Assembly: GCA_009886945.1 (NCBI GenBank)
Contig: QXYM01000055.1
Coordinates: 1-48,566, forward strand
Source: Litorivicinus sp.
Lineage (GTDB): Bacteria; Pseudomonadota; Gammaproteobacteria; Pseudomonadales; Litorivicinaceae
DNA: 48,566 nucleotides
Direction of reading: 5' to 3'
How positions within the stretch are numbered: position 1 is the first letter of the stretch; each line of letters starts with the position of its first letter. This document shows, in pieces, positions 1 to 48,566 of this stretch. The notes below the pieces were generated by a model. The model had not been told where the DNA came from and did not search any database. It saw only the letters and a program-made list of their open reading frames with translations. The translations under genes and the position numbers were made by a program.

Positions 1-116
1 AAGCACTGAACATCGTGTACAACCTTGCTGACGTTGTGAACAAAATCGCCTTTGGCCTGTTGATTTGGTACGCAGCCACATCAACCAGCAAAGCGTCTGC
101 TCCAGCAGCAGCCTAA
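1..116 (+). CDS. Microbial rhodopsin (proteorhodopsin-like), C-terminal fragment; 5' part outside window
   Basis: Frame from nt 3 reads ALNIVYNLADVVNKIAFGLLIWYAATSTSKASAPAAA*, matching rhodopsin helix G with the retinal Schiff-base Lys (DxVNKxxFGLxIW). It is followed by a retinal biosynthesis cassette. Confidence 0.9.
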   Translation, partial: ALNIVYNLADVVNKIAFGLLIWYAATSTSKASAPAAA

Positions 117-124
117 GTCGAAAT

Positions 125-151
125 GGAGCCTCGAAAGGGGCTCCGTTTTCC
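125..151 (+). terminator. Intrinsic terminator after the rhodopsin gene
   Basis: GGAGCCTC-GAAA-GGGGCTCC stem (8 bp including one T:G, GNRA-type loop) followed by GTTTTCC, 8 nt after the rhodopsin stop. Confidence 0.7.
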
Positions 152-187
152 ATGCATTCACACTGAGGCGAGTGCATCGAAAACGGA
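142..187 (+). repeat. Long imperfect inverted repeat / RNA stem between rhodopsin and crtE
   Basis: TCCGTTTTCCATGCATTC (142-159) pairs with GAGTGCATCGAAAACGGA (170-187): 18 positions, one C:C mismatch, one U:G, 10-nt loop. Confidence 0.8.
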
Positions 188-228
188 AGAGATAACAAGA
201 AACCAAGGATGGAATGACGTGAGGGATA

Positions 229-1122
229 ATGATGCAAGCGTTCGATTTCAGCCTGTTAGACAACGATCTGATTGAGCTCGAGCATAGGCTTAGACAATAT
301 GGATCCAAGCCAGTCAAAGACGAAGTCAGCCTCAATCAGCTATTTATTGACCACCTGTCATCTGGCGGTTCACGCACTCGCGCGATCTTAGCGCTCGCGG
401 CAGGACACTCCCAGAATCTGTCAGCGCCAGCACGACTCTCTATTGCCGCCTCGGTTGAGCTTTTGCATCAGGCGTCGCTGATTCACGATGACGTGCAAGA
501 TGAGGATTCTACCCGGCGAGGCCAAGCGGCAGTCTGGACCGTCGCAGGGATGTCATCAGCGATTTGTCTCGGGGATGATTTAATTGGCGCAGCCTTTGAA
601 GAGCTTGCCCTACTCCCAGAACCACATATCCAACAATTACCCAGATTAATCACCATGCTGTCTCGCGGCATCAGTGTGATGGCAGCCGGTCAAACCATCG
701 ATTGCCAATGGACACCGAACAGTCATCTCTCGTTTGACGACTACGAACGAATCGTCCGCCATAAAAGCGGGCCGTTACTCGGCCTTCCAATTGCCATGGT
801 GTTGGCGTTAAGCGAGGGAACAGATGATCAAGTGACCCGAGTATTAGCGGGTGCTTCATCCATCGGGGTCGCTTATCAGTTAGCTGATGATCTCGTGGAT
901 AAGGCCGATGACTTCAACCATCGGCTGAACGGCTTTTGGGTTCTCGCCGATCAAATGACCGACGGCTCTGACCCTGAAACTGTGTTGCGGTCGCGATTTG
1001 AGTGGCACCTCAATCATGCGCGGGAAAGCGTCAAAATGCTCCCTGACTTCTGCATCCAAGCATTTGAAGTCCTGATCCAGGCGTTACACCATAAATATCC
1101 GAGCTTCAAGGCAGCTGCATGA
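229..1122 (+). CDS. crtE: Geranylgeranyl/polyprenyl diphosphate synthase
   Basis: HDDVQDED...RRG and DDLVD aspartate-rich motifs; first gene of the crt cassette; GAGGGA Shine-Dalgarno. Confidence 0.9.
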   Translation: MMQAFDFSLLDNDLIELEHRLRQYGSKPVKDEVSLNQLFIDHLSSGGSRTRAILALAAGHSQNLSAPARLSIAASVELLHQASLIHDDVQDEDSTRRGQAAVWTVAGMSSAICLGDDLIGAAFEELALLPEPHIQQLPRLITMLSRGISVMAAGQTIDCQWTPNSHLSFDDYERIVRHKSGPLLGLPIAMVLALSEGTDDQVTRVLAGASSIGVAYQLADDLVDKADDFNHRLNGFWVLADQMTDGSDPETVLRSRFEWHLNHARESVKMLPDFCIQAFEVLIQALHHKYPSFKAAA

Positions 1123-2612
1123 CGGGCAGCGCACTGGTTATCGGCTCTGGCTTTGGAGGCATCGCTAGTGCACTTCGTCTGCGAGCGCTAGGACTCGACG
1201 TCCATGTCATCGAGCGCCTTGATGATATCGGCGGACGTGCTCAAGTATTTGAAGTCGACGGTTACAAGCACGATGCCGGACCGACCGTCATCACAGCCCC
1301 TTTCTTGTTTGATGAGTTATTTGAACTCTTCGGTGAAAAGCGTGCTGACCACATCGAATTCAGGGAATTAAATCCCTGGTATCGCTTTGTGTTTCCCGAC
1401 GGTGATCAATTTAATTATGGGGGAACTCTCGAAGAGACTCTCCAGGAAATCGAGCGGATCGAGCCAAAAGATCGGGCAGGATATGAGTCTTTGGTGAAAC
1501 ATTCGAAGGCCATGTTTGACATCGGTTTTTCGGAATTGGCTCACCAGCCGTTTCATCAAATCAAAACGATGGCAAAGCAAATCCCTCACTTAGCTCGTTT
1601 ACGCAGTGACCGATCGGTTTGGGATATGGTGTGCCAACACCTTACCAACGATAAATTACGACAAGCATTTTCGATTCAGCCACTCCTGGTGGGAGGATCG
1701 CCCTTCGATACCACGAGCATCTATGGACTCATTCATTACCTAGAACGTGCCTATGGTATTTTCTTCGCCATGGGCGGTACTGGCGCGCTAGTTGCACAAT
1801 TAAAGCAACTGATGCTTCGACAAGGAATCACCATTCAGACTGGCGCCACCGTTTCTGAAATCCTTACCAGCCAAAATCGAGTCTCCGGAGTCAAACTTGA
1901 ATCGAATGACGTGATTACCGCTGACTATACCGTGTTCAACGGCGATCCCATGTATCTGTATCGGGAGCTCTTACCACAGAAACAAATACCCTTTGCGACC
2001 CGCCTGAAAAGGGACTACAGCAAGTTATCGATGGGGCTTTATGTGCTGTTTTTCGGCACTGATACGCAATATCCAGACATTGCCCACCACACCATTTGGA
2101 TGGGGCAGAGGTATCGCGAATTGTTAGATGATATTTTTCATCGCCAGATCCTCGCTGACGACTTCTCCCTCTATTTGCATCGGCCAACCGCTACCGATCC
2201 GTCATTTGCGCCATCTGGACATGATAGTTTTTATGTTCTTGCTCCCGTCCCGCACCAAGGGTCAGGAATCGACTGGGCCGTCGAGGAGCCCAAGCTCAGA
2301 GAACGGATTATCGATGCGCTGGGTCGAACCATACTTCCAGGCCTGAAAGAGCATATCCAGGCTCCGTTTGCCATGACTCCAGACCAATTTTCTGACGATT
2401 ATTTATCTTACAAAGGCGCTGGATTTTCGATTGCGCCTTTATTCACGCAATCGGCCTGGTTCCGCTTCCACAACAAAGCAGAAGGGTTTGATAACTTATT
2501 TTTAGCAGGAGCCGGCACGCACCCAGGCGCCGGCATGCCTGGCGTGATCTCGTCAGCCAAAGTCGTTGAGCGACTGGTTAGAGAAGCCACTCATCAACCT
2601 GAAGTGGCTTAA
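1119..2612 (+). CDS. crtI: Phytoene desaturase
   Basis: ALVIGSGFGGIASALRL FAD motif, GGRAQVFEVDGYKHDAGPTVI, C-terminal FLAGAGTHPGAGMPGVISSAKV; overlaps crtE by 4 nt. Confidence 0.95.
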   Translation: MTGSALVIGSGFGGIASALRLRALGLDVHVIERLDDIGGRAQVFEVDGYKHDAGPTVITAPFLFDELFELFGEKRADHIEFRELNPWYRFVFPDGDQFNYGGTLEETLQEIERIEPKDRAGYESLVKHSKAMFDIGFSELAHQPFHQIKTMAKQIPHLARLRSDRSVWDMVCQHLTNDKLRQAFSIQPLLVGGSPFDTTSIYGLIHYLERAYGIFFAMGGTGALVAQLKQLMLRQGITIQTGATVSEILTSQNRVSGVKLESNDVITADYTVFNGDPMYLYRELLPQKQIPFATRLKRDYSKLSMGLYVLFFGTDTQYPDIAHHTIWMGQRYRELLDDIFHRQILADDFSLYLHRPTATDPSFAPSGHDSFYVLAPVPHQGSGIDWAVEEPKLRERIIDALGRTILPGLKEHIQAPFAMTPDQFSDDYLSYKGAGFSIAPLFTQSAWFRFHNKAEGFDNLFLAGAGTHPGAGMPGVISSAKVVERLVREATHQPEVA

Positions 2613-2621
2613 GGAAATACG

Positions 2622-3515
2622 ATGAGCAAAGAACAACTCAAAAAATACGGAACGACCTTCCACTTTGCGAGCCAATTTTTATCGGCGAAACACATCGAAT
2701 CAGCGGCAAATCTCTATGCGATTTGCCGACAAATCGATGATATTGCCGATACTTCAGATGACAAAGAACAGGCAAAACATGATCTGTTGGCGCTCAAACA
2801 GGCACTGATTGACGAAGATGTATCACACCCGGTCGTCGAGGCTGCGAAATCCATTGAGCCTGCAATCTGTTTAGAGACCTTGGTTGAACTAACCGATGGC
2901 GTCTTATCCGATACAGGCTCTGTGCGCCTCCATTCAGAGCCAGAATTGATGCGCTACTGCTATCAAGTGGCTGGAACCGTTGGTTTGCTCATGTGTGATT
3001 TATTTGAAATCACGAATCCCATCGCCAGGCATCATGCCGTGGACTTGGGTGTCGCCATGCAGTTGACGAACATTTGCCGTGATGTGTTGGAAGATGCCGA
3101 AAATGGACGTGTCTATTTGCCAGAAACCTTGATCGGCCCAATGAGCGCGAGCGAGGTGGCCGGCGCCACAGGAGCCAATGCGGATCGCATCCGCGATGTG
3201 GTCAACTACCTACTGACCGAAGCTGATGTTCGATACGAATCTGGAGTTTCTGGGTTGTGTTTCTTACCCACCCAACCGCGGCTCGCGATTTTAGTGGCTG
3301 CTTTAAGTTATCGAGAAATCGGAATGATTGTCGCTGACCGAGGATTTGATATCTGGGCTGGACGTGCCTTCACGTCCAAAACCCAAAAACTATTAATCGC
3401 GTTCAAGGGAGTGATGACTTTCTTCTTCAGCCGACGTCTGCATGTCTATCAAGGCGCTCATGACTCAAGCCTGCACCGGGGACTCCTCCGCCGGCCAGGG
3501 GTGCATTGGGCATAA
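2622..3515 (+). CDS. crtB: Phytoene synthase
   Basis: YAICRQIDDIADT and QLTNICRDVLEDAENGRVYLP trans-isoprenyl synthase motifs. Confidence 0.95.
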   Translation: MSKEQLKKYGTTFHFASQFLSAKHIESAANLYAICRQIDDIADTSDDKEQAKHDLLALKQALIDEDVSHPVVEAAKSIEPAICLETLVELTDGVLSDTGSVRLHSEPELMRYCYQVAGTVGLLMCDLFEITNPIARHHAVDLGVAMQLTNICRDVLEDAENGRVYLPETLIGPMSASEVAGATGANADRIRDVVNYLLTEADVRYESGVSGLCFLPTQPRLAILVAALSYREIGMIVADRGFDIWAGRAFTSKTQKLLIAFKGVMTFFFSRRLHVYQGAHDSSLHRGLLRRPGVHWA

Positions 3516-3520
3516 TCCCC

Positions 3521-4585
3521 ATGGATACTTGGGTACACATTGTTGGTGGGGGCCTGAGTGGGCTGTCTTTAGCGTCGGCACTCGCCAAACACCAGGTTTT
3601 GCCCGGCCCAGTTGTGATCTCCGAACCCGAGCCTGAGCGTTTGGCTCAAAAAACCTTCAGTTTTTGGTTAACCGATGAAGAGCATGCGTTTTTAAATCCC
3701 GAATACACTCAATCCAAATGGCAAGTCAGTGCCGAAGAGCTCACCATTTCGCATACAGGTCAGAGATTCCGTTATGGAACACGATCAGGGCAACACGTCC
3801 TCGACGAATGTCAGGCGGTGATTGCCTCCCATCCCCAGATACATCAGGTCAAAGAGGTCATTGACGCGACCCCAAAAGCCGAACATGTGTTTGACAGTCG
3901 ACCGATCGCGCCCTCTTCATTTCGTCTGATCCAGAGCTTTTCTGGAACAGAAGTTGAATTCCAGAGGCCACATCACATTGAGGCCGTCGGACTAATGAAT
4001 CGAATCGAAACGACAGACTCGGGGATTCGGTTTGTGTACGTCCTCCCGCTTGGGGCAAAGCGCGTCTTGATCGAACACACCGAATTCACGACCAAACTCG
4101 CAGATCTGAGCGCGCTGCAGTCAATGAACAGAGACTATCTCAGTGGTGAGTTTTCAACGAATCCCTTTCAAACAATCCGCACGGAGTCCGCGCACATCCC
4201 GATGGGCTTTCGATCGACAGCAAGCCATCTTGGAATCCCCATTGGTGCCCGTGGTGGCATGACCCGAGATGCAACCGGGTACGGCTACCGAACAATTCGC
4301 TATGCCTGTGAAGCGATCGCGCGCGATTTAGTCACCCACAACCAAGCAACGCGATATCATCCATCCCTCACAACCCAATGGGCAGACACCGTGTTTCTGA
4401 ATCTGATTGATCAACGACCTGACTCCATTCCCGAGATCCTGCTAACGATCGCCAGACGGATGACAGCCGATCAGTTCGCCGCCTTCATGATGATGCGGAC
4501 ACCGAGCGATGTTTTCCGAATCCTATGGAGCGCTCCACTGAAGCCCTTTACCTGTGCATTGATCGGGAAGTACCAATGGATTTAA
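3521..4585 (+). CDS. crtY: Lycopene beta-cyclase
   Basis: N-terminal HIVGGGLSGLSLASAL dinucleotide motif and position between crtB and blh. ATG at 3521 preferred over the TTG at 3506. Confidence 0.85.
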   Translation: MDTWVHIVGGGLSGLSLASALAKHQVLPGPVVISEPEPERLAQKTFSFWLTDEEHAFLNPEYTQSKWQVSAEELTISHTGQRFRYGTRSGQHVLDECQAVIASHPQIHQVKEVIDATPKAEHVFDSRPIAPSSFRLIQSFSGTEVEFQRPHHIEAVGLMNRIETTDSGIRFVYVLPLGAKRVLIEHTEFTTKLADLSALQSMNRDYLSGEFSTNPFQTIRTESAHIPMGFRSTASHLGIPIGARGGMTRDATGYGYRTIRYACEAIARDLVTHNQATRYHPSLTTQWADTVFLNLIDQRPDSIPEILLTIARRMTADQFAAFMMMRTPSDVFRILWSAPLKPFTCALIGKYQWI

Positions 4586-5352
4586 GTCTGATTCTGGCTT
4601 CTTGTTTCATTTCGCTGGTGGGCTTGCCCCATGGCGCACTCGATCCGGTGGTTGCGTATCGCAATGGCCTCATCAACGACTGGCGATCAATCATCCAATT
4701 TTTGGTTCTCTACACCGGGATCGTTGCAGCTGTCGTCGGACTTTGGATCCTCGCCCCAGTCCTTTCACTAATCGCATTCCTGTTAATCTCAAGCCTGCAC
4801 TTTGGCCGAGATTGGCGAACTAGAATCAGCCTCGGCGGGTTTGGCTACGGAGCCTTCATCTTAGGCTTACCCGCCTGGACGCACGCCCAACAAGTCGCTG
4901 AAATCTTCGGATTTCTTGTCTTTGGAGCCTCATCTGCCTTTCCATTGATCGTGTTACAGGCGGTGGGTGCGTTAGGACTTCTGTTGTTGGCGTTCGATCT
5001 CCGACGTCTGTCATGGATCCGGAAGCTCGAGTTAATCCTCCTCGCAAGTATCGCTTGGGCACTGGAGCCTTTATGGTATTTCGTTGTGTATTTCTGTGCG
5101 TTTCATAGCCCAAGGCATCTGATCGCCGAATTTCGACAGATGCGCCCAGAAACGCGGCTCACCGCCTATATCGTCATGCTGACCATCACAATTGCCACAC
5201 TTGCCATCGCCGCGGTATCGGGATCGCACATTGAACGGTATGCTGATCGGGTGGATATCGTTATCTATCAAGTGCTGTTCATTGGTCTTGCGGCGCTGAC
5301 GGTACCTCATATGTGTCTCCTCGAGTGGGTTGGTCGAAAACATCATGAATAA
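4576..5352 (+). CDS. blh: Beta-carotene 15,15'-dioxygenase, Brp/Blh family
   Basis: Polytopic membrane protein with GLPHGALDP, FHSPRHLI and VPHMCLLEW histidine motifs; overlaps crtY and idi. Confidence 0.9.
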   Translation: MDLSLILASCFISLVGLPHGALDPVVAYRNGLINDWRSIIQFLVLYTGIVAAVVGLWILAPVLSLIAFLLISSLHFGRDWRTRISLGGFGYGAFILGLPAWTHAQQVAEIFGFLVFGASSAFPLIVLQAVGALGLLLLAFDLRRLSWIRKLELILLASIAWALEPLWYFVVYFCAFHSPRHLIAEFRQMRPETRLTAYIVMLTITIATLAIAAVSGSHIERYADRVDIVIYQVLFIGLAALTVPHMCLLEWVGRKHHE

Positions 5353-6370
5353 CCTCTCACGCAAGCTCGGTCATATCGAACATGCGTTATCACAATCCAC
5401 AGACATCAACAGCTTTGATCAGATCAGACTCAAGCATTGTGCGCTTCCTGATCTTGATCTTGATCGAATTCACCTCAGTGCCACTCTATGTGACCATTCG
5501 GTCGCCGCACCATTTTTCGTCAGCTCGATGACAGGTGGGCCCACTGAGTCCGAAGCCATCAATCGACGTTTAGCCGAAGCCTGTCAAGCAATGGGGATTG
5601 CCATGGGGGTCGGTTCACAACGTGTTGGCATTGAAGATGGCCACACCGGCGGCCTGAATGGATCCATCCGCGATGCCATCGGATCCGCTCCCTTATTTGC
5701 AAATTTCGGAGCCGTGAATCTGCTTGGTTTATCCGATGTAAAGGATCTCGGCCGCATTCTTGATCCGATTGAAGCAGATGCTCTCATTTTACACCTCAAT
5801 CCCATGCAGGAAGTGTTTCAGGCATCCGGTGACACCAACTGGACTGGGGTCATTGAACGGATTGCAGCCACCTGCGACTGGTGTCCGGTTCCAGTCATTG
5901 CCAAAGAAGTGGGTTTTGGTCTAGATGTCGGTTCTGCCAAAGTCCTTATTGATGCTGGGGTTGATGTACTGGATGTGGCAGGGCGAGGTGGTACGCGGTT
6001 TGCCGATATTGAGATCGCCATGAATGCAGAGATTCAACAAAGGCTCTCTGATCAACAGTTGTTTGATGGATGGGGATACACCACCGTGGAATGCTTGCAG
6101 ATGATGCAATCGTCATTTCCAACGCAATGCTGTTGGGCGTCTGGGGGCGTGCGTCATGGACTCGACGTTGCCAAAGCTTTGTGTCTCGGCGCGAGTGCCG
6201 TTGGCATTGCTGGTCGATTCTTAAAACCTGCGACTGAATCGACCGAATCCGTGATCGCGACAATGCAACAATTTATGGATGAACTTCGAATCGCCTGCTT
6301 TGGAATGGGTGTCGCGTCGGTTCAACATCTGGATCAACAACTCTTATGGGATGGATCACATGCAAGTTAA
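5345..6370 (+). CDS. fni: Type 2 (FMN-dependent) isopentenyl-diphosphate delta-isomerase
   Basis: SSMTGGPTESEAINRRLAEA, GVGSQR, VIAKEVGFG, DVAGRGGTRFADIE motifs; ATG at 5345. Confidence 0.93.
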   Translation: MNNLSRKLGHIEHALSQSTDINSFDQIRLKHCALPDLDLDRIHLSATLCDHSVAAPFFVSSMTGGPTESEAINRRLAEACQAMGIAMGVGSQRVGIEDGHTGGLNGSIRDAIGSAPLFANFGAVNLLGLSDVKDLGRILDPIEADALILHLNPMQEVFQASGDTNWTGVIERIAATCDWCPVPVIAKEVGFGLDVGSAKVLIDAGVDVLDVAGRGGTRFADIEIAMNAEIQQRLSDQQLFDGWGYTTVECLQMMQSSFPTQCCWASGGVRHGLDVAKALCLGASAVGIAGRFLKPATESTESVIATMQQFMDELRIACFGMGVASVQHLDQQLLWDGSHAS

Positions 6371-6695
6371 AGAACTCGTCTGGCAGCAGGACGCCAAGAA
6401 CTGCGAGTGGAAAGAGCACGACGATGGCTCTGTCACACTGACCATTGAGGACGCGTCAGTGTCCTTTGATAATCGCGCCCAAGCGGAACAAATGATCGAA
6501 GCCTGGGCGGTATTTCATCGGACCGAGGCGCCAAGCAAGGCGATGACACAACCCTCGCCGAACCCTCAGCGAACCAGCTCATCAGTTGGCGCTGATTTTC
6601 CAAAAAAAGTGAGGAATGCGATCTTCATCATGGTCGGACTTGGTGCGACGATTATGATCGTTGATGCCCTACGCTACTTAAATAGCGGCCAATAG
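6360..6695 (+). CDS. Hypothetical protein with one predicted C-terminal transmembrane helix
   Basis: ORF from ATG 6360 overlapping the idi end by 11 nt; C-terminal VRNAIFIMVGLGATIMIVDALRYL. Confidence 0.7.
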   Translation: MQVKELVWQQDAKNCEWKEHDDGSVTLTIEDASVSFDNRAQAEQMIEAWAVFHRTEAPSKAMTQPSPNPQRTSSSVGADFPKKVRNAIFIMVGLGATIMIVDALRYLNSGQ

Positions 6696-6726
6696 ATGCG
6701 ACGAAGCACTCGATAACACCCTTCCC

Positions 6727-7638
6727 TTAGGTCGCCTTCTTTATCGATAAGATCTGGCAAATGAGTTGATCTCTGCGCCGCTTCATCTCTTCTGTCTCTG
6801 GCTCTGCGGGATCGACACATTGTCGTTCGATCAAACGCAAGGTGTCCTCATCAAAAGTCACCTGTCCTGCGCTTGACCACCAACTCTCGAATGACGGACC
6901 AAGATGCTGAATAAATCCCTGAAGACCCTGATCTCCAGCCGCCAGTGAGAATAGTTGATGAGGACCATAAACGGCCCAGCGAAGTCCGGGGCCGTTAGCG
7001 ATGGCCTTATCAATGTCAGGAAGCGAGGCAACACCTTCTTTCGCAAGATGCAATACTTCTTGCCACAACACCGCTTGTAAGCGATTGGCAACATGTCCTG
7101 GAACGCTTTTTTTCAACTCGATCGGCACCTTGCCAAGTGACTCGTAAAACCGAAGAACCTCAGCCACCAAGCCAGATCTCGTCAGATCATTTCCCAAGAC
7201 TTCGACCAGTGGAATCAAGTGGGGTGGATTGAAAGGATGCGCAATTACCAGCCGCGACGGATTCGACAAGCCATTTTGCAGTTCACTCAGAGTCAATCCA
7301 GAGGTTGACGACAAAAGAACAGCGTCAGAATCGAGAGCGGGTTCAATCTCTTGATACAACGCATGCTTGAGTGACAGATCCTCAGGGGCATTTTCTTGGA
7401 TAAACCTGCATCCCTTCACCGCTTCTCGAGCATCGGTTGTAAATTCGAGGTACTCAGAACATCCAGTGCCAGAATAACCCAAGGCCTCAAGCGTTGACTG
7501 CGCTCTGGCGATAGAATCCAAAATCTGCTGATGCATGCTTGGATTCGGATCGTAAGCAACCACGCGATGACCGGCAGCTAGGAATAGCGCGCACCAGCTT
7601 TGTCCAATCGTTCCAGATCCCAATACAGCGATATTCAC
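6727..7638 (-). CDS. 3-hydroxyacyl-CoA dehydrogenase-like protein (carnitine/gulonate dehydrogenase type)
   Basis: MNIAVLGSGTIGQSWCALFLAAGHRVVAYDPNP Rossmann motif; STSGL; AHPFNPPHLIPLVEVLG. Confidence 0.85.
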   Translation of the reverse strand: MNIAVLGSGTIGQSWCALFLAAGHRVVAYDPNPSMHQQILDSIARAQSTLEALGYSGTGCSEYLEFTTDAREAVKGCRFIQENAPEDLSLKHALYQEIEPALDSDAVLLSSTSGLTLSELQNGLSNPSRLVIAHPFNPPHLIPLVEVLGNDLTRSGLVAEVLRFYESLGKVPIELKKSVPGHVANRLQAVLWQEVLHLAKEGVASLPDIDKAIANGPGLRWAVYGPHQLFSLAAGDQGLQGFIQHLGPSFESWWSSAGQVTFDEDTLRLIERQCVDPAEPETEEMKRRRDQLICQILSIKKAT

Positions 7639-7989
7639 AAAGGCGCCTCTTTATTAGACTAAAGTTGAATAAACGACCACGATTTGCCGATCATTGCCTG
7701 ACGCTACTAAAAAAGCAATGCTTGAAACTCAGCGATAGTCAGCTGATTCCGTTGATCAAAGTCTACGCAAACCCGCACCGGACCTAGGTTTCTGCCAGCG
7801 CATCGTGTCATAGACGAGGATTTTGGCACATTCTTGCTCGCGAATTTCATCCAAGCGGTAGAATCCTAAGCAGGTCGTTGAAATCATTAGAAACTCAGAT
7901 TTTCTCGCCGCCTCCTACAGGAATCGTTGCCCAAACCGATCCTGTTCTGTACATTCTTTCAAAAAACCATCTAGACCATAGGGACACAG

Positions 7990-9210
7990 ATGTATTTGAA
8001 GCGCCTGACAGCTCAAGTCACCGCAATCGCGATTGGATGCGCCTCGACCGCTATCTATGCTGACGCGAACTACACGCAGCGTGCGAAAGAGCAGGCCGAA
8101 CGGGCTGCAGCCGCAGCTGCCATCGCAGCAGATCAAGTCGAAGCTGCCCGTGTTGCGGAACCAGAAACATCAACTCAGGGTGCAGAAACCAATGTTGCGC
8201 CCGCGGGTAATGCTGCTGAAACGTCGACCAGTACAAGATCAAGTTCTTCTGACACCGCGCAAGCCGACGGCGTTAAAACAGATGCCAAGGCAAGTAACCG
8301 TGGCGGCAATGGTCCGATGGAAGATCAACCTCTGGTCATCGATGTCTCTAATTTGTACGACGAAGATGGTCTTGGCGATCTCACGATGCAATGGCAAGTC
8401 CAGCTCGCAAGTGGCGGATGGCAGACCATCGACGGCGCGGTATCACAATCCTTTACGCCGCGGCAAAACCATGTCGGCAGTTCGCTACGAGTCGTCATTC
8501 AGTATGTCGATGGCGAGGGAACACTTGAAGTCATTGAGACCGCGCCAACCGGTGCTGTGCAAAATGCTAACGATCTCCCTCAGGGACTTCCGATCATCAG
8601 TGGTTCCTCTGTCGAAGACAACACCATTAAGATTGATGTCTCGGGGATCTCCGATGAGGACGGTGTTGGCCAATTCACCTATCAATGGGAACGCTCATCC
8701 GATGCAGCGCGCTGGACTCCATATCAAACGAATTCCGTCAACCCGGCATTGCTTCGCCTAAACCAAGCGGAAGTTGGCTTTGCTTATCGTGCGATCGTGT
8801 CGTATCAAGATGGATTTGGTACATCAGAGACACTGGTGACGCCCGCAACCAACATGGTTCAAAACATCGATGATCCTGTCGAAGGCGAAGTCATGGTTGT
8901 TGGTCAGTCGAAAAAAGGCCAACGTCTCCAGATCGACACCTCGAATCTGTCGGATGATGACGGAATCGCAAACGTTCGCTCGACCTGGGAAATGTCTGAT
9001 AACGGACGGTCATGGGTGTCCATTCCAGATGTTTATGGCAACAGTATGACGCTTGCTCAGGCGCACGTTGGTAGTCTCATCCGCGTTCGCGCTGTCGTCG
9101 TCGACAGCTTCGGCTCAGAAACGACTCTGTATAGTCAACCAACATCACTGGTACAGAACGTCAACTCGAAGCCGAAGGGTGTCATTCGGATTCTTGCCAC
9201 GGGCAACTGA
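7990..9210 (+). CDS. Secreted repeat protein with three Ig/cadherin-like ~100-aa repeats
   Basis: Signal-peptide-like N-terminus (MYLKRLTAQVTAIAIGCASTAIYA), Ala-rich and Ser/Thr-rich linker, then three units starting IDVSNLYDEDG / IDVSGISDEDG / IDTSNLSDDDG. Confidence 0.8.
   Translation: MYLKRLTAQVTAIAIGCASTAIYADANYTQRAKEQAERAAAAAAIAADQVEAARVAEPETSTQGAETNVAPAGNAAETSTSTRSSSSDTAQADGVKTDAKASNRGGNGPMEDQPLVIDVSNLYDEDGLGDLTMQWQVQLASGGWQTIDGAVSQSFTPRQNHVGSSLRVVIQYVDGEGTLEVIETAPTGAVQNANDLPQGLPIISGSSVEDNTIKIDVSGISDEDGVGQFTYQWERSSDAARWTPYQTNSVNPALLRLNQAEVGFAYRAIVSYQDGFGTSETLVTPATNMVQNIDDPVEGEVMVVGQSKKGQRLQIDTSNLSDDDGIANVRSTWEMSDNGRSWVSIPDVYGNSMTLAQAHVGSLIRVRAVVVDSFGSETTLYSQPTSLVQNVNSKPKGVIRILATGN
8338..9207 (+). 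repeat. Three tandem ~294-300-nt coding repeats
   Basis: Unit starts at 8338, 8632 and 8932; conserved D-(E/D)-DG, HVGS/EVGF and QN(A/I/V)(N/D) positions. Confidence 0.8.
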
Positions 9211-10986
9211 TTAGCGGCCTCTGAGAAACAGCCGATCCAAGTCATGCATGGATAGTGCCGTCCAGGTTGGACGGCCATGGTTGCACTGACCAGACCGCTC
9301 GGTCCGCTCAATGTCTCTTAACAATGCATTCATCTCGGACAGCGTTAATTGACGATTTGCCCTGACTGAACCATGACACGCCATGGTCGCCAATAAATGG
9401 TCGCGAGCTTCAACAATCCGATCACTGGTTCCAACTTCAGCGAAATCACTCAACACATCACGAACCAGATCTTCATGACTGGCCTGTCTTAAGATGGCAG
9501 GGACATGTTCAATCCGAACTGTCTCAGGCCCCACGCGTTGCACCCCCAATCCAAATTGACCGAATAGTTCCGTCGCCTCTTCAACCAACGAGGCTTCCTG
9601 CTCACTCACATGCATCGTGGTCGGAATCAATAAAGGCTGGCTGACCAAGCCTCGATCATCCAAAGCCCGCTTCAACGCTTCATAGGTGATTCGCTCATGG
9701 GCAGCATGCATATCAACAACAATCATCCCGTCACGGGCCTGTGCGAGGATATAAACGCCATGTAGCTGGGCAATCGCATAACCCAAGGGTGGGATTTCCT
9801 GAGAGGCATCGTCAAGAGACTGGTGGGGCTCAACTGGTCTTGTCAGTTGTGAGAGCACGTCCAGACTGTCGACCGATCGAGACTCTGGAAATCGAATCCC
9901 CGACTGAATCTGCTGAGTCTCGGCTTGCATACCGCCAGACTGACTCTCCTGCTCCTGAGCAAGCACTTGATCCGGTCGATCTGCTGCCAAAACCCGAGAT
10001 ACTGAACGCAGTAAAAAATCATAAATCAGACGTGAATCACGGAATCTCACTTCATGCTTGGTGGGGTGAACATTCACATCCACTTGCGCCGGATCGAGCT
10101 CCAAATACAATAAATAACAAGGATGCCGGCCATGAAACAGCACGTCGCGATAGGCTTGTCTTAAGGCATGAGAAATCAACTTATCCCGAACGATCCGGCC
10201 ATTGACGAACACATACTGACAATCGGCCTGTGCTCGATTAAAGGTGGCGCGACAGGCCCAACCTCTCAACGACAAACCAATCGCGCTCGAGTCAACAGAC
10301 AAAGCAGCGTCCATAAAACCGCGACCCAACAAGGTAGCGACTCGCTCCATTTGACTGTTTTCAGTCAAGGCAGGCGGCAACTGTCGCGTCACACGCCCCT
10401 GATGCACCAATCGAAAACCGACGTCAAATCGACTCAATGCCTGCCGACTCACGACCGTATCAATGTGGCCAAACTCAGTTTTCTCGGTCTTTAAAAACTT
10501 CCGTCGCGCTGGGGTATTAAAAAACAAATCGCGCACATCGACTGTGGTCCCTCGAGGATGTGCCGATGGTTCAATCGACGGTTCCATTTCTCGGCCTTCA
10601 ACCGAGACTTTCGAGCCTGCCTCGCCCTCGACGGCTGAAATCAAATCCAATCGCGACACCGAGGCGATCGAGGCCAAAGCCTCACCCCGAAACCCTAAAG
10701 TGCTGACAGCTTCCAAATCATCAAGATCAAAGATCTTGCTCGTCGCATGCCTGGATAATGCCAAGGGCAATTCATCCGCATGAATTCCCGCACCATTGTC
10801 GCGGATCCGAATGCGTCCAATCCCACCAGATTCACAATCAATATCGATCTGTGTCGATCCTGCATCCAAGGCATTTTCAACTAACTCTTTGACCACACTC
10901 GCAGGACGTTCGACCACCTCTCCGGCAGCAATCTGATTGGCTAAACGCGGCGATAAAATATGGATTGAAGCGTCAGATTTCATCAA
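9211..10986 (-). CDS. mutL: DNA mismatch repair protein MutL
   Basis: IAAGEVVERPASVVKELVENALDAGST, LGFRGEALASIASV, GTTVDVRDLFFNTPARRKF. Confidence 0.97.
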   Translation of the reverse strand: MMKSDASIHILSPRLANQIAAGEVVERPASVVKELVENALDAGSTQIDIDCESGGIGRIRIRDNGAGIHADELPLALSRHATSKIFDLDDLEAVSTLGFRGEALASIASVSRLDLISAVEGEAGSKVSVEGREMEPSIEPSAHPRGTTVDVRDLFFNTPARRKFLKTEKTEFGHIDTVVSRQALSRFDVGFRLVHQGRVTRQLPPALTENSQMERVATLLGRGFMDAALSVDSSAIGLSLRGWACRATFNRAQADCQYVFVNGRIVRDKLISHALRQAYRDVLFHGRHPCYLLYLELDPAQVDVNVHPTKHEVRFRDSRLIYDFLLRSVSRVLAADRPDQVLAQEQESQSGGMQAETQQIQSGIRFPESRSVDSLDVLSQLTRPVEPHQSLDDASQEIPPLGYAIAQLHGVYILAQARDGMIVVDMHAAHERITYEALKRALDDRGLVSQPLLIPTTMHVSEQEASLVEEATELFGQFGLGVQRVGPETVRIEHVPAILRQASHEDLVRDVLSDFAEVGTSDRIVEARDHLLATMACHGSVRANRQLTLSEMNALLRDIERTERSGQCNHGRPTWTALSMHDLDRLFLRGR

Positions 10987-11560
10987 TTTGCACGTGAGTC
11001 AGGCTCATCACAGCCTCTCTCACCTCATGTGCTCGTGACCAGTCACCTTCCGGGCATGACTTCCGAGCCGAATCTAAAAGCGCCTCAAAAGCTTCTGTAC
11101 GCTCCTTTTCAATCTGCAGAGCGACTGGCCCCTTACCTTCCTGTTTAATCACGACCATCGCATCGAGGATGTCTGCAAGCTTCATGCAACTGTAGATATG
11201 TGGTCGAGTCGTTTTGGCTTGATGCTCACGAGCGGCGGCATCTGGACAGATCGATGCTTCCAATTGATCGATCGGCGACTCACCCGGCGGGAAGACTTGT
11301 TTGAGCTGCCGCTTGATGGGAGACGGCATGTCCCCCGTCACAACCTCGGAGAGATCATGCATTAAGGCCAATTCGTACAACAACACTTGATCGTCAGCAG
11401 ACAAGTCGGGATACACTCGCGATGCAATCTCTCGAGCATATAAGGCGACCAGACACGAGTGCTCAGCGACTGAGGGATACCGGTGGCAGTTGACAGAATG
11501 CCAACGGGTCACTGTCCCAGCAAAGGGCAAGTTGCGAATATCAAATTGCATGGATTTCAT
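10973..11560 (-). CDS. HD-domain 5'-nucleotidase (YfbR-like)
   Basis: RWHSVNCHRYPSVAEHSCLVALYA and LALMHDLSEVVTGDMPSPIK HD motifs. Confidence 0.85.
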   Translation of the reverse strand: MKSMQFDIRNLPFAGTVTRWHSVNCHRYPSVAEHSCLVALYAREIASRVYPDLSADDQVLLYELALMHDLSEVVTGDMPSPIKRQLKQVFPPGESPIDQLEASICPDAAAREHQAKTTRPHIYSCMKLADILDAMVVIKQEGKGPVALQIEKERTEAFEALLDSARKSCPEGDWSRAHEVREAVMSLTHVQIDEI

Positions 11561-11569
11561 CGAGACATG

Positions 11570-12895
11570 CTACCGCGGTGACAGCGGGACCTCTAGTTTT
11601 TGACCGAGATGAATCACATCGGATCGCAAACCATTGAGCTCTTTGAGTGCTTGTAGCGACAAATTGTAACGAGCCGCTATTTCAGACAAGGTGTCACCCC
11701 GTTTCACTTCAATCACTACACGCTTACCTGCATTTTGCTTACGCCAAGCCACAAAGGTGTTCGCAGGCGGGCTCTTCTCGAAATACCGTTTGATTCCTTC
11801 AAAAATTGCGCCAGCAATTTTTTCCTGCTCTCGAGAACTCGACAATCGCTTGGCATCAGATCGATTGGATAGAAACCCTGTCTCGATTAATAACGAGGGA
11901 ATATCGGGACTTCGAAGAACAACAAAGTTCGCGAGCCCCAACTGCTTCTTATGCACGCGACCGACGTCAGTCAGATCATTCAATACACTCTGACCTGCCT
12001 GTTTTGAAATGCGAATGGCTGACTCCATGGACATGTTGAGCAACACCTGGCGTGTGTCGTTATCCACATCACCCAAATCAACGCCACCGGCTAAGTCATC
12101 TGCATTCTCGGTGTTCTGAAGCCAACGCGACAGCTCAGAATTCGCACCTCGGAGCGATAAGGCATACACCCCTGTTCCACGGACGTTTTTATTTTTCGGA
12201 AAACTGTCTGCGTGAATCGACACAAAAAAATCAGCACCAGCCTCTCGCGCCAATCGTGGTCGACTCTTTAACGGAACAAATCGGTCATCATCACGTGTCA
12301 GGACCGCGCGGTAGCCAGGCTCACTTTGGAATCGACGAGCAAGTCGTTTCGCAATTTGCAGCACCACCTTTTTCTCGATCACACCATAGGAGGACGCACC
12401 GGGATCCTTGCCACCATGGCCTGGGTCGATGGCCACCACAATGTCTCGTTTTTCGACCGGTGGTTCAGTCGGCTCAGCAGACGATTCCCCACGAATCGAT
12501 GCTTTTTCACCAGCCACATAACCCACCACATCAACAACCAGTCGATCAGGAAACCGGCCCTTGGGTCCGAGCGCGAACACATTGGACCGATAATCGCCGC
12601 CGAGATCGAACACCAGACGACTCCCTTGACCACGAACCGAACTGCGTATTCGGGTGATGCGAGAATCATCGATTGTTGTGATCGCGCTTAGGGAGCTGGT
12701 GCTCAGATTGCTCACATCGAGCACCAAGCGGCTTGGATTACTTAAGTTAAACGAGGAAAATTGAGGCCGCCCAGAAAGCTCAAGCACCACTCGAGAGCTG
12801 TCTTGATCGGCCGACGAGCGCACCGATTTCAACTCAATCGCCTGCACCGACGCTGACCACAATCCAACAATCAAGGTCAGAATCAGGCGCGTCAT
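11570..12895 (-). CDS. amiC: N-acetylmuramoyl-L-alanine amidase with AMIN and LysM domains
   Basis: Signal peptide MTRLILTLIVGLWSASVQA; VVAIDPGHGGKDPGA; FVSIHADSFP; LLIETGFLSN; C-terminal LysM (VKRGDTLSEIAARYNLSLQALKELN). ATG 12895 overlaps the tsaE stop. Confidence 0.93.
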   Translation of the reverse strand: MTRLILTLIVGLWSASVQAIELKSVRSSADQDSSRVVLELSGRPQFSSFNLSNPSRLVLDVSNLSTSSLSAITTIDDSRITRIRSSVRGQGSRLVFDLGGDYRSNVFALGPKGRFPDRLVVDVVGYVAGEKASIRGESSAEPTEPPVEKRDIVVAIDPGHGGKDPGASSYGVIEKKVVLQIAKRLARRFQSEPGYRAVLTRDDDRFVPLKSRPRLAREAGADFFVSIHADSFPKNKNVRGTGVYALSLRGANSELSRWLQNTENADDLAGGVDLGDVDNDTRQVLLNMSMESAIRISKQAGQSVLNDLTDVGRVHKKQLGLANFVVLRSPDIPSLLIETGFLSNRSDAKRLSSSREQEKIAGAIFEGIKRYFEKSPPANTFVAWRKQNAGKRVVIEVKRGDTLSEIAARYNLSLQALKELNGLRSDVIHLGQKLEVPLSPR

Positions 12896-13359
12896 TCGGC
12901 TTTTGGCACCTTCAGTTTGTCTAACCACTGTTCTCCTTTTTCAGACTTCGCGGAGAGTGCGCATAAACGACCCTCGTCATGCCACATCAAATGCACATCC
13001 AAATCTGCTGCAGGCAATAGCGGCCCTGCTCGCTCGGGCCATTCGATCAGCAACCCCTGCCGATCCAACATATCGCGGAAACCCATCAATTCGAGCTCCT
13101 CAGGATCCTCAAGACGATATAAATCCATATGAGATACGGTCAATTGTTTACGAATCAGATAGGTTTCACACAAGGTGTACGTCGGCGATGGAATCGCATC
13201 CGTCACACCGAGTTTCTTCAGAAAAGCACGCGCTAGATGACTTTTCCCAGCGCCTAAATTTCCGGTCAGCGTGACCAGAAATGGAGCTTCGGGGCAGCTT
13301 TTTGCTAATGCCTTACCCAGTTTCCGTGTCATCGACTCATCGATCAATTCTATTCGCAT
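12892..13359 (-). CDS. tsaE: tRNA t6A biosynthesis ATPase TsaE
   Basis: GNLGAGKSHLARAFLKKLG Walker A, SPTYTL, HMDLYRL. Confidence 0.93.
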   Translation of the reverse strand: MRIELIDESMTRKLGKALAKSCPEAPFLVTLTGNLGAGKSHLARAFLKKLGVTDAIPSPTYTLCETYLIRKQLTVSHMDLYRLEDPEELELMGFRDMLDRQGLLIEWPERAGPLLPAADLDVHLMWHDEGRLCALSAKSEKGEQWLDKLKVPKAE

Positions 13360-13400
13360 CGAGGATTCCGGTTCGCGATTACTCTGGTAGTGTACCGGTC

Positions 13401-14546
13401 ATGGACGCATCATGGCACCAATCTGATCAAGTTCTCGACAGGCTTCGCGAAAAAGCCCTCGAGCTCGGCTTCACCGCTATCGGCGTCACTGACCCTGATG
13501 TGTCCCAACACGTGTCATTTCTTGAACACTGGCTTGAATCTGGCTTCCATGGATCCATGGAGTGGTTTGAACGGCATCTCGACCTACGGAGAGATCCCAC
13601 ACAGTTGGTTCCCGGTACCCAACGAGTGATTTCTGTTCGACTAGACTATCTTCCCGAGAATACCGACTGCATCGACATCTTAAATGATCCAGACATGGCC
13701 TATATTTCCCGCTATGCGCTCGGACGCGATTATCACAAACTCATGCGCAAACGACTGAAGCACCTAGGAGATTGGTTTAGCGACGAAATCGCACCTCACG
13801 GCTTTCGTGTGTTTTCTGACTCCGCGCCGTTACTTGAAAAGCACTTGGCTGAAAAAGCCGGGCTTGGCTGGATCGGTAAACACACCTTACTGTTATCCAG
13901 AAGTGCCGGAAGCTGGTTCTTCTTGGGTGAGCTTCTGACCGATTGTCCACTCCCTGTGTCCGACGAGCACGAAAAAGCCCGCTGTGGATCATGCACCGCA
14001 TGCCTTGATATTTGTCCGACAAATGCATTCCCAGCGCCCTACCAACTCGATGCAACCAAATGCATCAGCTATCTGACCATTGAACACAAAGGCCCAATTC
14101 CAGAAGCGTTGCGCGCACCGATGGGGAATCGCGTCTTTGGCTGTGATGATTGTCAGCTGGTTTGTCCATGGAATCGTTATGCGGCCATCGGCGATCCTGC
14201 CTTCCATCCACGACATGCCTTGGATCGCCAACCACTTTGCGAGTTGTTTGGCTGGACTGAAGCGGAGTTTTTGATGAAAACCGAGGGTAGCCCGCTACGG
14301 CGTGCAGGCTATGTCAAATTTCTGGAAAATCTTGCGATTGGGCTGGGTAATAGTCACTCTGATACCGAACGCGTGATCCAGACTCTCAGATCAAAGCTTG
14401 GTCAACATGGGCCCACACTGGATGAGCACATCCTATGGGCTATCGCCGCTCTTCAGCGTCGAGCCTCAGAAAATGCGCTCGATAATGCTTCAGCTCATCA
14501 ATCGAATCATGCACATCAGCAAGCGCCAGATGCTGGCCAGATTTGA
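13401..14546 (+). CDS. queG: Epoxyqueuosine reductase
   Basis: [58 protein letters not shown] 13401. Confidence 0.95.
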
Positions 14547-15000
14547 CTACACCTTCAGATACCTTGGGATTCCAGCGCTTTGCCAGCTCTTTTAATGTCG
14601 ACACGTCCAGATTTCGGTAATGGAAAAATGCCTCGAGATCAGGCATGTATCGAGCCAGAAAACGCCGGTCCTGACAGATTGAATTCCCGCACATGGGCGA
14701 CTGGCACGGATCGATAAACTGGCTTAAAAACTCAATGGTTCTCAGCTCAGCGTGAGCTTCAGTGATGCTGGAGGCTTTGACACGCTCGGTCAGACCCGAT
14801 TTTCCGTGTTGCCGAGTATTCCATTCATCCATCCCATCGAGACGTTCTTGTGGCTGACTGATGGCATAAACCGGGCCTTCACCCAAGACATTCAAGTCCT
14901 TATCGGTCACGACAGTCGCGATCTCAATGATCCGATCGTGCTCAGGAGACAGTCCTGTCATTTCCAAATCAATCCAGATCAAATTCAACGCACTTTTCAT
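14440..15000 (-). CDS. orn: Oligoribonuclease
   Basis: [61 protein letters not shown] 15000. Confidence 0.95.
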
Positions 15001-15944
15001 AAATGTCCTGTAAACGTCATGCACTCAGCCAGAGTTTTCGATTGGGTCACAATTTTTAACAACCGATCCACACCCAAGGCCACACCGTAGCTCTCAGGTA
15101 ATCCAGCCGTCAATGCTTCCAGTAAGGCCTCATCTTTGGGGATGGCAGGGCGATTCAGCTGTTCACGGCGTGCCTGATCATGAGCAAACCGTCGTGATTG
15201 CTCAGCGGGATCAGTCAGTTCATAGTAGCCGTTGGCAATCTCGTTGCCCGCCATATAGAGCTCGGCACGCTTGGCCACAGCATCATCTTCGTGGGTTTCG
15301 ATGCGGGCGAGCGCTGCTTGAATGACAGGGAAATCGACGACCACATGATTGCTTAAATGCGGCTCGATCTCAGTCGCGAACAACAGGTTCAACAAACTAT
15401 CCAAATCAAGCTGGGCAGCAGCCTTCGCCCCCAGTCGATTCTTTGCAAAAGGAATCAAGGCTTGAACGTCTGTGCGATGGGGATTCACAGCAAATGTGGA
15501 TTCGAATAACTCACGGTACGAGATCACTTCCGGACGGCCAAACTCCGTCAGTGACTCAACCAAATCTTGAATCTCACCAACCATGGTCTCAAAGGGTCTG
15601 ACGTCACATGGGCGGTACCACTCAAGCATGGTGAACTCGATCGCATGGTCCGATCCCTCTTCATTGGCACGGTAGGCCTTGCCAATCGCGTGCATCGGTC
15701 GCTGATGCATCGATAACAAGCGTTTCAGATAGGTTTCAGGAGACGTCAGTAGATAGCCGATCGACACACCAGCCGGGTCGTTGACAGTAAAACTATCAAG
15801 CCATGGATCCGATGCGGGTGCTTGAGCAATCGCTGGCACATCCACTTCCAGCGAGTGACGCGCCTCAAAAAACGCACGAAGCCCGGTCAGTAAACTGGCG
15901 CGGGCTTCTAGCATGGTTCGAGTGGCCGTTGGCCGACCCTTCAT
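14997..15944 (-). CDS. epmA: Elongation factor P--lysine ligase EpmA
   Basis: LysRS-like class II catalytic domain without anticodon domain: [34 protein letters not shown]; adjacent to efp. Confidence 0.93.
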
Positions 15945-16516
15945 TTTTTGGTCGCGCGTGACACGTAATCCCCAGTTCGGGTATCAACGCGCAGAATTTC
16001 ACCTTCTTCGATGAACAGCGGAACGTTCACAACCGCACCGGTCGACAAGGTGGCAGGTTTCGAGCCACCTTGGGCGGTATCACCCTTCAGGCCTGGATCT
16101 GTCTGCGTCACTTCCAACTCAATGTGATTCGGCGGCGTGACAGCAAGCGGTGCACCATTAAACAAGGTAATGATGTAAACCTCTTGCTCTTTCAACCACT
16201 TCACGGTGTCACCGACAGCTTTGCTATCGGCAGCGTGCTGCTCGAAGGATCCATCGGTCATCATGAAGTGATAGAACTCGCCATCGGCGTACAGAAACTC
16301 CATGTCGAGATCAATCACATCCGCCGCCTCAACCGAGTCCCCTGACTTAAACGTCTTTTCGACCACGCGTCCGGTTTTCAGGTTTTTGATCTTCACACGA
16401 CTAAACGCCTGACCTTTTCCTGGCTTCACGAATTCGTTTTCGACGATCGTGCACGGATCACCGTCGATCAATATTTTCAGGCCAGATTTGAACTCATTGG
16501 TTGAGAACGATGCCAT
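15941..16516 (-). CDS. efp: Elongation factor P
   Basis: [30 protein letters not shown] with the modifiable Lys; [18 protein letters not shown]-terminus. Confidence 0.97.
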
Positions 16517-16519
16517 GAA

Positions 16520-16966
16520 TTACTCTCCGGTAATGGCCACGGTAATCGTCGCAAATACCTCAGCGTGCACTTGGCATTGAACCTCGTGCTCACCGGTGTT
16601 CCGCAATGGGCCTTCAGGAAGACGCACTTCGCTCTTATCCAATGTCAAACCGTTCGCTTCAGCCGCTTCTGCGATGTCACGTGTTCCAATCGATCCAAAC
16701 AGCTTACCTTCATCACCAGCTTTCGCAGTGATGGCGACGGTCTTGCCATTCAACGCTTCGGCGCGCGTATTTGCGGCATCCAGTTGCTCTTGTGCAGACT
16801 TTTCAAGTTCTGCACGGCGCGCTTCAAACTCAGCGACATTGGCTTCGTTCGCCAACACAGCGCGGCCTTGGGGGAGTAGGAAGTTACGTGCGTAACCCCC
16901 TTTGACAGTGACCCGGTCACCCAGAGCACCAAGCTTACCGACTTTCTCAAGCAGAATTACTTCCAT
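16520..16966 (-). CDS. rplI: 50S ribosomal protein L9
   Basis: [37 protein letters not shown]. Confidence 0.97.
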
Positions 16967-17842
16967 TTATTCATCCTCATCTTCTGGTGGTTCCTTCTGC
17001 GCACGTGTTCGAAAGTCCACAAACGCATCAATCACCGCCAATAACGCCAACAACAATAAGAGATATGGCGTAAAAAATACCAATGCTGTGTAGAACATGA
17101 TGATGAGTCCTCTCGACTCCCTCATGCCCGTCAGCCCATGCACCAATGCTATGCCGGCAAACATTAACGGCAGCGCACCAACCGGAGAGAACCGGAGCAT
17201 CCACGGATCAATCAAAAATCCAGTGGCTGCCAGGACCAGACATCCGACAGCAAACACAGGCGGAAGAATGACCGCCTCAAACTCGGTTTTAAACCCACCC
17301 GGGTTAAACGCCTGAGCTTGAAGAGCTCGCGCAAATGTCAGTGCGAATATCGCACTCACCATATGCACAAAACTCAGTGCCCCAACAGACAGCGATGCCA
17401 TCCATGCATCCACTGTTGGACCATCCACCCCAAGGGCCGACAGTTGCGCCGGCGCAGCAACCACTTCTTTGATCGCTGCAACCAGACCTTTGAGCGTCTC
17501 TTCATAGAGCGCGCCGACTAAAAACACCAAGGCCAGCGAAATACCAAGTCCTACCATCAGGACCGAAAGCCAACTCAGTGTGCGGTGAAGGACGGCTGCC
17601 AAGACAACTGTAATCACCAAAACCAGCAACATTGCTGAGTCACCGAATCCAAAAGCCATCACCGAAGCGACAAGCAATGGGATCAGGGTCACCAATCGGG
17701 ATTTGTCGAGGCCTCGACGGAGCGCATATAACGCCACCACCGAAGCACCAGCCCATGACAATAAAGGCAAAAACAACAGCCCCGATGCGATCAGCGCTGC
17801 CCGCCACTCAGACGCCATTAAAAAGTGCGCCAGCCGTGCCAT
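16967..17842 (-). CDS. Polytopic membrane protein, DUF2232-like
   Basis: Multiple hydrophobic helices; located between rplI and rpsR in the same orientation. Confidence 0.65.
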   Translation of the reverse strand: MARLAHFLMASEWRAALIASGLLFLPLLSWAGASVVALYALRRGLDKSRLVTLIPLLVASVMAFGFGDSAMLLVLVITVVLAAVLHRTLSWLSVLMVGLGISLALVFLVGALYEETLKGLVAAIKEVVAAPAQLSALGVDGPTVDAWMASLSVGALSFVHMVSAIFALTFARALQAQAFNPGGFKTEFEAVILPPVFAVGCLVLAATGFLIDPWMLRFSPVGALPLMFAGIALVHGLTGMRESRGLIIMFYTALVFFTPYLLLLLALLAVIDAFVDFRTRAQKEPPEDEDE

Positions 17843-17857
17843 GGTATCCCCTGTTAA

Positions 17858-18088
17858 TTAGATATCGTGCGAATCCGTGTAAGGAAGCAACGCCAAATAA
17901 CGCGCGCGCTTGATCGCTGTCGCGAGCTGGCGCTGATACTTTGCACTGGTCCCCGTGATCCGCGAAGGTACAATTTTACCGGTTTCGGTAATGTACTGCT
18001 TCAGCGTATCCAGATCTTTGTAGTCAATTTCTGTGACATTTTCAGCAGAGAAACGACAGAATTTACGACGACGGAAAAAACGTGACAT
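17858..18088 (-). CDS. rpsR: 30S ribosomal protein S18
   Basis: [67 protein letters not shown]. Confidence 0.97.
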
Positions 18089-18099
18089 ATTTCTCTTCC

Positions 18100-18552
18100 T
18101 TACTCTTCAGTTGCTTCTTCAGAATTAACGACGTCTTCGACATCATCAACTTCTGCATTGTCGACATCATCAGTCTCTGAGGACTCAGCATCGCGATCAC
18201 GGCGACGTTCTGAGCGGTCACGATCCTGACGGCTTTCAGCAGCTTTAATCGGAGAAATATCAGTCACCGCGTCTTTCCGCTTGATCACCATGTTACGCAA
18301 CACAGCATCGTTAAAACGGAAGGTGGTGGTCAGTTCGTCAAGAACATCCACTGAGCTTTCGATGTTCCAAAGAACATAGTGAGCTTTGTGCAGATCGTTG
18401 ATCGGATAAGCCAGTTGGCGACGACCCCAATCTTCAAAGCGATGGACAGATCCTCCGCCCTCAGTCACGGTATTTGTGTACCGTTCCATCATGGCAGGAA
18501 CCTGCTCTGACTGATCCGGATGGAACAGCAAAACGATTTCGTAATGGTTCAT
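18100..18552 (-). CDS. rpsF: 30S ribosomal protein S6
   Basis: [39 protein letters not shown]; long acidic C-terminal tail. Confidence 0.97.
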
Positions 18553-18557
18553 TATGA

Positions 18558-18601
18558 CTCCTTACGGGTTTCGCCACTCGGCCCATCCGAATGGCAAGGA
18601 G
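18558..18601 (-). promoter_or_regulatory. Putative S6:S18 ribosomal protein leader sequestering the rpsF Shine-Dalgarno
   Basis: Minus strand CTCCTT-GCCATTCGG-ATGGG-CCGAGTGGC-GAAACCCGT-AAGGAG: 6-bp outer stem masks the SD AAGGAG (5 nt from ATG), 9-bp inner stem, asymmetric bulge with CCG; loop GGG can pair with bulge CCC. Confidence 0.75.
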
Positions 18602-18675
18602 ACTGACTGTTAGACAGGCAGTAGGGCGCGGGAGTCTAGACGACCCGGCACCCTATTGCAATCTCTGGCTGATCT

Positions 18676-18942
18676 TTAACTGTCTAAATCGTAGCGATCA
18701 TCGCCGTCTTCATCATCCATTCCACTGGCTGGAATTTTGACATTCCGAGCAGGAACAACTGTCGAGATCGCATGTTTATAAACCATTTGGCTGACAGTGT
18801 TTTTCAGAAGAACGACGAATTGATCGAATGATTCAATTTGACCCTGAAGTTTGATTCCATTGACTAAGAATATCGACACTGGAACGCGCTCCTTGCGCAA
18901 GATATTCAGAAAAGGGTCTTGTAGCGAGTGCCCTTTTGACAT
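18676..18942 (-). CDS. hfq: RNA-binding protein Hfq
   Basis: [64 protein letters not shown]. Confidence 0.97.
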
Positions 18943-18960
18943 AGTTACCTCCCGATAGCG

Positions 18961-19061
18961 GACGGTCGTGGAGCCAATCATCCACTGCGGCTCCTAAAGT
19001 CGGGTGTTTTCACCCACGACGGTCTGTGTATGCGTTTTTGTTGTTAGTCGAGGACAACAAA
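18961..19061 (-). promoter_or_regulatory. Candidate structured hfq 5' leader (three-way junction plus ARN tract)
   Basis: Minus strand GACCGTCGT[GGGTG-AAAA-CACCC]GACTTTA[GGAGCC-N13-GGCTCC]ACGACCGTC, with AACAACAAAAAC upstream (19034-19045). Confidence 0.55.
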
Positions 19062-19076
19062 TGCTGCCCCTGCACA

Positions 19077-21330
<2,254 letters not shown>

Positions 21331-21399
21331 AATCCGTCCCTAGAACCACATGCAAAGGCGGCGAGTTTACCAACACTCGCGAAAAGACGCATCCGACAA

Positions 21400-22257
21400 T
21401 CAGAATTTAACCAGATACGACAACGCACTGAGATCCTGATAATTCAAACAATGATTGGCCTCAGCGCGCACTTTCGGTTTGGCATGATGCGCCACCCCAA
21501 TTCCAGATGCCTTTAACATCGGAATGTCATTGGCGCCATCACCCACCGCGATGGTCTCAGCCAACGAGATCCCAAGGGCTTTGACTTCAGACTGCAAAGT
21601 CTTGAGCTTCATTGATCCATCAATCACTGGCGGAATGACCTCCCCCGTGACCTGACCATGTCGGCATTGAAGAACGTTCGATAACACAAAATCCATGCCT
21701 AAGCGCGCACCGATGCGGTCAGCGAAATAGGAAAATCCTCCAGAGACAATCCCCAAACGAACGCCAGCGGCAGAAAGATTTGCAGTCAACACATCAGCGC
21801 CTGGCATCAGCGTCAAGTTGGCATACACCGAATCCAGTTCGGTCTCTGCAAGGCCTCGCAGCAACCCCAACCGTTCGGTAAAACTCGCAATAAAATCCAG
21901 TTCACCTCGCATCGCCCGCTCAGTGATCGCAGACACTTGATCACCCAACCCGAATGCGCCGGCCAATTGATCAATCACCTCCTGCTGAATCAAGGTGGAA
22001 TCCATATCGAATAGCGCAAGCCTTGGACGCTCATCTCGGACCAGCAACCAATCGGTTTTCACCGCTTCTGCAGCCTCGCAAAGCTGACCTTCATCAATGG
22101 CTTCAACCGACAACTCGATGCAATCACAACTGGGCTCAACGCAAAGATCGGTCGGCTTGCGCGTCACAGGTTGCCAATGCGAGATTCCCGCTTGGTCAAG
22201 CCATTGCTCAAATGCCGCACGATGACCCACCTCGCTGACAAACCAGAGCAGTCTCAC
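21400..22257 (-). CDS. serB: Phosphoserine phosphatase
   Basis: [53 protein letters not shown]. Confidence 0.95.
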
Positions 22258-24491
22258 GACTCAGCCTCCAGGTGATCCACTCTCTGAAATCCTCGCGGTA
22301 GCAGTTTTCCACGACGAGCACGCTCGCCAACAAAGTTATCTAAATCAGCCGGGGACAGCGTCACATGACGTTTACCTGCAATCACACGAAGCGATCGAAG
22401 TGGCGGTAAAACAGCAACCGCTGTGACACGATGCCCATCTTTTAAGAGGGCCGGCGGAATCTGCACGAGCTTATTGCCCTTACCTTTCGACAGCTCAGGG
22501 AGTTCATGAGCTTCAAACACCAACAAATGACCAGTAGAGACCGCAACTGCAATGCGCGACAGCTCAGGATCGGCAATCATCACCGGCGGGAGTAGCTTCG
22601 CATCACCACAGTTCACGACCGATTTTCCTGCCTTGTTTCGACCCAGTAAATCGCCGTGTTGACAGATAAATCCGTAGCCGTAATCGGTCGTTAATACCCA
22701 CTTGGTCGATTCGTCAGCCAATGCCAATTGTGTGACCTTGGCTCCAGCAGCCAGATCAATTCGCCCAGACAGGGGCTCACCCTGACTCCGCGCTGAGGGC
22801 AACGTGTGGGTGAGCACCGAATAGGCCCTGCCTGACGTGTCAAACGCCACCAGCGGTTGATTCGATCGGCCCTGAACTGAGGTCAGATACTGATCGCCGG
22901 CCTTATACGATAAGGCGCCAGGATCGATATCGTGCCCCTTGGCCGAACGGATCCAACCATTGTCACTCAAGACCACTGTCACTGGTTCTGAAGCCACCAG
23001 TTGATCTTCCCGAAGGGCGCGTGCTTCCTGGCGAACAACGATGGGTGAATGACGGTCGTCGCCGTAAGTCTCCAGGTCGCGAGTCAACTCATCCCGCATC
23101 AGCTTGGTCATTTTTGACCGTGATCCAAGCACTCCTTCCAGATAGGTCCGCTCCGTTTCCAGATCTTGCTGTTCCGCCTGAATTTTCTCTTCTTCAAGCT
23201 TCGCCAAATGACGCAATCTCAAATCCAAGATGGCATTGGCCTGGACCTCGCTGAGCCCAAACCGCTCCATCAACTCCGTTTTTGGCTCATCCTCTTCACG
23301 AATAATCCGAATCACTTCATCAATATTGAGATAGGCGACCAAGTAGCCTTCAAGGATGTGCAAACGATCCACAACCTGATCAAGACGATGCGTCAATCGA
23401 CGCGTCACTGTGAGCCGCCGCCAATCCAACCACTCACTCAAAATCGTGCGAAGCGATTTCACCTGCGGACGGCCGTCAACTCCGATCATATTGAGGTTGA
23501 CGCGATAAGTTTTCTCAAGGTCCGTGGTTGCGAACAAGTGAGTCATCACCTCTTCTGCATTCACTCGATTGGAGCGCGGAGTCAACACCAGTCGAATCGG
23601 ATTTTCATGATCCGATTCATCACGCAAATCGACAATCATCGGGAGTTTTTTTGCCTGCATCTGTGCCGCAATCTGTTCCAAAATCCGCGCCGGTGATGCC
23701 TGGTGCGGAAGAGCATGAATCACAATATCGCCATCTTCAGTGACGTAGGTCGCACGCATCCGAATTGAGCCATTTCCTGTTTCGTAGACTTTGGCCAGAT
23801 CTGCCGGCGATGAAATGATTTCCGCGGTGGTCGGATAATCAGGTCCTGGAACAAACTGCATCAGCTCGCTGACCGATGCATCAGGATGATCCAATAAGTG
23901 CACAGCGGCATTGACCACTTCTCGAAGATTATGCGGCGGAATATCTGTCGCCATACCCACTGCGATGCCAGTAGTTCCATTGAGCAAAATCGAAGGCACT
24001 CGTGCCGGCAGTAATTTCGGCTCCTTTAATGTGCCATCAAAATTGGGCTGCCAATCGACAGTTCCCTGACCCAATTCATCCAGCAAAATCTTGGCAATCG
24101 CGGTCAACCGGGCTTCGGTGTAACGCATGGCTGCAAAGCTTTTAGGGTCATCAGGACTCCCCCAATTCCCTTGCCCATCGACCAGTGGGTAGCGGGTCGA
24201 AAATGGTTGCGCAAGCAGCACCATCGCCTCATAACACGCGGAATCACCATGCGGGTGAAACTTACCCAAGACATCGCCGACTGTTCGCGCGGATTTTTTA
24301 TGCTTGGACTGCGCCGACAAGCCGAGTTCGCTCATGGCATAGACGATTCGCCGCTGGACAGGCTTCAGGCCGTCGCCGATGTGTGGAAGGGCGCGGTCAA
24401 GAATGACGTACATCGAATAATCAAGGTACGCCTTCTCTGTGTAGGTTTTGAGTGGAAGCCTTTCGAAGGCTTCAGTGGATTCAAGCGTCAA
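22254..24491 (-). CDS. parC: DNA topoisomerase IV subunit A
   Basis: [56 protein letters not shown]. Likely TTG start at 24491; upstream ORF extension overlaps yeeE. Confidence 0.93.
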
Positions 24492-24526
24492 TGGAGGACC
24501 CTTCGAGTCGTTGGAAAGACCAAACG

Positions 24527-24934
24527 CTACCGATGGAATCGCTCGTAAGCAAGACTCCCAAGGACCAAAGCGACTAAATACGGAATAATCACGCCAGGCT
24601 CCAGCAAGACCGACGCAAATGCAGGACCCGGACAAAGACCCGAAATTCCCCAGCCGATCCCGAAGACCGCACTGCCCAGAACCAATGGACGATCAATCTC
24701 GCCCCCCTGTGGTACTTGGCTATCCGCAAAAATCACCGGCGCGGCTCGACGGCGAAGCATGATAAATCCAATGGCCGCGACAGGAATTCCGCCACCCATG
24801 ACGAAAATCAAGCTGGGATCCCAGGTTCCGGCGATATCTAAAAAGTTCACAATTTTTGCCGGATTGGTCATTCCAGCGATATACAGGCCTGCGCCAAACA
24901 ACGCACCCAAAACCAGCGCGATCACCTGAATCAT
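24527..24934 (-). CDS. YeeE/YedE family (sulfur transport) protein
   Basis: [57 protein letters not shown]. Confidence 0.88.
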
Positions 24935-25359
24935 GATGCACCCCCCATCAGATGCCGAATCACAAAGACCGTCAGGACCGCCGTCGTCATAAAGGTGCAA
25001 GTGGCGACGATCGAACGTTTGGATAGTCTTGAAATTCCACAAATCCCGTGACCGCTGGTACAGCCAGAACCGACGCGTGATCCATATCCAACCAGAAACC
25101 CACCAATCAACATGGGGATCAAACCCATTGGCTCAAAGCCATGGGGCGAGGGAGCAACCAAAGACAAGATCAATGGCGTCAGAATGAGACCAAGCAAAAA
25201 GAATGGCCGCCAGGATCCTTCACCGAAATCAAAATCCAAGGTTCGTGCAACAATCCCAGTCATGCCGATCACGCGACCAAGCAGCACAAAGGCTGCTGCA
25301 GCTGACAAACCAATCAATAACCCTCCCGACAGGGAAAGAACCGGAGTAAATTCAGTCAT
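24931..25359 (-). CDS. YeeE/YedE family (sulfur transport) protein
   Basis: GGLLIGLSAAAAFVLLGRVIGMTGI; GGFLVGYGSRVGSGCTSGHGICGISRLSKRSIVAT. Confidence 0.9.
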   Translation of the reverse strand: MTEFTPVLSLSGGLLIGLSAAAAFVLLGRVIGMTGIVARTLDFDFGEGSWRPFFLLGLILTPLILSLVAPSPHGFEPMGLIPMLIGGFLVGYGSRVGSGCTSGHGICGISRLSKRSIVATCTFMTTAVLTVFVIRHLMGGAS

Positions 25360-25460
25360 TTTTGATACACCTCAAGGCCAAACAGCGCCGAATAGTATCG
25401 AATCTCTGGCGACGTTGATATAAGGTTATAACTAAACGCTCTGAGAGCGAGGAGATTGAG

Positions 25461-26321
25461 ATGAAACCAGACGTTCGTGCTTTTTTTGATCCTGCGACTT
25501 GGACCCTGACTTATGTGGTGAAAGATCCCAACTCAGCATCTTGCGCCATCATCGATTCAGTGCTCGATTATGACGCTGCCAGCGGCCGAACCAAGACAGA
25601 CAGTGCAGATCAAGTCATTCACATGGTCAAATCAGAGGGATTGTCGGTTGAATGGATTGTCGAGACCCATGTGCACGCAGATCATCTCTCGGCTGCACCC
25701 TATTTACATAATCAACTCGGCGGACAAATCGGCATCGGGACGCACATCACCGATGTGCAGACCATTTTTGGCAACCTTTTTAACGCAGAACCTGAATTTC
25801 GTCGTGATGGTTCCCAGTTTGATGCGCTCTTCGACGACGGAGACACTTTCTCAATCGGCGGCTTAACGGCAACAGCCATGCACACACCCGGCCACACACC
25901 CGCGTGCATGACCTACCACATTGGTGATGCATTGTTTGTGGGTGACACGTTGTTCATGCCTGACTTTGGAACCGCCCGATGTGATTTCCCAGGTGGTGAT
26001 GCACGGATCCTGTATCACAGCATTCAGCGTCTTCTCGCTCTTCCGCCTGAGACCCGCATGTTCATGTGTCATGACTACATGCCTAATGGGCGAGAGATGA
26101 AATACCAAACCACAGTGGCCGAACAAAAAGCGTCCAATCTGCACGTGCATGATGGAATCTCTGAGGATGAATTTGTCGAAATGCGCACCGCTAAGGACAA
26201 AACACTGAATATGCCCGCGTTAATCTTGCCATCTGTACAGATCAACATGCGTGCTGGAGAACTTCCTCCAGCAGAGGATAATGGCGTACGCTATCTAAAA
26301 ATTCCTCTTGATGCCGTTTAA
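25461..26321 (+). CDS. MBL-fold hydrolase, persulfide dioxygenase-like
   Basis: ETHVHADHLSAAPYL (HxHxDH), HTPGHTPACMTYHIGD, FVGDTLFMPDFGTARCDFPGGDA. Confidence 0.88.
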   Translation: MKPDVRAFFDPATWTLTYVVKDPNSASCAIIDSVLDYDAASGRTKTDSADQVIHMVKSEGLSVEWIVETHVHADHLSAAPYLHNQLGGQIGIGTHITDVQTIFGNLFNAEPEFRRDGSQFDALFDDGDTFSIGGLTATAMHTPGHTPACMTYHIGDALFVGDTLFMPDFGTARCDFPGGDARILYHSIQRLLALPPETRMFMCHDYMPNGREMKYQTTVAEQKASNLHVHDGISEDEFVEMRTAKDKTLNMPALILPSVQINMRAGELPPAEDNGVRYLKIPLDAV

Positions 26322-26330
26322 GGAGGCACC

Positions 26331-26738
26331 ATGATTATTCGCGAATTGACGCCTGAACTCGCTGTTGCTGACCAACTCACCCTCGATGATCTCGAGGCCG
26401 TGAAGGAAGCTGGTTTCAAAGCGGTGGTCTGTAATCGTCCTGACGAAGAAGGTGAGCCGCATGCCGAAGCCGATGCCATGGCTCAAAAAGCCAATGCATT
26501 AGGACTCGAGTTTCGGTATTTGCCGGTCAATGGAGCCAACATTACCGAAACAGATGTTGCGCAACACGCTGCGATCCTTGCCGAATTACCGACACCCACA
26601 CTGACCTATTGTCGATCGGGCGCCCGATGTGCCAAATTGTGGGCGCTCTCGGAAGCTGGGAAACAAGATGTCAATACGCTGGTTGAGACTGTTGACCGCG
26701 CAGGGCTCAGCGTCGTCGATATCGCGCACCGCTTGTAA
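26331..26738 (+). CDS. DUF442 / TIGR01244-family phosphatase/rhodanese-like protein
   Basis: AGFKAVVCNRPDEEGEP..., LTYCRSGARCAKLWALS. Confidence 0.88.
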   Translation: MIIRELTPELAVADQLTLDDLEAVKEAGFKAVVCNRPDEEGEPHAEADAMAQKANALGLEFRYLPVNGANITETDVAQHAAILAELPTPTLTYCRSGARCAKLWALSEAGKQDVNTLVETVDRAGLSVVDIAHRL

Positions 26739-26786
26739 CCATGTAGGCACAGACTCGGATAATAAAACCAACGGAAGAGGTCAATC

Positions 26787-28019
26787 ATGCAAGTCGATAT
26801 TGCGATTGTCGGGGCCGGAGCGGGTGGCTTAGCTGCCGCTGCGTCTCTGCTCAAACAAAATCCCAAGCTAACCGTCACGGTATTTGATCCAGCTGACGAA
26901 CACTATTATCAGCCAGGATGGACCTTGGTTGGCAGCGGTCTCATGCCACAAGAAAAAACCGTGCGACCCATGGATTCAGTGATCCCCAAAAAGGTCTCCT
27001 GGGTTCAAGAAGCGGTCACAGAATTCCATCCTGACAGCGATTTCATCACGCTCGCCAATGGCGTCGATGTGACCTATAAAGTGTTGATAGTCGCACCCGG
27101 ATTGAAAGTGGACTATGACGCGATTCCCGGCCTTCAAGATACACTTGGACACAATGGCGTGTCCTGCAATTACCGCTACGATCTCGCACCCTACTCTTGG
27201 GAGTGCATTCAAAATCTCAAGTCAGGAAAAGCCATTTTCACCCAACCGCCGATGCCAATTAAGTGTGCAGGAGCGCCGCAAAAAGCCCTTTATCTCGCTG
27301 CTGATTACTGGCGGCAACAGGGGTGTTTAAGCGACATCGATATCGAATTCCGGAACGCAGGAGCGGTGTTGTTTGGAGTCGCGGAATTTGTCCCCGTCTT
27401 GAATTCCTACATCGAAAAATATGGCGCCCAACTGAAGTTCAATTCCAACCTCATCCACGTGGATGGCGCCAATCAGATCGCAACCTTTCAAGTGACCGAC
27501 GCCGAAGGCAAGATCACCGAAGTGGAAGAGCATTTTGATTATTTACATGCGGTGCCTCCGCAAACATCCCCGGATTTCATCAAAAATAGCCCGCTCTCCA
27601 ATGACGCAGGCTGGCTTGATGTCAATCAGGACACACTGCAACACAACACCTACGCAAATATTTTCGGCCTCGGTGATGTGATCAGTGCGCCCAACGCGAA
27701 AACTGCAGCAGCAGTCAGAAAACAAGCCCCAGTGGTGGCTCGAAACATCCATCAATTGCTCAATCACACAACGCCCGATTACCAATACGATGGTTACGGC
27801 AGCTGTCCCCTCACGGTGGAACGGGGAAAGGTTGTGATGGCGGAATTTGGATATGGCGGGAAGCTATTACCCACAATCAAAGGACTGGATCCAACCGTAC
27901 CTCGATCGATCTGGTGGGCTGTCAAAGCCAAATACTTGATCCCGATGTACTTTGATCTCATGCTCAAAGGACGAGAAATTCTCGCAATACCGGAACGTGC
28001 CAAGACTCCCAATACTTGA
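26787..28019 (+). CDS. sqr: Sulfide:quinone oxidoreductase-like flavoprotein
   Basis: IAIVGAGAGGLAAAASLLKQNP, YYQPGWTLVGSGL, TQPPMPIKCAGAPQKALYLA, IFGLGDVISAPNAKTAAAVRKQAPV. Confidence 0.92.
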   Translation: MQVDIAIVGAGAGGLAAAASLLKQNPKLTVTVFDPADEHYYQPGWTLVGSGLMPQEKTVRPMDSVIPKKVSWVQEAVTEFHPDSDFITLANGVDVTYKVLIVAPGLKVDYDAIPGLQDTLGHNGVSCNYRYDLAPYSWECIQNLKSGKAIFTQPPMPIKCAGAPQKALYLAADYWRQQGCLSDIDIEFRNAGAVLFGVAEFVPVLNSYIEKYGAQLKFNSNLIHVDGANQIATFQVTDAEGKITEVEEHFDYLHAVPPQTSPDFIKNSPLSNDAGWLDVNQDTLQHNTYANIFGLGDVISAPNAKTAAAVRKQAPVVARNIHQLLNHTTPDYQYDGYGSCPLTVERGKVVMAEFGYGGKLLPTIKGLDPTVPRSIWWAVKAKYLIPMYFDLMLKGREILAIPERAKTPNT

Positions 28020-29733
28020 ATGGATTAAGACCTACAATCAATCCAAACTAAGTGACGACGCGGTCGCAGCCGTGATCGTCACCATCATGCTGATCCCGCA
28101 ATCACTCGCTTATGCGATGCTTGTTGGGCTTCCGCCTGAAGTCGGCCTGTACGCGTCGATCTTACCCTTAGTTGCCTATGCGCTCTTTGGCTCTAGCATG
28201 ACACTCGCTGTCGGGCCTGTGGCGGTCGTGTCACTCATGACGGCAGCCGCCATCAGTCAGGTGGCGACTCAAGGAACCCCAGAGTATTTAGGTGCTGCCA
28301 TTCTATTGGGCCTGTTGTCAGGAGTGATCTTAATGGGACTGGGCCTCGCCCGCGCGGGATTTTTAGCCAATTTATTGTCCCATCCGGTGATTTCAGGATT
28401 TATTAGCGCATCAGCAATCCTCATCGCATTCAGTCAGCTCAAGCATGTTCTGGGAATCCCAGTCAACGGGCATGACTTGCCAGGCATTCTTGTTGATCTC
28501 GCGACGCACATTCAGGAAACCAATGGACCGACGCTGATCATCGGCGGACTGTCCATCGCCTTTCTATTTTGGGTCCGAAGCGGACTCAAACCCCTGTTAA
28601 TCCGATTAGGACTCTCATCAGAAGCCGCCAGCACAGTCAGTAAGGCAGGCCCAGTCATGGCCGTCATTCTCTCGACTGCTGCAGTCAGCCTCTTCGCATT
28701 GAACCAGTTCGGCGTCTCCATTGTTGGCGTGATCCCGAAAGGCTTACCCACTCCCGCTCTTCCCGCCCTTGATTGGACCCTCGCACGTGAACTATTGCCG
28801 GCCGCCTTCCTGATATCCATCGTCGGCTTCGTCGAGTCCGTGAGCGTTGGCCACACATTAGCGGCTCGTCGACGCGAGCGGATTCAACCCAATCCAGAAC
28901 TGATTGGACTCGGAGCAGCCAATATCGCCAGTGGGTTAGGTGGGGGATTTCCAGTCACAGGGGGTTTCTCACGCTCGGTGGTGAACTTTGACGCGGGGGC
29001 ACGCACCCCCTTAGCTGGGGTCATGACGGCCGTCATGATTGCGCTAACCGCTTTATTCTTGACGCCATTGTTTGAGTTCTTACCCAAAGCCGTCCTTGCG
29101 GCTACCGTCATTGTGGCAGTTCTCTCTTTGGTCGATCTGAAAGCCATTCATCGCGTTTGGGTTTTTTCAAAATCCGACTTCGTCGCCATGACAACAACCA
29201 TCGTGATCGTGTTAGGAATCGGAGTCGAAGCAGGGATTATCGCGGGTATTTTAGTGTCCATCAGCTTTTTACTCGCTAAAATCGCGCGCCCACATTTTGC
29301 CGTGATTGGTCAAATTCCAGGCACTCAACACTTTAGAAATGCTGATCGTCATCAGGTGTTAAAAAGTGAAAAAGTCCTGGCTGTACGTTTAGATGAAATG
29401 TTGTATTTCTTAAATGGCCATACCTTCGAAGATGCAGTCAATCAGCTTCTCAACACCAACAAGAACCTCACTGACTTAGTGCTTTTATGCACAGCAATCA
29501 ACGAAATTGATGCCTCTGGCCTTGAAGTGCTGGAGTCCATCAACGAACGGCTAGATTCCCAAGGGATTCGATTTCACTTATCTGAGGTCAAAGGCCCAGT
29601 GATGGATCGGCTCGACCGAGTGGGCTTTAAAGCGCATTTAACGGGTCAAATTTTCTTATCGCACTATGACGCCATGTGCGCACTCGACCCCGACTGTGAA
29701 AGCAACGGTCACGTTCGATCAGCGAGACCTTAA
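27997..29733 (+). CDS. SulP-family anion permease with STAS domain
   Basis: SDDAVAAVIVTIMLIPQSLAYAMLVGLPPEVGLYASILPL, GGFPVTGGFSRSVVN, C-terminal STAS. GTG 27997 likely start. Confidence 0.92.
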   Translation: MPRLPILEWIKTYNQSKLSDDAVAAVIVTIMLIPQSLAYAMLVGLPPEVGLYASILPLVAYALFGSSMTLAVGPVAVVSLMTAAAISQVATQGTPEYLGAAILLGLLSGVILMGLGLARAGFLANLLSHPVISGFISASAILIAFSQLKHVLGIPVNGHDLPGILVDLATHIQETNGPTLIIGGLSIAFLFWVRSGLKPLLIRLGLSSEAASTVSKAGPVMAVILSTAAVSLFALNQFGVSIVGVIPKGLPTPALPALDWTLARELLPAAFLISIVGFVESVSVGHTLAARRRERIQPNPELIGLGAANIASGLGGGFPVTGGFSRSVVNFDAGARTPLAGVMTAVMIALTALFLTPLFEFLPKAVLAATVIVAVLSLVDLKAIHRVWVFSKSDFVAMTTTIVIVLGIGVEAGIIAGILVSISFLLAKIARPHFAVIGQIPGTQHFRNADRHQVLKSEKVLAVRLDEMLYFLNGHTFEDAVNQLLNTNKNLTDLVLLCTAINEIDASGLEVLESINERLDSQGIRFHLSEVKGPVMDRLDRVGFKAHLTGQIFLSHYDAMCALDPDCESNGHVRSARP

Positions 29734-30624
29734 CAACTCTCTCAATGGTCTCTCTAGAGCCAACGCATCAAGGGCTTCGGAAACAGTCCAGCCGGAAGCA
29801 ACAAGTAAACCGGCTTGCAGATTCCAATCAAGATCGGACAACAGTTGATAAGCCTCAGCGGTGCTCAGCCGATCGATCTGACCTGCCAAGATCCGAGCTT
29901 GTCGGTCTTTGAGTTTGGCGTTCGTCGCCTGCACACAGAGCATCTCATTGCCAAGCACGCGGCCAAGCTGGGTCATGAGCGTGGTCGAAAACGCATTCAA
30001 TAATGCCTTTTGAGCCGTTCCAGCACCCAGTCGAGTGGAACCTGCCAGCACCTCGGCCCCAGTTTCTGTAACCAGTCCATGATCCGCAATCTCGGCTAGC
30101 CTCGCTTGCGGATTTGAGGTCACTCCAATTGTCAACGCGCCGCGCGCCTTGGCTTCTTCAAGGACTCGACAGGTAAAGGGTGTATTCCCAGATGCAGCAA
30201 TCCCAATCACCACGTCAGACTGCGAAACCAACTGCTCAGACACTTGTCGCTCCGCGTCAATCGCATCATCCTCCGCCCCCTCAACAGACACAGACAACGC
30301 ACGAGGCCCGCCAGCAATCAGATATGCCAGTCGAGCGAGTGGCCAACCAAAGGTCGGAACCAATTCAACCCCGTCTTGAACCCCGATTCGAATCGAACAA
30401 CCGGCGCCTGCATACATCAAACGCCCATCGCTACCCCTCAATCGGTCAGCGGACGCATCGACAGCCTCGCCAATTGACAACGCAATGTGACGGACCGCCT
30501 CAATTGCCTGTGCTTGAGAAGCTAGCAATCGATCGAGTTGCTCCAATACAGGCAAGCGGTCGAATGTTCGACCGGAGGGATCGACCACTTCGGTCGGCGG
30601 AAGGACTACTGTTTTTTTGCCCAC
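29719..30624 (-). CDS. murQ: N-acetylmuramic acid 6-phosphate etherase
   Basis: SIS-domain protein with VVIGIAASGNTPFTCRVLEEAKARGALTIGVTSNP and TRLGAGTAQKALLNAFSTTLM; GTG start. Confidence 0.9.
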   Translation of the reverse strand: MGKKTVVLPPTEVVDPSGRTFDRLPVLEQLDRLLASQAQAIEAVRHIALSIGEAVDASADRLRGSDGRLMYAGAGCSIRIGVQDGVELVPTFGWPLARLAYLIAGGPRALSVSVEGAEDDAIDAERQVSEQLVSQSDVVIGIAASGNTPFTCRVLEEAKARGALTIGVTSNPQARLAEIADHGLVTETGAEVLAGSTRLGAGTAQKALLNAFSTTLMTQLGRVLGNEMLCVQATNAKLKDRQARILAGQIDRLSTAEAYQLLSDLDWNLQAGLLVASGWTVSEALDALALERPLRELLRSR

Positions 30625-32252
30625 GCGTCTTTCAATGTCACTGAACGGTTGTAAATCATTCGACCGGCTTCAGAGGCAGGATCTTGTTTGAAGAATCCGA
30701 CGCGTTCGAACTGGAAATAGGCCTCGGGCATCAGCGTCTGTAGCGATGGCTCAGCCCACGCTTGTCCGACACGTAATGATTCCGGATTGATCACAGATGC
30801 AGGGTCGTCGTAGCTTCCGGGATCCGGGACCGTAAACAACCGATCATAGAGATGCACATCAACAGCACAGGCGGATTCAGCATGCACCCAATGAATCGTG
30901 CCTTTCACTTTCCGACCTGACTGGTCTTGACCTGAGCGGGTTGCTGGATCGTAGCGGACATGGACTTCAGACACCTGTCCGTCGTCGCCAATCACCACAT
31001 CGTCAAAATCAACAATAAAACCGTACTTTAAACGGACACTGCCGCCAGGAATCAGTCGGAAAAAACCCTCCGGTGGATCCAATGCAAAGTCCGAACGATC
31101 GATATAGAGTTCACGCCCGAACGACATCGTACGGGATCCAAATTCCGGACGCTTGGGATGCCAGGGAACCGTCAATTCCAGTGGTGCTTGATCCCAATTG
31201 GTGACCACCACCTTCAGTGGATCGAGCACCGCCATCGCTTTGTGCGCACGTCCCTCGAGATCATCACGAACAGAACCTTCCAGAATCTGTAGTTCGATCG
31301 TGTTTGGTTTTCGCGTGACGCCAATGCGCTCACAAAATAACCGAATGCCTTCAGGTGAATATCCTCGACGACGCATTCCAGCGATGGTCGGCATTCTGGG
31401 ATCATCCCATCCCGAGACATGCCCTGCTTGAACCAATGCATTGAGCTTTCGCTTGCTAGTCACAGTTCCTTCGAGCTCAAGCCGGCTAAACTCGGTCTGT
31501 TTGGGACGACTGGGGACGGGAAGCTTTTTCAAAAGCCACTCATAAAGGGGCCGATGATCTTCAAACTCAAGCGTACACAGCGAGTGCGTGATCCCTTCAA
31601 TCGCGTCACTCTGACCGTGCGCATAATCGTAAGTCGGGTAGATACACCACTGATCACCAGCCCGCGGGTGCGCGATGTGTCGAATCCGATACAGCGCCGG
31701 ATCACGTAAGTTCACATTGGGCGCTGACATCGAGATTTTTGCCCGTAAAACTGCTGCTCCCTCAGGTAGCTCACCGTCTCGCATTTTGCAAAAAAGTGCT
31801 TCGTTCTCCTCTGGTGAACGATCCCGATAAGGGCTGTCAATCCCTGGCTCGGTTAGGGTCCCACGGTTGAGGCGCATGGCTTCCGCGGACTGCTCATCCA
31901 CATAAGCATCACCATTGCGGATGAGATGTAAGGCCCAATCAAAGAGTTGCTCGAAATAATCGGCGGTATGACACAGTTTCGACCATTCAAATCCAAGCCA
32001 GCGCACATCATTTTCGATCGCATCGATGTATTCCTGAGATTCTTTTTCAGGGTTGGTATCGTCAAACCGCAGATGACAACGACCGCCAAATTCTTCAGCC
32101 AGGCCAAAGTTCAGACAGATGCTTTTGGCATGCCCCACATGAAGATAGCCATTGGGCTCTGGCGGAAAACGCGTGACGATTTCCGAGATTTGCCCCTGCT
32201 TGATCTGATCTGCAATCTTGGTACGAATAAAGTTCGTTGGTTTCTCGCTCAC
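30606..32252 (-). CDS. glnS: Glutaminyl-tRNA synthetase
   Basis: RFPPEPNGYLHVGHAKSICLNFGLA; RFDDTNPEKE; GTVTSKRKL. Confidence 0.97.
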   Translation of the reverse strand: MSEKPTNFIRTKIADQIKQGQISEIVTRFPPEPNGYLHVGHAKSICLNFGLAEEFGGRCHLRFDDTNPEKESQEYIDAIENDVRWLGFEWSKLCHTADYFEQLFDWALHLIRNGDAYVDEQSAEAMRLNRGTLTEPGIDSPYRDRSPEENEALFCKMRDGELPEGAAVLRAKISMSAPNVNLRDPALYRIRHIAHPRAGDQWCIYPTYDYAHGQSDAIEGITHSLCTLEFEDHRPLYEWLLKKLPVPSRPKQTEFSRLELEGTVTSKRKLNALVQAGHVSGWDDPRMPTIAGMRRRGYSPEGIRLFCERIGVTRKPNTIELQILEGSVRDDLEGRAHKAMAVLDPLKVVVTNWDQAPLELTVPWHPKRPEFGSRTMSFGRELYIDRSDFALDPPEGFFRLIPGGSVRLKYGFIVDFDDVVIGDDGQVSEVHVRYDPATRSGQDQSGRKVKGTIHWVHAESACAVDVHLYDRLFTVPDPGSYDDPASVINPESLRVGQAWAEPSLQTLMPEAYFQFERVGFFKQDPASEAGRMIYNRSVTLKDAWAKKQ

Positions 32253-32254
32253 AA

Positions 32255-33118
32255 CTACACCATCAGAAGGGCAGCAAGTTGCTTCCGACCTGCGCGCGCA
32301 CGCGGGTCTTCGTTCCCCAAGCGATCAAAAATCTGGATCAATAACAATCGGGCAGCATCTTCGTTGTACGTCCGGTCAGTCCGCACGATGACCAGCAAAT
32401 GATCAATCGCCGCTTCAACTTCATCTGACACCATCAGGTGAGCTGCCAAGAAATAACGCGCCTCACTGTCTTGTTCATTGCCAGCAACGCGCGACTCGCA
32501 AGTCGCACGATCAGGAGCACCCGTCAAAAGATCCTGAAAGGCTTTGCCGGCCAAGATGGATTTGGCACGCGGGTCCATTTTTTCCACATCGGGTAGCCGC
32601 TCAATGATGGCCTCAGCACTCTCAAGATCGCCTTTCTTCAACAGCGCCTGCGCCATATCCAGGTACACATCATAGTTCTCCGGATCATCGGCGGTGATCA
32701 ACTGATACAACGCGATCGCTTCGTCATACTGACCCATCTCAACCAACTCAGCCGCACGCTCTAGGGGTGAGGCTTCGACCCGCTCGACATGCTTATCCAA
32801 CATCGCTCGGATTTCGCCTTCTGGGAGCGCACCCATGAAATGGTCTGCTGGTTGGCCGTTTTTAAACAACACCACAGTCGGAAGTGAGCGGACACCCATC
32901 CCGGCAACCAGCATCTGCTCGGCGTCAGAATCAACCTTGGCCAGAATAAAGGCTCCCGAATATTCATCGGCTAATCGCTCAAGAATGGGACCTAAACTCT
33001 TACATGGGCCACACCATTCCGCATAAAAATCGACTAATACAGGGGTTTCCTGTGATTTTTGGATAACGTCTGCTTCAAACGTTTCAGACGTGACTTGGAT
33101 TGAATAAGCGTTGGACAT
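32255..33118 (-). CDS. cnoX: Thioredoxin-like co-chaperone CnoX (YbbN) with TPR-like C-terminus
   Basis: VLVDFYAEWCGPCKSLGPILERLADEY; C-terminal TPR region AELVEMGQYDEAIALYQL; ATG 33118. Confidence 0.88.
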   Translation of the reverse strand: MSNAYSIQVTSETFEADVIQKSQETPVLVDFYAEWCGPCKSLGPILERLADEYSGAFILAKVDSDAEQMLVAGMGVRSLPTVVLFKNGQPADHFMGALPEGEIRAMLDKHVERVEASPLERAAELVEMGQYDEAIALYQLITADDPENYDVYLDMAQALLKKGDLESAEAIIERLPDVEKMDPRAKSILAGKAFQDLLTGAPDRATCESRVAGNEQDSEARYFLAAHLMVSDEVEAAIDHLLVIVRTDRTYNEDAARLLLIQIFDRLGNEDPRARAGRKQLAALLMV

Positions 33119-33188
33119 AACAACCTGTGAGTTTCGTAAATTTGCGACGGAGTATACCCTGTCGTGAGCTTTTGAAGTGAGACCCCAC

Positions 33189-33608
33189 ATGCAATTGAGT
33201 GATAGACAACAAGAAATTATTGATGAGTTCCAGTTTTTTGATTCCTGGATGGATAAATACCAATATTTGATCGACCTCGGAAAAGAACTCGAGCCCCTGA
33301 CCGATTCAGAAAAAAACGAAGGAAACCTGGTTCGAGGATGCCAGTCACAAGTCTGGATGGTCGTCGATGGTGATGCCAATCACGTGAATATTCGTGCAAA
33401 TTCCGATGCAGCCATTGTTTCAGGACTCATCGCTCTGGTCGTCAGACTCTACTCAGATGCATCCGCAACAGAGATCGTCACAACAGAGCCAGAATTTGTG
33501 GAAGCGATTGGTTTATCTCAACATTTATCTCCCACCCGAGCAAATGGACTGGCTTCGATGTTGCAGCGTTTAAAAGCTGAGGCCGCGAATTTAATCGCCA
33601 AAGCCTAA
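33189..33608 (+). CDS. sufE: SufE cysteine desulfurase sulfur acceptor
   Basis: WMDKYQYLIDLGKELEPL...NLVRGCQSQVWMV. Confidence 0.94.
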   Translation: MQLSDRQQEIIDEFQFFDSWMDKYQYLIDLGKELEPLTDSEKNEGNLVRGCQSQVWMVVDGDANHVNIRANSDAAIVSGLIALVVRLYSDASATEIVTTEPEFVEAIGLSQHLSPTRANGLASMLQRLKAEAANLIAKA

Positions 33609-33615
33609 TTCGCTC

Positions 33616-33646
33616 TTGATATAGGACCTATTCAGTCCTATATAAT
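33616..33646 (+). promoter_or_regulatory. Putative suf promoter/operator with palindrome ATATAGGAC-N7-GTCCTATAT
   Basis: Perfect 9-bp arms 33619-33627 and 33635-33643; flanked by TTGATA (33616) and TATAAT (33641), directly upstream of the Rrf2 gene. Confidence 0.75.
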
Positions 33647-33677
33647 TCGCATCCGGAAATGAATACGTGGTGTGCGA

Positions 33678-34130
33678 ATGGTTCGTCTGTCAAAACTGAC
33701 TGATTACGCGTCTGTGATCTTGGCCCAGATGGCCAGGCAACCTGACGTCTTGTGGTCAGCGGGACAGCTCTCCGAAGACTCCTCAGTCCCGAAGCCGACC
33801 TGCATTAAGTTACTGAAACTTCTCGTCAAGGGCGGCGTCCTGAATTCAACTCAGGGTGCTCGAGGCGGGTATAGCCTCGCGCGACCACCTTCACAAATTC
33901 CGGTGAAAACCATTATCGAGGCCATCGAAGGACCGACGGCTATCACGGAGTGCGGTACAGACGAAACGCTGTGTCGACTCACCGACCACTGTTCAGTGAT
34001 GTCACGGTGGCGGGAATTAGGTGATCAGGTCGATCACATTCTGACGAAAACAACGTTAGAGGACCTGATTAGCCCACATACGCTCTATGCGCGATCAGAT
34101 CGTCGGATAGAAACTTTGGAGGTGCATTGA
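33678..34130 (+). CDS. Rrf2-family SUF system regulator
   Basis: [19 protein letters not shown] w[17 protein letters not shown] Cys cluster; precedes sufB. Confidence 0.93.
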
Positions 34131-35572
34131 TGAGTCAACAAGAAATCGATCAGTTAGTCGACCAAGACTATAAATATGGGTTCGTAACTGACATCGAGTC
34201 CGATACCCTGCCGCCTGGCCTCAATGAGGACGTGATTCGAGAAATTTCGACACGGAAAGGAGAGCCTGAGTGGCTTCTGGAATGGCGATTGGAAGCCTAT
34301 GCGAAATGGTTGAAGATGACCCCACCTGACTGGGCCCATGTTGACTATCCACCGATCGATTTTCAGTCCATCAGTTATTTCTCTGCACCCAAAAAGCAAG
34401 GAGACGGACCGCAAAGCCTGGATGAGGTCGATCCTGCGTTAATCGAGACCTACAACAAGCTCGGCATTCCACTTGAGGAGCAGAAAATGCTCGCAGGCGT
34501 CGCGGTCGATGCTGTGTTTGACTCGGTGAGTGTGGTGACCACCTTCAAAGAGAAATTACATGAAGCCGGCGTGGTTTTTTGTCCATTATCTGAAGCTGTG
34601 CACTCACATCCCGAGCTTGTGAAAAAGTTCTTAGGTGCAGTGGTACCTCAAAATGACAATTACTACGCCGCACTCAATTCAGCCGTGTTTTCAGACGGCT
34701 CATTTGTCTACATTCCAAAGGGCGTTCGTTGCCCGATGGAGCTGTCCACTTATTTCCGGATCAATCAGCAAAACACCGGTCAGTTTGAGCGGACATTGAT
34801 TGTGGCCGAAGAAGGCTCTTATGTATCCTACCTCGAGGGTTGTACGGCACCTCAGCGAGACGAGAACCAACTGCATGCGGCAGTCGTAGAGCTCGTTGCT
34901 GAAACCGATGCTGAGATCAAGTACTCCACCGTTCAAAACTGGTTCGCTGGTGATGATGAAGGGAAAGGCGGGATCTATAACTTCGTCACCAAGCGTGGTG
35001 AATGCCGCGGTGACCGCTCAAAAATCAGCTGGACCCAACTCGAAACTGGATCTTCAATCACATGGAAATATCCAAGTTGTGTCTTGATCGGCGCGGATTC
35101 TGTGGGTGAATTTTATTCTGTTGCTGTTGCTGGCAAAAAACAGCAGGCTGATACCGGCACCAAGATGATTCACATCGGCCCACGCACACGCTCGACCATT
35201 ATTTCAAAAGGGATCTCAACCGCACGGGGCCAAAATGCCTATCGTGGCCTGGTCAAAGTGCTACCCGGCGCCGTCGATGCCAGAAACTTTACCCAATGCG
35301 ACTCCTTATTAATCGGTGATCAATGCGGCGCGCACACCTTTCCATACGTCGAAGCTGAGGAGCCAAGCGCACAACTTGAGCATGAAGCAACGACGTCAAA
35401 GGTGAGTGACGATCAGTTGTTTTATTTAAGAACGCGAGGCATGACCGAAGAGGATGCACTCAACATGGTGGTCAATGGCTTCTGCAAAGAAGTCTTCCAG
35501 AAACTTCCGATGGAGTTTGCGGTGGAAGCCGAAGCACTCCTAGGCATCACACTTGAAGGAGCAGTTGGCTAA
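34130..35572 (+). CDS. sufB: Fe-S cluster assembly protein SufB
   Basis: [72 protein letters not shown]. Confidence 0.97.
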
Positions 35573-36315
35573 TGCTGTCTATTCGAAATTTACACGCACG
35601 GGTTGGCGATAAGCCGATCCTCAAAGGAATCAACCTCGAGATCAAGACTGGTGAGATCCATGCCATCATGGGTCCTAATGGATCCGGCAAGAGTACGCTG
35701 TCTTCAGTGTTAGCCGGCCGTGATGAGTATGAAGTCACCGACGGTGAAGTGATTTATCAGGGCCAAAATCTCTTGGAACTTGAGCCCGAAGAGCGCGCTT
35801 GGGCAGGAGTCTTCTTGTCCTTCCAATATCCGGTCGAAATTCCTGGTGTCAAAAATATTTATCTACTGAAAGCCGCCGTCAACGCGGTTCGTGAACATCG
35901 CGGACAACCTGAACTGAAAGCCGGCGAATTTTTAAAGCTGGTGCGTGAAAAACTCAAAGTTATGCAGATGGATGAAGCATTCCTGCATCGGAACGTGAAC
36001 GAAGGGTTCTCAGGTGGTGAGAAAAAGCGGAATGAAATTTTGCAGATGCAATTACTCGAGCCAACGCTCGCGCTTCTGGATGAGACCGATTCAGGCCTTG
36101 ATGTGGATGCATTACGCATTGTGGGTGAAGGCATCAATCAGATGCGCTCACCGGACCGAAGCGTGTTGTTGGTGACGCACTATCAACGCCTTCTTGATGT
36201 AGTCAAACCAGACTTCGTTCACGTGTTAGCTCAAGGCGAAATCAAACTCTCAGGCGATCATACTCTCGCGCAACGGCTTGAGCGCGAAGGCTATGAAGGG
36301 ATTGAAGCAGCATGA
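35572..36315 (+). CDS. sufC: Fe-S cluster assembly ATPase SufC
   Basis: IMGPNGSGKSTLSSVLAG; NEGFSGGEKKRNEILQM. Confidence 0.97.
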   Translation: MLSIRNLHARVGDKPILKGINLEIKTGEIHAIMGPNGSGKSTLSSVLAGRDEYEVTDGEVIYQGQNLLELEPEERAWAGVFLSFQYPVEIPGVKNIYLLKAAVNAVREHRGQPELKAGEFLKLVREKLKVMQMDEAFLHRNVNEGFSGGEKKRNEILQMQLLEPTLALLDETDSGLDVDALRIVGEGINQMRSPDRSVLLVTHYQRLLDVVKPDFVHVLAQGEIKLSGDHTLAQRLEREGYEGIEAA

Positions 36316-37508
36316 GTGGGTTCAGTGCCTGGTTAGCCGATGCCGAAGATACCCATGCGATCAAAGCGATTGCCGTCGGCCTACCGACCAAACGCGTTGA
36401 ATCGTGGAAGTATGTCCCAACACGAAGTCTGGCTCGCACGACTTGGAAACAAGCCGATCCTCAGGGTGTGGAACAATTCGCACTGACTGCCGGCTCGTTC
36501 GTCAATGTTCCGACGTTGGACGGCCTTTCAGTCACTGAGCCTGACATTCTTCCGGGGGAACAGCGTCGTCTCAACACAATGAGTGAGGCCCATGGTTTTG
36601 CCCTGACCCAAGCCGCGCTCGAACACAGCCGTCTCATCCTGACTGTTGAAAAAACAGCATCGGTCGCACTCAACTTGCACCACATCGCCAATCAAGCCAG
36701 TAGTGCGGGCTTTGCGACTCTGGTCATTCGTATCGAGGCAGGCGCTCAACTCACCTTGATCGAACAGTTTGATCAGGTAACAGTTGATCAAGCAAACCTC
36801 AGTTCGTTGCGGTGTCTCCTCACACTTGACCGTGACGCCAGCGTGACCCATGTTCGCTTTCAAGCGGCCAACTCGAACGCACACGTGTTCACGAACTTGG
36901 ATGTGGAGTGTGGAGAACACTCCAGTTACCGTCTACAGACCATCGAATTTGGATCCAAGCTTGCCAGAAGCGATATTTACGTGGCACTTGCTGGCAAAGA
37001 GGCCCAAGCCTCAGTCAACGGATTAGCGATCACCAACGGCTCTCAATATCACGACACACACCTTGCGATTGATCACGTGGTGGGTGATACCAGAAGTGAG
37101 ATGACGTTCCGTAATATGGTCGATGGGAAAGGCGAAGCCACCTTCAATGGACGCGTGCTGATCCGGAAGGATTCACAGCGCTCTGGGACCGAACAATCCA
37201 TCGCCAACCTTCTGATGTCTGACTCCGCTCGTGTTAACCCGAAGCCGGAACTTGAGATTTACGCAGATGACGTCACAGCGTCACACGGGTGCACGGTAGG
37301 AAGCCTGAATAAAACGGAACTCTTTTACTTAAAGAGCCGGGGCCTCTCGGAAGCAGATGCTCGAGCATTTTTGCAATATGCCTTCGCTGAGAAAATCGTT
37401 GAGGAAATTGAAGATCCTGAGATTCGAGATCTCGTGGAAACACAACTCTTGGGTGAATTGACGCACGGTGAGTTGATCGCCGAACTCAAGGAATCGGTCG
37501 ATGTTTGA
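36312..37508 (+). CDS. sufD: Fe-S cluster assembly protein SufD
   Basis: RVESWKYVPTRSL; SHGCTVGSLNKTELFYLKSRGLSEADARAFL. Confidence 0.95.
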   Translation: MSGFSAWLADAEDTHAIKAIAVGLPTKRVESWKYVPTRSLARTTWKQADPQGVEQFALTAGSFVNVPTLDGLSVTEPDILPGEQRRLNTMSEAHGFALTQAALEHSRLILTVEKTASVALNLHHIANQASSAGFATLVIRIEAGAQLTLIEQFDQVTVDQANLSSLRCLLTLDRDASVTHVRFQAANSNAHVFTNLDVECGEHSSYRLQTIEFGSKLARSDIYVALAGKEAQASVNGLAITNGSQYHDTHLAIDHVVGDTRSEMTFRNMVDGKGEATFNGRVLIRKDSQRSGTEQSIANLLMSDSARVNPKPELEIYADDVTASHGCTVGSLNKTELFYLKSRGLSEADARAFLQYAFAEKIVEEIEDPEIRDLVETQLLGELTHGELIAELKESVDV

Positions 37509-38721
37509 TCTTGCGCGCGTTCGCAGCGACTTCCCGATCCTGGCGCGTGAAGTCCATGGCCAGCCCTTAGTCTACTTTGATAACGCGGCCACTTCGCAAA
37601 AACCAACCAGAGTCATTGAGTCCATCAGTGATTACTATGATCGGTATAACTCCAATGTCCATCGCGGTGTCCACACGTTAAGTGGCGAAGCAACTGACGC
37701 CTATGAAGGCGCCAGAGCCCGAATTGGTCGCTGGTTTGGTGTTGAAGATCCCGGCGAGATCATTCTGCTCCGCGGCGCAACCGAAGCGCTGAACTTAGTT
37801 GCCAATACGCTCGTCGATTCGCTGAAACCGGGTGATGTCATTTTAGTCGGTGAAACCGAGCATCACGCCAATATCGTGCCTTGGCAGCAGCTCGAGGCCC
37901 GTATCGGTGTGCGTGTCATTCCCATCCCTGTGGATCCAAGCGGTGCGTTAAGTCTTGAATCAGCCAAAACCCTCTGTAGCGAGCATCCGGTCGCTGTCAT
38001 TGCCGTTGGACACGTCTCCAACGCCATCGGCGCTTTGAACGATGTGCAAGGATTTGTGACACTGGCTCAAGAAAACGATGCATATTCTGTGATCGATGGC
38101 GCACAAGCTGCGCCGCACATGATGGTGAATGTCAAAGAACTCAATGCAGATTTTTATGCCGTCAGCGCCCATAAGTGCTGTGGCCCAACGGGTATTGGAG
38201 TCCTCTTAGGTCGTCGTGACTTGCTTGAACGCCTACCACCTTGGCAAGGAGGTGGCGACATGATTGATCGCGTCAGCTTCAGCGGGACAACCTACAACGA
38301 GCTGCCTTGGAAATTCGAAGCAGGAACCCCGAATATCGCGGATACGATTGGTTTTGCGACGGCATTGGATTATCTGGAATCGATTGACTTCAAAGGCGCC
38401 GTTGAACACGAGCATCGCGTTCACAGCCACCTGACTGAAGCCATGCTTAGCCGCGACAAAGTCGATGTCCTCGGGCATCCCGATCATTGGGTAAGTGTGT
38501 GCTCGTTTAATGTCAAAGGTGCACATCCCACCGATGTGGGAACATTGCTTGACCAGCTAGGTATCGCCGTACGCACAGGTCATCACTGCGCCATGCCGAC
38601 CATGGAACATTTTGGCTTACCGGGTACAGCGCGGGCGTCAGTTGCTTTTTACAACTCCATCGAAGAAGTTGATCGTTTTCTAGACGCGCTCGATCGTGTC
38701 ATTGGGATGTTGACCGACTGA
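37501..38721 (+). CDS. sufS: Cysteine desulfurase SufS
   Basis: LVYFDNAATSQKPTRVIESISDYY; AVSAHKCCGPTGIGVLLGR; RTGHHCAMPTMEHFG. Confidence 0.97.
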   Translation: MFDLARVRSDFPILAREVHGQPLVYFDNAATSQKPTRVIESISDYYDRYNSNVHRGVHTLSGEATDAYEGARARIGRWFGVEDPGEIILLRGATEALNLVANTLVDSLKPGDVILVGETEHHANIVPWQQLEARIGVRVIPIPVDPSGALSLESAKTLCSEHPVAVIAVGHVSNAIGALNDVQGFVTLAQENDAYSVIDGAQAAPHMMVNVKELNADFYAVSAHKCCGPTGIGVLLGRRDLLERLPPWQGGGDMIDRVSFSGTTYNELPWKFEAGTPNIADTIGFATALDYLESIDFKGAVEHEHRVHSHLTEAMLSRDKVDVLGHPDHWVSVCSFNVKGAHPTDVGTLLDQLGIAVRTGHHCAMPTMEHFGLPGTARASVAFYNSIEEVDRFLDALDRVIGMLTD

Positions 38722-39275
38722 TGATTCCGTTTGCTGAACTGGATAAAGGATCAGAGCTCACCGTTCTCGACAATCTCACCGGAAAGCAAGTTCCACAAGG
38801 AGTCCCCCTCACGCTGGGTATGGGTGAAACCGTGGTTGTCACACAAGCCCTTGGAGACACTCTGACGCTGGATATTGGGGGTCGTCTTGTGCGGATCGAA
38901 ACCGAAGATCTCGCCAAGCTCGGTGTTGCTTCTCCAGGCAAAACAGATAACCCCACAGGCTCTTCGCTTGAGGATCAAATCTGGGACGTTTTGAAACAAA
39001 GCTACGACCCTGAAATCCCTGTCAATATCGTTGAACTCGGTTTAATTTATGATTTGAGGATTTCGACATTAATCGATGGCCGCACACACGTTCGGGTCGA
39101 CATGACACTCACCGCGCCAGGTTGTGGCATGGGACCGATCATGGCACATGACATTAAAACCAAAATCGAAGCCCTCAGAGAGGTCGACCAAGCCGACATT
39201 CAAATGGTGTTTGACCCGCCCTGGGATGCCAGCCGAATGACTGAAGAGGCACGGTTGGAAGCGGGATTATTTTAG
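38721..39275 (+). CDS. sufT: SufT-like DUF59/MIP18 domain protein
   Basis: IWDVLKQSYDPEIPVNIVELGLIYDLRI; LTAPGCGMGPIMAHDIKTKI; FDPPWDASRMTEEARLEAG. Confidence 0.92.
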   Translation: MIPFAELDKGSELTVLDNLTGKQVPQGVPLTLGMGETVVVTQALGDTLTLDIGGRLVRIETEDLAKLGVASPGKTDNPTGSSLEDQIWDVLKQSYDPEIPVNIVELGLIYDLRISTLIDGRTHVRVDMTLTAPGCGMGPIMAHDIKTKIEALREVDQADIQMVFDPPWDASRMTEEARLEAGLF

Positions 39276-39283
39276 GAGAGCCC

Positions 39284-39604
39284 ATGAGCCAATGGATTGA
39301 AATCTCGACAGTGAATGCGCTCGCTGACGGCGCCTATGAACGATTCGAATTTGACGATGTCGATGTTCTTGTCTTTCGTGAAGGCGATCATGTGTATGCC
39401 ATCGAAGATCTCTGCACACATGATGGTGCTGAGCTTTGTGGCGGCCTTTACATTGATGGCGAAATCGAATGCCCGCGACACGGCGCACGATTCTGCGTAA
39501 AAACAGGCCAAGCACTCTCTGCTCCAGCCTATGGGCAAGTCACAACATTCCCGATTCGGATCAGTGAAGACGGAGTCATCGAACTTCAACTCGATGATGC
39601 CTGA
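39284..39604 (+). CDS. Rieske-type [2Fe-2S] ferredoxin-like protein
   Basis: EDLCTHDGAELCGG...IECPRHGARFCVKTG Rieske motifs. Confidence 0.9.
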   Translation: MSQWIEISTVNALADGAYERFEFDDVDVLVFREGDHVYAIEDLCTHDGAELCGGLYIDGEIECPRHGARFCVKTGQALSAPAYGQVTTFPIRISEDGVIELQLDDA

Positions 39605-40617
39605 TGCGGCACTCGTTACCACTATTTGGCGCCATCGCGGCTGTCGCGGCGGTCACCTTCGAGAGTCTTAACGTTCCACTCGGCGCCATGATTGGACCGA
39701 TGCTCATCATTGGGCTGACCGTGCATCTCACCAAAGTCAATCAAGCACCTGGACTGGATGCGCATCATTTCGCGATCCTTTTACTTGGCTTAGCGCTCGG
39801 AAGTCGCGTGACTGCCGATGTCTTTGAGCGAGTGAAACTCTGGCCATTCAGCCTAACAATCCTGATCGTGACCATGGTCATGATTTTGTGGATCGTTGGA
39901 AAACTGAATCAGCGGCTGTTAGCGCTTGATCGGATCAGCGCACATATGGCAGCGGCTCCTGGAAACCTCTCATCAGCCCTAGCTGTCACCGAGCACTATG
40001 GTGGTGCCTTGTCTCAAGTCGCCGTCTACCAAAGCTTACGACTCGCCTTTCTCACGCTCTTAGTTCCGTTTCTCTTTGTGGTTCCCGAGACGCCTCAACC
40101 GATTGTCTTATTCCAACACACAGATTTTATCATCTGGCTGATCGTTCTCAGTGTCTCTTGGGGACTGACCGGCCTCTTAAGAGTCCTCCGTGTCACGACT
40201 CCTGGGCTGATTGTCGGTGTGTTCGTCGGTGCGAGCTTGAATCTACTCGAGCTCGCCACACTGAATACCCCGCCAATGTTCATTGCATTGGCCATGATGC
40301 TCTTTGGTTGGCGTATTGGGGTCGATATTGTCGGACAGGGGGTTCGCACCTTGTTAAAAACCATCCCTCCTGCGGCGATCTCAACACTGGTCGCGATTAC
40401 CATTGCATTGATTGGCGCTTACATCACCCATCGACTTCTTGGGTTCCCATTTCTTGATGCAGCGCTTGGATTCATGCCAGGTGCCTTCCAAGTCATGCCC
40501 GTTGTTGCCTTGGAAGTGGGCGCCGATGGTCTTTATGTCACCACACACCACTTGATTCGAGTCCTCGCGATGGGGATGCTCATTCCTTTCTTTGCCAGCT
40601 ACTGGAGCAGAACTTGA
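39604..40617 (+). CDS. AbrB-family integral membrane protein
   Basis: Two-fold repeated hydrophobic organisation; PLGAMIGPMLIIGL and ALGFMPGAFQVMPVVALEVGAD motifs. Confidence 0.8.
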   Translation: MRHSLPLFGAIAAVAAVTFESLNVPLGAMIGPMLIIGLTVHLTKVNQAPGLDAHHFAILLLGLALGSRVTADVFERVKLWPFSLTILIVTMVMILWIVGKLNQRLLALDRISAHMAAAPGNLSSALAVTEHYGGALSQVAVYQSLRLAFLTLLVPFLFVVPETPQPIVLFQHTDFIIWLIVLSVSWGLTGLLRVLRVTTPGLIVGVFVGASLNLLELATLNTPPMFIALAMMLFGWRIGVDIVGQGVRTLLKTIPPAAISTLVAITIALIGAYITHRLLGFPFLDAALGFMPGAFQVMPVVALEVGADGLYVTTHHLIRVLAMGMLIPFFASYWSRT

Positions 40618-41462
40618 GTTACCTTGACCATTTCAATCAAGCCCACAATGCAGACGTCTCCGGATGGACTCCCTGGTTCCAACACGATGCATTACTTGGC
40701 TATGTTCAAGATTCATTTAAGTTGCGCGGCATCGAATTCGGACTCTGGCGCGAATCGGATCAAGGGCTGATCATCCCGAACGAGCCTGAAGTCGCACTCA
40801 ACCAACTCTTTGCCCGATTTGCCAAGGAAACTTATGAAGATGGGTTACTTTGGAGTTGGGTGGGTGAGCCCTTCCCAGTCAAAGCGTCAGTCACAGACCC
40901 GACACGATTTGTCATGGAACGGACGCTCACCGCTCCACTTGGCTGCCTGACATTCGGGGTGCACTTAAATGGTTATGTCAGAACCCGCAAAGGAATCGAA
41001 CTTTGGGTGGCCAAACGCTCTCAACACAAGCCTACCTTCCCAGGCAAGCTCGACAATATGGTCGGTGGTGGGCAACCGGCGGGGCTGGGGTTATTTGAAA
41101 ACCTTGTGAAGGAATGTTTCGAAGAGGCCGGGATTTCAGAGACCCAAGCCAACCAGGCGATAGCAACCGGTACGATCAGTTATCGGCATACCGACGGCCG
41201 AGGACTCAAGCGCGATATTCTTTATTGTTACGATCTGGAATTACCGGATAGCTTCATGCCGGTCTGCCATGATGGCGAGGTGGAATCGTTTCAGCGTCTT
41301 CCGATTGACGAGGTGTTATCAATCATCGCCAAGAGTGATGCATTCAAATACAACTGTAATCTCGTGATTATCGATTTCGCCATCCGCCATGGCGTCCTCA
41401 CAGGCGACAATACCCCTGAATACGCGATGCTTTGCGAGCGTAGAAATCAGCTGGGAGGTTAA
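40614..41462 (+). CDS. DUF4743/NUDIX hydrolase domain protein
   Basis: PGKLDNMVGGGQPAGLGLFENLVKECFEEAGI NUDIX-like box; TTG start overlapping the upstream stop. Confidence 0.85.
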   Translation: MSYLDHFNQAHNADVSGWTPWFQHDALLGYVQDSFKLRGIEFGLWRESDQGLIIPNEPEVALNQLFARFAKETYEDGLLWSWVGEPFPVKASVTDPTRFVMERTLTAPLGCLTFGVHLNGYVRTRKGIELWVAKRSQHKPTFPGKLDNMVGGGQPAGLGLFENLVKECFEEAGISETQANQAIATGTISYRHTDGRGLKRDILYCYDLELPDSFMPVCHDGEVESFQRLPIDEVLSIIAKSDAFKYNCNLVIIDFAIRHGVLTGDNTPEYAMLCERRNQLGG

Positions 41463-41779
41463 CCAAGCCCTGCCAGTAGTCGCAGATCCATTGGTGTTCT
41501 CAACGAAGGATCTTCAGCATGGCAAGGTTCATGTCCGATCACTTCGTCATACGCGCACTGATGAACAATGCATGCCGTCATCCCACCGGCATCCGCCAGA
41601 GCAATTCCTGCCTGAGTCGATGATTTGAAGACTTGATTATCACCGTCATCTTTTTTGAGCATGGTCTCACCAACATCAGTGATGATTTTAACCAAGTAGA
41701 TAATCCCCTCGAATGCATGGATTTCGAGTGTCGGCATCCGACCTTTGCCGATCAACGCTTTCAGTTCACTTAAGGTCAT
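41459..41779 (-). CDS. Hypothetical protein, DUF6482-like
   Basis: Small ORF sharing one nt with the MerR-B12 gene; LEIHAFEGIIYLVKI ... CAYDEVIGHEPC. Confidence 0.6.
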   Translation of the reverse strand: MTLSELKALIGKGRMPTLEIHAFEGIIYLVKIITDVGETMLKKDDGDNQVFKSSTQAGIALADAGGMTACIVHQCAYDEVIGHEPCHAEDPSLRTPMDLRLLAGLG

Positions 41780-42783
41780 CAGGCAATTCCTTGGAATCGA
41801 TTGTCTCGAAGCATGTTGAGCGAGTGCCTTAAGTCATCCAAACTTTTCGGTGAAAGAAGACCTAACCGATTGATCAATTCATGATGATGAGACGCTGCTG
41901 AACCACCAACAAATACCGGGATATTCGACTCAAGCTGTGACCGTAATCGGGTCAATTCAGTCGGAATTCTTGGGTCATCTGCAGGATAGGTGAGTGACAG
42001 ACTCACCGCCCGCGCACCCGATTGCATCGCACAGGCCGCGATTTCGTCAGCCGGCGTATTGGGACCCAAATACACAGGCAACCAACCATCGACTGAAACC
42101 AAAGCTGCCACCATCAAGGCACCAAGCTCATGCAATTGCCCTGTCGGAGTGGTAATCACGATTTTCGGTTCATTACCGGTATAGGTTTCCCGGAACCGAA
42201 GGGCACCGATAAAGGTCCGAAGATGTGCAGTTGCCATGTGCTCGTGCGCAATTCGCATTTTGCCGAGTCGGGTTGACTCACCAATTTCAGCCAGCAATGG
42301 TCCGATCACTGTTTGCAGAAATGCGGGCAAGGATTGCTTGACTAACCCTTCTTGTAGCAGCTGATCAAAGCGATGTTGGTCCATCGTCTGCACCGAGAAT
42401 AACAGCGCATCAATATCATCAGCAGACTCTGAAGATTCAAGCGGGCTTGTCCAACTGGGCCGATAAATTTCGGCTTGAACATCCTGTGAAACCTCGTAGC
42501 GGCTGTCTTCTGAGACCACATCACGCAGGGCTTCGAGTGTTAAAGGCGCGACATCCACAAGACGCCTGCCGTTTTGTTTGGCAATCCGGATCAATCGCAA
42601 ACGCTCAATATCATAGTCGCTGTATAAACGACGCTTGGTATCACTACGCGCGGGCTCAACAACGTGGTACCGTTTCTCCCAGGCGCGAATGAGGTCGACC
42701 GTCAAGCCTGTCCGATTCGCCACTAAACGAATCGGGTGACGCGGAGATGTGTCGACACTTGAAATTGTTTCTAATGTAGCCAT
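41779..42783 (-). CDS. MerR-family regulator with C-terminal cobalamin-binding domain (CarH/LitR/MlrA type)
   Basis: IRLVANRTGLTVDLIRAWEKRYHVVEPARSDTKRRLYSDYDIERLRLI; B12-binding region HEHMATAHLRTFIG, TGQLHELGALMVA, SLSLTYP, VFVGGSA. Confidence 0.9.
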   Translation of the reverse strand: MATLETISSVDTSPRHPIRLVANRTGLTVDLIRAWEKRYHVVEPARSDTKRRLYSDYDIERLRLIRIAKQNGRRLVDVAPLTLEALRDVVSEDSRYEVSQDVQAEIYRPSWTSPLESSESADDIDALLFSVQTMDQHRFDQLLQEGLVKQSLPAFLQTVIGPLLAEIGESTRLGKMRIAHEHMATAHLRTFIGALRFRETYTGNEPKIVITTPTGQLHELGALMVAALVSVDGWLPVYLGPNTPADEIAACAMQSGARAVSLSLTYPADDPRIPTELTRLRSQLESNIPVFVGGSAASHHHELINRLGLLSPKSLDDLRHSLNMLRDNRFQGIA

Positions 42784-42801
42784 ACCTCGTAGTGTGGCAA
42801 G

Positions 42802-42823
42802 TTTGTCCTAGTTTTGTCCAGAT
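42802..42823. promoter_or_regulatory. Two 11-bp direct repeats, candidate MerR-B12 operator
   Basis: TTTGTCCTAGT (42802-42812) and TTTGTCCAGAT (42813-42823), in the 51-bp gap between divergent genes. Confidence 0.55.
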
Positions 42824-42834
42824 AAATATTGAAC

Positions 42835-43341
42835 ATGAGATTACTCATCATTACCCTCGCGGTTCTCGCCCTGATGTATCTGCTGACACGCGGATCAACC
42901 AAGGGATGGATCGCTGAAAACAAGTGGAAAGTCGTCGGTGGTGCTGTCGCTATCGGCATTTTGCTGCTCGTCGTCACTGGAAAGTTGCCAGCACTCGCTG
43001 CCTTAGCTGCGCCAGTCGCGGCCTTTGGTCGACGGCTGTGGAGCATGCGGGGATTACTCTCCATGTTTCCACAGCTTCGGCAAATCCTTGGCTTGGGAGC
43101 AGCAGCAAGCGCAGGCGCAGCTCATGCCAATCAACAAAGGCAAGCCAATGATGAGCCAATGACAGTCAAGCGCGCGGCAGAAATCTTGGGAATTGATGAA
43201 AACGCAACACCTGCTGAAATCCGCACAGCACATCGGAAACTCATGGGTAAAATGCACCCTGACAAAGACGGAACAGATTACTTAGCTGCTCTGATCAACG
43301 AGGCTCGGGATTATCTAATCGCTCGTCACCAAGACAAGTGA
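42835..43341 (+). CDS. Membrane-anchored DnaJ-domain protein
   Basis: N-terminal hydrophobic segments; C-terminal MTVKRAAEILGIDENATPAEIRTAHRKLMGKMHPDKDGTDYLAALINEARDYL (HPD motif). Confidence 0.88.
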   Translation: MRLLIITLAVLALMYLLTRGSTKGWIAENKWKVVGGAVAIGILLLVVTGKLPALAALAAPVAAFGRRLWSMRGLLSMFPQLRQILGLGAAASAGAAHANQQRQANDEPMTVKRAAEILGIDENATPAEIRTAHRKLMGKMHPDKDGTDYLAALINEARDYLIARHQDK

Positions 43342-44872
43342 GAACCGCCTTTCCTAATCCCAACCCAGCGGCATCGTGGGCATCATAGATCAGGTCAGCT
43401 CCGGCCTCCTTGACGCGAGTGACTGTATGACGGGAACGCGTACTCACCGCGATGACCCCCTCAAATCCACGATCGCGGAGTCGATGGGTTGCCCAGCACT
43501 GGGATTCAGGCTCCGGCATAGTCAACACCACAGCTTCTAGCCGTCCAAATCGGAGATGATTCCAAAACCCGGGATCCTCAGCATCTGCAAACACCACACG
43601 GCGGCCCGCTTGGCGATGCGATTCCAACTTTCCCGGATCCGCATCAATCCCAACGACCTTTTCGCCATCTTCAGTCAGACTGTCAAACACCGCGGTCCCA
43701 ATGCGACCCATCCCGATCACCAACACATGCGCGCCGCCAAGTGTCAGCGGCTGCTCGTCCGGGTGCCGATCTGTGCGCTCCAGTCGTCCAAGAAAGCCTT
43801 CATATCGCTCATATAACTCGTGTGCAAAGCGGTTCAGCGGCGCAGAAATCACAAAGCTCAAGGTGACGGCAACGGCGATGATTGGCAACACTGTGGACGG
43901 AATCAAGCCACTATCTGCCCACGCTGCCGCCACAATGAGTGCAAATTCAGAGTATGAAAATAAGGTGATCGACATCAAAAAAGCGGTGTAGGCACGCAGT
44001 CGAATCAGCACCAACAGAGCAAAAAGGACAGCCAATTTCAAGGGCAGCAACAAGAGAAGCGGCAAGGCATCCATCACGATCTGCAGATCGAGCGGAACTT
44101 GCATCCCGACTCGTAGGAAAAACGCAATCAACAGCAACTCGCGGACGCCCCACAAGTAATTGGCAATCCCCTTAGCGACTGGATGATTCGCAAAAACCAT
44201 TCCCATCACCAAAGCACCCAATTCCCCACTCACACCGACTGCTTTGAATAACTGAGCGCCCAACACCAAGGCCAACAAAACCCCAACCAACAGGTGCAAT
44301 TCGGGCTCAGGCGAGAGCTTTTCCAGTCCTTTTCTTAACAAGGGCGCCACCAATGGGATGGCCAAAAGACCCAATGCAAATGGTGAGGGTGCAGAGTCTC
44401 CACCGACGGCTAACAAAGTGACCGCCACTAAATCCTGCAAAACAAGAATACTGATTGACAACCGACCATGAAATGCCCGGATTTCTCGACGCGCCTCGAG
44501 GCCTTTGGCTGCGACGACAGTACTTGAGAACCCGAGCGTCAGCGCTAGCGCAATCTTCATCTCAATGGATAAATCCTGCGTTAGAGCAAGCGCCAAAATG
44601 CAAGCTGACAACATCAGATGCAAAAGCGTCCCGAAAGCGACATCAAATCGGAAAATCGATCGGGGATTCATTTTGAGGCCAACCGCAAACAGTAAGAGTT
44701 CCACCCCAATTTCCGAGGGGATCTCTAACCAATGTTGGCTATCGCCTAATCCATTGGCCGCGAACAAGGCGCCCGCAGTCAGATAGCCCACCAACGGCGG
44801 CAACGCCGCCCAACGCGCGATTTGACCAGCGCCCCAAGCGCCCGCGATCCAAATCAAAACCGTCGACATCAT
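43295..44872 (-). CDS. Kef-type K+/H+ antiporter with TrkA-N domain
   Basis: Na+/H+ exchanger helices (LALTLGFSSTVVAAKGLE) plus VLVIGMGRIGTAVFDSLTEDGEKVVGIDADP. Confidence 0.92.
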   Translation of the reverse strand: MMSTVLIWIAGAWGAGQIARWAALPPLVGYLTAGALFAANGLGDSQHWLEIPSEIGVELLLFAVGLKMNPRSIFRFDVAFGTLLHLMLSACILALALTQDLSIEMKIALALTLGFSSTVVAAKGLEARREIRAFHGRLSISILVLQDLVAVTLLAVGGDSAPSPFALGLLAIPLVAPLLRKGLEKLSPEPELHLLVGVLLALVLGAQLFKAVGVSGELGALVMGMVFANHPVAKGIANYLWGVRELLLIAFFLRVGMQVPLDLQIVMDALPLLLLLPLKLAVLFALLVLIRLRAYTAFLMSITLFSYSEFALIVAAAWADSGLIPSTVLPIIAVAVTLSFVISAPLNRFAHELYERYEGFLGRLERTDRHPDEQPLTLGGAHVLVIGMGRIGTAVFDSLTEDGEKVVGIDADPGKLESHRQAGRRVVFADAEDPGFWNHLRFGRLEAVVLTMPEPESQCWATHRLRDRGFEGVIAVSTRSRHTVTRVKEAGADLIYDAHDAAGLGLGKAVLTCLGDERLDNPEPR

Positions 44873-45852
44873 CAATGCGTCGTTCCCTTCCATTGCACTT
44901 TGTGGCCAATCCCTGGCACTTCTCGGACGAGCTTTGGTACCAAATATCCAGGTAACGCATTCAATAATGCTTGATGAAGCGCAGCCACTTCCAGATCAGA
45001 CACGTCAAAATGATGCGCCCCGGATACTCGGTCTAAGACATTTAAATAATACGGATCAATCCCTGCCTCAAACAACCGTTCGCTTAAGGCAATGAGCACA
45101 TCTGCAGAGTCATTGATGCCTTTTAAGATCACCGATTGATTCAATACCGAACGACAGACCGCGCGCAACTGACTGACTGCATCCATCACCGACTGATCAA
45201 TTTCGTTGGCATGGTTGCTATGCAACACCATCACCACAGGCAAAGCGGTCGTAGCAATGGCCTGGCACAGCAGGTCAGTGACCCGCTCTGGAATTACAAT
45301 GGGTAACCGCGTATGAATCCGTAGGCGGTGAATGCTTGATACGGATTCCAACCGAACAAACAAACCAGACAGGGCTTGATCGTCAGCCATCAATGGATCA
45401 CCGCCTGACAAAATCACTTCATTGACTTCCGGATGCGCCTTGAGGTAGCTCACCAACCCATCAATGTCTCTCGCGGTCAGCGTATTCTCCTGATAGGGAA
45501 AATGACGTCGAAAGCAATAGCGGCAGTTAATGGCGCAACCACCACGGTAGATCACCAAGACCCGCGATCGGTATTTGTGCAACACCCCGGGCATCGGGCC
45601 TTCAAGTTCATCCAAAGGGTCCTTCACAAACCCGGGCATCGCGTGGCGCTCGTCAGCAACTGCTAACACTTGGCGTAATAAGGGGTCGTGAGGATCACCT
45701 GGCACCATCCGGGTGACAAAAGGTTCCGGCACTCGGACCGGAAAATCCGGTGACTGATCGACAGATTGCACCTGATCAGTCAGGCCCAGTCGCGATAATA
45801 ATTGATTCGATGTCGTTAACGAATCGGCAAGAATCCGTTGCCAAGCCTTCAC
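44872..45852 (-). CDS. epmB: EF-P beta-lysylation protein EpmB (radical SAM)
   Basis: VIYRGGCAINCRYCFRRHFPYQ (CxxxCxxC); NEVILSGGDPLMADDQAL; HVLDRV/GIGHKVQWKG. Confidence 0.93.
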   Translation of the reverse strand: MKAWQRILADSLTTSNQLLSRLGLTDQVQSVDQSPDFPVRVPEPFVTRMVPGDPHDPLLRQVLAVADERHAMPGFVKDPLDELEGPMPGVLHKYRSRVLVIYRGGCAINCRYCFRRHFPYQENTLTARDIDGLVSYLKAHPEVNEVILSGGDPLMADDQALSGLFVRLESVSSIHRLRIHTRLPIVIPERVTDLLCQAIATTALPVVMVLHSNHANEIDQSVMDAVSQLRAVCRSVLNQSVILKGINDSADVLIALSERLFEAGIDPYYLNVLDRVSGAHHFDVSDLEVAALHQALLNALPGYLVPKLVREVPGIGHKVQWKGTTH

Positions 45853-46460
45853 AAACGCTGTTCCAGTACCCGTTCAACCGTATCGACAATCGCTTGTGTC
45901 TGGGAATCAATTTCTAAGTTTAAGTGATCTCCTGGCTTGATCCGACCGAAGGTGGTGAGTGCTCGAGTCTCTGGGATCAGGTGAATACTCATCTGCCCAT
46001 CACGACTGGCTTCGCCAACGGTCAACGAACACCCATTGAGTGACACATAGCCCTTCGGTAAGACATATTTCAGCAGAGACTCAGGAACACGCCACCAAAC
46101 AGCCAGATTCGCCTCTGTTTCAATGACTTCAGTGACTTCAGCCTGTCCATGAATATGACCGGAAAGCACATGGCCACCAATCTCGTCACCAAACCGAGCG
46201 GCACGTTCGACATTCACCCAAAAGCCCGTTTGCAACTCACCAAGATTGGTCAATCTGAGCGTCTCATCAATCACATCAAATTGCACACCCTGCTGGTCCC
46301 AACCCGTGACCGTGAGGCACACACCGTTAATGGCTATCGATGCTCCAGTGTGAAGATCCGTGTCTCGCCCTTGAGGCATGCGAACCTGGATCCGTCGAAT
46401 TCCTTGATCATCACGGATCTGTGTGACTTCACCCAATCCTTGCACAATGCCTGTGAACAT
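45849..46460 (-). CDS. ribE: Riboflavin synthase alpha subunit
   Basis: MFTGIVQGLGEV; GASIAINGVCLTVT; GHVLSGHIHGQAEV; YVSLNGCSLTVGE. Confidence 0.96.
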   Translation of the reverse strand: MFTGIVQGLGEVTQIRDDQGIRRIQVRMPQGRDTDLHTGASIAINGVCLTVTGWDQQGVQFDVIDETLRLTNLGELQTGFWVNVERAARFGDEIGGHVLSGHIHGQAEVTEVIETEANLAVWWRVPESLLKYVLPKGYVSLNGCSLTVGEASRDGQMSIHLIPETRALTTFGRIKPGDHLNLEIDSQTQAIVDTVERVLEQRL

Positions 46461-47584
46461 TAGCCTGCCAACTCCTGAATCAGTGATCGAATCATTGGAT
46501 GTCGATCTGCGGTTCTCAAGGCCATACTGCGACCCAATTGAATCATGGGTTGATTGGATCGGAACACGTCGGAAAACAATCCCATCACCATCGCCACCGT
46601 CCGGTGAGCCATACATCGCTCGCGCGCCACCGTTCTAGCTAACCGATCACCGGCAGCGGATGGGTGCGATCGTAGCGCCTGCTGTAGCGCAATCACATCA
46701 GCAAAACCAAGATTGGCACCCAGGCCTGCCAAGGGCAGAATCCCATGCGCTGTATCACCGATTGCGAGCAAACAACCAAGTGCGTCGCGTTTGAGCGCGT
46801 GTTGAGAAATCGGAATCCAAACAGGATCGCTGACAAATCGCAATGCCCCACGCGCGGCTTCACTCACCCGAGCCAATCGTGCAGCAAGCATGTCAGTACT
46901 GCACTGTGCGAGCGCTTCGGCCGCATCGGTTGGCAAAGACCAGACCACACTGACTCGATGCTCGCCATCGCGATCCGGGAGTGGCAACAGCGCTAAAGGG
47001 CCCTGCTCAGTAAAGATCTGAAATGCCTCACCGTCATGCGGTTGCTCGCAATGAAGAGTTCCCACCAGCGCCCGCTGATGATACCCACCATCCATTAATT
47101 CGAATCCGGATGCTTGGGCCGTTGTTGCTTGCCGACCTTCCGCAAAGATCACGAAATCAGAGTCGATCGTCTGACCATTTTCGAGAGTGACACATCCCTG
47201 AGGGTCGACTCGTGCAACCCCTTGCTCTAGGCATTGAATGGGGCTTTCCCCAACGGTTTTTAACAGTTGATTACGCACCCAATGTGCTTCGACGAGATGG
47301 CCAAGCCTTGGGTCTGCAAAGGTGACTCTGGCATCACTCCGGGCATCGATGACTCGCATTGATCGATAGCAACACACGCGAGCATCGGGCGACCAAGCAT
47401 GAATGTCTGACAAAAAACCTGTCGATTTCGGTCCAAGCGCCCAAACGCGAGCATCCATCTCAACGGTTGGCTCAACGGGTTGAAATCCAACCGGATCAAA
47501 CACAATCACTTGATGACCGGCTTGGTGACAAACAACAGCCGCTGCCAGACCAATGGATCCACCACCGATGACAAGGGTCTTCAC
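46460..47584 (-). CDS. UbiH/UbiF-family FAD monooxygenase
   Basis: LVIGGGSIGLAAAVVCHQAGHQVIVFD; LLAIGDTAHGILPLAGLGANLGFADVIAL. Confidence 0.88.
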   Translation of the reverse strand: MKTLVIGGGSIGLAAAVVCHQAGHQVIVFDPVGFQPVEPTVEMDARVWALGPKSTGFLSDIHAWSPDARVCCYRSMRVIDARSDARVTFADPRLGHLVEAHWVRNQLLKTVGESPIQCLEQGVARVDPQGCVTLENGQTIDSDFVIFAEGRQATTAQASGFELMDGGYHQRALVGTLHCEQPHDGEAFQIFTEQGPLALLPLPDRDGEHRVSVVWSLPTDAAEALAQCSTDMLAARLARVSEAARGALRFVSDPVWIPISQHALKRDALGCLLAIGDTAHGILPLAGLGANLGFADVIALQQALRSHPSAAGDRLARTVARERCMAHRTVAMVMGLFSDVFRSNQPMIQLGRSMALRTADRHPMIRSLIQELAG

Positions 47585-48566
47585 GAAATCACTCCCATAC
47601 CGGCCTCAGCAATTTTTCGCTTCAGCCAAAGACTCTGGTCGCCAAAGGCCATCCCAAGGCTGGTGAAGAGCTTCCGCGGAAACAATTCGCGATCAAATAA
47701 GGTCTCAAGACTGGATGAAGCCAATCGGGTTGCATCACGATTCATGCGCCATTGGGAAAATGCTGTTTTGACTGCGTCATCAGGTTGCTGCGTGCGCAGT
47801 GCATCAACCAGCAGGTTGACACCCCGAAGTGCAAGATTCAGACCTTGGCCTGCGACTGGATGAATGGTCTGCGCGCCATTGCCGATCAACACCACCCCCG
47901 GTCGGTAGGGCTGGTCGACCCAGCGCTCTACCAATGGAATCACGACCGGATCCGAGGCGAATTCAATGCCGCCAAGCTCAGCGGGAACCGCTTGCTGTAA
48001 CGCACGAATCAATGTCTCCGGCATTTGAATTAGGCGTTCTGCATACGCCGGATCCAGAGACCAAACAAACCCATAGGTCGACGACTCGATGGGCAGGATT
48101 GCCAACGGGCCTGTACCAATAAATCGCTCATAAGCCCGACCAGCCTGAGGGGTGTCCACCTGAATGCGGCCCATGATCGCTGAGCGATCAAACGGTCGCC
48201 GCTGAGCTGTCAGCCCCAACGACTCAGTGAGTCCACTTCGGCCCCCATCGGCCAAAATCACCAGATCTGGATGAATCATTTCACCAGAAGCCAGCTCAAC
48301 TGATGGGTTGTGTTGAGCACTCCGAGCCCGGACTTGCGACACCGACAATGGCTCAATCCGATCCGAGGTGTGCTCGGTCAGCGCTGCTTCTAGCGCCAGC
48401 GAACAGATCACCCGTCCAAACCGAGGATATCCACATTCCGATGCCCGAAGGAGCATCGAACCCGGCAATCCTTGCTCATTCACCAGGATTTCTGTGAGAT
48501 CTTCGCCTGCATCTAACTGGACCCCAATGCGATCTAGGAGGGCGAGGGTCGAATCCGCCAACGCGA
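47581..48566 (-). CDS. UbiH-family FAD monooxygenase, N-terminus beyond window
   Basis: VLIGNGAQTIHPVAGQGLNLALRGVNLLVDAL; frame open through the window edge. Confidence 0.87.
   Translation of the reverse strand, partial: ALADSTLALLDRIGVQLDAGEDLTEILVNEQGLPGSMLLRASECGYPRFGRVICSLALEAALTEHTSDRIEPLSVSQVRARSAQHNPSVELASGEMIHPDLVILADGGRSGLTESLGLTAQRRPFDRSAIMGRIQVDTPQAGRAYERFIGTGPLAILPIESSTYGFVWSLDPAYAERLIQMPETLIRALQQAVPAELGGIEFASDPVVIPLVERWVDQPYRPGVVLIGNGAQTIHPVAGQGLNLALRGVNLLVDALRTQQPDDAVKTAFSQWRMNRDATRLASSSLETLFDRELFPRKLFTSLGMAFGDQSLWLKRKIAEAGMGVIS

What the first reader, a model, noticed from the sequence alone, without database searches (positions are those of the whole stretch)
18943..19076. 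Candidate new cis-regulatory RNA in the hfq leader: three-way junction plus (ARN)4
The 134-nt purA-hfq gap (minus strand) contains a self-closing junction: outer arms GACCGTCGT/ACGACCGTC (9 positions, one mismatch) enclosing GGGTG-AAAA-CACCC and GGAGCC-N13-GGCTCC, ending ~19 nt before the hfq ATG beside the SD (GGGAGG). Upstream lies AACAACAAAAAC (19034-19045), four consecutive A-R-N triplets, the known motif for the Hfq distal face. Part of that tract is in a perfect 8-bp hairpin with TTTGTTGT (19054-19061), which could hide or expose it. Hfq autoregulation via its own leader is known in E. coli, but I do not recognise this architecture.
Basis: partly seen in the sequence, partly recalled or inferred. 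Interest (0 to 1): 0.72.

Follow-up and report, generated by a model that had tools for sequence, protein, structure and literature searches.

The report
Conserved RNA switch before hfq
In one genus of small-genome, probably marine bacteria, the messenger RNA of the global RNA-binding regulator Hfq begins with a conserved folded RNA not found in the RNA-family library; it probably controls how much Hfq is made, plausibly through Hfq itself.

Summary
The 134-nt purA-hfq gap contains the three-way junction (P1 18961-19024, P2, P3) and the (ARN)4 tract at the stated places. A covariance model finds the element in 19 of 22 genomes of the genus (10 of 10 good ones), directly upstream of hfq, and in none of 285 other genomes of the order. 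P2, P3 and a further hairpin after the purA stop (P0) keep pairing through repeated double changes. P1 is nearly invariant, so covariation barely tests it. Rfam has no match. At least three ARN repeats persist in every species.

Two additions. The P1 3' strand can instead pair with the hfq Shine-Dalgarno (SD), giving two folds of nearly equal computed energy (junction = SD free; hairpin = SD masked). Elsewhere in the order, ARN tracts of four or more overlap the RBS (11 of 12), as in E. coli; here they sit about 100 nt upstream.

Best reading: a genus-specific translational control leader of hfq, most likely Hfq feedback relayed by the P1/SD switch. CsrA at a GGA in the P3 loop is the main rival. 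No binding or expression was tested.

The parts
19051..19070 (-). P0 hairpin GGGGCAGC-ATTT-GTTGTCCT just after the purA stop
   Evidence: A hairpin folds there in all 19 leaders. 18 of 23 inferred changes keep pairing in the 11 leaders aligned by hand.
19028..19077 (-). Outer stem GTGTGC (19077-19072)/GCATAC (19033-19028) closing P0 and the ARN tract into one domain; present only in part of the genus
   Evidence: Folds in about half of the leaders; absent in L007, L009, L010, L014.
19034..19045 (-). (ARN)4 tract AACAACAAAAAC, candidate Hfq distal-face site, -103 to -92 from the ATG
   Evidence: 3-4 repeats in all 19 leaders (4 in 14); 9 nt from P1 in 15. Conservation 0.85 versus about 0.67 at third codon positions of the flanking genes. 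4 or more repeats in 1.0% of window 55-mers.
18961..19024 (-). Three-way junction; P1 arms 19024-19016 and 18969-18961
   Evidence: P1 arms 94% and 97% conserved. One double change (A-U to G-C), G-U variants, and an added A-U pair in L017/L019.
19002..19015 (-). P2 hairpin GGGTG-AAAA-CACCC
   Evidence: Three pairs changed on both sides; varied loops GAAA, ATCA, TTCG.
18970..18994 (-). P3 hairpin GGAGCC-N13-GGCTCC with apical GGA
   Evidence: All 8 inferred changes keep pairing. Inner pairs also vary in step. GGA in the loop in 15 of 18.
18947..18966 (-). Alternative SD hairpin ACC.TCCG-CTAT-CGGG.GGT that uses the P1 3' strand and masks the Shine-Dalgarno
   Evidence: In the MFE of most species. 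Computed energy within 2.2 kcal/mol of the junction fold in all but L014. Conserved in sequence but not supported by covariation.
18948..18953 (-). hfq Shine-Dalgarno GGGAGG
18676..18942 (-). hfq (88 aa)
   Evidence: Pfam PF17209, E 5e-30
19077..20375 (-). purA, the gene upstream
   Evidence: Pfam PF00709

Best explanation
This is a cis-acting translational control leader of hfq, specific to one genus. It is made of a P0 hairpin, a single-stranded ARN tract, a three-way junction and a competing Shine-Dalgarno hairpin. Shown: the architecture, its conservation, covariation of P0, P2 and P3, and the near-equal computed energies of the two folds. Inferred: as the RNA emerges, P1 closes first and leaves the Shine-Dalgarno free. 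When Hfq is abundant its distal face binds the ARN tract, 9 nt before the P1 5' strand, and opens P1 by steric means or strand exchange. The freed P1 3' strand then pairs with GGGAGG and blocks initiation. This would be negative feedback, as in E. coli, but with a remote sensor site and an RNA relay.
For: The element lies always and only upstream of hfq: 19 of 22 genus genomes, 0 of 285 other order genomes. Slid and shuffled controls support the structure, and RNAalifold finds the junction unaided. Inferred changes keep pairing in P3 (8 of 8), P2+P3 (12 of 14) and P0 (18 of 23). P1 3' strand and SD are 97% conserved versus about 67% at third codon positions. Junction versus SD-hairpin energies: -26.4/-27.0 in the window, -27.8/-29.4 in L006, -17.7/-17.8 in L017. 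In L017/L019 one inserted U can pair in both folds. ARN tract of at least 3 repeats in all, 4 in 14 of 19, spacing mostly fixed. E. coli Hfq represses its own translation through the distal face and an (ARN)3 site (PMC6348989). In 79 other order leaders, 11 of the 12 tracts with at least 4 repeats overlap the RBS; here the tract lies about 100 nt upstream.
Against: No binding, expression or transcription data. P1 and the SD hairpin have almost no covariation; the SD hairpin is weakened in L014, L015 and L018. No pair is individually significant against a phylogenetic null. Computed SD accessibility of hfq is not unusual among window genes. The ARN tract is weakest in L018. The ARN-to-P1 relay is a proposal.
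Confidence: 0.45

Rival explanations
1. CsrA/RsmA is the main effector: a dimer binds the GGA in the P3 apical loop and the GGA of the Shine-Dalgarno and represses hfq, with the junction presenting the first site.
For: GGA in the P3 loop in 15 of 18 leaders and in the SD of all. The loop context CA-NNGGA-UG, closed by covarying pairs, resembles the CsrA consensus (my knowledge). csrA in 22 of 22 genus genomes, usually two copies. CsrA represses E. coli hfq at its RBS (Baker 2007, cited in PMC12249760).
Against: GGA lost in L008, L013, L018 while the structure stays. GGA is expected in 36% of shuffled loops. The loop is one base longer than the consensus. It does not explain the conserved ARN tract or P1.
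Confidence: 0.22
2. A ligand or condition other than these proteins (metabolite, ion, temperature) is sensed by the junction, as in a riboswitch or RNA thermometer.
For: Two near-equal folds that free or mask the SD, and a junction with highly conserved P1 strands.
Against: Genus-restricted and only before hfq. The most variable parts are P2 and J23, so there is no obvious conserved pocket. The computed balance shifts by about 1 kcal/mol or less from 5 to 37 C. No Rfam match.
Confidence: 0.1
3. The structure acts on transcript fate rather than translation: P0 and the junction mark processing or stability of a purA-hfq transcript, or shield the hfq 5' end.
For: P0 lies directly after the purA stop and covaries without a U-tract. 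No good promoter is seen between P0 and hfq, so read-through from purA or a start near the purA stop is likely.
Against: The strongest conservation is in the P1 3' strand and SD, which points to translation.
Confidence: 0.15
4. The conserved block serves a trans-acting partner (sRNA pairing site or cis-antisense RNA, as Anti-hfq in Legionella).
For: The P1 3'/SD block is 97% conserved. Legionella has such an RNA (PMC5225317).
Against: No sigma-70-like site on the + strand between 18063 and 20169. Paired double changes fit an intramolecular fold.
Confidence: 0.06

Closest known systems
Escherichia coli hfq 5' UTR autoregulation (Vecerek 2005; Morita and Aiba 2019, PMC6348989)
   Same: Leader of the same gene; carries ARN repeats, the motif of the Hfq distal face; feedback on translation is the likely purpose.
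   Different: E. coli has (ARN)3 at -20 to +4 over the RBS and a U stretch at -55. Here the ARN tract is at -103 to -92, the RBS has no ARN run, and a three-way junction plus SD hairpin lies between.
CsrA repression of E. coli hfq (Baker 2007, cited in PMC12249760)
   Same: GGA at the Shine-Dalgarno; csrA present in all genomes.
   Different: A second GGA in a structured apical loop; lost in three species.
S6:S18 leader of rpsF (PMC4647458)
   Same: RNA-binding protein gene with a structured leader near the RBS; rpsF is the next gene in this window.
   Different: The rpsF spacer has its own separate conserved hairpin (18558-18601); the hfq junction is unrelated in sequence.
Anti-hfq of Legionella (PMC5225317)
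   Same: Lineage-specific RNA control of hfq through the 5' UTR.
   Different: That is an antisense transcript; no antisense promoter was seen here.

Membership tests
E. coli-type Hfq autoregulatory leader | ARN repeats overlapping the ribosome-binding site (-20 to +4) | tested here: not met
   ARN tract at -103 to -92; RBS region ATCGGGAGGTAACTATG has no ARN run
E. coli-type Hfq autoregulatory leader | U stretch around -55 to -50 | tested here: not met
   No U run in the leader; longest is TTT
E. coli-type Hfq autoregulatory leader | Hfq binds the leader and represses translation | not testable with these tools
   Needs gel shift and reporter
CsrA/RsmA target leader | GGA in an apical loop and at the SD | tested here: inconclusive
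   SD GGA in 18 of 18, P3-loop GGA in 15 of 18, chance 36% per loop
CsrA/RsmA target leader | csrA present | tested here: met
   22 of 22 genus genomes
Any Rfam family | Match at the gathering score | tested here: not met
   No match in the window; only chance-level matches up to E 10
Metabolite riboswitch | Aptamer shared by several genes of a pathway or across lineages | tested here: not met
   One copy per genome, only before hfq, one genus
Structured cis-regulatory RNA (general) | Conserved position and covarying helices across species | tested here: met
   P1 alone has little covariation
RNA thermometer | Strong temperature shift between SD-masked and SD-free folds | tested here: not met
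   Energy difference changes by about 1 kcal/mol or less from 5 to 37 C (computed only)

The most novel reading that the evidence does not exclude
A new class of protein-responsive RNA switch: Hfq senses its own level at an ARN tract about 100 nt upstream of the start codon and flips a three-way junction into an SD-masking hairpin, so that one strand is shared between an ON and an OFF helix.
Probability: 0.3. Interest if true: 0.72.

Novelty: new variant of a known kind. Interest (0 to 1): 0.55.

Why it matters
Hfq sets the activity of most trans-acting sRNAs in Proteobacteria, yet how its own level is set outside E. coli is little known. A lineage that lacks the RBS-overlapping ARN site and instead has a remote ARN tract plus a possibly bistable junction would show that the same feedback can be rebuilt with a different RNA device. 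It also makes a direct test possible of whether Hfq can remodel an RNA at a distance.

Tried and rejected
The ARN-hiding 8-bp hairpin (TTTGTTGT/ACAACAAA): present only in the window's species and near-twin L002. N-terminally extended Hfq from the in-frame ATG at 18981: ATG missing in L008, L011, L013, L015, L016, L018, L019, and the block does not show wobble-type variation. Second copies: the weak hit G005:C119 lies inside a coding gene; no other convincing copy in the window's own genome. Relatives outside the genus: none among 93 other hfq loci or 285 order genomes outside the genus. Sister genus g2 has hfq in another place with no such leader. Intrinsic terminator at P0: no U-tract. Pair-by-pair significance against a phylogenetic null: underpowered with 18 leaders. 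One search failed on structure length; one search had a misregistered outer helix and is not used.

Full report
Locus. On the minus strand the window carries serB, hisZ, purA (20375-19077), hfq (18942-18676), rpsF, rpsR, rplI and more (serB, rpsR and rplI named from the translations). The window lies in a 1.7-Mb, 144-contig assembly. Its GC is 52%. The small genomes and the family and order context suggest the OM252/Litoricola group of marine Gammaproteobacteria (compare PMC8269220), but this is inference; no tool named the genome.

Observation. Folding the window sequence alone is no proof: the junction z-score is -1.6 and the whole leader -0.6. The case rests on comparison.

Conservation. 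hfq follows purA by 133-140 nt in the genus genomes whose purA end was read. A covariance model from 17 leaders finds the element in 19 of 22 genus genomes, 10 of 10 of the good ones. It lies directly before hfq each time, except on one contig that ends in the leader after purA (G010). There is one strong copy per genome, and none in the 285 other genomes of the order that were searched (296 genomes, 11 matches, all in the genus). The three genus genomes without a match also have no hfq match. None of 93 other hfq loci match. Rfam has no match.

Structure. Over 17 distinct leaders 96.9% of cells are standard pairs, 7 pairs have changes on both sides, and sliding one strand drops pairing to 27-42%. 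RNAalifold predicts the same junction without guidance and adds inner P3 pairs, one of which (A-U to U-A) varies in step. Counted on a tree built from purA, all 8 changes in P3, 4 of 6 in P2 and 18 of 23 in P0 keep the pair. Limits: one slid control also kept 6 of 9, because the strands are purine- and pyrimidine-rich. No single pair is significant on an R-scape-like null with 18 sequences once all pairs are considered; the best is E 0.04 within the structure set. P1 has one double change and a few G-U variants, plus an extra A-U pair in L017/L019. P1 is therefore supported by conservation (94% and 97%, against about 67% at third codon positions of purA and hfq) and by position more than by covariation.

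Switch. In most species the minimum-energy fold of the 3' part is not P1 but a hairpin ACC.UCCG-GUAU-CGGG.GGU, in which the P1 3' strand pairs with the Shine-Dalgarno. The junction fold and the SD-hairpin fold are close in computed energy: -26.4 versus -27.0 in the window, -27.8 versus -29.4 in L006, -17.7 versus -17.8 in L017. In L017 and L019 an inserted U can pair with A in P1 and with the A of GGGAGG in the SD hairpin. The SD hairpin is broken or weakened in L014 and L015, and altered in L018. The difference hardly depends on temperature. SD accessibility is not unusual for the window's genes. So the switch is plausible, not shown.

ARN tract. At least three ARN repeats are found in each of 19 leaders, four in 14, and the tract ends 9 nt before P1 in 15. 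In 79 other leaders of the order, 12 have four or more repeats and 11 of these overlap the RBS, like site B of E. coli (PMC6348989). In this genus the RBS carries no ARN run, and the tract is about 100 nt upstream.

Transcription. No convincing promoter lies between P0 and the hfq start. The best-scoring candidates lie in the purA 3' end, including a TAGACT hexamer at -142 like the -10 of the conserved rpsF promoter. The element is therefore expected to be in the hfq mRNA, but no transcript was mapped.

Effector. Hfq is the first candidate because of the ARN tract and the known feedback in E. coli. CsrA is the second: GGA lies in the P3 loop in 15 of 18 and in the SD of all, csrA is in all genomes, and CsrA represses E. 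coli hfq (cited in PMC12249760). The two are not exclusive.

Verdict. A real, conserved, genus-specific structured leader of hfq (about 0.9), acting on hfq translation (about 0.7), with Hfq as effector (about 0.5) and the P1/SD exchange as relay (about 0.4).

Noticed in passing
window 18558-18601 (-): The rpsF leader holds an invariant CTCCTT that can pair with the rpsF SD (AAGGAG) around a strongly covarying stem (GCCATTCGG/CCGAGTGGC), followed by invariant AAACCC; probably the S6:S18 type rpsF leader, although Rfam gave no match.
   Followed up: partly
window 18633-18661 (-): A conserved promoter-like pair TTGCAA-N17-TAGACT followed by GCGCCC lies between hfq and rpsF in nearly all genus members (in L011 the -10 is altered), suggesting that rpsF-rpsR-rplI have their own start.
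   Followed up: partly
L021, L022, L032 (sister genus g2): hfq lies elsewhere, after what looks like a transporter gene, and its leader has GCCC...GAGGGC, which might mask its own SD; not examined further.
   Followed up: no
genus genomes: Most genus genomes carry two csrA-like genes (a few three) despite genomes of 1.1-2.2 Mb.
   Followed up: no
window 16967-17842 (-): 291-aa membrane-like protein between rpsR and rplI without a Pfam match.
   Followed up: no
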